Shown: positions 1 to 41,725 of the stretch, one piece after another
How the letters are laid out: every line of letters begins with the position of its first letter
How positions within the stretch are numbered: the first letter of the stretch is position 1
Source of the DNA: Candidatus Bipolaricaulota bacterium
GTDB lineage: Bacteria > Bipolaricaulota > Bipolaricaulia > UBA7950 > UBA9294
Reading direction: 5' to 3'
Length of the DNA: 41,725 nucleotides
Assembly (NCBI GenBank): GCA_030612485.1
Contig: JAUWNS010000002.1
Span: 1 to 41,725, forward strand
Notes under the pieces: model-generated
What the model saw: the letters and a program-made list of their open reading frames with translations, nothing else
What the model was told of the DNA's origin: nothing
Databases searched by the model: none
Position numbers and translations under genes: made by a program

Positions 1-2723
1 GAGATTCCATCGCCATCGGTGTCCATCTTCAATGGATCGGCATGATCGCGAAGATCACCTGAAGCCCAGGTATCCACTTCCAGGCCGTCGATCACGCCAT
101 CGCAATCGGTATCCGCAACGCACGGGTCCGTGTCATAGGTAGACCATTCTTCGCCATCGAGGAGGCCGTCATCATCAGAGTCCTCATCGTTTGGATCAGG
201 ACGGCGGCTGCCCCCATAGTAGCCACCTGCGACCTGTATCTCGAGGAGGTCCGTCATACCGTCGCCGTCAGTGTCCCTTTCGGTGAAGTCTGTATCAGTT
301 GTATTCTGCTCCACCACATCGGGAAGGCCGTCGCCATCAGCATCTCTGGTCACGGTGTAGATGTACACGTCTATTCCCCATTTAATGAGCCCGATGATGA
401 ACGCCTTAATACCTTTTAAGGGAATGGTGCTTCCAGTGACTGTAACGACGATGAATCCACCACCGACTCCCCAAATAGGATCAGGCAAAGGTCTAGTGAG
501 TATCTCTTTGAGAGACCACGCAAGGGAAACGGCCTGCAACCCCGAGACAGAATTTCGCAGGTTATAGAGGAGTCCGGTAATGTCCGTTCCCCCGCTTCCG
601 CAGCCGTCAGTGCACACAGCGCCTGTGGTACCGTCTCCTGGTTCCGGCGGAGGCATGCAGTCTTTCCTGTCGACGTTCTCGGAGGCGACCGATTCAAGAT
701 AGATCCTATCACTGGGATCATAACTCACCGTAACGTTGGTCATGGGCAGACTGCTGATGAGCGTAAAAGCCGTCGTCGGAGCGTCGCCCACGTCCGTTTC
801 CTCGAATGCACCATCCTCATCCTCGTCCGCCATGGCTATGAAGTCACCTTGAGGAAGACTAGGAGGAGTCCCCTTTCCACTGTTGTCCGGGTGATCCTCA
901 ACGGTGGCAGTGCAAATCACTCCGGTAGGCGTACAATCGTAGTCGGTGAGCGTCGTCTCAGTGGGACGCCGCATGAGTGCCTGGACGAAGATGATCCCAC
1001 TCTCTGCGTAGATCCCGTCATTGGGCTCGTACTTGATCCCCAGAGCTTCGTAGTCACCGTGGAGATCGAGCCCCGTGCACATGTAGTCGAAAGACCAGGT
1101 GGAGGTTGAGCCGTTCGTGCTAGGCCCAGAGAGATTGGTGATCTGGCCGTCTCCCGGCAACAGCAAAAGCTCCACAGTCATTGTCCCATCGGGGGCAGTG
1201 CCACCGCCGACCTCGGCTCCATCTTCTACCTGTACTTCGATGCCTCCCGGTTCGTAGACAAGGAGGGCTTCGGTGGGGCCCTCCACCGTGATCTTGGAGG
1301 GGCGAAGCTCCACGGCGAGTAGTTGAGTCGTCAACTTTGGTGTATGTACGGAAGAGCCGGAGTAGGTGGCAGTGATGGTTGTAATGCCTTCATCCCAGGC
1401 GCCAGGAGTGTAGGTCACCGTGCAATTGCCATTTGCGTCCAAAGCGAGGGTATCGACGGAGAACGTCCCGTTCTTTCCGCCATCATCGAAGGTCACAGCA
1501 CCTTGTGGAATCTCAGGTGTCGGCGCGGTGGTGTCGTCTTCGACATGAATCATGCAGGTGACTGCCTGACCGATGTAGGCCGTCGGCGGCGAGCAACTGA
1601 GCGTGATGTCGGCTGCACGCTTGACGATCTCCTGAACGTAGGTTCCAGTGCTTGGTTCATGAGTGTAGATGGGTGGCGGACCGGGGTCCCACACCTCTCC
1701 TTGGTACGAGGCGGTGATCCCGTGCGACGTTGTATCTCCGCTCGTCGGAGTGTAAGTGAAGCTGCACCACCCTGCCGCATCGAGATTGCAGCTTGCCGCG
1801 CTCAAGTCTCCTTGCCCCGAAGGGGAAACCGACAAATCCACCGTGCCCGCCGTTATGGGATCACCCGTTGTGGTATCGACAACCTGCACCGTATACGTTG
1901 CGGTGTTGTTGACGATCAGCGGAGTGTCCGCCCCCATCACTTCGGTACGGGTCGCTGGGTCTGTGTACTCGTGCCATACGTCGTCGTAGCTCCCGACGAA
2001 GTTGCCGTCACCACTGTAGGTGGCAACAAGAGTCTTCACTCCCTCCGTAGTTGAGCCGGACGTCGCACTCAGACCACAGGACCATTCTCCGGTGACGGGA
2101 TCAATATCTGTCACGCAGCTATTCCCCTCACCGTCGCTCACCGTCACGGTTCCCGTCGGATTGCCATTCCCCGGCCAATTCACGTCTACGTCTCCCGTGA
2201 CGAGGTACGATTGCCCCAGCACAGAAGGGTCGGGGACATCGGTGTCAATAGAGGTTGATGTACTCGCCCGGTTGACTGTTTGGAAGAGCGGATCTGAGGT
2301 GCTCGGATTGGTATCCACATCACCCGGATACTCTGCAGTGATCGTATGCGATCCCACAGAAAGGGTCGAAACACTCAACGTCGCTTCATAAACCGGCGGT
2401 GCAGGAGGAATAGAAACATCACTTAGATCTGCAGTACCCAAGATCGTCACACCATCGTAGAAAGTCACGGTCCCAGTTGGGATCCAAGGCTCGTCACAGG
2501 CGACAGTTGCCGTGAACTCGACCGTCTGGCCGAGTACCGACGGATTGGGAAATGAGCTTAGGGTCGTCGTCGTATCAACCGGCTGAGCAAATCCCAAGAA
2601 TCCGATCGATATGCACGCCAATAGGGCAAATACCACGGTCCATCTTCTTGATTTATGGAGTAGAGATGAGTACATGTTAGACCTCGCTTCGTATCGTCCA
2701 TTTATCTTCATTCCCTGTTTCAT
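1..2723 (-). CDS. Secreted Ig-like repeat and thrombospondin type 3 repeat protein (C-terminus beyond window)
   Basis: An uninterrupted minus-strand frame runs from 2723 off the window edge, 907 codons visible. The N-terminus has a basic stretch and a hydrophobic core (VVFALLACISIGFLGFAQ), so it is exported. Residues ~50-480 hold tandem bacterial Ig-like domains of the Big_3_5 type, with recurring patterns such as PSVLGQTVEFTATV, GTVTFYDG and ITATYSG. Near residues 800-907 come Asp-rich calcium-binding thrombospondin-3 repeats (DADGDGLPD, DTDGDGMTD). The start at 2723 is chosen because AGGAGG ends 5 bases upstream, overlapping the stop of the preceding gene; an internal ATG at 2675 is the alternative. 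It is co-transcribed with the barrel gene 9 bases upstream and so probably under the c-di-GMP riboswitch. Likely a cell-surface or matrix protein; ligand unknown. Confidence 0.85.
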   Translation of the reverse strand, partial: MKQGMKINGRYEARSNMYSSLLHKSRRWTVVFALLACISIGFLGFAQPVDTTTTLSSFPNPSVLGQTVEFTATVACDEPWIPTGTVTFYDGVTILGTADLSDVSIPPAPPVYEATLSVSTLSVGSHTITAEYPGDVDTNPSTSDPLFQTVNRASTSTSIDTDVPDPSVLGQSYLVTGDVDVNWPGNGNPTGTVTVSDGEGNSCVTDIDPVTGEWSCGLSATSGSTTEGVKTLVATYSGDGNFVGSYDDVWHEYTDPATRTEVMGADTPLIVNNTATYTVQVVDTTTGDPITAGTVDLSVSPSGQGDLSAASCNLDAAGWCSFTYTPTSGDTTSHGITASYQGEVWDPGPPPIYTHEPSTGTYVQEIVKRAADITLSCSPPTAYIGQAVTCMIHVEDDTTAPTPEIPQGAVTFDDGGKNGTFSVDTLALDANGNCTVTYTPGAWDEGITTITATYSGSSVHTPKLTTQLLAVELRPSKITVEGPTEALLVYEPGGIEVQVEDGAEVGGGTAPDGTMTVELLLLPGDGQITNLSGPSTNGSTSTWSFDYMCTGLDLHGDYEALGIKYEPNDGIYAESGIIFVQALMRRPTETTLTDYDCTPTGVICTATVEDHPDNSGKGTPPSLPQGDFIAMADEDEDGAFEETDVGDAPTTAFTLISSLPMTNVTVSYDPSDRIYLESVASENVDRKDCMPPPEPGDGTTGAVCTDGCGSGGTDITGLLYNLRNSVSGLQAVSLAWSLKEILTRPLPDPIWGVGGGFIVVTVTGSTIPLKGIKAFIIGLIKWGIDVYIYTVTRDADGDGLPDVVEQNTTDTDFTERDTDGDGMTDLLEIQVAGGYYGGSRRPDPNDEDSDDDGLLDGEEWSTYDTDPCVADTDCDGVIDGLEVDTWASGDLRDHADPLKMDTDGDGI

Positions 2724-2732
2724 CTCGCCCTC

Positions 2733-4043
2733 CTAAAACACCACGCCGGCGGTGACCGCGGCGCGCGTTAGTCCGTATCGGCCGAATGTCGCCTGCACCG
2801 TTACAACCGCTGGACTGAACCTAAAGGTCAGTGTGCTCCCCAAACTGGCAAAGCCGAACTTCTCCGCTCGTTGCGCAAAGGACACACTCGTCCCTGCGGA
2901 GAAGATCCCCTGAGATAGCGACAGCCGCATCGAGAGGCCGGTCATTCCTTTCTCCAGACCGGAGGCTGTAGTAGAGAACCTCCCCGTCATCGCTCCCAGA
3001 TTGAGCGAGGTGCCGAAACTGAACGACATCGACTTGAGATCCATCGTGTCCAGGGCAAAGGCCACACGGAACGGATCCATGCTAATCGAAAGCGTAACGC
3101 CGCCGAATTTGGGAGGGAAGGGAGTAAGGGTTACGGAGCTGCTGATACTCACCTTGTCCCACAGCTTGCCGGAGAGGCTGATTGTCGTGTTAAAGCTTGT
3201 CGATTCAGTACCAGCGGGTGATTTCGTGAAAGCGAAGCTCGTGCCGAGCATGACCGACTGAAAGGCCGTGCCGTAGAGGTTGATATCGGCCAGTTTGATC
3301 CCGCTGATTCCGAATCGGGCAAAAAAGTTATCCGTCACAACGCTGCCGGTGGCGGAATACCCCTTAACGCTTCTCCCTGATGAGGACGCGTTTATTCCGA
3401 GGCTCGCACTCACCGATACACCCATCTGCGCACGCCAGCTGGCGGAGATTAAGCTTCCAATAGCGAAGCTCTGACTTTGCACAGGGTAGTACAAGGGATC
3501 GTGGGAAGACCCGGGGTTTGGAAAGTTGATGTCCTCCAGCATTGCGAGGGTGGTTATGTCGAATCCAGAGATGGATGTTGAAACGGTTACCCGCGCCTTG
3601 ACAAACATGATGTCCCCTGGGGGGATGACCACCGAGTTCGGGAGGTTGTTCACATCGATGACTGCCTCAAACGGGACGGCAAACCATACCTCGGGGACGA
3701 TGCTCAGTTTGTCGAGCGCAATCTCATAGAAGGGCAATTCGCCGAGGTTTATCGGTGTCTTGAACACCAGGTGCTCTGGCCCAGCCGTGTTCACCACTGC
3801 ATCGATGTTCAAGTGAGCGAAACCCAAGTCAACATCCAGGATGAGGTTCGATGCGATGGCGAACTCCAGCATGACAAACTCACTCGGCGTATCTAGCTTG
3901 ATCTCGCCCGTCGTCGTCGTCGGAATCCGCCGAGCGACAAGATCTAAGCCGAAACGCCCAGAGAGTTGCGCCACTGTCGTAACTCCTCCCAAGATCACGG
4001 CCACGATCAAGAGCAGAATCCCCAAAAAGGCCTTCTTAGGCAT
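2733..4043 (-). CDS. Putative secreted/outer-membrane beta-barrel protein
   Basis: A 436-residue protein I cannot place in a named family. It begins with a signal peptide (MPKKAFLGILLLIVAVILGG, then VTTVAQ). The rest is dominated by alternating hydrophobic/polar beta strands rich in Ser, Thr and Gly, and the chain ends in TAGVVF. A terminal Phe is the usual signature of BAM-inserted outer-membrane proteins, so a barrel is inferred. ATG at 4043 is preferred over the upstream in-frame TTG at 4049, because GGAGG lies six bases before the ATG and touches the TTG. It is the first gene behind the c-di-GMP-I riboswitch and is followed after 9 bases by the Ig/TSP3 gene. It might be the transporter, anchor or a structural partner of that protein. 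A purely periplasmic beta-rich protein is not excluded. Confidence 0.7.
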   Translation of the reverse strand: MPKKAFLGILLLIVAVILGGVTTVAQLSGRFGLDLVARRIPTTTTGEIKLDTPSEFVMLEFAIASNLILDVDLGFAHLNIDAVVNTAGPEHLVFKTPINLGELPFYEIALDKLSIVPEVWFAVPFEAVIDVNNLPNSVVIPPGDIMFVKARVTVSTSISGFDITTLAMLEDINFPNPGSSHDPLYYPVQSQSFAIGSLISASWRAQMGVSVSASLGINASSSGRSVKGYSATGSVVTDNFFARFGISGIKLADINLYGTAFQSVMLGTSFAFTKSPAGTESTSFNTTISLSGKLWDKVSISSSVTLTPFPPKFGGVTLSISMDPFRVAFALDTMDLKSMSFSFGTSLNLGAMTGRFSTTASGLEKGMTGLSMRLSLSQGIFSAGTSVSFAQRAEKFGFASLGSTLTFRFSPAVVTVQATFGRYGLTRAAVTAGVVF

Positions 4044-4072
4044 TCTCAACCTCCCTTCTCTTAACTGCCTTC

Positions 4073-4156
4073 CTGTAGCGATTTCTTAAAAAGCCAAACG
4101 CCCTCCGATCACTCGAAGAGCGTCCCAAGAAATATCACCACATAGCGTCGCTACAG
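4073..4156 (-). other. Inverted repeat enclosing the leader terminator
   Basis: Minus-strand CTGTAGCGA (4156-4148) and TCGCTACAG (4081-4073) are perfect 9-base complements flanking the terminator hairpin. They could make an outer helix. Whether it competes with or stabilises termination is not clear from the sequence. Confidence 0.5.
4088..4123 (-). terminator. Intrinsic terminator in the riboswitch leader (expression platform)
   Basis: Read on the minus strand, ACGCTCTTCG - AGTGAT - CGGAGGGCGT forms a 10-bp stem with two G.U pairs, and the following TTGGCTTTTT is a U tract. It lies 50 bases after the c-di-GMP aptamer and 45 bases before the barrel gene, so it probably serves as the transcriptional expression platform. 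Confidence 0.7.
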
Positions 4157-4172
4157 TCACCAGCTCTCTCCC

Positions 4173-4248
4173 CGACCCCAGCAGCCCGGCTATCTCGTCA
4201 GATCCGTGGCTTTGTATCCCTGCCTCCCAGCAGGTTTACCTTTTTCAA
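4173..4248 (-). promoter_or_regulatory. Cyclic-di-GMP-I (GEMM-I) riboswitch aptamer
   Basis: The minus-strand leader carries the conserved GEMM-I elements in order: GGTAAACC; a 6-bp stem CCTGCT/GGCAGG capped by a GGGA (GNRA-type) tetraloop; GGATACAAAGCC; a second stem ATCT-GACG-AGAT; and the tetraloop-receptor side AGATAGCCGGGCTGCTGG. This matches the Vc2-type consensus (AAACC, GNRA loop, CAAAGCCACGG, GCCGGG). Two small differences (ATACAAAG for ACGCAAAG, weak P1) do not alter the fold. It lies 36 bases after the promoter and before an intrinsic terminator, so c-di-GMP should set read-through into the barrel and Ig/TSP3 genes. The direction (ON or OFF) is not determined. Confidence 0.9.
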
Positions 4249-4290
4249 GGTTTATTCTGTAGGCTATTGCTAACCCCGCAAACACCGATC

Positions 4291-4319
4291 AGTATATAAT
4301 AATCATAGTCATTTGTCAA
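4291..4319 (-). promoter_or_regulatory. Sigma70-type promoter of the riboswitch operon
   Basis: Minus strand: TTGACA (4319-4314), a 17-base spacer, TATACT (4296-4291). Transcription would start near 4284 and give a leader of about 240 nt holding the riboswitch. Confidence 0.8.
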
Positions 4320-4457
4320 TAGCAGGTTGCCTTAATCGAGCCCCTGCACCAAGAACGGACACGGTTCCTCATCTTCCAGACCTATACTTCCCCTCTGCTC
4401 CTGCGCTTTTATCATAGATTCTTTGCGTCTACAACCGCAATCCTCTAAGGAAACCAT

Positions 4458-4514
4458 GAATCCAGGAAAGAATCTACTCCCCTGCAGCACCTGCTTGTGA
4501 ATCTTCCTGGATTC
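4458..4514. repeat. Inverted repeat in the 4320-4606 intergenic stretch
   Basis: GAATCCAGGAA (4458-4468) and TTCCTGGATTC (4504-4514) are perfect 11-base complements separated by about 35 bases. No T tract follows on either strand. Nothing else was recognised between 4320 and 4606. Confidence 0.5.
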
Positions 4515-4606
4515 CTGCGTTCCTCATAGCATAATAACAGGCAAGATCGAGTTATCCACTCGAACCTAGAGAGGGGCGGAATCACCTTCTACAGACGCCC
4601 AAGTAC

Positions 4607-5464
4607 TCACCAAACAACTTCATCGATGATCTCCCCTTCCGGAGTGATCAAGAAGACTTCGTCGTGTTCGTCGTTCAGGTAGAGCCCCTGGCCATCATAC
4701 GTTGGGTTATAGGTATCGATGCACACCGAATACGGTTCGTCCGGATTGAGCAGCGTATTTGGAGGGAAAGAGTAGCTCCCTTCCAAGTCACTGATCCTCC
4801 AACCTCCAATATCCACGGGGGCAGTGGAGACGTTAAGTAGCTCTATACACTCCCCTATACGGTCTACCGCGTGGATGATGACCGGGTGGACAGCAGCGGA
4901 GAGAGCGGGTTCTCCAGAGGTGCTTCCAGCTACCGAGCGGAGTTCTTCCCAAAGCCGGTTGAACTCCATAGCGTACCGCTCCGGAACCGTCAGGTTTGCT
5001 GTTGGCGCAGAACAGTAGATGAATACCACGTTTTCGTAGTTCTCCTTGTCAGCGGTATCCGACCAGTCGTAGGATCCGGTTATCAGCAGCGTTCCATCGA
5101 TTAGGGCAAACTTGTGGTGGAATAAGCCCGGGGGACCAACCACGATCACAGGAATGCCAGTAGAGATCAGCTTCTCATACTCCCCTCCAAACATCTTATC
5201 CTGATCCACCCCGAGGATTACACGAACCGTGACCCCGCGTCGAGCTGCTCGAACTACCGCGGCTCCAAGCTGGTCGTCGGTAAAAGAGAACAACGCGATA
5301 TCGATGCTCTTCCTCGCTCCGTCAATGGCTTGGATGATCGCCGTTTCAATAACCCCATCTACATCCGGCGAGACGAAGTAGCTCTTTATCGAACAAGTTT
5401 GCGCGGCTACGACGACACCTGTCATCAACACAAACACCACAATCAGGACCAGTTTTCTCATCAT
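4607..5464 (-). CDS. Secreted phospholipase D-like protein with C-terminal lamin-tail domain
   Basis: 285 residues. A signal peptide (residues 1-21, ending VVVAAQ) is followed by a PLD-type domain (~25-165) with one HKD motif: H116, K118, D123, then GS in LLITGSYDW. The N-terminal part (IIQAIDGARKSIDIALFSF) is typical of PLDc_2 proteins; with a single HKD, such proteins act as dimers. Residues ~190-285 form a lamin-tail-like (LTD) Ig fold, with ECIELLNVS, DIGGWRISD and the closing DEVVW. The combination suggests an extracellular or periplasmic nuclease or phosphodiesterase. ATG at 5464 has GGAGG six bases upstream. It stands alone on the minus strand. Confidence 0.85.
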   Translation of the reverse strand: MMRKLVLIVVFVLMTGVVVAAQTCSIKSYFVSPDVDGVIETAIIQAIDGARKSIDIALFSFTDDQLGAAVVRAARRGVTVRVILGVDQDKMFGGEYEKLISTGIPVIVVGPPGLFHHKFALIDGTLLITGSYDWSDTADKENYENVVFIYCSAPTANLTVPERYAMEFNRLWEELRSVAGSTSGEPALSAAVHPVIIHAVDRIGECIELLNVSTAPVDIGGWRISDLEGSYSFPPNTLLNPDEPYSVCIDTYNPTYDGQGLYLNDEHDEVFLITPEGEIIDEVVW

Positions 5465-5590
5465 TCTGCCCTCCTTTCAAATCCGAGATCAAGGAATCCC
5501 GTTCAATAGTACTCGATCGCGCCCTTCGGGGAAAAAGCCCCCTCGCTATTTCGAGTAGGTAGCTAAAGAGAAAGAGTGAAGCGCCAAGAC

Positions 5591-5643
5591 ACTCGCAGAG
5601 GTACAGAATTATTTCACCACGAAGGACATGAAGAGCACGAAGG
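5591..5643 (-). repeat. Dispersed intergenic repeat, copy 1
   Basis: Read on the minus strand the block contains TGTCCTTCGTGGTGAAATAA followed by TTCTGTACCTCTGCGAG. Related blocks lie at 7451-7491 and 36515-36545 on the plus strand. It is noncoding and lies between genes in each case. Confidence 0.6.
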
Positions 5644-5717
5644 ATCTAGAGCACAAAGCGCTTGATCCCTCTCTTGAGATTGGTGGCAATAAAGAAATCC
5701 CTTGAAATTGACTACCC

Positions 5718-5734
5718 CCGTAGCAAGACTACGG
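5718..5734. repeat. CAAGA-loop hairpin, copy A
   Basis: CCGTAG-CAAGA-CTACGG. A second hairpin at 5837-5857 keeps the loop but has a different, still perfectly paired stem. Confidence 0.55.
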
Positions 5735-5802
5735 TGTATTCCGCCAATTTTATTTTGACCTGAAGGTCAAAACCGGGATTTCATTATTTCACCTCACCCC
5801 GA

Positions 5803-5824
5803 CCCTCTCCTATCAAGGAGAGGG
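5803..5824. repeat. Small palindromic intergenic repeat (CCCTCTCC hairpin), copy 1
   Basis: CCCTCTCC-TATCAA-GGAGAGGG, followed by GGTATAAGGA. A relative at 23945-23971 shares the ATCAA loop and the downstream GGATAAG. No T tract follows, so it is a repeat rather than a clear terminator. Confidence 0.55.
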
Positions 5825-5836
5825 GGTATAAGGAAA

Positions 5837-5857
5837 CCCTGTGGCAAGACCACAGGG
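5837..5857. repeat. CAAGA-loop hairpin, copy B
   Basis: CCCTGTGG-CAAGA-CCACAGGG. It covaries with copy A at 5718-5734: same loop, compensatory stem changes. Both lie in the 5465-5909 intergenic stretch, which holds no gene I can see. Confidence 0.55.
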
Positions 5858-5909
5858 AATCCCAAGTTGAAAAGATGGATTAGATATTGGTAGACACCCC
5901 GTGAAACGA

Positions 5910-6839
5910 TCAGCGCCGTACCGTGATGCACGTATCAAGCCGTCCAATGATCTCCCCGTCCAAGCGAGCTGTCACGGTGATCGGCCATGTACCCGGCGGG
6001 GTGTGCAAGTGTACCTTCCATTGCCACCTAACGACTCCGCAAAACGCCGTTCGGGGGTTTAGGGCAAGGTCTGTGCTGAGGTATGAAGGGTAGCCAACGT
6101 CGATCTGGTACCACACCCCGGGAACGGCTTCGAGCTCGAGCTTGGCGTAGTCACCACGCCGAACGCAGGATGTAAGATGAAGCAGGCTGAGCGGCTCTGG
6201 AATTGGGCAGGCACAGGCACACATACAACAGTAACACCCTCTCGGCCCCGCCAGGACGGTGGTGAGAGCGGTGGATTGGGCAGGTGTCCGCACGCTATTT
6301 GCCCCAGTGATTATGGGCGATGCCGCAGTTGATGCTTCGGCTATCGTTGTGCTAGAGGCTTCAGCTTGCACCTCGGATGTCGCCACGCTTGTCGCCTCGT
6401 GATTATCCGTTGACGAAGTAACCGCTTCAGCGAATCCCATCGCAATGAGCATCGAATTCACCAGCGTCTTCCCCTCAGGATCGAGGTAGACATAGGCTGA
6501 TAGAGGCTCGTCGCCGCTTTTCCACAAGATGGCGGAGGTGGCCTCGACCGCCAAATACACTGTCCTGGCGATGGTCATATCTGCATTTGCTTCCCAGAAC
6601 GCCTCGCCGCTTTCCGTAAGCTCGATCCCGATCAGGCGGATGTGCACGGTGTCTCCCACGAAGACCGGTGAGGCGTCGGACACGGCGAGGATGTTGACCA
6701 CGATCGTATTGCCATCAACGACGTTGACCACCGACGCCGTGATGCTTGGAGTCGGAGAATTTGGCCCTCCAACCACCAGAGCGGATAGCAGCACAAGGGT
6801 TATCCCTATCCCAAAAAGGCACGTCACCATTCTGTTCAT
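5910..6839 (-). CDS. Secreted SNase-like (staphylococcal nuclease fold) protein with Cys-rich C-terminal domain
   Basis: 309 residues from ATG 6839, chosen because GGAGG lies 7 bases upstream and a signal peptide follows at once (MVTCLFGIGITLVLLSALVVGG). A longer in-frame extension upstream lacks these signs. Residues ~30-140 resemble a thermonuclease domain (VVNVVDGNTIVV, VHIRLIGIEL, SAYVYLDPEGKTLVNSMLI). The Arg of the RLIG strand is kept, but the loop that should carry the second catalytic Arg reads GDEPLSAYVY, so activity is doubtful. A Thr/Ala-rich linker leads to CYCCMCACACP, then a beta-rich domain of ~100 residues with two further Cys. Possibly a structural or metal-binding relative of SNase rather than a nuclease. 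Confidence 0.75.
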   Translation of the reverse strand: MNRMVTCLFGIGITLVLLSALVVGGPNSPTPSITASVVNVVDGNTIVVNILAVSDASPVFVGDTVHIRLIGIELTESGEAFWEANADMTIARTVYLAVEATSAILWKSGDEPLSAYVYLDPEGKTLVNSMLIAMGFAEAVTSSTDNHEATSVATSEVQAEASSTTIAEASTAASPIITGANSVRTPAQSTALTTVLAGPRGCYCCMCACACPIPEPLSLLHLTSCVRRGDYAKLELEAVPGVWYQIDVGYPSYLSTDLALNPRTAFCGVVRWQWKVHLHTPPGTWPITVTARLDGEIIGRLDTCITVRR

Positions 6840-6995
6840 CGTTGCCCCTCCTTGTAGAAATAAGCTAACAACAGCGCATCGTGTTCCCGCGTCTCGGCTC
6901 TGCCTCTCTCTTAGAGATGCCTGCCAAACAGCGCCGAGGCCGCACACGTGGGGTAGCATCCCATCCGTATGGCTTTGCGAGTCGCGATTGACGGA

Positions 6996-7088
6996 TTACC
7001 ACAGCCCGTCACACCAAAAGCCAGCAAAGGAGAAGATCCAGAACACCCAGGAGAACGACAGCAGTAACCAAGTCCCCAGCGCCATCAT
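6996..7088 (-). CDS. Candidate 29-30 aa single-pass membrane peptide
   Basis: A short minus-strand frame with a strong ribosome-binding site (AAGGAGG) ahead of ATGATG at 7088/7085. It encodes MALGTWLLLSFSWVFWIFS followed by FAGFWCDGLW and a stop. It is almost entirely hydrophobic and Trp/Phe-rich with one Cys, so a membrane-inserted peptide is likely. It lies 156 bases upstream of the SNase-like gene in the same direction. I do not recognise a family. It is supported only by the ribosome-binding site and composition. Confidence 0.4.
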   Translation of the reverse strand: MMALGTWLLLSFSWVFWIFSFAGFWCDGLW

Positions 7089-7195
7089 CTACCTCCTTCA
7101 AAGGTTACCTGGTGCTACATTAGCATAAACACGTCTGAATGTCTGTAATCCTTATCACAAGCGGCATACTATGGCGAGAGAGTAAAGTACTGTGT

Positions 7196-7300
7196 CGTGC
7201 ATGCGGGACCTTCTTACGCCGCGGGACAGCAGCAGTGAAGAGTGAATGGCGTCTCATCCGTACGGGGCACAACCTGCTCAAGCTATGGCGAACAGGATGT
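7196..7300 (+). pseudogene. Transposase C-terminal remnant (IS1182/DDE_Tnp_1-like)
   Basis: A plus-strand frame reads FLRRGTAAVKSEWRLIRTGH then NLLKLWR. This resembles the C-terminal end of IS1182-type DDE transposases (FxxRGxxxVxxEWxLIxTAHNLLKL). No upstream catalytic part is present and no start signal is seen. It is a decayed fragment in the 7089-7558 gap, which otherwise holds only a dispersed repeat copy. Confidence 0.55.
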
Positions 7301-7450
7301 TGGGCAACAGGCTCCGTACTACTCCTTAATAGGCGCTAGGGGAACACCAATCTGTGGAAAACTCGCCAGTGGGCTTCTCCACCGCAGTTGCCAGATGGTT
7401 CCTTGTGCTCCACGGCTCTGGCCCTTACGATCGATCATGCGTCGCAACAC

Positions 7451-7491
7451 ATCGTGTCCTTCGTGGTAAAACAGTTTTGTACCGCTGCGAG
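7451..7491 (+). repeat. Dispersed intergenic repeat, copy 2
   Basis: TGTCCTTCGTGGTAAAACAG, then TTTTGTACCGCTGCGAG, aligns with the minus-strand copy at 5591-5643 and the plus-strand copy at 36515-36545. Confidence 0.55.
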
Positions 7492-7558
7492 CGCAGAACG
7501 TCTATTGGGACTTGTCCCTCTCGTTCCGCGCGCAGATAATGGCCAAAAAGGAGGGAAC

Positions 7559-8416
7559 GTGATCCGGACTCAACTCAAAACCTACCACCGCCCAGATGAT
7601 CTCAAAGAGGCGTTAACCCTATTGCAGCAGGGCGGGAAGACCGCCCGCTTGATCGGAGGGGGGATCGACCTAGCTCTCCACCTTCCGCCTGATGTGACGG
7701 CCTTGATCGATCTTTCCCGCCTCCCACTCTCCTCGATCGAGGAGAGCAGTGACGGGATAACGATCGGAGCCACAGCCACGATGACCGAGGTACTGGAACA
7801 CCCTGCGATCGCATCTTACTTGAACGGTGTGATCGTAACGACGCTCCGCCAGGTCGCCTCACCTTTACTACGAAATTTGGCGACAATCGGGGGAACACTG
7901 GTGAGCACGCATCCCTGGTCGGATGTGATCCCTCTCTTTCTTGCTTTGGGAGCGGAAGTTACCCTGGTAGGAGAAACGAGCGAGCGCATTCCGCTCTCCG
8001 ACCTCTACGACTCGCGCGAGCGGCTCAAGGGGAAGATCCTCACCGCGGTTCACCTGCCGAAAACTGCCGCCGGGACAGCGGCCGCGTTCCGCCAATTCAG
8101 CCGGACAGGGTTCGACGTCGCGCTCCTCAACTGCGCTTGTTTCGTCCGAGTCGAGGACGGGCGCTGTATCGAGACGCGCATCATCGCCGGTGGAACCCCC
8201 CGGTTGGCATCATCCCTACCAAAAGCGGAGGAGAGCCTTATCGGCGCAAATCTCACGGAGGAGACGATCGAAAAGACCGCGCAAATTGCGCAGGAGTCAT
8301 CGAGCGTGGGTGACGATCGCCGCGCGAGTGCTGACTACCGAAGGCAATTGGTCTATGTCGGCGTAAAACGCTCTCTCTCCGAGATCAAAAACCGACTTGA
8401 GGAGGCGAAACGATGA
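7559..8416 (+). CDS. Molybdenum hydroxylase FAD-binding subunit (xanthine dehydrogenase/CoxM family)
   Basis: 285 residues from GTG 7559, preceded by AAGGAGG four bases away; the frame is open further upstream but without a start signal. An N-terminal FAD_binding_5 domain shows the family features ARLIGGGIDL (isoalloxazine/pyrophosphate loop) and LRNLATIGGTLVSTHPWSD (the TIGG motif). A C-terminal CO_deh_flav_C domain follows from ~175. It passes electrons from the Fe-S subunit to the final acceptor. It overlaps the next gene by ATGA (8413-8416), so translation is coupled. The M-S-L order is the usual one for Cox/Xdh-type operons. Confidence 0.93.
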   Translation: MIRTQLKTYHRPDDLKEALTLLQQGGKTARLIGGGIDLALHLPPDVTALIDLSRLPLSSIEESSDGITIGATATMTEVLEHPAIASYLNGVIVTTLRQVASPLLRNLATIGGTLVSTHPWSDVIPLFLALGAEVTLVGETSERIPLSDLYDSRERLKGKILTAVHLPKTAAGTAAAFRQFSRTGFDVALLNCACFVRVEDGRCIETRIIAGGTPRLASSLPKAEESLIGANLTEETIEKTAQIAQESSSVGDDRRASADYRRQLVYVGVKRSLSEIKNRLEEAKR

Positions 8417-8883
8417 AGATCACGCTGACCGTGAACGAGATCCGCCACGAGATCGAGATCGATCCTGGAGAGACCCTCCTCGACCTGCTACGCCGCACCG
8501 GATACAAGAGCGTCAAGAAGGGGTGCGGCTCCGGCGATTGTGGGGCGTGTGCCGTCCTTCTCGACGGGCGCGCGGTGAACTCCTGCCTCGTCTTCGCCGC
8601 CAAGGCGGATGGAAGCACCATTCTCACTGCCGAGGGTCTGGAGAAGGGTAGGAAGCTCCACCCGATTCAAGAGGCGTTCCTGGAAGAGGGGGCGGTGCAG
8701 TGCGGCTACTGCACGCCAGGGATGGAGATCGCCACACTCGATCTCCTGAGCCACAACCCCGATCCGAGCGAGGAAGAGATCAAAGAAGGCCTCTCTGGAA
8801 ACCTGTGCCGATGCACCGGTTATGTCAAGCAGATCGAGGCCGTTAAGACGGCTGCAAAGAAGATGAGCGAGGGATCACGATGA
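8413..8883 (+). CDS. Molybdenum hydroxylase 2Fe-2S subunit (XdhC/CoxS family)
   Basis: 156 residues, normal length. The plant-type ferredoxin cluster ligands lie in GCGSGDCGACAVLLDG plus NSC. The second [2Fe-2S] cluster ligands lie in CGYCTPG and NLCRCTGY. The start overlaps the FAD gene stop (ATGA) and the stop overlaps the large-subunit start (ATGA). It carries electrons from the molybdenum centre to FAD. Confidence 0.96.
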   Translation: MKITLTVNEIRHEIEIDPGETLLDLLRRTGYKSVKKGCGSGDCGACAVLLDGRAVNSCLVFAAKADGSTILTAEGLEKGRKLHPIQEAFLEEGAVQCGYCTPGMEIATLDLLSHNPDPSEEEIKEGLSGNLCRCTGYVKQIEAVKTAAKKMSEGSR

Positions 8884-11204
8884 CCGACGTACAGAACGTT
8901 CGCTTCACCACCGTTGGTAAGAGCCTCCAGAAAGTCGATGGGCTCCCCCTAGTCACGGGAAAACCGATGTTCGTCAACGACATCGATCTTCCTGGAACCC
9001 TGCACGTGAAGATCTTGAGGAGTCCACACGCACACGCGCGGATCCTTTCGATCGACACCTCCAGGGCCGAAGCACTCCCCGGGGTCGTCTTGGTTCTCAC
9101 CCATGAGAACACTTCGACAACACGCTACACCACCGCAGGACAGGGGTATCCCGAACCCTCTCCCTATGACTCACTCATCTTCGATCCCAAAGTGCGCTTC
9201 ATCGGGGATCGTGTCGCCGCTGTCGCCGCGGAGACCGAAGATATTGCGCTCGAAGCGCTAAAGCTGATCGAGGTTCAGTACAAGGAGCTTCCCGCGGTCC
9301 TCTCGCTCGACGAGGCTCTTCGCCCTGATGCCCCGGTCATCCACGATGAGGAAGACTCGCCCGGGATCTACGACGCAGCACACAACATTGTCGCCGATGT
9401 GGATATCGACGCCGGGGATGTCACCCGCGGATTCGCGGAATCGGAGATCGTCGTCGAGACGACCTGCGAGACTCAGTACGCACAGCACACACCGATCGAG
9501 CCGCACGTTGTCCTGAGCTACCTCGATGTGGATGGCCGGCTCGTCCTGCGCACGAGCACCCAGGTTCCATTCCACGTTAGGCGCATCGTCGCCTACGCAC
9601 TCGACATTCCATTGCACCGGATTCACGTGATCAAGCCACGGATTGGTGGTGGTTTCGGGACGAAGCAGGAGGTACTCCTTGAGGACCTCGCCGGCCTCGT
9701 CACCTTACGCACCGGCCGCCCGGCCCTGATCGAACTCACCCGTCAGGAGGAGTTCATCTCCTCACGGACGCGCCACCCGATGCGGGTCCGCGTCAAGCTC
9801 GGAGCAAACAAGGACGGGATCCTGCACGCGATCGAGATGGAAGGCCTTTCCAACACCGGCGCCTACGGAAGCCACGGACTGACCGTCCTCTCTAATACCG
9901 GCTCGAAGACCCTCCCCTTGTACAACAAGGCGCCGAACGTCCACTTCTTCGGTAAGGCCGTGTACACGAACCTCCCTGTTGCCGGTGCTTATCGCGGTTA
10001 CGGGGCGACGCAGGGCTACTTCCCCCTGGAGACAGCGATGGACGAACTGGCGGAGAGGCTCAACATCGACCCGATCGAGCTACGTCGCCTAAACCACATC
10101 CGTAGCGGAGAAACATCGCCAATCTTCGAGAAACTCGGTGAAGGGCGGGAAGGGGTCGCGTTCACGATCAAGAGCTGTGAACTCCCCCATTGTATCGAGA
10201 TCGGCGCAGAGAAGATCGGTTGGACAGAGAAGCGCGGAAAACGCACCCGCAATGGGTCGTGGGTGCACGGGATAGGGATGTCGATCCACATGCAGGGCTC
10301 GGGGATCCCTCAGATCGATATGGGCGCAGCGACGATCAAGATGAACGAGAATGGCTCGTTCAACCTGCTGATCGGCGCGACCGACCTGGGGACCGGCTCG
10401 GATACGATCCTCGGCCAGATCGCGGCGGAGGTCCTCGGCGTCCCGCTCGAAAAGGTGATCGTCACCTCCTCGGATACGGATATCACCCCGTTCGACGTCG
10501 GCGCCTACGCCTCCTCCACCACCTACGTCTCCGGGACCGCGGTCGAGCGGGCGGCAAAGAAGGTACGTGAGCAGATCATCGAGGTCGCCGCAGCGATGCT
10601 TGAAACGGAATCAGAGGGTCTCACGGTTGCGGACGAACGGGTCACTGCCCTTGATGGCAGGAGCGTCACCCTCACCGAGGTCTGTCAACGCGCGATGTAC
10701 ATGACTAACCAGTTCCAGATCGCGGCGACCGCCTCCTGCGTCCCACAGGAGTCCCCACCGCCGTTCATGGCAAGCTTCGCCGAGGTTGCTGTCGATACTG
10801 AAACCGGATTCATCAAGATCCCCAAGTACGTAGTCGCTATCGATTGCGGGACCGCGATCAACCCCAAGATGGCGCAGGGACAGATGGAGGGATCGATCGC
10901 CAACGGGATCGGCTACGCCCTGACCGAAGAGATGCTCATAAGCTCCAAGGGACGCGTGCGGAACCCGACCCTGTTCGACTACAAGATCCTCGGGAGCCTC
11001 GACATGCCACCGCTCGAAGTGATCCTCGTCGATTCCTATGAACCGACCGGGCCGATGGGCGCCAAATCGGTCGCCGAGATCGGGATTAACGCCCCGATTC
11101 CAACGATTGCCAACGCCATCTACGATGCCGTGGGGATACGCCTCAAAAAGACCCCGTTCACCCCGGAGCGAGTTCTCGCTGCACTGCACGAACAGAAGAT
11201 ATAA
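8880..11204 (+). CDS. Molybdenum hydroxylase large (molybdopterin-binding) subunit
   Basis: 774 residues, full length for the XdhA/CoxL family. An N-terminal ald_xan_dh_C domain (~20-130) is followed by the Mo-binding domain with IGGGFGTKQE, the active-site Arg loop AGAYRGYGATQGYF and the base Glu in GAKSVAEIG near the C-terminus. The AYRGYG loop is that of xanthine dehydrogenase and related hydroxylases, not the AYXCSFR loop of form I CO dehydrogenase, so CO oxidation is unlikely. A purine, aldehyde or N-heterocycle is probable, but the substrate cannot be read from sequence. No XdhC-type maturase or Mo-cofactor gene lies nearby in the window. Confidence 0.93.
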   Translation: MTDVQNVRFTTVGKSLQKVDGLPLVTGKPMFVNDIDLPGTLHVKILRSPHAHARILSIDTSRAEALPGVVLVLTHENTSTTRYTTAGQGYPEPSPYDSLIFDPKVRFIGDRVAAVAAETEDIALEALKLIEVQYKELPAVLSLDEALRPDAPVIHDEEDSPGIYDAAHNIVADVDIDAGDVTRGFAESEIVVETTCETQYAQHTPIEPHVVLSYLDVDGRLVLRTSTQVPFHVRRIVAYALDIPLHRIHVIKPRIGGGFGTKQEVLLEDLAGLVTLRTGRPALIELTRQEEFISSRTRHPMRVRVKLGANKDGILHAIEMEGLSNTGAYGSHGLTVLSNTGSKTLPLYNKAPNVHFFGKAVYTNLPVAGAYRGYGATQGYFPLETAMDELAERLNIDPIELRRLNHIRSGETSPIFEKLGEGREGVAFTIKSCELPHCIEIGAEKIGWTEKRGKRTRNGSWVHGIGMSIHMQGSGIPQIDMGAATIKMNENGSFNLLIGATDLGTGSDTILGQIAAEVLGVPLEKVIVTSSDTDITPFDVGAYASSTTYVSGTAVERAAKKVREQIIEVAAAMLETESEGLTVADERVTALDGRSVTLTEVCQRAMYMTNQFQIAATASCVPQESPPPFMASFAEVAVDTETGFIKIPKYVVAIDCGTAINPKMAQGQMEGSIANGIGYALTEEMLISSKGRVRNPTLFDYKILGSLDMPPLEVILVDSYEPTGPMGAKSVAEIGINAPIPTIANAIYDAVGIRLKKTPFTPERVLAALHEQKI

Positions 11205-11285
11205 CAGCGAAGGAGGAGGATCAGAAAAGCTTGTACAATGGCATCAGCAGAACTCACGCCAGAAGAATCTAAGATACTACATAGT

Positions 11286-11304
11286 CGCCTCCCAAAAGGA
11301 GGCG
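11286..11304. terminator. Hairpin between convergent operons
   Basis: CGCCTCC-CAAAA-GGAGGCG, followed on the plus strand by GTTTCCTC. It lies between the convergent molybdenum hydroxylase and sugar operons. The T tract is weak, so termination strength is uncertain. Confidence 0.45.
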
Positions 11305-11333
11305 GTTTCCTCAATCCTCGACAAGGCTAAAGG

Positions 11334-12347
11334 TCAAGTTCTGACATGGGGTACGTCTGTTGATTCTCGTATGATCATCTTCGTTGGGATCTCAACTATC
11401 TGTGATTCGGTGATTTGCAGTTTGTTCTCAAGCTTCTCGAATAGGAGCCTACCGGCCTGATAACCCATTTCGTATGGATTTTGATCGATAACCGACAGTG
11501 CTGGCGACATTGCTGCTGTCCAGTCCAAATCGTCGAATCCGATCAATGAGATTTCTTCAGGACATTTGATGTTCTTTCTCTTCATGAGCTTCAATGCGCC
11601 GAGCATCATTTGATTATTGCTGCCAAATATAGCCGTAACCTCTTTATCCTCAAGTAAATGATCAGCAGCAACAAAGCCTTCCTCAATCTGCGAATACCCT
11701 TCGACCACCAGTTTTTCATCGAACGAAACACCATACTCTCGCAAGGCTATTCGATATCCGCTTAACCGTTCTTTGATGGTTTCGATCTCCCTTATTCCCA
11801 GTAGAACACCTATGCGTCTATGCCCCAATTTCAATAGGTGTTCCGTCGCCTTATACGCACCGACTTCACTATCCGAAAAGACCTGATCAACAGGGAGCCC
11901 TTCAATACGGCGATCTACTAAGACTAATGGAATATTCTGCTCCAGTAAAGGCTGCAGATTTGCTCCACCTTGTGAAGTTGGGGCAACGATGAAACCATCG
12001 ATTGACCGCCGCTTCAACAATGACACATAGAATTTCTCCCGCGATGGCTCCTCATGAGTATTACAGTAGGAAATGCTGTAGTGGTTCCGCTCTGCTTGTT
12101 CCTCAACTCCTTGTGCCATTATCTGAAAGAACGGGTTTCTGGGATCGGGCAAAAACACCGCTATAGTAAAACTCTTACCCTTGCGAAATCCCCGTCCTAA
12201 TGCACTAGGATAGTACCCAAGCTCCCTGATCGCCGCTAAAACACGCTGGTTAAGCTCTTCGCTGACAAAACGGGTCTTATTGATCACGTGCGAAACCGTT
12301 GCGATCGAAACGCCGGCTAATTCCGCAACATCCTTTATTGTTGGCAT
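11334..12347 (-). CDS. LacI-family transcriptional regulator of the sugar operon
   Basis: 337 residues, normal length. An N-terminal LacI helix-turn-helix (TIKDVAELAGVSIATVSHVI) and hinge (LGYYPSALGRGFRKGKS) are followed by a periplasmic-binding-protein-like sensor domain (~60-330). It is the last gene of the operon, starting 4 bases after the transketolase stop without a strong ribosome-binding site, so coupled translation and auto-control are likely. Its probable operator is the perfect palindrome at 21689-21708; the central GCGC type with AACGTT arms fits LacI-family sites. The inducer is unknown, presumably the transported sugar or a phosphorylated intermediate. Confidence 0.92.
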   Translation of the reverse strand: MPTIKDVAELAGVSIATVSHVINKTRFVSEELNQRVLAAIRELGYYPSALGRGFRKGKSFTIAVFLPDPRNPFFQIMAQGVEEQAERNHYSISYCNTHEEPSREKFYVSLLKRRSIDGFIVAPTSQGGANLQPLLEQNIPLVLVDRRIEGLPVDQVFSDSEVGAYKATEHLLKLGHRRIGVLLGIREIETIKERLSGYRIALREYGVSFDEKLVVEGYSQIEEGFVAADHLLEDKEVTAIFGSNNQMMLGALKLMKRKNIKCPEEISLIGFDDLDWTAAMSPALSVIDQNPYEMGYQAGRLLFEKLENKLQITESQIVEIPTKMIIRESTDVPHVRT

Positions 12348-12351
12348 AGTC

Positions 12352-14436
12352 CTAACTATGGAACCTTTCCTGCTGTTCTCGCTGCACTAACAGCTTCTTA
12401 GCTTGGGTAATAACGTTCTCTTTCGTAAAACCAAAGTGTTCGTACAGAACAGGACCGGGGGCGCTCGCCCCAAAGCCGGTCATGCCTACAGTAATTCCAT
12501 CTAAGCCCACGTAGTGCTCCCACCCAATTACTATTCCTGCCTCAATTGCAATACGGGCTCGCACACTTCTAGGCAAGACACTCTCCCGATATTCCTGTGT
12601 CTGCCGATCGAATAGTTCCCAACTCGGAAGTGACACAACCCGCACATTGATGCCCTCAGTGCTAAGCTTCTCCCCTGCTTGCACTGCCAACTGAACCTCC
12701 GAACCAGTACCGATTATGATCAGATCAGGTGCGCGCACACTCGATTCCCACAAGATATATCCCCCACGGGTTAATCCCTCCGCAGAGGCGTAACGGGCAC
12801 GATCAAATACAGACAGCTTCTGTCGACTGAAAATCAACGCAGTAGGACCTGTTGCATTTTGCACTGCTACTCTCCACGCTACGGATGCTTCATTGGCATC
12901 AGCAGGACGGATTACAATCAGGTTAGGAACGGCACGCAAGTTCATCACCTGTTCGATCGGTTGATGAGTAGGCCCGTCTTCTCCTACCATGATGCTATCA
13001 TGGGTGAATACGAAGATAACCCTGCTTTTGCTCAATGCAGCAAGACGAATGGGCGCTCTCATGTAATCAGCAAAAGGCAAGAACGTCGCCGTGTACGGGA
13101 TAAATCCACCATGACTAGCCATCCCATTGGCGATTGCCCCCATTGCGTGTTCACGAACGCCGTAGTGGATGTTACGCCCTGCATATCCCCATACATCCCC
13201 CACAGCGCCTTGGATGGTATTCGCTTCTCGCGTCGGTGATTGTAGGTCTCCGCACCCCTTGAGCCAGGTGTAGGTACACGGGTTCAGGTCGGCTGATCCT
13301 CCAACTAACTCCGGAATGTTAGCGGCCATCCTCTGAAGGGCAGCTTCTGATGCTTTACGGGTAGCCAAACCAATCTCGTCTGGCGGGAATGCGGGCAGAT
13401 TTTCGTCCCATCCGTTTGGCAATTCACCGTTCATACGACGGATGAACTCAGCACACAGATCAGGGTATTTCGCGCCATATGCGCTCAACTGTTGTTGCCA
13501 CTCCCCTTGCCACTGCTTGCCCCTATCGATAGCACTCCGAAAGTGAGTCAGTACATCTTGTGGAATGTAGAACATCGGTTCCACAGGCCAACCGGCTCTT
13601 TCTTTCGCTAGTGCCAGCTCCTCCGCGCCGAGGGGGGCACCGTGCACCTCGAACGTCCCTTGTTTGTGCGGTGCACCATCGCCGATGATCGTACTTACCA
13701 TGATAAGAGATGGGTGAGTAGTGTCAGCCTTAGCAACGTCGAACGCCTCACTTAAAGCAGCGATGTCATATCCATCATCCACACGTTGAATATGCCAATC
13801 CTGTGCCTCGAAGCGTTTGAACACATCCTCGGTAAACGAAAGGCTTGTACTACCAGCAAGCGAGATGCTATTCGCATCATAGAGAACGATGAGTTTACCC
13901 AAGCCAAGGTGTCCCGCAATGGCACAAGCCTCAGCAGAGATTCCCTCCATCAGGTCTCCATCGCCAGCGATCGCATATGTATAATGATCGACGATCGTAT
14001 GTCCAGGATGGTTGTAACGTGCGGCGAGGTGTACTTCTGCAATTGCTTCCCCAACGGCATTCCCAATCCCTTGTCCCAATGGACCTGTTGTTACTTCAAC
14101 TCCAGGAGTAACAGTATTCTCCGGATGCCCTGGTGTCTTGCTGCCCCACTGGCGAAATGCCTTAATCTCGGATAGAGGGAGGTCATAACCGGTCAGGTGC
14201 AACAGGGCATAAAGGAGCGATGAAGCATGCCCGGCTGAGAGGATAAAACGATCCCGGTTTAGCCATTCGGGATCAGATGGATTGTGCCTTAGATGTCTCG
14301 TCCACAATACATAGGCCATCGTTGCTGCCCCCATCGGCATTCCTGGATGGCCAGACTGCGCATTCTCAATTGCATCCACACTTAAGAAACGGACAGTATC
14401 GATACATCTACGATTAAGATCCACATTTGCAAGCAT
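12352..14436 (-). CDS. tkt: Transketolase
   Basis: 694 residues from ATG 14436. This start has GAGGAG 7 bases upstream; an in-frame GTG at 14451 lies inside the ribosome-binding site. A full-length single-chain transketolase: thiamine-diphosphate site GDGDLMEGI with YDANSISL, family motifs HPGMPMGAA and [12 protein letters not shown], catalytic Glu region [13 protein letters not shown], and a C-terminal domain ending near residue 694. It moves two-carbon units between sugar phosphates. Its place in an operon with DhaKL and transaldolase suggests a dedicated role in the imported sugar's catabolism rather than only the housekeeping pentose phosphate pathway. Confidence 0.95.
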
Positions 14437-14507
14437 ACCCAATCTCCTCACACTTATAGATGCAGCCCCGGTTGCCTCAGTTACATCCGGTTACGTCTCC
14501 AACGTTC

Positions 14508-15263
14508 TCAAGAAGACTCCATTTTCTCGAACAACTCTTTATACTCGGGGACCACATCTTGAGCAAACCGGATGATTCCTTCCCGGGTTTTATCGTGTTG
14601 CATCATAGCCTTGAGAATTTTGAATGGAATCGTGGCAATCTCGGCACCTGCCTCAGCGGATTCACGGACATGCCGCAGATTCCTTATACTCGCTGCGATG
14701 ATCTTAGTCTTGAAATCGTAATTCTGAAAGATCTTTCTTATGCTTCGTACTACGTCTATCCCTCCCTGCAGGTCCTCGGGATGCCCCGCAACATAATCAT
14801 CAACTCGCCCTACAAATGGACTCACGTAATTTGCACCCGCTTTTGCCGCCAAGAGGGCTTGCTCAGGAGTCATTACAAGCGTTACGTTAGTAGGGATTCC
14901 CAACCCCGCCAGAATCCCAATGGCTTTAAGCCCTTCATAGTCTTTCCCATCGGAGTCACCAGCGTTCGTATTGATTGGTATCTTAATCACCACGTTATTA
15001 TTAATCGGGTTGAATCGCTCGTATAAAAACGTTGCTTCTTTAACCATTTGGTCGACCGATAAACTTATTACCTCAAGGCTCAGTGGCCCTGGAATGGAGG
15101 CACAGATCTCCTCGATATATTGCGCCATATCGATGCCATGGTTCTTCCTCTTCTCAACCGCCTTTTTTATCAACGACGGGTTAGTTGTACCTCCATCTAC
15201 GATACCCCAAGAACAAGCTTCTTGTATCTCATCTAATTCAGCTGTGTCAATAAAAATCTTCAT
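14508..15263 (-). CDS. Transaldolase, TalC/fructose-6-phosphate aldolase-like
   Basis: 251 residues from ATG 15263. GTG 15275 is an alternative, but AGAGGTGG lies before the ATG. The fold family is shown by KIFIDTAELDEI at the N-terminus, GGTTNPSLI, and the Schiff-base Lys94 in VVIKIPIN. The protein is some 30 residues longer than usual TalC/FSA (~215-220), with an extended NHGIDMAQYI region and C-terminus. It could act as transaldolase (dihydroxyacetone transfer) or as an aldolase releasing free dihydroxyacetone. The DhaKL neighbours favour the second possibility, but sequence alone does not decide. Confidence 0.88.
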   Translation of the reverse strand: MKIFIDTAELDEIQEACSWGIVDGGTTNPSLIKKAVEKRKNHGIDMAQYIEEICASIPGPLSLEVISLSVDQMVKEATFLYERFNPINNNVVIKIPINTNAGDSDGKDYEGLKAIGILAGLGIPTNVTLVMTPEQALLAAKAGANYVSPFVGRVDDYVAGHPEDLQGGIDVVRSIRKIFQNYDFKTKIIAASIRNLRHVRESAEAGAEIATIPFKILKAMMQHDKTREGIIRFAQDVVPEYKELFEKMESS

Positions 15264-15299
15264 GCAGCGTACCACCTCTTGCTAATCACTAGCCGGACT

Positions 15300-15938
15300 T
15301 TATATGCTAGCCAAACACTCCTCCAGAAACAGATAAACAAAGGTTGCGCCCGGATCCTGCACATCCTTCGTCTTCTCCCCTAACCAGCGGGCACGGCCAA
15401 TTCGAGGAAGCATCCCTTTAGTCTTCTCCGCTCCTATCTTTGCGGCTGCAGCAGCTTGTTCTACGACTTCATGAAGAGAAGCGTCCCGCTCTGCAGCCTG
15501 ACAAGCTGTCTCGGTTGCAGGCACCAACGCATCGAGAATCGTTTTGTCGCCCACCTTTGCCTTCCCGCGTTTACTAATCCCTTGTGCGGCCGCCTGCAGT
15601 ATGGCACACAAATCGGGAGCGCTTATGTTCTCTTTGTCCACCAATGTTTCACCGGCGCTTATGCACGCTGTCGCAAAGAATACGCCAAACGTTGATGCCG
15701 CAGCATTATTGAAGGTCATGCCGACTGTTTTGAAAATCTTATCGAGCGGCATTCCTTCCAATTCCGGAAGCTTCTCCTCAACCGCTGTAAAACCCTTCGT
15801 CACCGTAACACCTAGATCGCCATCACCACAGGCAGCATCGAGGATCCTTAATTGATCGCTCTTCTCCTTCATTCCAGCTGCAATCTGTGGAAGAACCTCC
15901 AACAACCGTTGTTTGGATAAGGTTTTATCCTCAGTCAT
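15300..15938 (-). CDS. dhaL: Dihydroxyacetone kinase subunit L (nucleotide-binding)
   Basis: 212 residues, the usual DhaL length. The Mg-ADP site keeps all three Asp residues (D34, D39, D41 in DAACGDGDLG), though the usual His of GDGDHG is Leu42. It provides the nucleotide half of a two-subunit dihydroxyacetone (or related ketose) kinase with the DhaK gene 72 bases upstream. No DhaM phosphotransferase is present in the window, so ATP rather than PTS may be the phosphoryl donor, as in other DhaK-DhaL pairs from sugar-ABC operons. Confidence 0.9.
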   Translation of the reverse strand: MTEDKTLSKQRLLEVLPQIAAGMKEKSDQLRILDAACGDGDLGVTVTKGFTAVEEKLPELEGMPLDKIFKTVGMTFNNAAASTFGVFFATACISAGETLVDKENISAPDLCAILQAAAQGISKRGKAKVGDKTILDALVPATETACQAAERDASLHEVVEQAAAAAKIGAEKTKGMLPRIGRARWLGEKTKDVQDPGATFVYLFLEECLASI

Positions 15939-16010
15939 TCTTCACCCCATCTGAAATCAACACGCCCTTGAGCCTGGAATCACCTCTACACCCATGTTTA
16001 ACTTCTTGCT

Positions 16011-17033
16011 CTATTCCTGCTGCAATTGCTGTAATAGGAATGGAGAATGACATGGGGCATCAAGCAACGATTTCAGTTCGCTATCCAACTTAATAAGACT
16101 GATTGATGCGCCCTTCATCTCCATGGATGTAGCATATTCGCCGATGAATGGCTTATATACCTTAATTCCAAGCTGCTCTAGCATATCATGAACTTTGCGG
16201 TATAAAATAAAGAGTTCGGATGGCGCCGTTGCTCCTAAACCGTTGATCAATACGGATACCTCATCATTAGCCTTGAATGGAAGGTCATCCAACACCCTAT
16301 TTAGCATGACGCTGGCAATTTCGTCCGCTGTTTTAAGCTTTCCTCGATCAATGCCTTGTTCGCCATGTATCCCCATACCTATTTCCATCTGGTCTTCATC
16401 AATAGCGAATGTAGGTTTCCCAACAGCAGGAATTGTGCAGGGAGACAGAGCGACTCCCATAGTCCTTGTGTTAGCTCCGGCTTTGTCAGCAACTCGCTTG
16501 ACCTCATCGAGACTCGCCATCTCAGCGGCTTTCGCTCCGGCGATCTTATACGCATAAAATATGCCCGCAATTCCCCGCCGCACTTCCTTCTCTGCTGGAG
16601 GGGCAGACGCAACGTCATCGGCACCGAGTGAAGTCAAAACGTGAATACCTTCGTCTTCAGCCATATCCGCTGCCATATCGAAGTTCATTACGTCTCCACC
16701 GTAGTTGCCGTACAGATAGAGGACACCCGCGCCCCCGTTTATGGCTTTCGTTACGGCCAACATCTCTTGAGCAGAAGGCGATGAAAAAACATCCCCAATT
16801 GCAACTCCATCCGCCAAGCCTTTCCCAAGATACCCAAGGAATAGAGGGATATGTCCGGAACCGCCTCCTGTTGCAATTCCTACTTTACCCTTTATTGGGG
16901 CGTTGGCTACGATAAGCCCCCGCACACCCCTATCAGCTTGACTTGCCGCTTTGAGATGATACGGATATGCCTTAAGGATACCTTCAATCATCTCGTCTAC
17001 GACATTTGCCGGAGCATTGATCAGCTTTTTCAT
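16011..17033 (-). CDS. dhaK: Dihydroxyacetone kinase subunit K (substrate-binding)
   Basis: 340 residues from ATG 17033, with GGAGGGG 6 bases upstream. The substrate loop GGGSGH is at 56-61, and the hemiaminal-forming His is H223 in GMGIHGEQG. It binds dihydroxyacetone or a small ketose covalently for phosphorylation by DhaL. Close homologues in ABC-sugar operons phosphorylate tetruloses such as erythrulose, so the exact substrate is open. A stem-loop lies just upstream at 17074-17107. Confidence 0.92.
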   Translation of the reverse strand: MKKLINAPANVVDEMIEGILKAYPYHLKAASQADRGVRGLIVANAPIKGKVGIATGGGSGHIPLFLGYLGKGLADGVAIGDVFSSPSAQEMLAVTKAINGGAGVLYLYGNYGGDVMNFDMAADMAEDEGIHVLTSLGADDVASAPPAEKEVRRGIAGIFYAYKIAGAKAAEMASLDEVKRVADKAGANTRTMGVALSPCTIPAVGKPTFAIDEDQMEIGMGIHGEQGIDRGKLKTADEIASVMLNRVLDDLPFKANDEVSVLINGLGATAPSELFILYRKVHDMLEQLGIKVYKPFIGEYATSMEMKGASISLIKLDSELKSLLDAPCHSPFLLQQLQQE

Positions 17034-17073
17034 AATAATCCCCTCCAATGGAATAAGAACAGGCTTTTAGCAT

Positions 17074-17107
17074 CCCCTCCCTGCCTGGCTTGACAAGCAA
17101 GGAGGGG
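17074..17107. repeat. Stem-loop between the GATase1-like gene and dhaK
   Basis: CCCCTCCCTGC pairs with GCAAGGAGGGG with one mismatch around a 12-base loop. No U tract follows, so it is more likely an mRNA processing or stability element within the operon than a terminator. Confidence 0.5.
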
Positions 17108-17114
17108 AATGAAG

Positions 17115-17867
17115 CTACATATCCTTCTGCGCTAACCACTTCACCATATTGATTAGGAACTTCCTGTAACCTTCTTTCCAATCAACTAAACCTCGTCCCC
17201 AATGTGGTGCGTAGTCAGTTGCCAAAGCAAAGGTCCTGCCCTTTTCAAACTTACCTGCAACCATAATAGGATCTCCGTTATATTCAGCTAATAATTCACC
17301 ATCCGGCTTCTTCTCTACTTCGTTGTAGCCAGAGAACAGAACAGGGGCGTTGGCCCAATCCACACCTTTTACAATGGGGTGATCAGGCTTAACAATTTTC
17401 GGAGTCATTCCTTCAGAAAGCTCAACTCTGTCATCCCATGGGTGACACGTAACAGGCAGCACCTCTTCCAGAGGGGTCTTGTGCCACTTGGCCTGTCCGT
17501 ACATGCCTCCAAACGACATCCACCCTCCAATTCCAGCAATTCCCCCGCCAGCCCTGACAAATTCTTTCAGTGCGGCTAAGCGGTTCTTCCCCATAGGGCA
17601 ATTCAGGAAGCGGTCCTCGTACATGATGATCGTATCTGTGCCTACATCACTGACAATTACAACGTCGTACTTACCAAAATCGCAAGGAAATTCACGTTGC
17701 ACTCTATGTGTCGGGATGTAATCGACTTCAATTTCCGCGTCACTCCTGAGCGCCTCAAGGGCGTGATCAGCTTCCCCGTGGACAACTCCATCTGTCCAGG
17801 AATTCATCCCTTTCAGATACGTTGTTACAAGGATCACCTCGTCGCCTGTGTACAGCACCTTGATCAT
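17115..17867 (-). CDS. GATase1-like (DUF1355) protein of sugar-transport operons
   Basis: 250 residues. A class I glutamine-amidotransferase-like fold is suggested by KVLYTGDE, YDVVIVSDVG, FVRAGGGIAGIGGW and RTFALATDYAPHWGRG, but no GxCxG nucleophile elbow is visible, so it is not an amidotransferase in the usual sense. ThuA and DUF1355 proteins of this kind sit in carbohydrate operons; their reaction is not established. ATG 17867 has AAAGGAGG six bases upstream. It lies between the permease and dhaK, so a role in handling the imported sugar is inferred. Confidence 0.7.
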   Translation of the reverse strand: MIKVLYTGDEVILVTTYLKGMNSWTDGVVHGEADHALEALRSDAEIEVDYIPTHRVQREFPCDFGKYDVVIVSDVGTDTIIMYEDRFLNCPMGKNRLAALKEFVRAGGGIAGIGGWMSFGGMYGQAKWHKTPLEEVLPVTCHPWDDRVELSEGMTPKIVKPDHPIVKGVDWANAPVLFSGYNEVEKKPDGELLAEYNGDPIMVAGKFEKGRTFALATDYAPHWGRGLVDWKEGYRKFLINMVKWLAQKDM

Positions 17868-17898
17868 TTGCGTCCTCCTTTAGGACTTATTTTATGGC

Positions 17899-18891
17899 TT
17901 ATATTGTGATGTTACGCATAGGGTTACGTCCTAACATGCAAATCATGAGAAGAGCAATAACCAAGATTAATCCCGATGCTATATCTTTCGCGTAGAACGG
18001 GAGACCAATCATAGTGAAACCATTAGCTAGAATAGCTGTAAAAACCGCGGCCACCATGATGCCGGGAGCATTAACTACACCGGCTCTCAGAAACAAAGCC
18101 CCAAGAAATACAGACATAATCACTGGGAACATGTAGCCACTGCCAATTGTTGGATTTGCCGCTCTTAACATGGAAACTAACAGTAACCCCGATACACCCG
18201 AAAGCGATCCGCTAACAACAAATGCTAAGGTGCGATTAAATTTTACATTTATCCCAACATGCCGGGCGGCATCTGGATTGCTTCCACTGGCGTACATATA
18301 TCTCCCTAGCTTAGAATAGTCGAATAATACTATCGCGGCAACCCCAATAATAAGGAAAGTAAATACAGAATTAGGAATAATGCCGAAAGTGTAAGTGCTT
18401 CCAAACAGCTTGAAAAACGCTGGCATACGTGTGGGGTAGATTTCTGCGCCACCCGTAACATACTTAGCTAGACCTTGCAGGAAAGTCATTACACCCAGAG
18501 TAGCAATAAACGCGGGGATACGAGCATACACCACCAACAACGCATTGAGAACACCTATTACCAGTCCCATCCCGATTCCTATGAAGAATACTAATACTGG
18601 ATTTACTGAGTTCATTATCAATAGGATGGTAGTTACACCAACTAATGAAACAGCCGCCGGGAACGACATGTCAAAATCTCCGTTGATAATAACTAGCCCA
18701 AGGCCTAGTGCCAAAATACCGTATACAGCTGACTGCCGTATGATATTAAAGATATTTATGGGGCTATAGAACCTGGGTTCTAATAATGCAAACACCAACA
18801 CTGTAAGGACGACTATAAGAAGCAACCCATACTTTACTGCAATCATACGCCAATCTAAATGCTCACTCTTATTGTGGTCGTTCTTGCTCAT
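17899..18891 (-). CDS. Sugar ABC transporter permease (RbsC family)
   Basis: 330 residues from ATG 18891 (TTGGAGG 4 bases upstream); an in-frame ATG at 18918 overlaps the ATPase stop. A BPD_transp_2 permease with about eight to ten membrane segments, e.g. YGLLLIVVLTVLVFALLEPR, GLGLVIINGDFDMSFPAAVS and the family motif LGVMTFLQGLAKYVTGG. It works as a homodimer with the double ATPase encoded upstream. Confidence 0.93.
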   Translation of the reverse strand: MSKNDHNKSEHLDWRMIAVKYGLLLIVVLTVLVFALLEPRFYSPINIFNIIRQSAVYGILALGLGLVIINGDFDMSFPAAVSLVGVTTILLIMNSVNPVLVFFIGIGMGLVIGVLNALLVVYARIPAFIATLGVMTFLQGLAKYVTGGAEIYPTRMPAFFKLFGSTYTFGIIPNSVFTFLIIGVAAIVLFDYSKLGRYMYASGSNPDAARHVGINVKFNRTLAFVVSGSLSGVSGLLLVSMLRAANPTIGSGYMFPVIMSVFLGALFLRAGVVNAPGIMVAAVFTAILANGFTMIGLPFYAKDIASGLILVIALLMICMLGRNPMRNITI

Positions 18892-18907
18892 CAATCCTCC
18901 AATAAAC

Positions 18908-20419
18908 CTAAAAAGCATGTGCTAACACCTGCTCCTGGGTTGGGGCGTCCTCTCTAAGGAACTCTTTAGCGATAGTTCCTCCGCGAAACACGTAAATGCG
19001 ATCTGATATACCCAGCACTTCTACTAACTCCGAAGAGATGAATATGATCCCCAAATTGTGCTCTCTCGCTAATTTTCCCAATAACTCGTAGATCTCATGC
19101 TTAACGCCAACGTCAATTCCTTGTGTCGGCTCATCGAAAATAATGATGCGCGCGTCTTCTTGACGTGCCAACCACCGCTTAAGGAGTACTTTTTGCCTGT
19201 TTCCACCACTCAGACTATGAATGTTCTGATTAAGATCAGAATACACTAGTCTGAAGTCGCTACTTGCAGCGATTGCCTTTGCTACTTGCCGCTCAAGTCG
19301 ATGGCTTATTAGCGCACCCAACTTAAGGAACCTACTGATTACTGAAATAGTTAGATTACCCTGCAAAGCAAAAATACCAAAAAGCCCTTTTCGATCTCGG
19401 TCCTCCGGAACTAAGAAAATACCATGCCGCAAAGCATCTATGGGACTACGAATAGTAAGCTCTTGTCCATCCAGTATTACGCTTCCAGTTTTATAAGGGG
19501 AAATCCCGAATAATGAATTAGCTACCTCTGTACGACCTGCCCCAATAAGTCCATAAAATCCCACAATCTCACCAGCTGCAACCTTAAACGATACATCATG
19601 CGTCTTGTGCCCATCAGAAATACCGCGAACCTCTAGGAGTGGTTTACTTGAGGAGGAAAATTCGCTTTGAGGATACAGTTCGTCGATGTCTTGGCTAGTC
19701 ATGTATCTGATACAGGAATCGAAATCAAGTTCAGAACTGGTTTCAGTAACAACTTTTTTTCCATCCCTCATGATAGTAACTCGGTCAGCAACCTCAAAAA
19801 CTTCTTCAAGCTTATGAGATATATATATTACTCCTACACCCTTTGAAACGATTCTGCGAATAACATCATGCAGCAAGCTCACTGCGCCGTGAGATAAACT
19901 AGCAGTTGGTTCATCGAGAACCAAGAGTTTGGGATTGTGTATCAGAGCTCTCAAGATCTCAACTAGCTGCTGCTCCGACAGGCTTAATTGTTCTACTGGA
20001 ACGTCGAGATCAACATCTGCTCCAATTCTGTCTCTTATTTGAACTGCTGCCTTTATCACTCCATCCTTGTCTATTATCCCCCAATGCCCGCTCTCTATAC
20101 CGAGGCAAATATTCTCCGCGCCAGAGAGAAAGCCTATTAAGTTTCTCTCCTGATAAACCATGCTTAATCCAACCTCTAAAGCATCATGCGGGGAACGGAC
20201 CGTCACTGGGTGGCCATCGAAGAATATTTGACCGCTAGCAGGCTGGTATATTCCTGAAAGAACTTTACAGAAAGTACTCTTACCCGCGCCATTTTCACCC
20301 AAAAGGGCATGCACCTCACCGGGGCGTATTTGAAAATCGATGTTATTTACAGCAATAACACCCGGGAACGCCTTGGTTAGTTGCTTTGTTTCCAAAAGAA
20401 ATCCATCTCTTGACTTCAT
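18908..20419 (-). CDS. Sugar ABC transporter ATP-binding protein, duplicated NBDs (RbsA/MglA family)
   Basis: 503 residues, the family's standard size. NBD1: Walker A GENGAGKST, signature LSLSEQQ, Walker B LLVLDEPTASL. NBD2: atypical Walker A GLIGAGRTE, signature LSGGNRQK, Walker B IIIFDEPTQGID. The degenerate second Walker A is normal for RbsA-type proteins. It lies downstream of the strong hairpin at 20431-20476 and so is probably expressed less than the binding protein. AAGGGC is the only ribosome-binding signal close to ATG 20419. Confidence 0.95.
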   Translation of the reverse strand: MKSRDGFLLETKQLTKAFPGVIAVNNIDFQIRPGEVHALLGENGAGKSTFCKVLSGIYQPASGQIFFDGHPVTVRSPHDALEVGLSMVYQERNLIGFLSGAENICLGIESGHWGIIDKDGVIKAAVQIRDRIGADVDLDVPVEQLSLSEQQLVEILRALIHNPKLLVLDEPTASLSHGAVSLLHDVIRRIVSKGVGVIYISHKLEEVFEVADRVTIMRDGKKVVTETSSELDFDSCIRYMTSQDIDELYPQSEFSSSSKPLLEVRGISDGHKTHDVSFKVAAGEIVGFYGLIGAGRTEVANSLFGISPYKTGSVILDGQELTIRSPIDALRHGIFLVPEDRDRKGLFGIFALQGNLTISVISRFLKLGALISHRLERQVAKAIAASSDFRLVYSDLNQNIHSLSGGNRQKVLLKRWLARQEDARIIIFDEPTQGIDVGVKHEIYELLGKLAREHNLGIIFISSELVEVLGISDRIYVFRGGTIAKEFLREDAPTQEQVLAHAF

Positions 20420-20430
20420 GCCCTTCAGCC

Positions 20431-20476
20431 TTCCTAAAAAGGATCACAGCAATCCTTTCTAGGATTGCTGTGATCC
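20431..20476 (-). terminator. Strong intrinsic hairpin terminator inside the sugar operon
   Basis: A perfect 16-bp stem, GGATCACAGCAATCCT (20441-20456) with AGGATTGCTGTGATCC (20461-20476) and a 4-base loop, followed on the minus strand by TTTTT (20440-20436). It lies right after the binding-protein gene. Partial termination there would give high binding protein and lower ATPase and permease. Confidence 0.85.
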
Positions 20477-20486
20477 AGATATTCAC

Positions 20487-21560
20487 CTATTTAGTTGTGT
20501 AAGGTGTCCCCCAATTATACCAGGCTTCTAGCCCTGCAGTTGGATCGTAATAGTCGAATAATGAGTTGATATTCGAACCTACCGGCGGGCAAGTGGTTTC
20601 GTCAACCATTGTGCCTGGCACATAGATCACTTTACTAGCTGGGACCATTGACCCAAGAGCACCAGGAGCTATCCCCTTAACTTGAATCTGATCGATGACT
20701 TCGCACAGCTCATGAGCGAACGCTTCAAACGGTTGTACATATGAAGCTACAAACGGGTTCTCGGGATCCAGAATCTCCTGAAATGCTGCGCTGCCTCCGT
20801 CGCAACCGGTGACAAACATGTCGTTAACTGTATACCCTCGCTCCATAATCGCCCTTGCGGCTCCCATGGCTAGTGCATCCCAATCGCCAAAGACCCAGTC
20901 GATATCATCACCAAAGCGAGTAAGCCAATTTTGCATGTAGTCGTAGGAGTCTTGAGTATAGCTCGCTTGTGAAATGTACTCAGTCGCAAGTAGCTCCATA
21001 TTGGGGAAATCGCTGATAATAGCCTCAGCAGCTAGTGCACGACGCCGTGCGATGTGCCATTTGCAATTGAGGACTACTACGTTGCCAACCCTGCCGAGCC
21101 GGTTAATGCCGTAGTATGCAATTGTCGCGCCAGCAACACCGTTTGGCATAGTAGCATTGACGATAACGCCCGGCACTGCCTCAGTATCTAAGCAGTAGAC
21201 CCCGATCCCTTTTTCTCTAGCCCGAGCAATTGCATCTCCCAATGCATCGACGTGGACGTAGATGAGGATGATCGCATCAACGCCAACGTTGATCAGCGAC
21301 TCCATGGTGCTGAGCTGGGGTCCCATTTCGCCGCCAGCAGCTTCGACCCTCAAAGTCCACCCGCGCTGATCACACTCATTTTGCAGCTGCTGTATATCCC
21401 GTTGCGTAGATTCCGCTGTTAAGGAATGTGTCATAACCGCGATGACAGGCTTGTCAGAGAGCTTATTCGGTACGGGAAAATCATCAGCCAGACTAATTGC
21501 TCCTAGCCCAATCACCATCACCAATGCCACCAATAGACTCAACATTTTCTTCAAATTCAT
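20487..21560 (-). CDS. Periplasmic sugar-binding protein (RbsB-like, Peripla_BP_4)
   Basis: 357 residues. A signal peptide (residues 1-25, cut near AISLADD) has no lipobox Cys, so the protein should be free in a periplasm. A two-lobed binding fold follows, with KPVIAVMTHSLTAESTQRDI, GVDAIILIYVHVDALGDAIA, ARAREKGIGVYCLDTEA and WVFGDWDALAMGAARAIMERG. The ligand is a sugar or polyol, otherwise unknown. It is the first gene of the nine-gene operon, with AAGGAGGTGG before ATG 21560, followed by a terminator that should set its excess. Confidence 0.92.
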   Translation of the reverse strand: MNLKKMLSLLVALVMVIGLGAISLADDFPVPNKLSDKPVIAVMTHSLTAESTQRDIQQLQNECDQRGWTLRVEAAGGEMGPQLSTMESLINVGVDAIILIYVHVDALGDAIARAREKGIGVYCLDTEAVPGVIVNATMPNGVAGATIAYYGINRLGRVGNVVVLNCKWHIARRRALAAEAIISDFPNMELLATEYISQASYTQDSYDYMQNWLTRFGDDIDWVFGDWDALAMGAARAIMERGYTVNDMFVTGCDGGSAAFQEILDPENPFVASYVQPFEAFAHELCEVIDQIQVKGIAPGALGSMVPASKVIYVPGTMVDETTCPPVGSNINSLFDYYDPTAGLEAWYNWGTPYTTK

Positions 21561-21688
21561 TTACCCATCCACCTCCTTGTGGAATTCAGACCTTTCGAGC
21601 AGATTGACTTACAAGATGTTTCTCAGAGTTCACCTCCTCTAAGCTTTTTTGGAGAGACGTCATTTAAAATTCCGCCATAAGCGTATAA

Positions 21689-21708
21689 AAACGTTTGCGC
21701 AAACGTTT
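21689..21708. promoter_or_regulatory. Perfect 20-bp palindromic operator (LacI-family)
   Basis: AAACGTTTGC-GCAAACGTTT is a perfect inverted repeat. It starts 5 bases downstream of the -10 box and overlaps the expected transcription start, so a bound repressor blocks initiation. The LacI gene at the end of the operon is the obvious candidate. Confidence 0.8.
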
Positions 21709-21712
21709 ATTT

Positions 21713-21741
21713 AAGATACACCTTCCGCTCTCCTTTGTCAA
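21713..21741 (-). promoter_or_regulatory. Sigma70-type promoter of the sugar operon
   Basis: Minus strand TTGACA (21741-21736), 17-base spacer, TATCTT (21718-21713). It gives a leader of about 145 nt before the binding-protein gene. Confidence 0.8.
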
Positions 21742-21893
21742 GCCCTGCATCGCTTTCCCCAAGAAAATCCGCTGTGAATCACTGTCCTGGCCATAAAATC
21801 CATTCCTTAACGTCTTATTGGGCAGAAAGGTTTCCCATGCCCAACCCCCACGCCGCAATTCCCTCGAGGTTACTGCCATTCCTCGCACCGTTC

Positions 21894-21922
21894 TTGACAG
21901 AGGATACCCGATGTACTAACCT
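21894..21922 (+). promoter_or_regulatory. Possible promoter of the lipoprotein gene
   Basis: TTGACA (21894-21899), 17 bases, TAACCT. The -10 element is weak, so this is tentative. Confidence 0.4.
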
Positions 21923-22023
21923 GAAGTATGAAGATACGGCGATTACTCCAACAAAGGGAACGCATTCCTCGCACCCGGTCGTTCCCAGCAATAAATAGCA
22001 CTGTACAAAAGGAGGAGATACCG

Positions 22024-22887
22024 ATGAAGCAAACCACTCTTTTCTTCTGCCTCGTGTTAATCTCGTTAGTACTCGTTCTCGTCGGCTGCGGGTCCAAAGA
22101 GACTCCGGCCGTGGCTCCTCAAGAGAGCGAAACCTCAACGGCCAGTGAGTCGACCCCGCCCGCACCGTCTCCAGAGACACTGTCTCCAGAGGCAACTCCC
22201 CCTGCGGAAGCAGCGGCACCCGCGGATGAAACGGAACCACAACGGGAAACACCCGCAATCGAAACACCTTTGGAGACTCCGCCAGAAGGGCTTCTATCCA
22301 GTTCTACAGGGGCTTTGGCCTCACTGGAAAGCTATCGCTACACCACGCGCGTCAAGTACGAGGGAACAGACGGCGGTGAGATCGATGCTGGCTCGATCGA
22401 AATCATCGGCGAGTACGCCTCCCCGGATCGAGAGCACGTCACCTGGACAGACCTTGCCACAGGCGAAGGGTTTGAGATCATTCGCATCGGTGATACCGCC
22501 TGGATGCACGAGGATGAGGAATGGGTGGAAGTCCCCCAGATGGCCGTCGAGAGCATCATGCAGGTGGTCTTCCTTTTCGCCCCGGTCTACGCATGGGAGG
22601 GGATGGCTGGCGAACTGGAGGCCAGCTCGAACTTCGTCGGCAAGGAGGTCGTCAACGGAGTATCCACCTTGCACTACTCCTCGGACTATGCCGGCTGGGA
22701 CGCAAGGTTCGAGGGAAACCTCCACGAGGCCAGCGGTGAGATCTGGATCGCCGAAGGGGGGTTTCCAGTGCGGAGCATCTTCACCGCCTCGGGCATCGAT
22801 GGAGACGGGGACCAAGGATCTGTCGAATGGCGGATGGATCTCACAAATGTAAATCAACCGATCTCGATCGAACCTCCGGCGATGTAA
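22024..22887 (+). CDS. Lipoprotein with LolA/LppX-like domain
   Basis: 287 residues from ATG 22024 (AAGGAGGAG upstream). The type II signal ends LVLVLVGC, with the lipidated Cys at 20. A Pro/Glu/Thr-rich linker of ~60 residues follows. From ~90 a beta-rich domain (SSTGALASLESYRYTTRVKY, then HVTWTDL, EIIRIGDTAWMHEDEEW, SVEWRMDLTN) resembles the LolA-like fold of LppX/LprG and the DUF family of bacterial lipoproteins that bind lipid-like ligands. The exact family is not certain. Monocistronic; followed by 234 bases without a recognisable gene. Confidence 0.75.
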   Translation: MKQTTLFFCLVLISLVLVLVGCGSKETPAVAPQESETSTASESTPPAPSPETLSPEATPPAEAAAPADETEPQRETPAIETPLETPPEGLLSSSTGALASLESYRYTTRVKYEGTDGGEIDAGSIEIIGEYASPDREHVTWTDLATGEGFEIIRIGDTAWMHEDEEWVEVPQMAVESIMQVVFLFAPVYAWEGMAGELEASSNFVGKEVVNGVSTLHYSSDYAGWDARFEGNLHEASGEIWIAEGGFPVRSIFTASGIDGDGDQGSVEWRMDLTNVNQPISIEPPAM

Positions 22888-23121
22888 ACGACGGATTCGG
22901 CAGAGGATTGTGGAAACGTCGAGACTCGCTCCCGATGTTTCCACTTTCGTCTGACTCCCAGATGGTTCGCGCTGCTTACGCACTCACTGATATCTCATGG
23001 CGAGGCCCATTCGATGTGTCAGCATGCCAGCCTCGTCAACTCCTCACTTTCCCTTCATCATCTCCTTGCAATCGCGCGGCAAGAACGGATCATCGTACGC
23101 AACACAAACGAGGTGATCTCT

Positions 23122-23937
23122 TTGCGACGACAGCACGCCCTGGAAACGATGATTCTCGTACTGATCATACTCTCCGCAATCGGTTGGCTGGGATTCGCCA
23201 ACGAGAAGCCAATCGCGCGCTTCACAGCAGCCACCGCTCCAGAAGGGACAGGGGACATGACAATCCTTCTCGACGCCACGACATCGCAAGATCCTGACGG
23301 ACAGATCGTCTCCTACCAATGGTTGTTCGGCGATGGTTACACCGGTTCGGGGATCACCAAGGCCCACAGTTACCAGGCACCCGGCGATTACCAAGTGACC
23401 CTGATGCTCTTCGACAACGGAGGAGAGGGAGGGAGCGTGGTCGCCACGATCACAGTGCCTATCAGTGGAGAAGCCACTGTCACGTCGCCCGCGGTGAGAG
23501 CGAACGTCCCCGAGGGGACGGAGATTGGCCAAGCAGCTCCTGAATTCACCTTGCAAACCCTAAACGGGGAGGAAGTCCTCCTCTCCGATTTCCTTGGGAG
23601 TGTAGTGATCCTCGACTTCTGGCGCAGCACATGCCCGGCGTGTCGAGAGTCGATACCGTACCTCGAAACCCTGTGCAAGCACTATCAAGAGCGCGGATTA
23701 GTGGTAATTACAATCAGCCTGGATTCCACCGCGCAAGCACCGGCGAGGTTCTTTCTGAATAACGGTTATCCCGACCTAATCAAGCTGTGGGACGAGAAGT
23801 CTAACAATTTACGGATGGTAGATCTCTACGATATTCCAACCGTCCCCTATACGTTCTTGATCGACCGTCAGGGAGTCATCCGTTATAAAGGCTTCATCAA
23901 CTACCTGCGGGAAGCGGACATTGAGCCGTTGCTCTAA
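23122..23937 (+). CDS. PKD-domain and TlpA-like thioredoxin fusion protein
   Basis: 271 residues from TTG 23122, six bases after GAGGTG; ATG 23149 lacks a ribosome-binding site. A membrane or signal segment (MILVLIILSAIGWLGFA) leads to a PKD domain (~33-115: SQDPDGQIVSYQWLFGDG, then HSYQAPGDYQVTLMLFDNGG) and a TlpA/ResA-type domain (~134-271). The redox pair is in WRSTCPACRESIPYLETL (CPAC), with the cis-Pro region in DIPTVPYTFLIDRQG. It is probably an extracytoplasmic thiol-disulfide oxidoreductase, anchored or secreted, with the PKD part as spacer or binding module. This pairing of domains is uncommon. Confidence 0.8.
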   Translation: MRRQHALETMILVLIILSAIGWLGFANEKPIARFTAATAPEGTGDMTILLDATTSQDPDGQIVSYQWLFGDGYTGSGITKAHSYQAPGDYQVTLMLFDNGGEGGSVVATITVPISGEATVTSPAVRANVPEGTEIGQAAPEFTLQTLNGEEVLLSDFLGSVVILDFWRSTCPACRESIPYLETLCKHYQERGLVVITISLDSTAQAPARFFLNNGYPDLIKLWDEKSNNLRMVDLYDIPTVPYTFLIDRQGVIRYKGFINYLREADIEPLL

Positions 23938-23944
23938 ATCTAAG

Positions 23945-23971
23945 CCTCTCTCCCAAATCAAGGGAGAGGGG
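23945..23971. repeat. Small palindromic intergenic repeat (CCCTCTCC hairpin), copy 2
   Basis: A 10-bp stem with one G.T pair, CCTCTCTCCC-AAATCAA-GGGAGAGGGG, followed by ATAAG. Related to 5803-5824. It sits 8 bases after the PKD-TlpA stop, without a T tract. Confidence 0.55.
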
Positions 23972-24062
23972 ATAAGAAAGCTAGACTAGGCCCTAGTACG
24001 AGTTATCCTGTCACATAGCATGAAGGTTGCTTAAAATCCTCTACCTAGAGAACTAAGTGAGA

Positions 24063-24257
24063 TCAGTCCTTTACTACATTATAAAGATACTTATCGACTG
24101 TTACAAGTGAGATCTGCTTGCCCCTCGCAAAAGTTAAATAAGCAGCATCATAAGCTGAGCGGTTATAGGTATGATCTATTCTTAGGATCTCCTGAGACGC
24201 GTACCGCGGTAATATCAGCAGCGTCACTTGAGCCACTAAATCAAAGGACCATTGATG
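24063..24257 (-). pseudogene. PIN-domain (VapC-like) toxin C-terminal remnant
   Basis: The minus-strand frame ends ASQEILRIDHTYNRSAYDAA, then YLTFARGKQISLVTVDKYLY and NVVKD-stop. SAYDAAYLxxA and LVTxDKxLYN are the hallmarks of the VapC PIN C-terminal half. The N-terminal half with the first catalytic Asp is missing, and the frame hits a stop where the IS30 remnant begins. The insertion or an associated deletion probably truncated it. Confidence 0.65.
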
Positions 24258-24259
24258 GG

Positions 24260-24606
24260 ACGTGGCAGATCACACAAGAGAAACGATACCAGGTCTACGT
24301 TTTGAAATGAATCAGCCATCAACAGGACAAGATTGCTAAGGTACTGGGGCAACACAAAACAACGATCAGCTGGGAGTCATGGCGCGACCGCTGTTTGAGT
24401 AACTACCGGCTCAAGCAGTCACAAAATCCCAGCGTGTAGACACTAACCGCCCCTACCCTATCCAGGCAGGGTACTGGTCTCCCTCCACCGAGTGCGAGAT
24501 CGAGCACACGATAAATCGGCTCAAGCACCAGCCAAGAAAGACCTCAGGCTTTCGAGTCTCGTACGAGGTGTTCTTCAAAAACCGGGCGACAGTCGCACTT
24601 GTAAGG
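24260..24606 (+). pseudogene. IS30-family transposase remnant
   Basis: The N-terminal helix-turn-helix region reads ITQEKRYQVYVLK, stop, then DKIAKVLGQHKTTIS, matching IS30 (TQEERYQIYALK, IAxxLGRHxSTISRE). After an internal deletion, another frame reads NRLKHQPRKTSGFRVSYEVF followed by FKNRATVAL, the IS30 C-terminus. The in-frame stop, frameshift and missing DDE core make it inactive. The terminal inverted repeats were not found. Confidence 0.75.
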
Positions 24607-24847
24607 TGCATCCACGTATTCAGGGAACCAACGGATCAGGAAAAGATCTGCTAATCCAAAATCTGAGATGGTGAAAGCGTGAATCCACATACCTTCCCAT
24701 CTCCTTATCACTGTCTCGACGTCTTTCTTCTCTCACCTTCCCGGATTTCTCATGGCTTTCCGACAACAGAATAGGAAGGAAGCTCGACTTTGATTTGTCC
24801 GCTTGAGATATCAAGGAGGCAAAAAAACTCGAACGACACCGGAAGAA

Positions 24848-25018
24848 CTACTTTTTCTCCTCTCGATCGAGGTACTGGAGGATTGCCTCGACAACCAGGT
24901 AATTGATTGAACGATCGTGCTTCTTGCTCAATCGTTCCAACCGAGAGACCGGTTTCTTCTCCAACTTGCTTTTAGGGATGTAGATCGAAAGGGTCGCAAT
25001 TTCCTCTTTCTTAGCCAT
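24848..25018 (-). CDS. Small ribbon-helix-helix (CopG-like) protein
   Basis: 56 residues, too short for the usual cutoffs: MAKKEEIATLSIYIPKSKLE, then a helical part containing RLERLSKKHDRSINYLVVEA and LQYLDREEKK. The N-terminal strand TLSIYIP and the RSINYLVVEAI helix are typical of RHH DNA-binding antitoxins. AGGAGG lies 8 bases before ATG 25018, and a TTGCTT-17-TAGACT promoter precedes it. No toxin partner is adjacent, but the vapC remnant lies 600 bases away on the same strand. It may be an orphan antitoxin or small regulator. Confidence 0.75.
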   Translation of the reverse strand: MAKKEEIATLSIYIPKSKLEKKPVSRLERLSKKHDRSINYLVVEAILQYLDREEKK

Positions 25019-25057
25019 GTGATTCACCTCCTCATCAATAAATTTAACTCTTTATAT

Positions 25058-25086
25058 AGTCTACATCATAAAAGGGGACTAAGCAA
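25058..25086 (-). promoter_or_regulatory. Probable promoter of the RHH gene
   Basis: Minus strand TTGCTT (25086-25081), 17 bases, TAGACT (25063-25058), with an overlapping TATATAA just downstream. Confidence 0.5.
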
Positions 25087-25308
25087 GTATCTTTCTGCTC
25101 GTCAGCCGGTTTAATTCCATCGATCTGTGGTGATGCCATTATCCGCTGCCTGCCATTGTAGGCCGTATAGGCTATAACGAGTTGATTGCTGACAACGATC
25201 GCCACATGGCGGCGTTTCTTGATTACATGTCTTCCGTGTGAGGTCAGTACACTGCTGGTCAAAGAAACACTCAACTCCGACCGGCAGTGTTACCCGCTTA
25301 AAGATGGC

Positions 25309-26628
25309 TTACAGAACAGCGAGGTAGCGTTCCAGCTCGTAGCTGTGGACCTGGGAGCGATAGGCTTCCCACTCGATTTTCTTGTTCTGGATGAACTTCT
25401 CGGAGATATGGTCACCCAAGGCACGGCGGACAAGCTCACTTCCTTTCATCGCCGCGATTGCCTCGTTCAGGCTCCCAGGGAGGGTTTCGATCCCAAACTC
25501 GGCTCGCTCTTCATCGCTCATTCCGTAAACGTCACGATCCATCGGGTTTGGAAGGGGGTAACCCTTTTCGATCCCGTCGAGCCCGGCGTGAAGCAAAACA
25601 GCAAAAGTGAGATATGGGTTACACGCAGGATCAGGGACCCGAAACTCGATGCGAGTGGCGGTTTCTTTGCCGGGTTTGTACATGGGAACACGTATCATGT
25701 TGCTCCGATTTCGGTGAGCCCAGGTGATGTAGACCGGTGCCTCATATCCGGGGACGAGTCGCTTGTACGAGTTGACCCACTGCGCGCAAACGCCGGTGAT
25801 CTCCTTGGCGTGTCTCATGATTCCAGCTATGTACCCTTTGGCGATCGAGGATAAGTAAAGAGGATCTTCAGGATCGAAGAAGGCGTTGTGGCCGTCCTTG
25901 CGGAAGAGGGACTGGTGCGTATGCATTCCTGAGCCGTTCTGGTCAGAGATCGGTTTAGGCATGAAAGTGGCATACAACCCATGTCTTCTTGCTACCTCCT
26001 TCACGACCAACCGACAGGTCATAATGCTATCCGCTATTGTCAAAGCATCGCCGAATCGAAGATCGATCTCCTGCTGGCCGTGAGCCACCTCATGGTGGGC
26101 CGCCTCCACTCCGATTCCCATATCCTCGAGAGCAAGGACCGTCTCTCTCCGAATCGTCGATGCCCTGTCCGGAGGAACGAGGTCGAAGTACCCACCACAA
26201 TCCAGAGGATCGATCTCAGAGTCCGACTGAAAGTAGAAATACTCCACCTCCGGCCCGACGTACATAGAGAATCCCTGTTCATCCGCCCGAGCGAGGGCGC
26301 GCTTAAGCACCCAGCGAGGGTCGCCATGGTAAGGGGTTCCATCCGGTTTAAGGACGTCGCAGATCAGACGCGCTACGTTACCCCAGGGAAGAGTGATGAA
26401 GGTCTTTGGGTCGGGCTTGATGATCATGTCGCTCTCGTCGATGCGCGCAAACCCGTGGATCGATGAGCCGTCAAACCCAACTCCTTCTTGGAGCGCGTCG
26501 TCCAACGCTGTCGCTGTAATCTCCACGCTCTTTGGGTTTCCCAAAAGGTCGGTGAACCAAAGCTGGATGAACCGGATTCCCTTTTCCTTTACCGCCTTTA
26601 GCACCTTCGCTCGTTGTTCCTCACTCAT
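25309..26628 (-). CDS. glnA: Glutamine synthetase, type I
   Basis: 439 residues from ATG 26628 (AAGGAGGAGG four bases upstream); an upstream in-frame GTG lacks this. Beta-grasp N-terminal domain (IRFIQLWFTDLLGNPKSVEI, GVGFDGSSIHGF) and catalytic barrel with PEVEYFYF, HHEVAHGQQEIDLRF, MPKPISDQNGSGMHTHQSLF and WAHRNRSNMIRVP. The C-terminal adenylylation Tyr motif (NLYDLPPEE-like) of GSI-beta is absent; instead LPGSLNEAIAAM is found, as in GSI-alpha enzymes, so feedback rather than adenylylation control is likely. A TATAAT at 26666-26661 lies before it, without a convincing -35. Confidence 0.95.
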   Translation of the reverse strand: MSEEQRAKVLKAVKEKGIRFIQLWFTDLLGNPKSVEITATALDDALQEGVGFDGSSIHGFARIDESDMIIKPDPKTFITLPWGNVARLICDVLKPDGTPYHGDPRWVLKRALARADEQGFSMYVGPEVEYFYFQSDSEIDPLDCGGYFDLVPPDRASTIRRETVLALEDMGIGVEAAHHEVAHGQQEIDLRFGDALTIADSIMTCRLVVKEVARRHGLYATFMPKPISDQNGSGMHTHQSLFRKDGHNAFFDPEDPLYLSSIAKGYIAGIMRHAKEITGVCAQWVNSYKRLVPGYEAPVYITWAHRNRSNMIRVPMYKPGKETATRIEFRVPDPACNPYLTFAVLLHAGLDGIEKGYPLPNPMDRDVYGMSDEERAEFGIETLPGSLNEAIAAMKGSELVRRALGDHISEKFIQNKKIEWEAYRSQVHSYELERYLAVL

Positions 26629-26739
26629 GGGGCCTCCTCCTTGTGGAACCAATAGGAAGGATTATAGCGATAAAAAGGAGGAACGCATCCCTCGCAAGGA
26701 AGCGCGCGATTATCGCGATCTTAAGCCAACCCAGCGTAG

Positions 26740-28965
26740 TTACTCGCTCTCCTGCCGACGGATCACGAGGGCGTCGGCCATCGCGGCCGCATCGACCGTA
26801 ACGTGGTCCCCTTCTTTTACTTCGCCGGAGACGATCTTCATCGCGAGGGGGTTCTCCACAAGGCGCTTCAGCACCCGTTCAAGGGGGCGCGCGCCGTAGT
26901 GTGGATCGTACCCCTTCTTGGCGAGGACCTTCTTCGCCTCATCGGTGAGGGTGATTGAGATTCCCTGCTCTCTGAGTCGCTCGTCCAGCGCTTTACCCTT
27001 CAGATCGACAATCTTCAGGATCGCCTCTTCGGAGAGTTGATGGAAGATGATCGTCTCGTCGATCCGGTTGAGAAACTCCGGACGGAAGGTGCGTTTCAAC
27101 TCCTCCTCGACCTTCTCACGGATCTGGTTCTCTACGAGGTTGGTCGTGAAGTACTCGCTACCCACGTTAGAGGTCATTATGATGATCGTGTTCTTGAAGT
27201 CAATCGTGCGCCCGTGCCCGTCGGTCAGACGCCCCTCATCGAGGAGCTGAAGCAGTAAGTTCATCACCTGCGGGTGCGCCTTCTCAGCCTCGTCGAACAG
27301 GATAACCTGATAAGGACGCCGCCTCACTGCCTCGGTGAGCTGCCCTCCCTCTTCGTAGCCCACGTACCCCGGTGGAGATCCGATCAACCGCGCCACGGCG
27401 TGCCGCTCCATGTATTCGGACATGTCGATCCGCAGGAGAGCATCATCGCTCCCGAAGAGGAATGTGGCGAGCGCCTTGGCAAGCTCAGTCTTCCCCACCC
27501 CGGGCGGCCCGAGGAAGAGGAAGGTCCCGATAGGCCGGCGCGGATCGGAGAGACCGGCACGCGAATGACGCACCGCCTCAGCGATGGCGTGCACCCCCTC
27601 TTCCTGATCGATCACGCGCGCGTGCAGGAGGTCCTCCATCTTCGAGAGGCGCTCTCTCTCCTCCTCGACTATCCTTTCTGCCGGGATCCCTGTCCACTGC
27701 GAGACGAGCGCGGCGATATCACCTTCTGCCACCTCCTCGCCGCTTCCGTCGACTCGTAGCTTGCTCGCTGCTTCGTCGACAAGGTCGATCGCCTTGTCCG
27801 GGAGGAAGCGATCGGAGATGTAGCGCTCCGAGAGCTTCGCCGCCGCACGGATCGCGTCATCAGTGATCTTCACCTGGTGGTGCTCTTCCAGCTTCTCCCG
27901 TAGCCCCTCAAGGATCTCGATCGTCTCTTCCACGGTCGGCTCACCGACGTACACCTTTTGGAACCGTCGTTCCAATGCGGAATCCTTCTCGATGTGTTCG
28001 CGGTACTCGTTCAGGGTCGTTGCCCCGATCAGTTGGAACTTCCCGCGGGAGAGCGGCTCCTTCAGCATATTGGAAGCGTCGATCGCCCCTTCGGCAGCCC
28101 CGGCCCCGACGATCGTATGGACCTCGTCTATGAAGACGATCGTCTTACCTGCCGCGGCTTCGATCTCCTTGATTACCGCCTTCAACCGATCCTCGAACTC
28201 TCCGCGGAACTTGGATCCGGCGACCATGGCTGCAATGTCGAGGGCGACTATTTCCTTCCCCTTCAGGGTATCGGGCACATCATCTGCGGCGATCAGCTGC
28301 GCCAGTCCTTCGATGACCGCGGTCTTCCCCACCCCTGGCTCCCCTATTAGAACGGGGTTATTCTTGCGACGGCGGGAGAGGATCTGCTCCATGCGGCGAA
28401 TCTCCTCCTCACGACCGATCACCGGATCGAGTTCGCCGCGAGCGGCCATCTCCGTCAGGTTTGTAGAGTACTTCTTCAGGATCTGGTAGCGATCCTCTGG
28501 GGAGCGGTCTGTCACCCGCTGCTCCCCGCGCACGCTGCGAAGCGCGGTGTAGATCGCCTCTGGGGTTATCTGATACCGATCGAGGACCCGCTTCAGACCA
28601 GGGTCGGTCGCACGACTGAGCGAGAGGAGGAGGTGATCGACCCCGATGAACTCATCGCGTAGTCGCTCGGCCTCCATCTGCGCGCCGGCAACGACTGCAT
28701 CCAGGCGCGGGGTGATGTAGATCTGCGCGCCGACCGGGCCGGAGATCGAGGGCTTGCTCTTCAACAGAACATCGAGGTCCTTGGATAAGCCGGTCAGGTT
28801 TACCCCCATCTCCTGTAAGATGTCGCGCCCCGCCCCCTCTTTGGTGACGAGCACGGTGAAGATGTGCTCTACATCGAGCTGGTTCTGCTTATAGCGCGTC
28901 AGAAGGTCCTGTGCCTCGTGGAACAGCTCCTGCGCACCTTGCGTCAGTTTATCGAATCGGATCAT
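26740..28965 (-). CDS. ClpB-like AAA+ chaperone lacking the coiled-coil M domain
   Basis: 741 residues from ATG 28965 (GAGGTGAT upstream; GTG 28974 lies inside it). Clp_N repeats (~5-145); NBD1 with Walker A GEPGVGKT (~208-215), Walker B VFIDEVH; NBD2 with GPPGVGKTE (~486) and LFDEAEKAH; C-terminal D2-small domain (GYDPHYGARPLERVLKRLVE). Between NBD1 (DLVDEAASKLRV) and SQWTGIP only ~15 residues remain, where ClpB normally has a ~120-residue M domain. The ClpP-docking loop of ClpA/C/X (IGF/VGF type) is also absent from the TSNVGSEYFTTNLVENQ region, so a protease partner is unlikely. It is under a CIRCE-like heat-shock operator. Confidence 0.92.
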   Translation of the reverse strand: MIRFDKLTQGAQELFHEAQDLLTRYKQNQLDVEHIFTVLVTKEGAGRDILQEMGVNLTGLSKDLDVLLKSKPSISGPVGAQIYITPRLDAVVAGAQMEAERLRDEFIGVDHLLLSLSRATDPGLKRVLDRYQITPEAIYTALRSVRGEQRVTDRSPEDRYQILKKYSTNLTEMAARGELDPVIGREEEIRRMEQILSRRRKNNPVLIGEPGVGKTAVIEGLAQLIAADDVPDTLKGKEIVALDIAAMVAGSKFRGEFEDRLKAVIKEIEAAAGKTIVFIDEVHTIVGAGAAEGAIDASNMLKEPLSRGKFQLIGATTLNEYREHIEKDSALERRFQKVYVGEPTVEETIEILEGLREKLEEHHQVKITDDAIRAAAKLSERYISDRFLPDKAIDLVDEAASKLRVDGSGEEVAEGDIAALVSQWTGIPAERIVEEERERLSKMEDLLHARVIDQEEGVHAIAEAVRHSRAGLSDPRRPIGTFLFLGPPGVGKTELAKALATFLFGSDDALLRIDMSEYMERHAVARLIGSPPGYVGYEEGGQLTEAVRRRPYQVILFDEAEKAHPQVMNLLLQLLDEGRLTDGHGRTIDFKNTIIIMTSNVGSEYFTTNLVENQIREKVEEELKRTFRPEFLNRIDETIIFHQLSEEAILKIVDLKGKALDERLREQGISITLTDEAKKVLAKKGYDPHYGARPLERVLKRLVENPLAMKIVSGEVKEGDHVTVDAAAMADALVIRRQESE

Positions 28966-28980
28966 GGTGATCACCTCGAA

Positions 28981-29007
28981 TTAGCAGTTAAACATCTCGA
29001 CTGCTAA
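28981..29007. promoter_or_regulatory. CIRCE-like operator (HrcA heat-shock element)
   Basis: TTAGCAGTT-N9-GACTGCTAA on the plus strand. The arms match the CIRCE consensus TTAGCACTC-N9-GAGTGCTAA except for the inner two positions of each arm, with the 9-base spacer kept. It lies 15 bases before the ClpB-like start and touches the -10 box, so HrcA repression is inferred. Confidence 0.75.
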
Positions 29008-29035
29008 TTATAGACCAGAAGGGTGGGTGAGTCAA
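29007..29035 (-). promoter_or_regulatory. Sigma70-type promoter of the ClpB-like gene
   Basis: Minus strand TTGACT (29035-29030), 17 bases, TATAAT (29012-29007). The start near 29000 falls inside the CIRCE-like operator. Confidence 0.85.
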
Positions 29036-29158
29036 GAAGCTTAGCACACATCCAGCGACTAAAAAGACTCTTGCACAAGCCAGGGAGCGTGCTCGGCAGA
29101 TACATGCGCGGTGGAAATCAAGTAGTCGCAAAAGGTGTCCATTAAGTCAGATGCCATC

Positions 29159-29179
29159 ATTATCCGTCTGTCGGATAAT
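29159..29179. repeat. Intergenic hairpin
   Basis: ATTATCCG-TCTGT-CGGATAAT, a perfect 8-bp stem in the 29036-29302 gap between the divergent clpB-like and NotI-like genes. No other feature is recognised there. Confidence 0.45.
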
Positions 29180-29302
29180 AACAGCCCAGCATGCCTACTG
29201 CCGCGATCATTGCCTGAAAACCTCAAGAACATAACATCCTTGAACCTACACGCCGAACGAGCTAGTATCGGTATGCAACCAAATAGTGGCTAAAAGGGAC
29301 TG

Positions 29303-30220
29303 TTGGGAAAATCGAAGAACGGAAGAGGGTGGTCAGAAGTGACGAAACACATACAACCACTTGCGGAGGTCTTCGGGCACCTAGTAGGCGACCACACGGC
29401 CAAGGCGGAACGATATCGTTCACATCGCCTCTGTCCATTTAATAACAAGGTCCCAAATTGCACCAAGGACAAAGCGAAGAATCCTCTTGGTGTTTGTAGC
29501 ATCTTCCATAATGGTAACCCAGCAATAACTTGCCCTGTCCGCTTTCGAGAAGACTGGCTTATCACTGATGATGCAGCATCTTTCTTCTTTGATGATGGCA
29601 CTGCTTGGAGTTCGCTCACTGAAGTACGCTTAAACGATGCATACGGAAAATCGGCCGGTAATATTGATATTGTACTTGTTGCATATGACAAGAACGGCAA
29701 AGTCTTTGATTTTGGAGCACTTGAGATCCAAGCGGTCTATATTTCTGGTAATGTGCGTGATCCCTTTGAGTACTACATGGAAAAACCAAGAACACATGCT
29801 CAAATGAACTGGTTAACTAAGCCGAACTATCCACGCCCAGACTACCTGTCATCTTCTCGAAAACGATTGGTCCCCCAACTTCTTTTCAAAGGCGGAATTT
29901 TCCATTCCTGGCACAAGAAAACAGCCGTTGCCTTAACTAAGGATTTTTTCGACACACTTCCTCCGCTGAAAAGAGTAGGCAAGTCTAAAGCTGGGCTTGC
30001 CTGGCTGATCTATGACCTTGAATTGGTAGTGGAAGGTGGTCAGGACAGATACAAACTGACCAAGGTTGATGAAGTATTTACAGGATTCGAGCATGCCTTG
30101 ATGGCAATCACAACTCCCACACCAGGAGACATCAACGATTTCGTGAAGCGGCTTCAAGAAAAACTCGATGAGAAGATGGAAACTCCCCCTACGAATAAAA
30201 TGATTGAAAGGCCTTTCTAA
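29303..30220 (+). CDS. NotI-family type II restriction endonuclease
   Basis: 305 residues from TTG 29303; GTG 29339 is an equally usable start. The N-terminal motif CPFNNKVPNCTKDKAKNPLG followed by VC, plus Cys77, gives four Cys (C44, C53, C65, C77), matching the iron-binding Cys4 site of NotI. The nuclease core shows E107, D122 and ExQ (E141-Q143), the arrangement I recall for the NotI variant of the PD-(D/E)XK fold. The methylase gene follows one base after the stop, so a co-transcribed restriction-modification pair is likely. The recognition site is not readable from sequence. Confidence 0.8.
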   Translation: MGKSKNGRGWSEVTKHIQPLAEVFGHLVGDHTAKAERYRSHRLCPFNNKVPNCTKDKAKNPLGVCSIFHNGNPAITCPVRFREDWLITDDAASFFFDDGTAWSSLTEVRLNDAYGKSAGNIDIVLVAYDKNGKVFDFGALEIQAVYISGNVRDPFEYYMEKPRTHAQMNWLTKPNYPRPDYLSSSRKRLVPQLLFKGGIFHSWHKKTAVALTKDFFDTLPPLKRVGKSKAGLAWLIYDLELVVEGGQDRYKLTKVDEVFTGFEHALMAITTPTPGDINDFVKRLQEKLDEKMETPPTNKMIERPF

Positions 30221-30221
30221 C

Positions 30222-31172
30222 ATGTGCACAAATAGACAACTCTTACTATTCCCGGACTTGTCTGAAGGCATTGCCTCCCCAAAACCGGTCAATGTAGCAT
30301 CTGTACGTCAGAGAAGCCCCTTTCGCTACCCCGGGGGAAAGACGTGGTTTGTGCCCACGTTTCGTAATTGGCTCGCAAATCAATATCCTAAACCTGAAAT
30401 CTTGATTGAGCCGTTTGCAGGCGGAGGCATTATCAGTCTCACTGCTCTGTTCGAGAATTTGGTATCACGCACTGTTATGGTTGAGCTAGATGATGATGTA
30501 GCTGCCGTGTGGCAAGCCGTGGTAAATGGACATTCGGCATGGATCGCTAATAGAATTCTCTCTTTTGAACTAACAAAGGAATCTGTTATACAGGAATTAT
30601 CCAGAAAACCTGTAGATACAAGGGAGAAGGCTTTTCAGACTATCCTGAAGAACCGAACTTTCCACGGGGGCATACTAGCTAAAGGATCGGGTTTTCTGAA
30701 GTATGGAGAAAACGGCAAGGGAATCCGATCACGTTGGTATCCTGCTACTCTATCCAAAAGGTTCTTGAACCTAAGACTCGTTGCAGACAGAATATCGTTT
30801 CGCAAAGAAGATGGACTAGAGGTTATTAAAGAATATTCTTCGCAACACGATGTGGTCTTCTTTATCGATCCTCCATATACGGCAGGAGGCAAGAAAGCGG
30901 GAAAACGACTTTATCGCCACTTCGCACTTGACCATGATCGTTTATTTGAGCTATGTGGGTGTATAAAGGGCGATTTTCTGATGACCTACGATAATGCAGA
31001 TGAGGTCAAGACTATGGCCAGAAAATACGGTTTTCAGATGCGTCTTGTTCCGATGAAAAACACTCATCACACCACGATGGAGGAACTTGTTCTCGGGAAA
31101 GACCTCTCATGGATGGATCGCTATCCTGCAGTGCATGAACCTGATGTTGCATATAATATTCAAAAACAGTGA
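30222..31172 (+). CDS. D12-class (Dam-type) adenine-N6 DNA methyltransferase
   Basis: 316 residues from ATG 30222; a TTG at 30204 lacks a ribosome-binding site. Motif X is FRYPGGKTWF, motif I (AdoMet) IEPFAGGGIISLTALF, and catalytic motif IV FIDPPY. The order X-I-TRD-IV is that of the Dam/DpnII MethyltransfD12 family. It presumably protects the site cut by the NotI-like enzyme encoded next to it, or is part of a larger system. Its stop codon lies inside the bidirectional terminator 31168-31204. Confidence 0.88.
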   Translation: MCTNRQLLLFPDLSEGIASPKPVNVASVRQRSPFRYPGGKTWFVPTFRNWLANQYPKPEILIEPFAGGGIISLTALFENLVSRTVMVELDDDVAAVWQAVVNGHSAWIANRILSFELTKESVIQELSRKPVDTREKAFQTILKNRTFHGGILAKGSGFLKYGENGKGIRSRWYPATLSKRFLNLRLVADRISFRKEDGLEVIKEYSSQHDVVFFIDPPYTAGGKKAGKRLYRHFALDHDRLFELCGCIKGDFLMTYDNADEVKTMARKYGFQMRLVPMKNTHHTTMEELVLGKDLSWMDRYPAVHEPDVAYNIQKQ

Positions 31173-31204
31173 AGAACCCCGCCCTGTGGGCGGGGTTCTT
31201 CACT
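31168..31204. terminator. Strong bidirectional hairpin terminator
   Basis: A perfect 17-bp stem: AGTGAAGAACCCCGCCC (31168-31184) and its complement (31188-31204) around a TGT loop. Its GC-rich core is followed by GTTCTTCACT. It ends the restriction-modification pair, and the methylase stop lies within its left arm. Confidence 0.75.
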
Positions 31205-31252
31205 GCGAAAGCCGCACGGCGACTGAGCTCCATGCCGTTCGACAGGATCAAT

Positions 31253-31834
31253 ATGATATCGGTAAGACGAATACAGACTGGCGAAGGCGATCTCTTCAAA
31301 CGGATGAGGCTCACTGCGCTGCGCGAATCACCATTTGCCTTTGCGTCTACTTACGAAGCGGCACTGCGTCGCAGTCCCGAAAGTTGGAGCGAACAAGCAG
31401 ACAGCACTGCTCAAGGATCAGACCGGTCCACATTTATCGCCTTTTCCGATGATTCACCGATCGGAATTGCAGCGTTGTATCGAACAGAAGAAAACGACGT
31501 AGGAGAGCTGTTGCAGATGTGGGTATCTCCCGAATACAGAGGCAAAAGGGTTGCTCGCGACCTCATGGTCGCTGTGTTCCAGTGGGCTAGTGCGAATGGC
31601 TTCCGAGCCGTTGTAGCCACCATTGCGAAAGGCAACGTGAGAGCACTGAGATTCTATCAAAAGTATGGTTTCAAGCCTGAGAGTGAGGCTTCACTCGACG
31701 GCCCCGATGATCTGGTGAAGGGCGGCAGACCTTGTTTCTTGCGCTGTCGCGCACCGGTGATGCCTGCAAGGAGTGTGAGCGATGGATCAATCGCTGGCTT
31801 TCGACAATCCGAAAGAAGTGGCTTCGGAGATTGA
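31253..31834 (+). CDS. GNAT-family N-acetyltransferase
   Basis: 193 residues from ATG 31253 (AGGA five bases upstream); an upstream in-frame part lies in the terminator. GNAT motif A is seen in LLQMWVSPEYRGKRVARDLM and the C-terminal NVRALRFYQKYGFKP. The N-terminal VRRIQTGEGDLFKRMRLTAL and ESPFAFASTYE are typical of small GNATs that acetylate amines or proteins; the substrate is unknown. The last 53 bases overlap the next gene. Confidence 0.85.
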   Translation: MISVRRIQTGEGDLFKRMRLTALRESPFAFASTYEAALRRSPESWSEQADSTAQGSDRSTFIAFSDDSPIGIAALYRTEENDVGELLQMWVSPEYRGKRVARDLMVAVFQWASANGFRAVVATIAKGNVRALRFYQKYGFKPESEASLDGPDDLVKGGRPCFLRCRAPVMPARSVSDGSIAGFRQSERSGFGD

Positions 31835-32468
31835 TGCAGAGATTCGCGCACTGCCTGTTCGAAATACACCGAACGAGCGGGCCGTCCGCCGTAAGTACTC
31901 CCGAATGCTGAAACAGGCCAACCCGGAGTTCATTCTTGACGTGGCAAGAATACTGCTGAAGAACCACGGCTATCGTTGGTTTGCTTATGAACTGATAGAG
32001 AACCACCGAGCGGCTTTTCAACGTATCGGGGAGGCGGAAGTGGAGGAATTGGGCCAGGGCATCAATAGCTGGTGGTCGGTAGACTCCTTTGCTCGCACCT
32101 TGGCCGGGCCGGTTTGGTTGAGGGGGCAAGTGTCCAATGAGTTGATTGGGCGATGGGCGCATTCAGAAGACCGCTGGTGGCGACGAGCGGCGCTGGTCAG
32201 CACAGTAGCGCTGAATATGCGGTCTTATGGGGGCAGGGGGGACGTTGGTCGCACGCTTGGGGTATGCCGTCTGTTGGTGGATGATCATGACGACATGGTT
32301 GTGAAAGCGATGTCGTGGGCGCTGCGAGAGTTGGTGGTGCATGATGCGGACGCAGCAGTGGCCGAGTTTCTGAGCGAACATGAGGATGTTCTCGCGGCGC
32401 GCGTGAGGCGAGAGGTGAGGAACAAGCTCACCACAGGACTGAAGAATCCAAGGCGGAAGAGAGACTGA
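31782..32468 (+). CDS. DNA alkylation repair protein (AlkD-like HEAT-repeat family)
   Basis: 228 residues. The family block RWWRRAALVSTVALN, DDHDDMVVKAMSWALRELV and helical repeats throughout fit DNA_alkylation (PF08713). AlkD proteins excise bulky or charged alkyl-purines without base flipping. The start ATG 31782 has AAGGAG upstream and lies within the GNAT gene, so translation is probably coupled. The N-terminal 35 residues (EVASEIDAEIRALP) are usual for the family. Confidence 0.82.
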   Translation: MDQSLAFDNPKEVASEIDAEIRALPVRNTPNERAVRRKYSRMLKQANPEFILDVARILLKNHGYRWFAYELIENHRAAFQRIGEAEVEELGQGINSWWSVDSFARTLAGPVWLRGQVSNELIGRWAHSEDRWWRRAALVSTVALNMRSYGGRGDVGRTLGVCRLLVDDHDDMVVKAMSWALRELVVHDADAAVAEFLSEHEDVLAARVRREVRNKLTTGLKNPRRKRD

Positions 32469-32549
32469 GTTCGTTGGAAGCCTCATCCGCCTGGACGAAA
32501 AAGCACCGATCGGTAGTGAGCGAAAACTCAGCACATTAAGGAGGTTCAT

Positions 32550-33047
32550 ATGAAGCCGGCCCTGTTAGTTGTTGACGCCCAGAAGGAATTCTTCAAGTTC
32601 AGTCCGATAACGGCACAATCTCTCAACGATGCTATTGAGTACATCAACGCGACCATCGCGCTGTTCAGAGAAAAGGACCTGCCGGTCATTTGCGTCCAAC
32701 ATATGGATGAAGAGGAGAAGCTCGTACCAGGAGAGGAAGGATTCGAATTGCCCAAGGAGTTAGACATACTGCCCTCGGACTTGCATATCCAGAAGACGTA
32801 TGGGAATTCCTTCAATAAAACATCGCTGGAGGACGAATTACGAGACCTTGGTGTAGATACGGTCATCATCACCGGTTTTTGCGCCGAGCATTGCGTGCTG
32901 TCCACGTATCGAGGCGCCCAGGATCTTGATTTGACCCCCATCATCCTGCGTGGATCACTGGCTAGCGACAACCTGAAAAACATCAAGTTCGTGGAGAGCA
33001 TCAGTGACATCGTCTCTTATGGGGTACTGAAAAAGGTGCTAGGATAG
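32550..33047 (+). CDS. Isochorismatase-like cysteine hydrolase
   Basis: 165 residues. Catalytic triad positions: D9 in LLVVDAQKEF, K82 in HIQKTYGNSF and C115 in TGFCAEHCVLS, with the family cis-peptide before the Cys. The substrate may be nicotinamide, an N-carbamoyl compound or isochorismate-like; the sequence is too short for assignment. AAGGAGG precedes the ATG. An attC-like left arm begins 22 bases after its stop, which suggests it is a gene cassette. Confidence 0.88.
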   Translation: MKPALLVVDAQKEFFKFSPITAQSLNDAIEYINATIALFREKDLPVICVQHMDEEEKLVPGEEGFELPKELDILPSDLHIQKTYGNSFNKTSLEDELRDLGVDTVIITGFCAEHCVLSTYRGAQDLDLTPIILRGSLASDNLKNIKFVESISDIVSYGVLKKVLG

Positions 33048-33068
33048 AATGGCTGGGTGCATTCAGGC

Positions 33069-33099
33069 GGCTAACAAGTTGCTGCAGCGGACGTGCTGA
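33069..33099 (+). other. attC-like site, left arm (split site)
   Basis: GGCTAAC (R''-like) followed by AAGTTGCTGCAGCGG and ACGTGCTGA. It is complementary, with one extra G, to the right arm at 33483-33514. The pair would make one integron attC site whose loop is ~380 bases and holds the higA gene. Confidence 0.6.
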
Positions 33100-33106
33100 T
33101 CGAGAG

Positions 33107-33160
33107 TTTGGTTGGCAGAGTGGGGATGCCTACCAGGTGGAGATAACGGACTATCATTAG
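33107..33160 (+). pseudogene. higB: higB toxin C-terminal remnant
   Basis: In frame: FGWQSGDAYQVEITDYH-stop, closely like the HigB ending (WxDGxAYDVEIVDYH). The N-terminal two thirds are missing. The stop lies 9 bases before the higA start, the normal higBA order. Confidence 0.65.
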
Positions 33161-33169
33161 GGGGCAAGA

Positions 33170-33460
33170 ATGAATGAGCAGAAGCTAGCGCCGATTCATC
33201 CTGGCAAGATACTTTTGGAAGAGTTTTTGAAACCGATGGGGATCAGCCAATATCGTTTGGCAAAGGACATCAGCGTGCCAGCACGGCGGATCAACGAGAT
33301 CGTGCATGGGACGCGGACGATCAGTCCCGACACGACTCTACGGCTGTCGCGGTATTTTGGTTTATCGGAGCGATTTTGGATGAATCTACAGGCGCGGTAC
33401 AATCTGGAAATAGAGAAGGATCGGTTGGAGAAAGAGGTACGGGTATATGCGGCGCAGTAA
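33170..33460 (+). CDS. higA: HigA-family antitoxin (HTH_3)
   Basis: 96 residues, full length. IHPGKILLEEFLKPMGISQY, then RLAKDISVPARRINEIVHG and a closing AARYNLEIE-like helix are the HigA/VapI signature. It normally neutralises HigB and binds its own promoter; here HigB is reduced to its tail (33107-33160), so the antitoxin is orphaned. GGGGG precedes ATG 33170. It lies between the two arms of an attC-like palindrome. Confidence 0.9.
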   Translation: MNEQKLAPIHPGKILLEEFLKPMGISQYRLAKDISVPARRINEIVHGTRTISPDTTLRLSRYFGLSERFWMNLQARYNLEIEKDRLEKEVRVYAAQ

Positions 33461-33482
33461 CCCCGCACAATCAGGGGCTTGG

Positions 33483-33514
33483 TCAGCACACGCCGCTGAG
33501 CTTTAACGTTCGGC
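33483..33514 (+). other. attC-like site, right arm (split site)
   Basis: TCAGCACACGCCGCTGAGC then TTTAACGTTCGGC, with GTTCGGC as R'. See the left arm at 33069-33099. Confidence 0.6.
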
Positions 33515-33525
33515 AGGAGAGAAAG

Positions 33526-33723
33526 ATGCGATCAATTGAAGAAAATTACCAGCGCATTACGGATGACCGGCGTTCATTCGATATTCGCTTCTGGCAATCT
33601 CAGGGTGATCGTGCTATTTTTGAGGCAGTATGGGAAATGCTGCATGACTACTTCTTGATTCGAGGTAAAGATGCTGACGAGTTCCGAATTCAAAGAACTG
33701 TTGAATCTTTTCGAAAAGCATAA
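33526..33723 (+). CDS. Small protein paired with nucleotidyltransferase, possible antitoxin
   Basis: 65 residues: MRSIEENYQRITDDRRSFDI, RFWQSQGDRAIFEAVWEML, DYFLIRGKDADEFRI and a Lys-rich end. It is helical and charged. AGGAG precedes ATG 33526. It overlaps the nucleotidyltransferase gene by 53 bases, as toxin-antitoxin pairs often do. No family name is recognised; the role is inferred from the neighbour. Confidence 0.6.
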   Translation: MRSIEENYQRITDDRRSFDIRFWQSQGDRAIFEAVWEMLHDYFLIRGKDADEFRIQRTVESFRKA

Positions 33724-34144
33724 AATCCGCTATCTCATTGTAGGTGGCTACGCAGTAATGAGATACAGTGAGCCACGATTCACTAAAGATCTTGATGTCT
33801 GGATAGCGACTGACCCAGAGAATGCGGACGCTGTATACGCGGCATTGAAGGCATTTGGCGCACCGCTGGCGAATCTTACCGCAGATGACTTCACCCGCCA
33901 GGATTACTTCTATCAAATGGGAAGACCGCCTCTGCGGGTTGATATTATGATGTCGATTTCAGGAGTCGAATTTGAAGAGGCTTGGAAAAACCGTGAGGTG
34001 GTTGAGTTGGATGACCTTAAGATTCCGTTTATTTCGAGATCTGACCTGATCAGGGCAAAGGAAGCTAGCGGAAGGCCGCAAGACAAGATCGATATCGACA
34101 AACTCAAGGAAGCCGAACAACTGGATGCGCTCGACGAGAAATAG
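33671..34144 (+). CDS. Nucleotidyltransferase, AbiEii/DUF6036-like (possible toxin)
   Basis: 157 residues. KIRYLIVGGYAVMRYSEPRF then TKDLDVWI contains the GG...DxD motif of Pol-beta-type nucleotidyltransferases, and VDIMMSISGVEFEEAW gives the third Asp. This resembles AbiEii toxin-like and DUF6036 families. GAGGT precedes ATG 33671 inside the upstream small gene. Its stop lies within the left arm of an attC-like site at 34112-34195, as cassette genes often do. Confidence 0.8.
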   Translation: MLTSSEFKELLNLFEKHKIRYLIVGGYAVMRYSEPRFTKDLDVWIATDPENADAVYAALKAFGAPLANLTADDFTRQDYFYQMGRPPLRVDIMMSISGVEFEEAWKNREVVELDDLKIPFISRSDLIRAKEASGRPQDKIDIDKLKEAEQLDALDEK

Positions 34145-34195
34145 CGCACCGCCTCGCTTTACGCCATTTCTCGCGAGTGATCCATGCCGTTCGCA
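34112..34195 (+). other. attC-like recombination site 2
   Basis: Left R'' GCCGAAC, right R' GTTCGCA, and the arms pair with one extra base: CTCGACGAGAAAT on the left and ATTTCTCGCGAG on the right, plus flanking GGATG/ATCC. The layout (RYYYAAC, GTTRRRY, extrahelical base) is that of integron attC sites. It overlaps the nucleotidyltransferase stop. Confidence 0.65.
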
Positions 34196-34210
34196 GCCAG
34201 GAAGAGGCTA

Positions 34211-34240
34211 TTGATTAAGCACTGTCTAAGGTGTTATCTT
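34211..34240 (+). promoter_or_regulatory. Possible promoter of the 58-aa gene
   Basis: TTGATT (34211-34216), 17 bases, TTATCT (34234-34239). Transcription would begin at about 34247, the ATG itself, so a leaderless message is possible. Confidence 0.4.
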
Positions 34241-34246
34241 AATGTC

Positions 34247-34423
34247 ATGACGACCAAAGAGAAAGTCTTGAAAGCGGTGCAGGGCCTTCCCGACGACGCG
34301 CCCATAGAAGATGCGATGGAACGACTCCTATTCCTCGCCAAAATCGAGAAAGGGCTAGAGCAAGCTAACGCTGGCGAGACCATTTCGCACGATCAGGTCA
34401 GAGAGAAAACGGGTTGCACTTGA
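34247..34423 (+). CDS. 58-aa conserved small cassette protein (antitoxin-like)
   Basis: MTTKEKVLKAVQGLPDDAPI, then EDAMERLLFLAKIEKGLEQA and NAGETISHDQVREKTGCT. It is similar in style to small RelB/Phd-like proteins of toxin-antitoxin or integron cassettes, with a conserved LPDDA and ISHDQ. No toxin gene is adjacent. The start at ATG 34247 lacks a clear ribosome-binding site. The stop lies within attC-like site 3. Confidence 0.65.
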   Translation: MTTKEKVLKAVQGLPDDAPIEDAMERLLFLAKIEKGLEQANAGETISHDQVREKTGCT

Positions 34424-34472
34424 CTTTGCTTCGCCTCCGGCTCCGCAAAGCAAGTGAGCGCGGGCGTTAGGC
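34404..34472 (+). other. attC-like recombination site 3
   Basis: Right R' GTTAGGC (34466-34472) is the canonical sequence, in GGGCGTTAGGC. The inner stem is CACTTGACTTTGC with GCAAAGCAAGTG, leaving one extrahelical base. The left R'' is poor (only AAC is kept). Confidence 0.6.
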
Positions 34473-34513
34473 GTATAAAATGATAGACATTAGCATAAGG
34501 AGGAATAGATAGC

Positions 34514-36043
34514 ATGAAGACAAGCATGAAACAAAGCACCGAAGGAGCCATGAGATTCAAACAAAACATCCATCTAAATAGTTGTTTACCCATTGTTTCC
34601 ATACTCCTAATCACTCTCTTATTAATCCCAATCGCTGGGAATGCCGGGCCATTAGCAACTATTGAAATTACTTCCGTTCCGGCTTTGGGCACACCGCCTA
34701 CCATTGCAGTAGGGCAAAGTGTAGTCTTCACGGCCGAAGGGAAAGATGCACAAGGCAATACCGTTCCAATACCAGATCCTGTGTGGTACTCTGACGGCGC
34801 CCATGGCACGAGAGAGGTAGATCCAAATGATCCCAACAAGTGTACCTACACCGCTACCAATAAAGGAGCCGACTATATCCAATGTTCTGATGGCCCGCCA
34901 GGCACCGGTAATGTCGATAGCAGTAAAGATTTTACCGTAGTAGAGGGCGGTACATCGGTCCCAACCTTTGTAGTTATGATACCAGAGACTGCCACAATAA
35001 CCCAAGGCGATTCTGTAACATTTACAGTCACACCGTTTGACCAGAATGGCGATGAAATGCCGGATGAACCGGTAACCTTCACCGCAACCGGTGGCCCAAT
35101 TACACCGGAGGGCGTATACACCGGAGAGGAAGTGGGCGAACAGACCGTAACCGTTAAAGTGACCAGTAACCCTGCTGTCACCGATACATCAATTGTCACG
35201 GTCGATCCTGTTACATCGGTCCCAACCTCAGTAGTGATGATACCAGAGACTGCCACAATAACCCAAGGCGATTCTGTAACATTTACAGTCACACCGTTTG
35301 ACCAGAATGGCGATGAAATGCCGGATGAACCGGTAACCTACACCGCAACTGGTGGTCAAATTACACCTGAGGGCGTATACACCGGAGAGGAAACAGGCGA
35401 ACAGACCGTAACCGTTGAAGTGACCAGTAAGCCTAGTATCAGCGATACCTCAACTGTCACGGTTAAGGCCGATAGTGACGGCGACGGTATATCGGATGCC
35501 GAAGAGGACGGCGGACCAAACGGCGGCGACGGAAACTACGACGGAATCCCTGACAGTTTGCAGTCGAATGTAGGCTCTATTCCATCCGCCACCGGTACTG
35601 GATACTTGACCGTAGAGGTCATATCGGGGTGTCGGCATCTGGAGAAGATCCGGACCTATACAGAGGCAGCGCAGGGTAACGACAATGATTACGACTATCC
35701 TTGCGGATTGGTAGGGTTCGAGCTTGCGTGCAGCAGCGCAACAATAAGGGTCTATTTTCACGGCGAATCGGACCTCTCGGGATACACGTACAGGAAATAC
35801 GGGCCTATGCCTCCGAATTTTAATAATCCCCAGTGGTACACGCTTCCCGGCGTGACCTTCGGGACAGTAGATATAGGCGGACAAACCGTTGCATACGCTG
35901 AGTTTACCCTGACCGACGGTCAACTCGGAGACGATACGGGTGTTGATGGAGTGATATACGACCAGGGCGGACCCGGTATCAGTATGCCGCATGATCTGCT
36001 AGGGTTTGGAGCCGGGGTCTTGTCTTTTGACTTCTTCTGGTGA
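34514..36043 (+). CDS. Secreted Ig-like / TSP3 / choice-of-anchor U protein
   Basis: 509 residues. The signal segment (IVSILLITLLLIPIAGNAGP) is followed by an Ig-like domain (~46-145), two nearly identical Ig repeats of 87 residues (~147-320: TSVPTxVVMIPETATITQGD), a TSP3 element (DSDGDGISDAEE) and a choice-of-anchor U domain (~360-490: GYTYRKYGPMPPNFNNPQWY). No PEP/IPTL-CTERM tail follows, so the anchor is unclear. It follows attC-like site 3 and starts 10 bases after AAGGAGG. Codon use and composition are AT-richer than the surrounding core genes, in keeping with an acquired cassette. Confidence 0.85.
   Translation: MKTSMKQSTEGAMRFKQNIHLNSCLPIVSILLITLLLIPIAGNAGPLATIEITSVPALGTPPTIAVGQSVVFTAEGKDAQGNTVPIPDPVWYSDGAHGTREVDPNDPNKCTYTATNKGADYIQCSDGPPGTGNVDSSKDFTVVEGGTSVPTFVVMIPETATITQGDSVTFTVTPFDQNGDEMPDEPVTFTATGGPITPEGVYTGEEVGEQTVTVKVTSNPAVTDTSIVTVDPVTSVPTSVVMIPETATITQGDSVTFTVTPFDQNGDEMPDEPVTYTATGGQITPEGVYTGEETGEQTVTVEVTSKPSISDTSTVTVKADSDGDGISDAEEDGGPNGGDGNYDGIPDSLQSNVGSIPSATGTGYLTVEVISGCRHLEKIRTYTEAAQGNDNDYDYPCGLVGFELACSSATIRVYFHGESDLSGYTYRKYGPMPPNFNNPQWYTLPGVTFGTVDIGGQTVAYAEFTLTDGQLGDDTGVDGVIYDQGGPGISMPHDLLGFGAGVLSFDFFW
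34952..35473 (+). repeat. Tandem 261-bp in-frame repeat
   Basis: Two copies, 34952-35212 and 35213-35473, encode the 87-residue Ig-like units. Blocks such as TGCCACAATAACCCAAGGCG recur unchanged, so the duplication is recent. Confidence 0.85.
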
Positions 36044-36124
36044 TTCACTTCCTGGAGATACCTGGAATCATGGGCTGAGAGACTGGGAGTGAAAGTCTTG
36101 CTCGATCAGGTGAAGAAGCAATGA
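36044..36124 (+). pseudogene. Nucleotidyltransferase C-terminal remnant
   Basis: After the previous stop the same frame reads SWRYLESWAERLGVKVLLDQ, then VKKQ-stop. The pattern YLExWAxxLGVxxLLxxxxKx is the usual C-terminus of small antitoxin-type nucleotidyltransferases. No start or catalytic part is left. Its stop overlaps the next start (ATGA). Confidence 0.5.
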
Positions 36125-36378
36125 ACGATGATCCTATAGATATCGAAGAGCGTTTCCGGAAGATGATCATGGCAAGGTCACCACAAGAGCGTCTGGCTAT
36201 GGCCTGTCGTATGTTCGCTACAGCGAAGGCTCTAGTTCGCGCTGGGATCAAGGAAGAGCACGGTCTGATAGACCGTTATGAGTTGCGGAAACACGTGTTC
36301 CTCAGGCTCTACGGACAGAACTTCGGAGAAACCGAACAGGCGAAGATTTTCGATTCGTGGAGGCTCTGTAGCTATTAG
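36121..36378 (+). CDS. Conserved small hypothetical protein
   Basis: 85 residues, helical: FRKMIMARSPQERLAMACRM, then FATAKALVRAGIKEE and ELRKHVFLRLYGQNFGE. Related short proteins (SPEERLxMGxxMF, ELRxxxFLRxYG) are found next to small nucleotidyltransferases. The start overlaps the stop of such a remnant (ATGA), supporting that it was the second gene of a coupled pair. The function is not established. Confidence 0.7.
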   Translation: MNDDPIDIEERFRKMIMARSPQERLAMACRMFATAKALVRAGIKEEHGLIDRYELRKHVFLRLYGQNFGETEQAKIFDSWRLCSY

Positions 36379-36396
36379 GGGTTCCTTGCTGTTTCG

Positions 36397-36415
36397 CCTG
36401 CCTGCAGCAGGCAGG
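36397..36415. repeat. Palindrome in the 36379-36795 intergenic stretch
   Basis: CCTGCCTGC-A-GCAGGCAGG. The stretch to 36795 also holds a dispersed-repeat copy (36515-36545) and a second hairpin (36747-36776), but no recognisable gene. Confidence 0.5.
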
Positions 36416-36514
36416 AGTGGGTAGTGACTTCTAATTTCGGTTAGCACAGGACGGATGCCGGTTGCGAAGCAAGACCGGAGATCAGAAAGAATTCACCACC
36501 GAGTAGATGAGGAG

Positions 36515-36545
36515 GTGGTAAAACAATTCTGTACCTCTGCGAGAG
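36515..36545 (+). repeat. Dispersed intergenic repeat, copy 3
   Basis: TGGTAAAACAATTCTGTACC then TCTGCGAGAG matches the copies at 5591-5643 (opposite strand) and 7451-7491. Confidence 0.55.
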
Positions 36546-36746
36546 ACACAAGCTTTTCCTCTTGCCCGTTCGTTGCACTCACTCAAGCTGCAAAGGTGTC
36601 GTGACACCAAGATCGCTAAGGGATGCCTTCGGTTCTAGTTTTTTCTATGTAACGCTTTCCTTTGCGTTCTTGGCGTCTTTGCGAGAGGCACAAGTTTTTT
36701 CTGTACTGCTGCGCGAATCTTCACCCTTTCTCTTTAGGTACCCATT

Positions 36747-36776
36747 CCTGTCTGCGCGCGAACACGCACAGGCAGG
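36747..36776 (-). terminator. Hairpin downstream of guaA
   Basis: CCTGTCTGCGCG pairs with CGCACAGGCAGG with one mismatch and one G.U, beginning 20 bases after the guaA stop. No U tract is evident, so it may only stabilise the 3' end. Confidence 0.4.
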
Positions 36777-36795
36777 CGAAACGACAAAGAGCCGA

Positions 36796-38316
36796 TTATT
36801 CCCACTCAATCGTCGCTGGGGGTTTGCTCGTGATGTCGTAGACCACGCGGCCGATCTGGGGGATGTTCCTGGTTATTCGCGCGGCCACCTGGTCGAGGAA
36901 CGCATGCGGGAGGCGGGCCCAGTCAGCAGTCATCCCATCCACGCTCGTCACCGCCCGCAGGGCGAGGATGTAGCCGTACCTTCGTTCGTCTCCCACCACC
37001 CCGACGCTCCTGACCGGGGTGAGGACCGCGAGGGCCTGCCACACGTGATCGTACAGCCCGGCTTCCTTGAGGGAGGAGATGAAGATCCAGTCCGCCTCCC
37101 GCAGGATGCGCAGTCGCTCTGGAGTGATCTCGCCGATGATCCGGATCGCCAGTCCGGGCCCGGGGAAGGGATGACGCAGCCTAAGCTCATCTGGAAGCCC
37201 GAGCAGCGCAGCAACCTCGCGCACCTCGTCCTTGAACAGGTAGCGAAACGGCTCAAGCAGCTCGAATCCGATATCATTGGGGAGTCCGCCCACGTTGTGA
37301 TGGCTCTTTATGCTCGCCGACCCTTCACTGCCGGCGGATTCGATCACGTCCGGATAAAGTGTCCCCTGGGCGAGGAAGTGAAACGATCCCAGATCGAGTG
37401 CCTTTTCCCTGAACACTGCGATGAACTCGCGTCCGATGACCTTCCGTTTTTCCTCAGGGGAAGAGATCCCGGCAAGGGCATGCAGAAATCGATCGGCGGC
37501 GTCCACGCTGATCAGGTTCACCCCAAGCGGGCGCAACGCCGTCTCTACCTCCTCCCGCTCTCTCATCCGAAGCAGCCCATGGTCCACGAAGATCGCCGTG
37601 TGGTCCACCTTCGCTGCGGCAAGCAGGAGAGCGAGGGTGGAGGAATCAACCCCGCCGGATGCCGCAAGCAGGACGCGCTGTCCGCCTCTGGTGCGACGGC
37701 GCACATCTTTGATGATCTGTTCCAGGGTATGCTCCGGTGCCCAATCGCGGGCCACCCCGGCCACGTCGAGAAAGTTCGCTAATATCGTTTTCCCTTGAGG
37801 GGTGTGGACCACCTCGGGATGAAACTGAATTCCGAACAAGCACCCGTCCGGCGATTCGACGGCTGCAATCGGGTTATCCTCCGTGCGTGCCGTCGCTCGC
37901 CAACCCGACGGCGGATCGGCCACCGCGTCGGAGTGGCTCATCCATACTTGGAGATCTCCGTCTTCCAGTCCAGCAAAGAGGGGCCCGCTGCACTGGGTGA
38001 GACGGGCGCGTCCGTACTCCCTGGTTCCAGTGGGGATGACACGGCCACCGAAGCGGAGCACAAGGTATTGCATCCCGTAACAGATACCAAGAATGGGCAG
38101 GCCGAGGTCAAACAGGCGGCCATCCGGCTGGAGAGCGCCCGGCTGGAGCACGGAGGCGGGACCACCGGATAGAATCACCGCCTGCGGACGGTGTGCGATG
38201 ATCTCTTCAACAGGTGATCTTCCGGGTAAAATCACGGAATAGGCGTGCAGTTCCCGGATGCGACGTGCGATCAGCCGGGTGTACTGCGACCCAAAGTCGA
38301 GGATGACGACGCTCAT
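36796..38316 (-). CDS. guaA: GMP synthase (glutamine-hydrolysing)
   Basis: 506 residues, normal length. GATase class I domain: Cys79 in GICYGMQYL, with His and Glu in [16 protein letters not shown]-pyrophosphatase domain: P-loop [15 protein letters not shown]. Dimerisation domain: [18 protein letters not shown] to the C-terminal PPATIEWE. It converts XMP to GMP. It starts 9 bases after the xpt stop, so the two form an operon joining purine salvage and GMP synthesis. Confidence 0.97.
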
Positions 38317-38325
38317 CGGGCGGTC

Positions 38326-38904
38326 CTACATCCTGTCGGAGAAGGTGATCCTGCCCGTCTCCGGATCCATACCGACGATCGAGACCAATGTGACCACCGG
38401 TTTTTCGTAGCGCGCGAGCTTCTGCCTCCCCTCCCCGAACTCCTTGGCGATCACGAACCCGAACCCAAGAAGGCTCGCCCCGCTCTCAAGCACCATGTCC
38501 GCCAGGGCAGCGGAGGTGTCCCCGCGATAAAGGAAATCGTCTACGATCAGGACGCGTTCCTGTTTATTGAGGTAGTCTTTGGATATAGAAAGCTCCACCG
38601 TGGTGCCTTTGGTGGGGGAAACGATGGAACGCACGTATGGGCGGTTCATCGTAGCGGCGTGCCCCTTCTTGGCGTACAGCGCCGTTGCCCCCAGCCGACG
38701 CGCTATCTCATAGGCGACCACATTTCCAGCCGCTTCCGCAGTGAGCACACAGCTCACCTCCTTATTGCCGAACTCCTTTGAAATCTGCCGGCCCACCTCT
38801 TCCATGAACGTTGGGTCGATGCGGTGGTTGAGGAATCCGTCCACCCGCAGGAACTCCGGCCCGACCACCGTCCCGTAACGCTGTACCCAGTTTCCCAGCA
38901 GCAT
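38326..38904 (-). CDS. xpt: Xanthine phosphoribosyltransferase
   Basis: 192 residues, like the B. subtilis-type Xpt. FLNHRIDPTFMEEVGRQISK, the PRPP-binding loop VLIVDDFLYRGDT (~119-131) and GFGFVIAKEFGEGRQKL are characteristic; it lacks the C-terminal form of PyrE. It makes XMP from xanthine and PRPP, feeding guaA. GGGGG lies four bases before ATG 38904. No purine riboswitch is seen in the short leader, only a hairpin at 38928-38943. Confidence 0.92.
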   Translation of the reverse strand: MLLGNWVQRYGTVVGPEFLRVDGFLNHRIDPTFMEEVGRQISKEFGNKEVSCVLTAEAAGNVVAYEIARRLGATALYAKKGHAATMNRPYVRSIVSPTKGTTVELSISKDYLNKQERVLIVDDFLYRGDTSAALADMVLESGASLLGFGFVIAKEFGEGRQKLARYEKPVVTLVSIVGMDPETGRITFSDRM

Positions 38905-38927
38905 TTTACCCCCTTATTGATGATCTT

Positions 38928-38943
38928 CTGTCCGTTGGGACAG
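38928..38943. repeat. Leader hairpin upstream of xpt
   Basis: CTGTCC-GTTG-GGACAG, a 6-bp stem in the transcript leader just upstream of the xpt ribosome-binding site. Confidence 0.4.
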
Positions 38944-38947
38944 CTCG

Positions 38948-38976
38948 ATTGTGCCGCAGAACCGGAAAAGCAACAA
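38948..38976 (-). promoter_or_regulatory. Possible promoter of xpt-guaA
   Basis: Minus strand TTGTTG (38976-38971), 17 bases, CACAAT (38953-38948). A moderate match to sigma70. Confidence 0.45.
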
Positions 38977-39012
38977 GAAATTCAGGAAGGAAAACCGCTT
39001 TGCCGAGGGACA

Positions 39013-39777
39013 TCACCCGGGTTCAGGAACGAATTCGGATTGGTGCTCCTGCAGGAGCTTCTGCATGGTTTGCGCCACCAAGCGATGCTCCTTCTGCGTG
39101 TGGGGGTCGAGGCGGAGGGTGAAGTAGTTCGCCCACGCCGCTCGATCACCCATCATCCACAGTTCGGTGTAAAGCCCGGTCCCAAGGACGGCGCGCGCTA
39201 TCTCCGCCCGTACATTCAGCCCGCGCAGAAGCCGGTAGATCTTCTCTTCCAGGGAGTAGGCAAGGCGGAACAGACCAACAGCGGTCGCCCCCACCTCCTC
39301 CTCTGCTGGCATCCAGAATGCAAGGGGGGCACGCTTATCATCGGCGTAACGGCGGCTCAACTCCTGATACGAGAACGTTCGATGGCGCATGATCTGGCGG
39401 GCAATGAAGATTGGAACCTTGATCCGGAAAACGGCGATGCTCATCCGGTGCCGCTTTGCCGTTTCTTCGTCTGACAACGCAGGGTCTTTCTCGTATGTGG
39501 CTAGGTGGGGATAGTTCCGCAGGCTGTTCTCGATTTTGGGAGCCCTTCCGTCCCGGACAAACTCGAACGCCGAGGATGGGAGCCCGCCGCTCTCGGTCCA
39601 GAGCCGCTCGACAAGCTTCTTCGCGTCCTTCGGTGGCTTCCCGTAGCAGATGCTCGCTACGGTCGCCACCGCTTCCACCCGCGCCTCCTCGTTCAGATTG
39701 GCAAGGCTGAAGTCCCACAGCTGTACGTACCCCAAACCACAAATTCCCTCTTCAGCGGTCTTCTTGATATATTTCAC
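39013..39777 (-). CDS. thyX: Flavin-dependent thymidylate synthase
   Basis: 254 residues. The ThyX signature RHRTFSYQELSRR (131-143) and the C-terminal RAVLGTGLYTELWMMGD are clear. It makes dTMP from dUMP with FAD and methylene-folate. Start GTG 39777, with GAGGGA close upstream. It lies 7 bases after dcd, which supplies the dUMP precursor. Confidence 0.96.
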   Translation of the reverse strand: MKYIKKTAEEGICGLGYVQLWDFSLANLNEEARVEAVATVASICYGKPPKDAKKLVERLWTESGGLPSSAFEFVRDGRAPKIENSLRNYPHLATYEKDPALSDEETAKRHRMSIAVFRIKVPIFIARQIMRHRTFSYQELSRRYADDKRAPLAFWMPAEEEVGATAVGLFRLAYSLEEKIYRLLRGLNVRAEIARAVLGTGLYTELWMMGDRAAWANYFTLRLDPHTQKEHRLVAQTMQKLLQEHQSEFVPEPG

Positions 39778-39784
39778 TTGTCCC

Positions 39785-40345
39785 TCACTTTGGCAGGGTA
39801 ACTCCGGGCTGGTCCTGATAGATCCCTCCCGCTTCCTTCTCCGCGTACGTCCTAAGCGGCCTGTTCCCGCGGAAGAAGACCACCTGCGCGATCCCCTGTC
39901 CGATGTGGAGCCTGATCGGAAGGGGGGAGAGGTTTGCCAGTTCGATCGTCAGGACGCCTTTCCAGCCCGGTTCGAGCGGGGTGACGTTTACCAGCAGCCC
40001 GCACCGCGCGTAGGAGCTTTTCCCCCAGCAGACCCCAGCGACGTCGTCTGGGATGTGAAACTTCTCCACTGATTCTGCCAGAACCTGGGAGCCGGGGGCG
40101 ACTTCCAGCGTGTCCGTCACCTCGATCTCCCGAAAATGCCCGCGGGGAAAGGCGATCGGATCGAGCACAGCGTTAATCCCCCCAATTGGGACGAGGAACT
40201 TGCTCCCCAAACGAAGGTCGTACCCAAAGCTTCCAAGCCCGTAGGATGGTTTTCCGGCCTGTTTGGGGACGAACGGCCAGATCATTCCTCCTTCCGTGCA
40301 CAGTGCCTCTATCTCTCGATCGTTCAAAATTCCGGTCAGGTTCAC
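39785..40345 (-). CDS. dcd: dCTP deaminase
   Basis: 186 residues. SFGYDLRLGSKF, GKSSYARCGLL (108-118) and the catalytic Glu135 in GVLTIELANLSP define Dcd/Dut-family dCTP deaminases. It deaminates dCTP to dUTP; whether it also cleaves dUTP (bifunctional type) is not settled by sequence. Start GTG 40345, with AAGGAG upstream. It forms an operon with thyX. Confidence 0.94.
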   Translation of the reverse strand: MNLTGILNDREIEALCTEGGMIWPFVPKQAGKPSYGLGSFGYDLRLGSKFLVPIGGINAVLDPIAFPRGHFREIEVTDTLEVAPGSQVLAESVEKFHIPDDVAGVCWGKSSYARCGLLVNVTPLEPGWKGVLTIELANLSPLPIRLHIGQGIAQVVFFRGNRPLRTYAEKEAGGIYQDQPGVTLPK

Positions 40346-40378
40346 GATTCTCCTTCAAACTTTATCGAAGCATGGCCT

Positions 40379-40407
40379 AGTATAAGGGTTGATCCATTGG
40401 TAATAAA
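40379..40407 (-). promoter_or_regulatory. Possible promoter of dcd-thyX
   Basis: Minus strand TTTATT (40407-40402), 17 bases, TATACT (40384-40379). The -10 is good and the -35 weak. Confidence 0.45.
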
Positions 40408-40483
40408 ACTCCGCGCCCGTGTATACAAGAAAAGGAGTTCTCTCATGCAAGATGAGTATGAAGAGAGGGAGTATCTAAACACA

Positions 40484-41725
40484 CTATGGTAGCTGCAACC
40501 AAGCAGGGGGAGAAGTAGCGCTGGACAATCTTGTCCCTTGGATTGATCTTGCTGATTCTTTCTGTTCGCCCTGCCTTGGTATGCTGGCAACCGGGCCGAT
40601 GTGTTCCGCTAGCACAAGCCGCGAGGCGGCATCATGGAAAATGGAACCTGCCGTGTAACCGCCCCACACAGGTGTCGTCTTCACCTCATCGAGAACGACG
40701 AGCGCAAGGTAGGTCGGCTCGTCAGCCGGGAGGAACCCAACGAAGAGAGAGGTGTACTTACCATCCACATAGCCTCGTCCGGGCAAGGCCTTCTGCGCCG
40801 TCCCGGTCTTCCCTGCAACATCGAATCCAGGGAGGTCCGCGTAGGTTCCGGTTCCACTCTCGACGACCGTGCGCAGCAACCCCCGCATGGTGGCACAGCT
40901 CTCCTGCGAGGCGACGTGCCGCAGGACGACCGGCTCGCTGGCCATCTGCCCTTCTGCTCCAAGACCTTGGACGATCCGCGGGGTGAGAAGATAGCCGCCG
41001 TTTGCCACCACGGCCATCCCCCGTGCGAGTTGGATCCCGGTTACGCCGACCGACTGCCCGATCGAGGTGGCAGCGAGGGCGAGCTTGGACCAGTCCTTGA
41101 CGTCACGCAGGATCCCGTGCTCCTCGCCGGGAAGCTCGATCCCTGTCTTTTCACCGAATCCAAGGTCGACGAGGGCATGGTAGAGTCGCTCCTCCCCTAG
41201 TCTCTGCGCCACCCGGATCATTGCGGTGTTGACCGAGTATTCGATCGTCTTGGCGAAGGTAACGGTTCCAAATGACTCGTTATCCGAGTTGTGCATCGTG
41301 TGCCCGGCGATACGTATCCCATCGTTTCCGTTGAACGTATCCTCGGGACGCACCGCACCGCAGTCGAGGGCGGCCAGCCCAGTGAGTGCCTTGAATGATG
41401 ATCCCGGTTCGAAGAGGAATGAGACCGCCAGATTCCGCCTTTCCTCCGCGGTCGATCTCCAGAAATAATTGAGGTCGTAACGATGATCCTGTGCCATCGC
41501 CAGGAGATCTCCGGTTTTCGGGTCGAGGAGAACGATGAACCCGGTGTTAGCCCGAAAACGCGCCACCCCGGCATCGATCTCCTCCTCACAGACAAGCTGC
41601 AAGCGCGCGTCGATCGTTAAATAGAGATCCTCCCCAGGGATCCCCTCCTCGATCGTCTCGGTGCTATAGGTCCGCCCATCCGCCCCTTTGAGGACGTGAA
41701 GCAGCGTTGGAGTTCCGGAGAGGGC
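40484..41725 (-). CDS. Class B penicillin-binding protein / FtsI-type transpeptidase (N-terminus beyond window)
   Basis: 413 visible residues; the frame is open to 41725, so the transmembrane and N-terminal parts lie outside. LYLTIDARLQLVCEEEID is the usual entry to the transpeptidase domain. The SxxK serine is in EPGSSFKALTG, SxN in YSVNTAMIRVA, and KTG in VAGKTGTAQK. It crosslinks peptidoglycan, as FtsI/SpoVD- or PBP2-type enzymes do. The C-terminal tail (SIPRQGEQKESARSIQGTRL) is low-complexity, and no PASTA domains follow. Confidence 0.92.
   Translation of the reverse strand, partial: ALSGTPTLLHVLKGADGRTYSTETIEEGIPGEDLYLTIDARLQLVCEEEIDAGVARFRANTGFIVLLDPKTGDLLAMAQDHRYDLNYFWRSTAEERRNLAVSFLFEPGSSFKALTGLAALDCGAVRPEDTFNGNDGIRIAGHTMHNSDNESFGTVTFAKTIEYSVNTAMIRVAQRLGEERLYHALVDLGFGEKTGIELPGEEHGILRDVKDWSKLALAATSIGQSVGVTGIQLARGMAVVANGGYLLTPRIVQGLGAEGQMASEPVVLRHVASQESCATMRGLLRTVVESGTGTYADLPGFDVAGKTGTAQKALPGRGYVDGKYTSLFVGFLPADEPTYLALVVLDEVKTTPVWGGYTAGSIFHDAASRLVLAEHIGPVASIPRQGEQKESARSIQGTRLSSATSPPAWLQLP

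Follow-up and report, generated by a model that had tools for sequence, protein, structure and literature searches.

The locus lies in a window of 41,725 nucleotides (the whole stretch of DNA that was analysed) and consists of a long leader followed by two genes, all on the minus strand. Its features are:

4319-4291 (4291..4319), minus: sigma-70-type promoter TTGACA-17-TATACT, 11 of 12 consensus letters
4249-4176 (4176..4249), minus: c-di-GMP-I aptamer, GGC variant (RF03167), located by covariance model
4156-4148 (4148..4156), minus: 5′ arm of an outer helix, CTGTAGCGA, perfect 9-bp complement of 4081-4073
4125-4096 (4096..4125), minus: intrinsic-terminator-like hairpin, located by pattern match
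4092-4088, minus: run of five T, 3′ of the terminator hairpin
4081-4073 (4073..4081), minus: 3′ arm of the outer helix, TCGCTACAG, with TGTGGTGAT as alternative partner
4055-4050, minus: GGGAGG, read from the sequence
4043-4041, minus: ATG of the barrel gene, read from the sequence
4043-2733 (2733..4043), minus: predicted outer-membrane beta-barrel protein of 436 aa, with an N-terminal hydrophobic helix and a C-terminal Phe
2723-3 (3..2723), minus: large surface protein, first 907 aa, open at the window edge, with Big_3_5 and then TSP3-like repeats

The order on the minus strand is promoter, aptamer, 5′ arm, terminator hairpin, T-run, 3′ arm, GGGAGG and ATG, with 132 nt between aptamer and ATG, and the surface-protein ORF starts 9 nt past the barrel gene. 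The proposal of a preliminary description of the sequence that promoter, aptamer, terminator and a two-gene operon form one unit is supported.

The barrel protein has no match in Pfam or NCBIfam at E≤0.001. In an AlphaFold2 model built from a 27-sequence alignment (pLDDT 77.3, pTM 0.65), an N-terminal helix is followed mostly by strands up to the terminal Phe, and the earlier designation as a beta-barrel is upheld by this model, though by no Pfam or NCBIfam family. The best 50 rows of a Foldseek search of the PDB include FimD ushers, porins and TonB-type proteins, at TM scores of 0.15-0.44 by query length, values too low for a function to be assigned to the barrel. For the surface-protein ORF, Pfam finds Big_3_5 (E 1.9e-41) and Big_1 alone. 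Of the Ig/TSP3 architecture first proposed, the TSP3 part consists, in the window ORF, of DxDxDG-type repeats recognised by eye, with no Pfam entry.

The barrel gene is followed by a long ORF at every one of the 22 loci examined but L052, a Fraserbacteria record. These 21 comprise L008, L010 and 19 of the 20 in the L045-L066 set, where two loci ran off and most ORFs were followed to the end of the stretch examined. The downstream ORF starts between -20 and +12 nt from the barrel stop. Six of these ORFs are complete (2373, 2368, 2274, 2138, 1840 and 1730 aa), indicating that the 907 aa in the window are only the first part of the protein. Three of the complete downstream proteins were scanned, and each carries multiple Big_3_5 domains together with 7-8 TSP3_bac repeats. 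Among the large downstream proteins, P0123 and P0124 share a similar C-terminal stretch of about 100 residues, GDFDGDG ... YAFxNxRVxQPR, which lies outside the listed Pfam matches and is a possible export or anchoring signal. Directly upstream of the leader and on the same strand, at 4607-5464 (-), the window encodes a PLD-like protein with a lamin-tail domain; by eye, the end of an LTD-like gene also precedes the aptamer in L004.

In a cmscan of the whole window, the aptamer at 4249-4176 (-) is assigned to RF03167, c-di-GMP-I-GGC (clan CL00126), with 61.9 bits against a gathering score of 59 (E 2.2e-12), a margin above the cut-off of just 2.9 bits. It is the sole gathering-level Rfam match listed for the 41,725 bases. 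An overlapping match of the same clan with a lower score is present at the same site, and is probably RF01051, the family that is best for the orthologous leaders L003, L006, L013 and L048. The preliminary description had named a GEMM-I aptamer of RF01051; the c-di-GMP-I kind stands, and the family is amended to the GGC variant. This variant was reportedly first described by Weinberg and colleagues in 2017, and in the accessible portions of the literature it is mentioned as a list entry or template.

The alignment to RF03167 shows P1, P2 and P3 and the expected ligand-contact bases; the P2 loop is GGGA, and so is a GNRA tetraloop, as had been claimed. P1 is weak, three of its six pairs being G-U. 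The aptamer has G at 4240, A at 4213 and C at 4181, which we take to be the Vc2 ligand-contact positions G20, A47 and C92. The inferred ligand is c-di-GMP. A G at the G20 position is typical of most c-di-GMP binders, and the GGC family is itself named c-di-GMP-I in Rfam. Both points weigh against the sensing of some other cyclic dinucleotide, such as c-AMP-GMP, to which rare GEMM variants respond according to the consulted part of one report (PMC7266159) and which we consider very unlikely here.

Scoring of the 7998 best-matching candidates gave 172 homologs of the barrel at E≤0.001; of the best 120 of these, three bear an organism name, Candidatus Bipolaricaulota or Bipolaricaulis. Viral contigs yielded no confirmed relative of the barrel. 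Fourteen barrel loci are found on genome contigs, of which eight are titled Bipolaricaulota, Bipolaricaulis or Acetothermia, one Fraserbacteria and one Atribacteria. The lineage is known from metagenomes and its named relatives are Candidatus Bipolaricaulota, in agreement with the initial view of it as uncultivated. Three orthologous loci, L001-L003 (82-84% identity), have the same leader as the window from promoter to ATG. L048 (73%) and L078, the leader of which lies at a contig end, are further relatives with the same leader order. The promoter occupies the same place in L001-L003 (TTGACA with TATACT or TATAGT) and in L048 (TTGACT/TATAAT).

The aptamer family extends well beyond these loci. 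RF03167 is found at E≤0.001 in at least 94 of 100 genomes of the phylum of G001, and above its cut-off in at least 86, and RF01051 matches occur in at least 94 of the 100 genomes of the same set; the phylum searches for both families used stricter filters, and the figures are those among the matches listed. Among the matches listed for 14 control genomes there is no RF03167 (0/14). GGDEF domains are present in all four of the related genomes tested (relatives, as distinct from the window's own genome), and GGDEF proteins in Bipolaricaulota are mentioned in the accessible part of a paper on biofilm origins (PMC10086821).

Other RF03167 copies (L029, L034, L084, L019, L016, L044, L093, L099 and further loci) precede secreted-looking ORFs. 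Judged by eye on their first 60 residues, some of these resemble subtilisin-like proteases (VVAVIDS) and others small signal-peptide proteins. Partial RF03167 matches also occur on the same strand as full ones, 17-25 bases away (G002:C1:39490-39639, G003:C8:24348-24569 and G096:C30:10586-10735), suggesting tandem or degenerate double aptamers.

Six of the seven barrel copies with at least 46% identity have an upstream aptamer above a gathering score, of RF03167 in G001, G002 and G004 and of RF01051 in G003, G006 and G096; the copy in G005 has no upstream aptamer. The more distant set comprises 18 tabulated full-length copies; it excludes matches that are split or partial, which occur in G026, G060 and G072-G076. 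Within it, G013 reaches the RF01051 cut-off, the second copy in G014 scores 51.6 bits with RF03167, below the cut-off, three have weak scores (G008 26.3, G011 29.9 and the second copy in G009 33.7 bits) and for 13 no upstream aptamer was found. In the untabulated split and partial set, L068 has an RF03167 match on the strand opposite its barrel. The frequent lack of a recognisable aptamer at distant copies would suit a leader that has become unresponsive, its aptamer being a relic, as would the Bc1 RNA of Bacillus thuringiensis, which is described in the consulted part of a paper as binding c-di-GMP without changing downstream expression (PMC11218506). However, the window and the five leaders closest to it all retain aptamer, P1 and terminator hairpin (by eye in L078), and we regard a relic as most unlikely.

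Different elements occupy the position upstream of the barrel ORF in other clades. One clade has a 65-base hairpin-like element, AGGAGGGG ... CCCCTYCT, conserved on the plus strand at L009:5755-5819, L011:3991-4055, L013:3392-3456 and L014:2328-2392, with a mean column identity of 90% over 86 columns. Its core pattern is present as a single copy in each of four genomes and absent from the remaining 96, and in L053, L056, L057 and L058 no Rfam match at E≤0.05 overlaps it. It is possibly an undescribed structured leader RNA. A third clade has a different, purine-rich hairpin, GGGAGCG ... CTCCC, at L005:5674-5747 and L006:5708-5777 on the plus strand, with a similar one by eye in L004. The leaders were also read for a small conserved ORF following GGAAGGUGA; this idea was dropped, as no start, frame or length is common to them.

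Taken together, we put at about 85% the probability that a c-di-GMP riboswitch controls this operon, a figure that excludes the direction of control. The proposed mechanism is transcription attenuation at 4125-4088, which would govern both the barrel and the surface-protein gene. An intrinsic terminator is predicted between aptamer and gene, and its stem is paired in all four aligned leaders (the window and L001-L003). Its T-run starts 3-4 nt past the stem, so the terminator is not ideal. Binding of c-di-GMP would stabilise P1 and so alter formation of the terminator. For the window, folding models lean towards an ON switch: with P1 formed, UCGGGGAG, just 3′ of P1, would be free to pair with the terminator 5′ strand, CUCUUCGA, and with P1 absent it would be pulled into a hairpin. 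Control in this direction would raise the surface system at high c-di-GMP.

Upstream pairing of the terminator 5′ strand was computed for RNA from the start of P1 to just before the terminator 3′ strand, with P1 free or forced, and compared with 100 shuffles. In the window it rises from 0.04 to 0.62 on forcing P1, with 1 of 100 shuffles as high, and in L003 from 0.30 to 0.86 (4/100). The rise in L001, from 0.70 to 0.83, is weak (12/100), L002 goes from 0.82 to 0.78 (84/100), and L048 falls from 0.63 to 0.33, with 97 of 100 shuffles higher. Over the five leaders the P1-forced antiterminator signal is clear in two, weak in one, absent in one and opposite in one. With a longer 5′ end the free and forced values are 0.05 and 0.62 in the window, 0.59 and 0.87 in L003, 0.72 and 0.82 in L001, 0.64 and 0.86 in L002, and 0.29 and 0.23 in L048; as the shifts in L002 and L048 show, the values depend on the stretch that is folded.

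The reverse arrangement, an OFF switch in which c-di-GMP promotes termination of the barrel operon, draws on the loss of upstream pairing in L048 and the slight loss in L002. The window and L003 behave in the opposite way, beyond most shuffles, and the adhesin precedent, Bc2, is ON; we therefore hold OFF control to be rather unlikely. At the T-run itself the terminator has a probability of 0.98-1.00 in each of the five leaders, whether P1 is present or not, so any effect must be kinetic, and a kinetic ON switch is the model favoured for the window, with the orthologs in disagreement. Downstream pairing of the P1 3′ strand is distinct from shuffles in the window (12/200) and is not in the other five leaders. 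Stem listings, partition functions computed with P1 free or forced, and shuffles gave no antiterminator or anti-P1 helix consistent among the orthologs; for this reason no shared switching mechanism is claimed.

The terminator is enclosed by the outer helix, the perfect 9-base inverted repeat between 4156-4148 and 4081-4073 that had been remarked on from the start and is present as described. Dinucleotide shuffling gives at least one perfect 9-base inverted repeat in 44 of 1000 cases for the 244-nt leader and in 5 of 1000 for the 106-nt platform, where the real leader and platform each contain one; the outer helix exceeds chance. Its pairing is full in three of five orthologous leaders, and in the other two is imperfect or shifted, and energetically unfavoured. 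Across the window and L001-L003, every one of the 74 cells of the outer helix and terminator stem is paired, and two of the pairs have changed at both positions; for control partners displaced by 1-3 columns the paired share is 30-61%, a comparison biased in favour of the structure since this was derived from the same sequences. Among 500 column shuffles of the four leaders, 39 reach the observed covariation score and 60 the number of doubly changed pairs. With L078 and L048 included, 94.2% of the 52 outer-helix cells are paired, and 56 of 500 column shuffles reach each of the two measures; L078 is mismatched at one position, and L048, in this register, at two, with two gaps besides. The sequence comparisons thus lend real but modest covariation support to the outer helix and terminator stem. 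A shifted helix read by eye in L048, UGGUC-U-CGG with CCGGACCG, was rejected as energetically not favoured.

A platform model, R1, built from the window and L001-L003 and searched in 100 genomes, gave 8 matches in 6 genomes at E≤0.1, strong in its own sources L001-L003 alone. Of the five weaker matches, L078 retains the helix apart from a single mismatch; in the remaining four it is not convincingly kept. The enclosing platform was accordingly discarded as a phylum-wide device.

Outer-helix probabilities were computed with P1 free or forced over four choices of RNA ends. On forcing P1 the window goes from 0.00-0.01 to 0.78-0.93, and L001 from 0.00-0.01 to 0.81-0.99. L003 has the helix either way (0.91-1.00 free, 0.95-1.00 forced), and L002 varies with the 5′ end folded (0.10-0.91 free, 0.20-0.95 forced). 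L048, in its shifted register, gives 0.00-0.44 free and 0.00-0.04 forced, and L078 0.00-0.03 and 0.00. Of the six leaders, four are thus predicted to form the helix and two to couple it to the aptamer. When P1 is absent, the 3′ arm of the window has TGTGGTGAT as its partner, as it does in the free minimum-energy fold.

The 3′ arm emerges past the T-run, so the outer helix belongs to read-through RNA, in which alone it would form, and has no part in the ordinary termination decision. The antitermination or stacking role first suggested for it is not borne out, given this order and folding tests that yield no antiterminator common to the orthologs. Since the window and L001 are predicted to form the helix only with P1, it may be a mark of read-through mRNA with bound ligand, and could perhaps, as a speculation, influence the stability of that mRNA.

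Compatible with attenuation by c-di-GMP as the main explanation is a tentative and somewhat doubtful reading of the outer helix as a second device on the read-through mRNA, acting on stability or translation and coupled through P1. The P1-dependent helix in the window and L001 and the pair changes in orthologs argue for it, as do the combined transcription-translation effects of the long Bc1 platform of B. thuringiensis, according to the available part of the source (PMC11218506). However, L003 forms the helix regardless of P1, L002 depends on the 5′ end, and L048 and L078 form none; the 3′ arm in the window has its other partner without P1 and stops 17 nt short of GGGAGG (4055-4050); and the platform model is strong solely on the sequences from which it was made. 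A more specific version, which would make the helix a separate type of expression-platform element, is improbable: the 5′ arm would be hairpinned with the P1 3′ strand in the unliganded state and given to the 3′ arm with ligand, locking the leader of the escaped transcript in a compact form and setting the life or translation of the very long surface-protein mRNA. If true, it would make this a riboswitch that retains a record of its decision past its escape from termination.

The nearest precedent comes from B. thuringiensis, where the Bc2 RNA, a c-di-GMP-I switch of the ON type, has a terminator ahead of the collagen adhesion protein gene cap (PMC4933901, consulted in part). Both have a c-di-GMP-I aptamer, an intrinsic terminator in the 5′ UTR and a surface-protein target in one transcript. 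They differ in phylum and target; Bc2 is ON by test, whereas the direction in the window is inferred, and the available part of the Bc2 paper mentions no enclosing helix. Bc1 likewise joins a c-di-GMP-I aptamer to an unusually long expression platform, with expression unchanged by c-di-GMP, but according to the accessible text it has two terminators 28 bp apart (PMC11218506), and the window has one terminator inside a longer-range helix. RF03167 (CL00126) accounts for the sequence and structure of the aptamer, above a curated cut-off; Rfam models the aptamer, whereas the platform and operon of the window are lineage-specific. A literature search of partial coverage returned no paper joining Bipolaricaulota or Acetothermia with a riboswitch, and within that search the earlier view of the barrel partner and outer helix as not previously known stands. 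The aptamer itself looks ordinary; it is the operon link and the terminator-enclosing helix that look new.

The locus would tie c-di-GMP to a conserved gene pair, a barrel and a large Ig/TSP3-type surface protein, in a mostly metagenomic phylum in which c-di-GMP-I-GGC aptamers are nearly universal among the genomes searched. It also offers a small platform element for study, an enclosing helix that is predicted to depend on P1 in the window.
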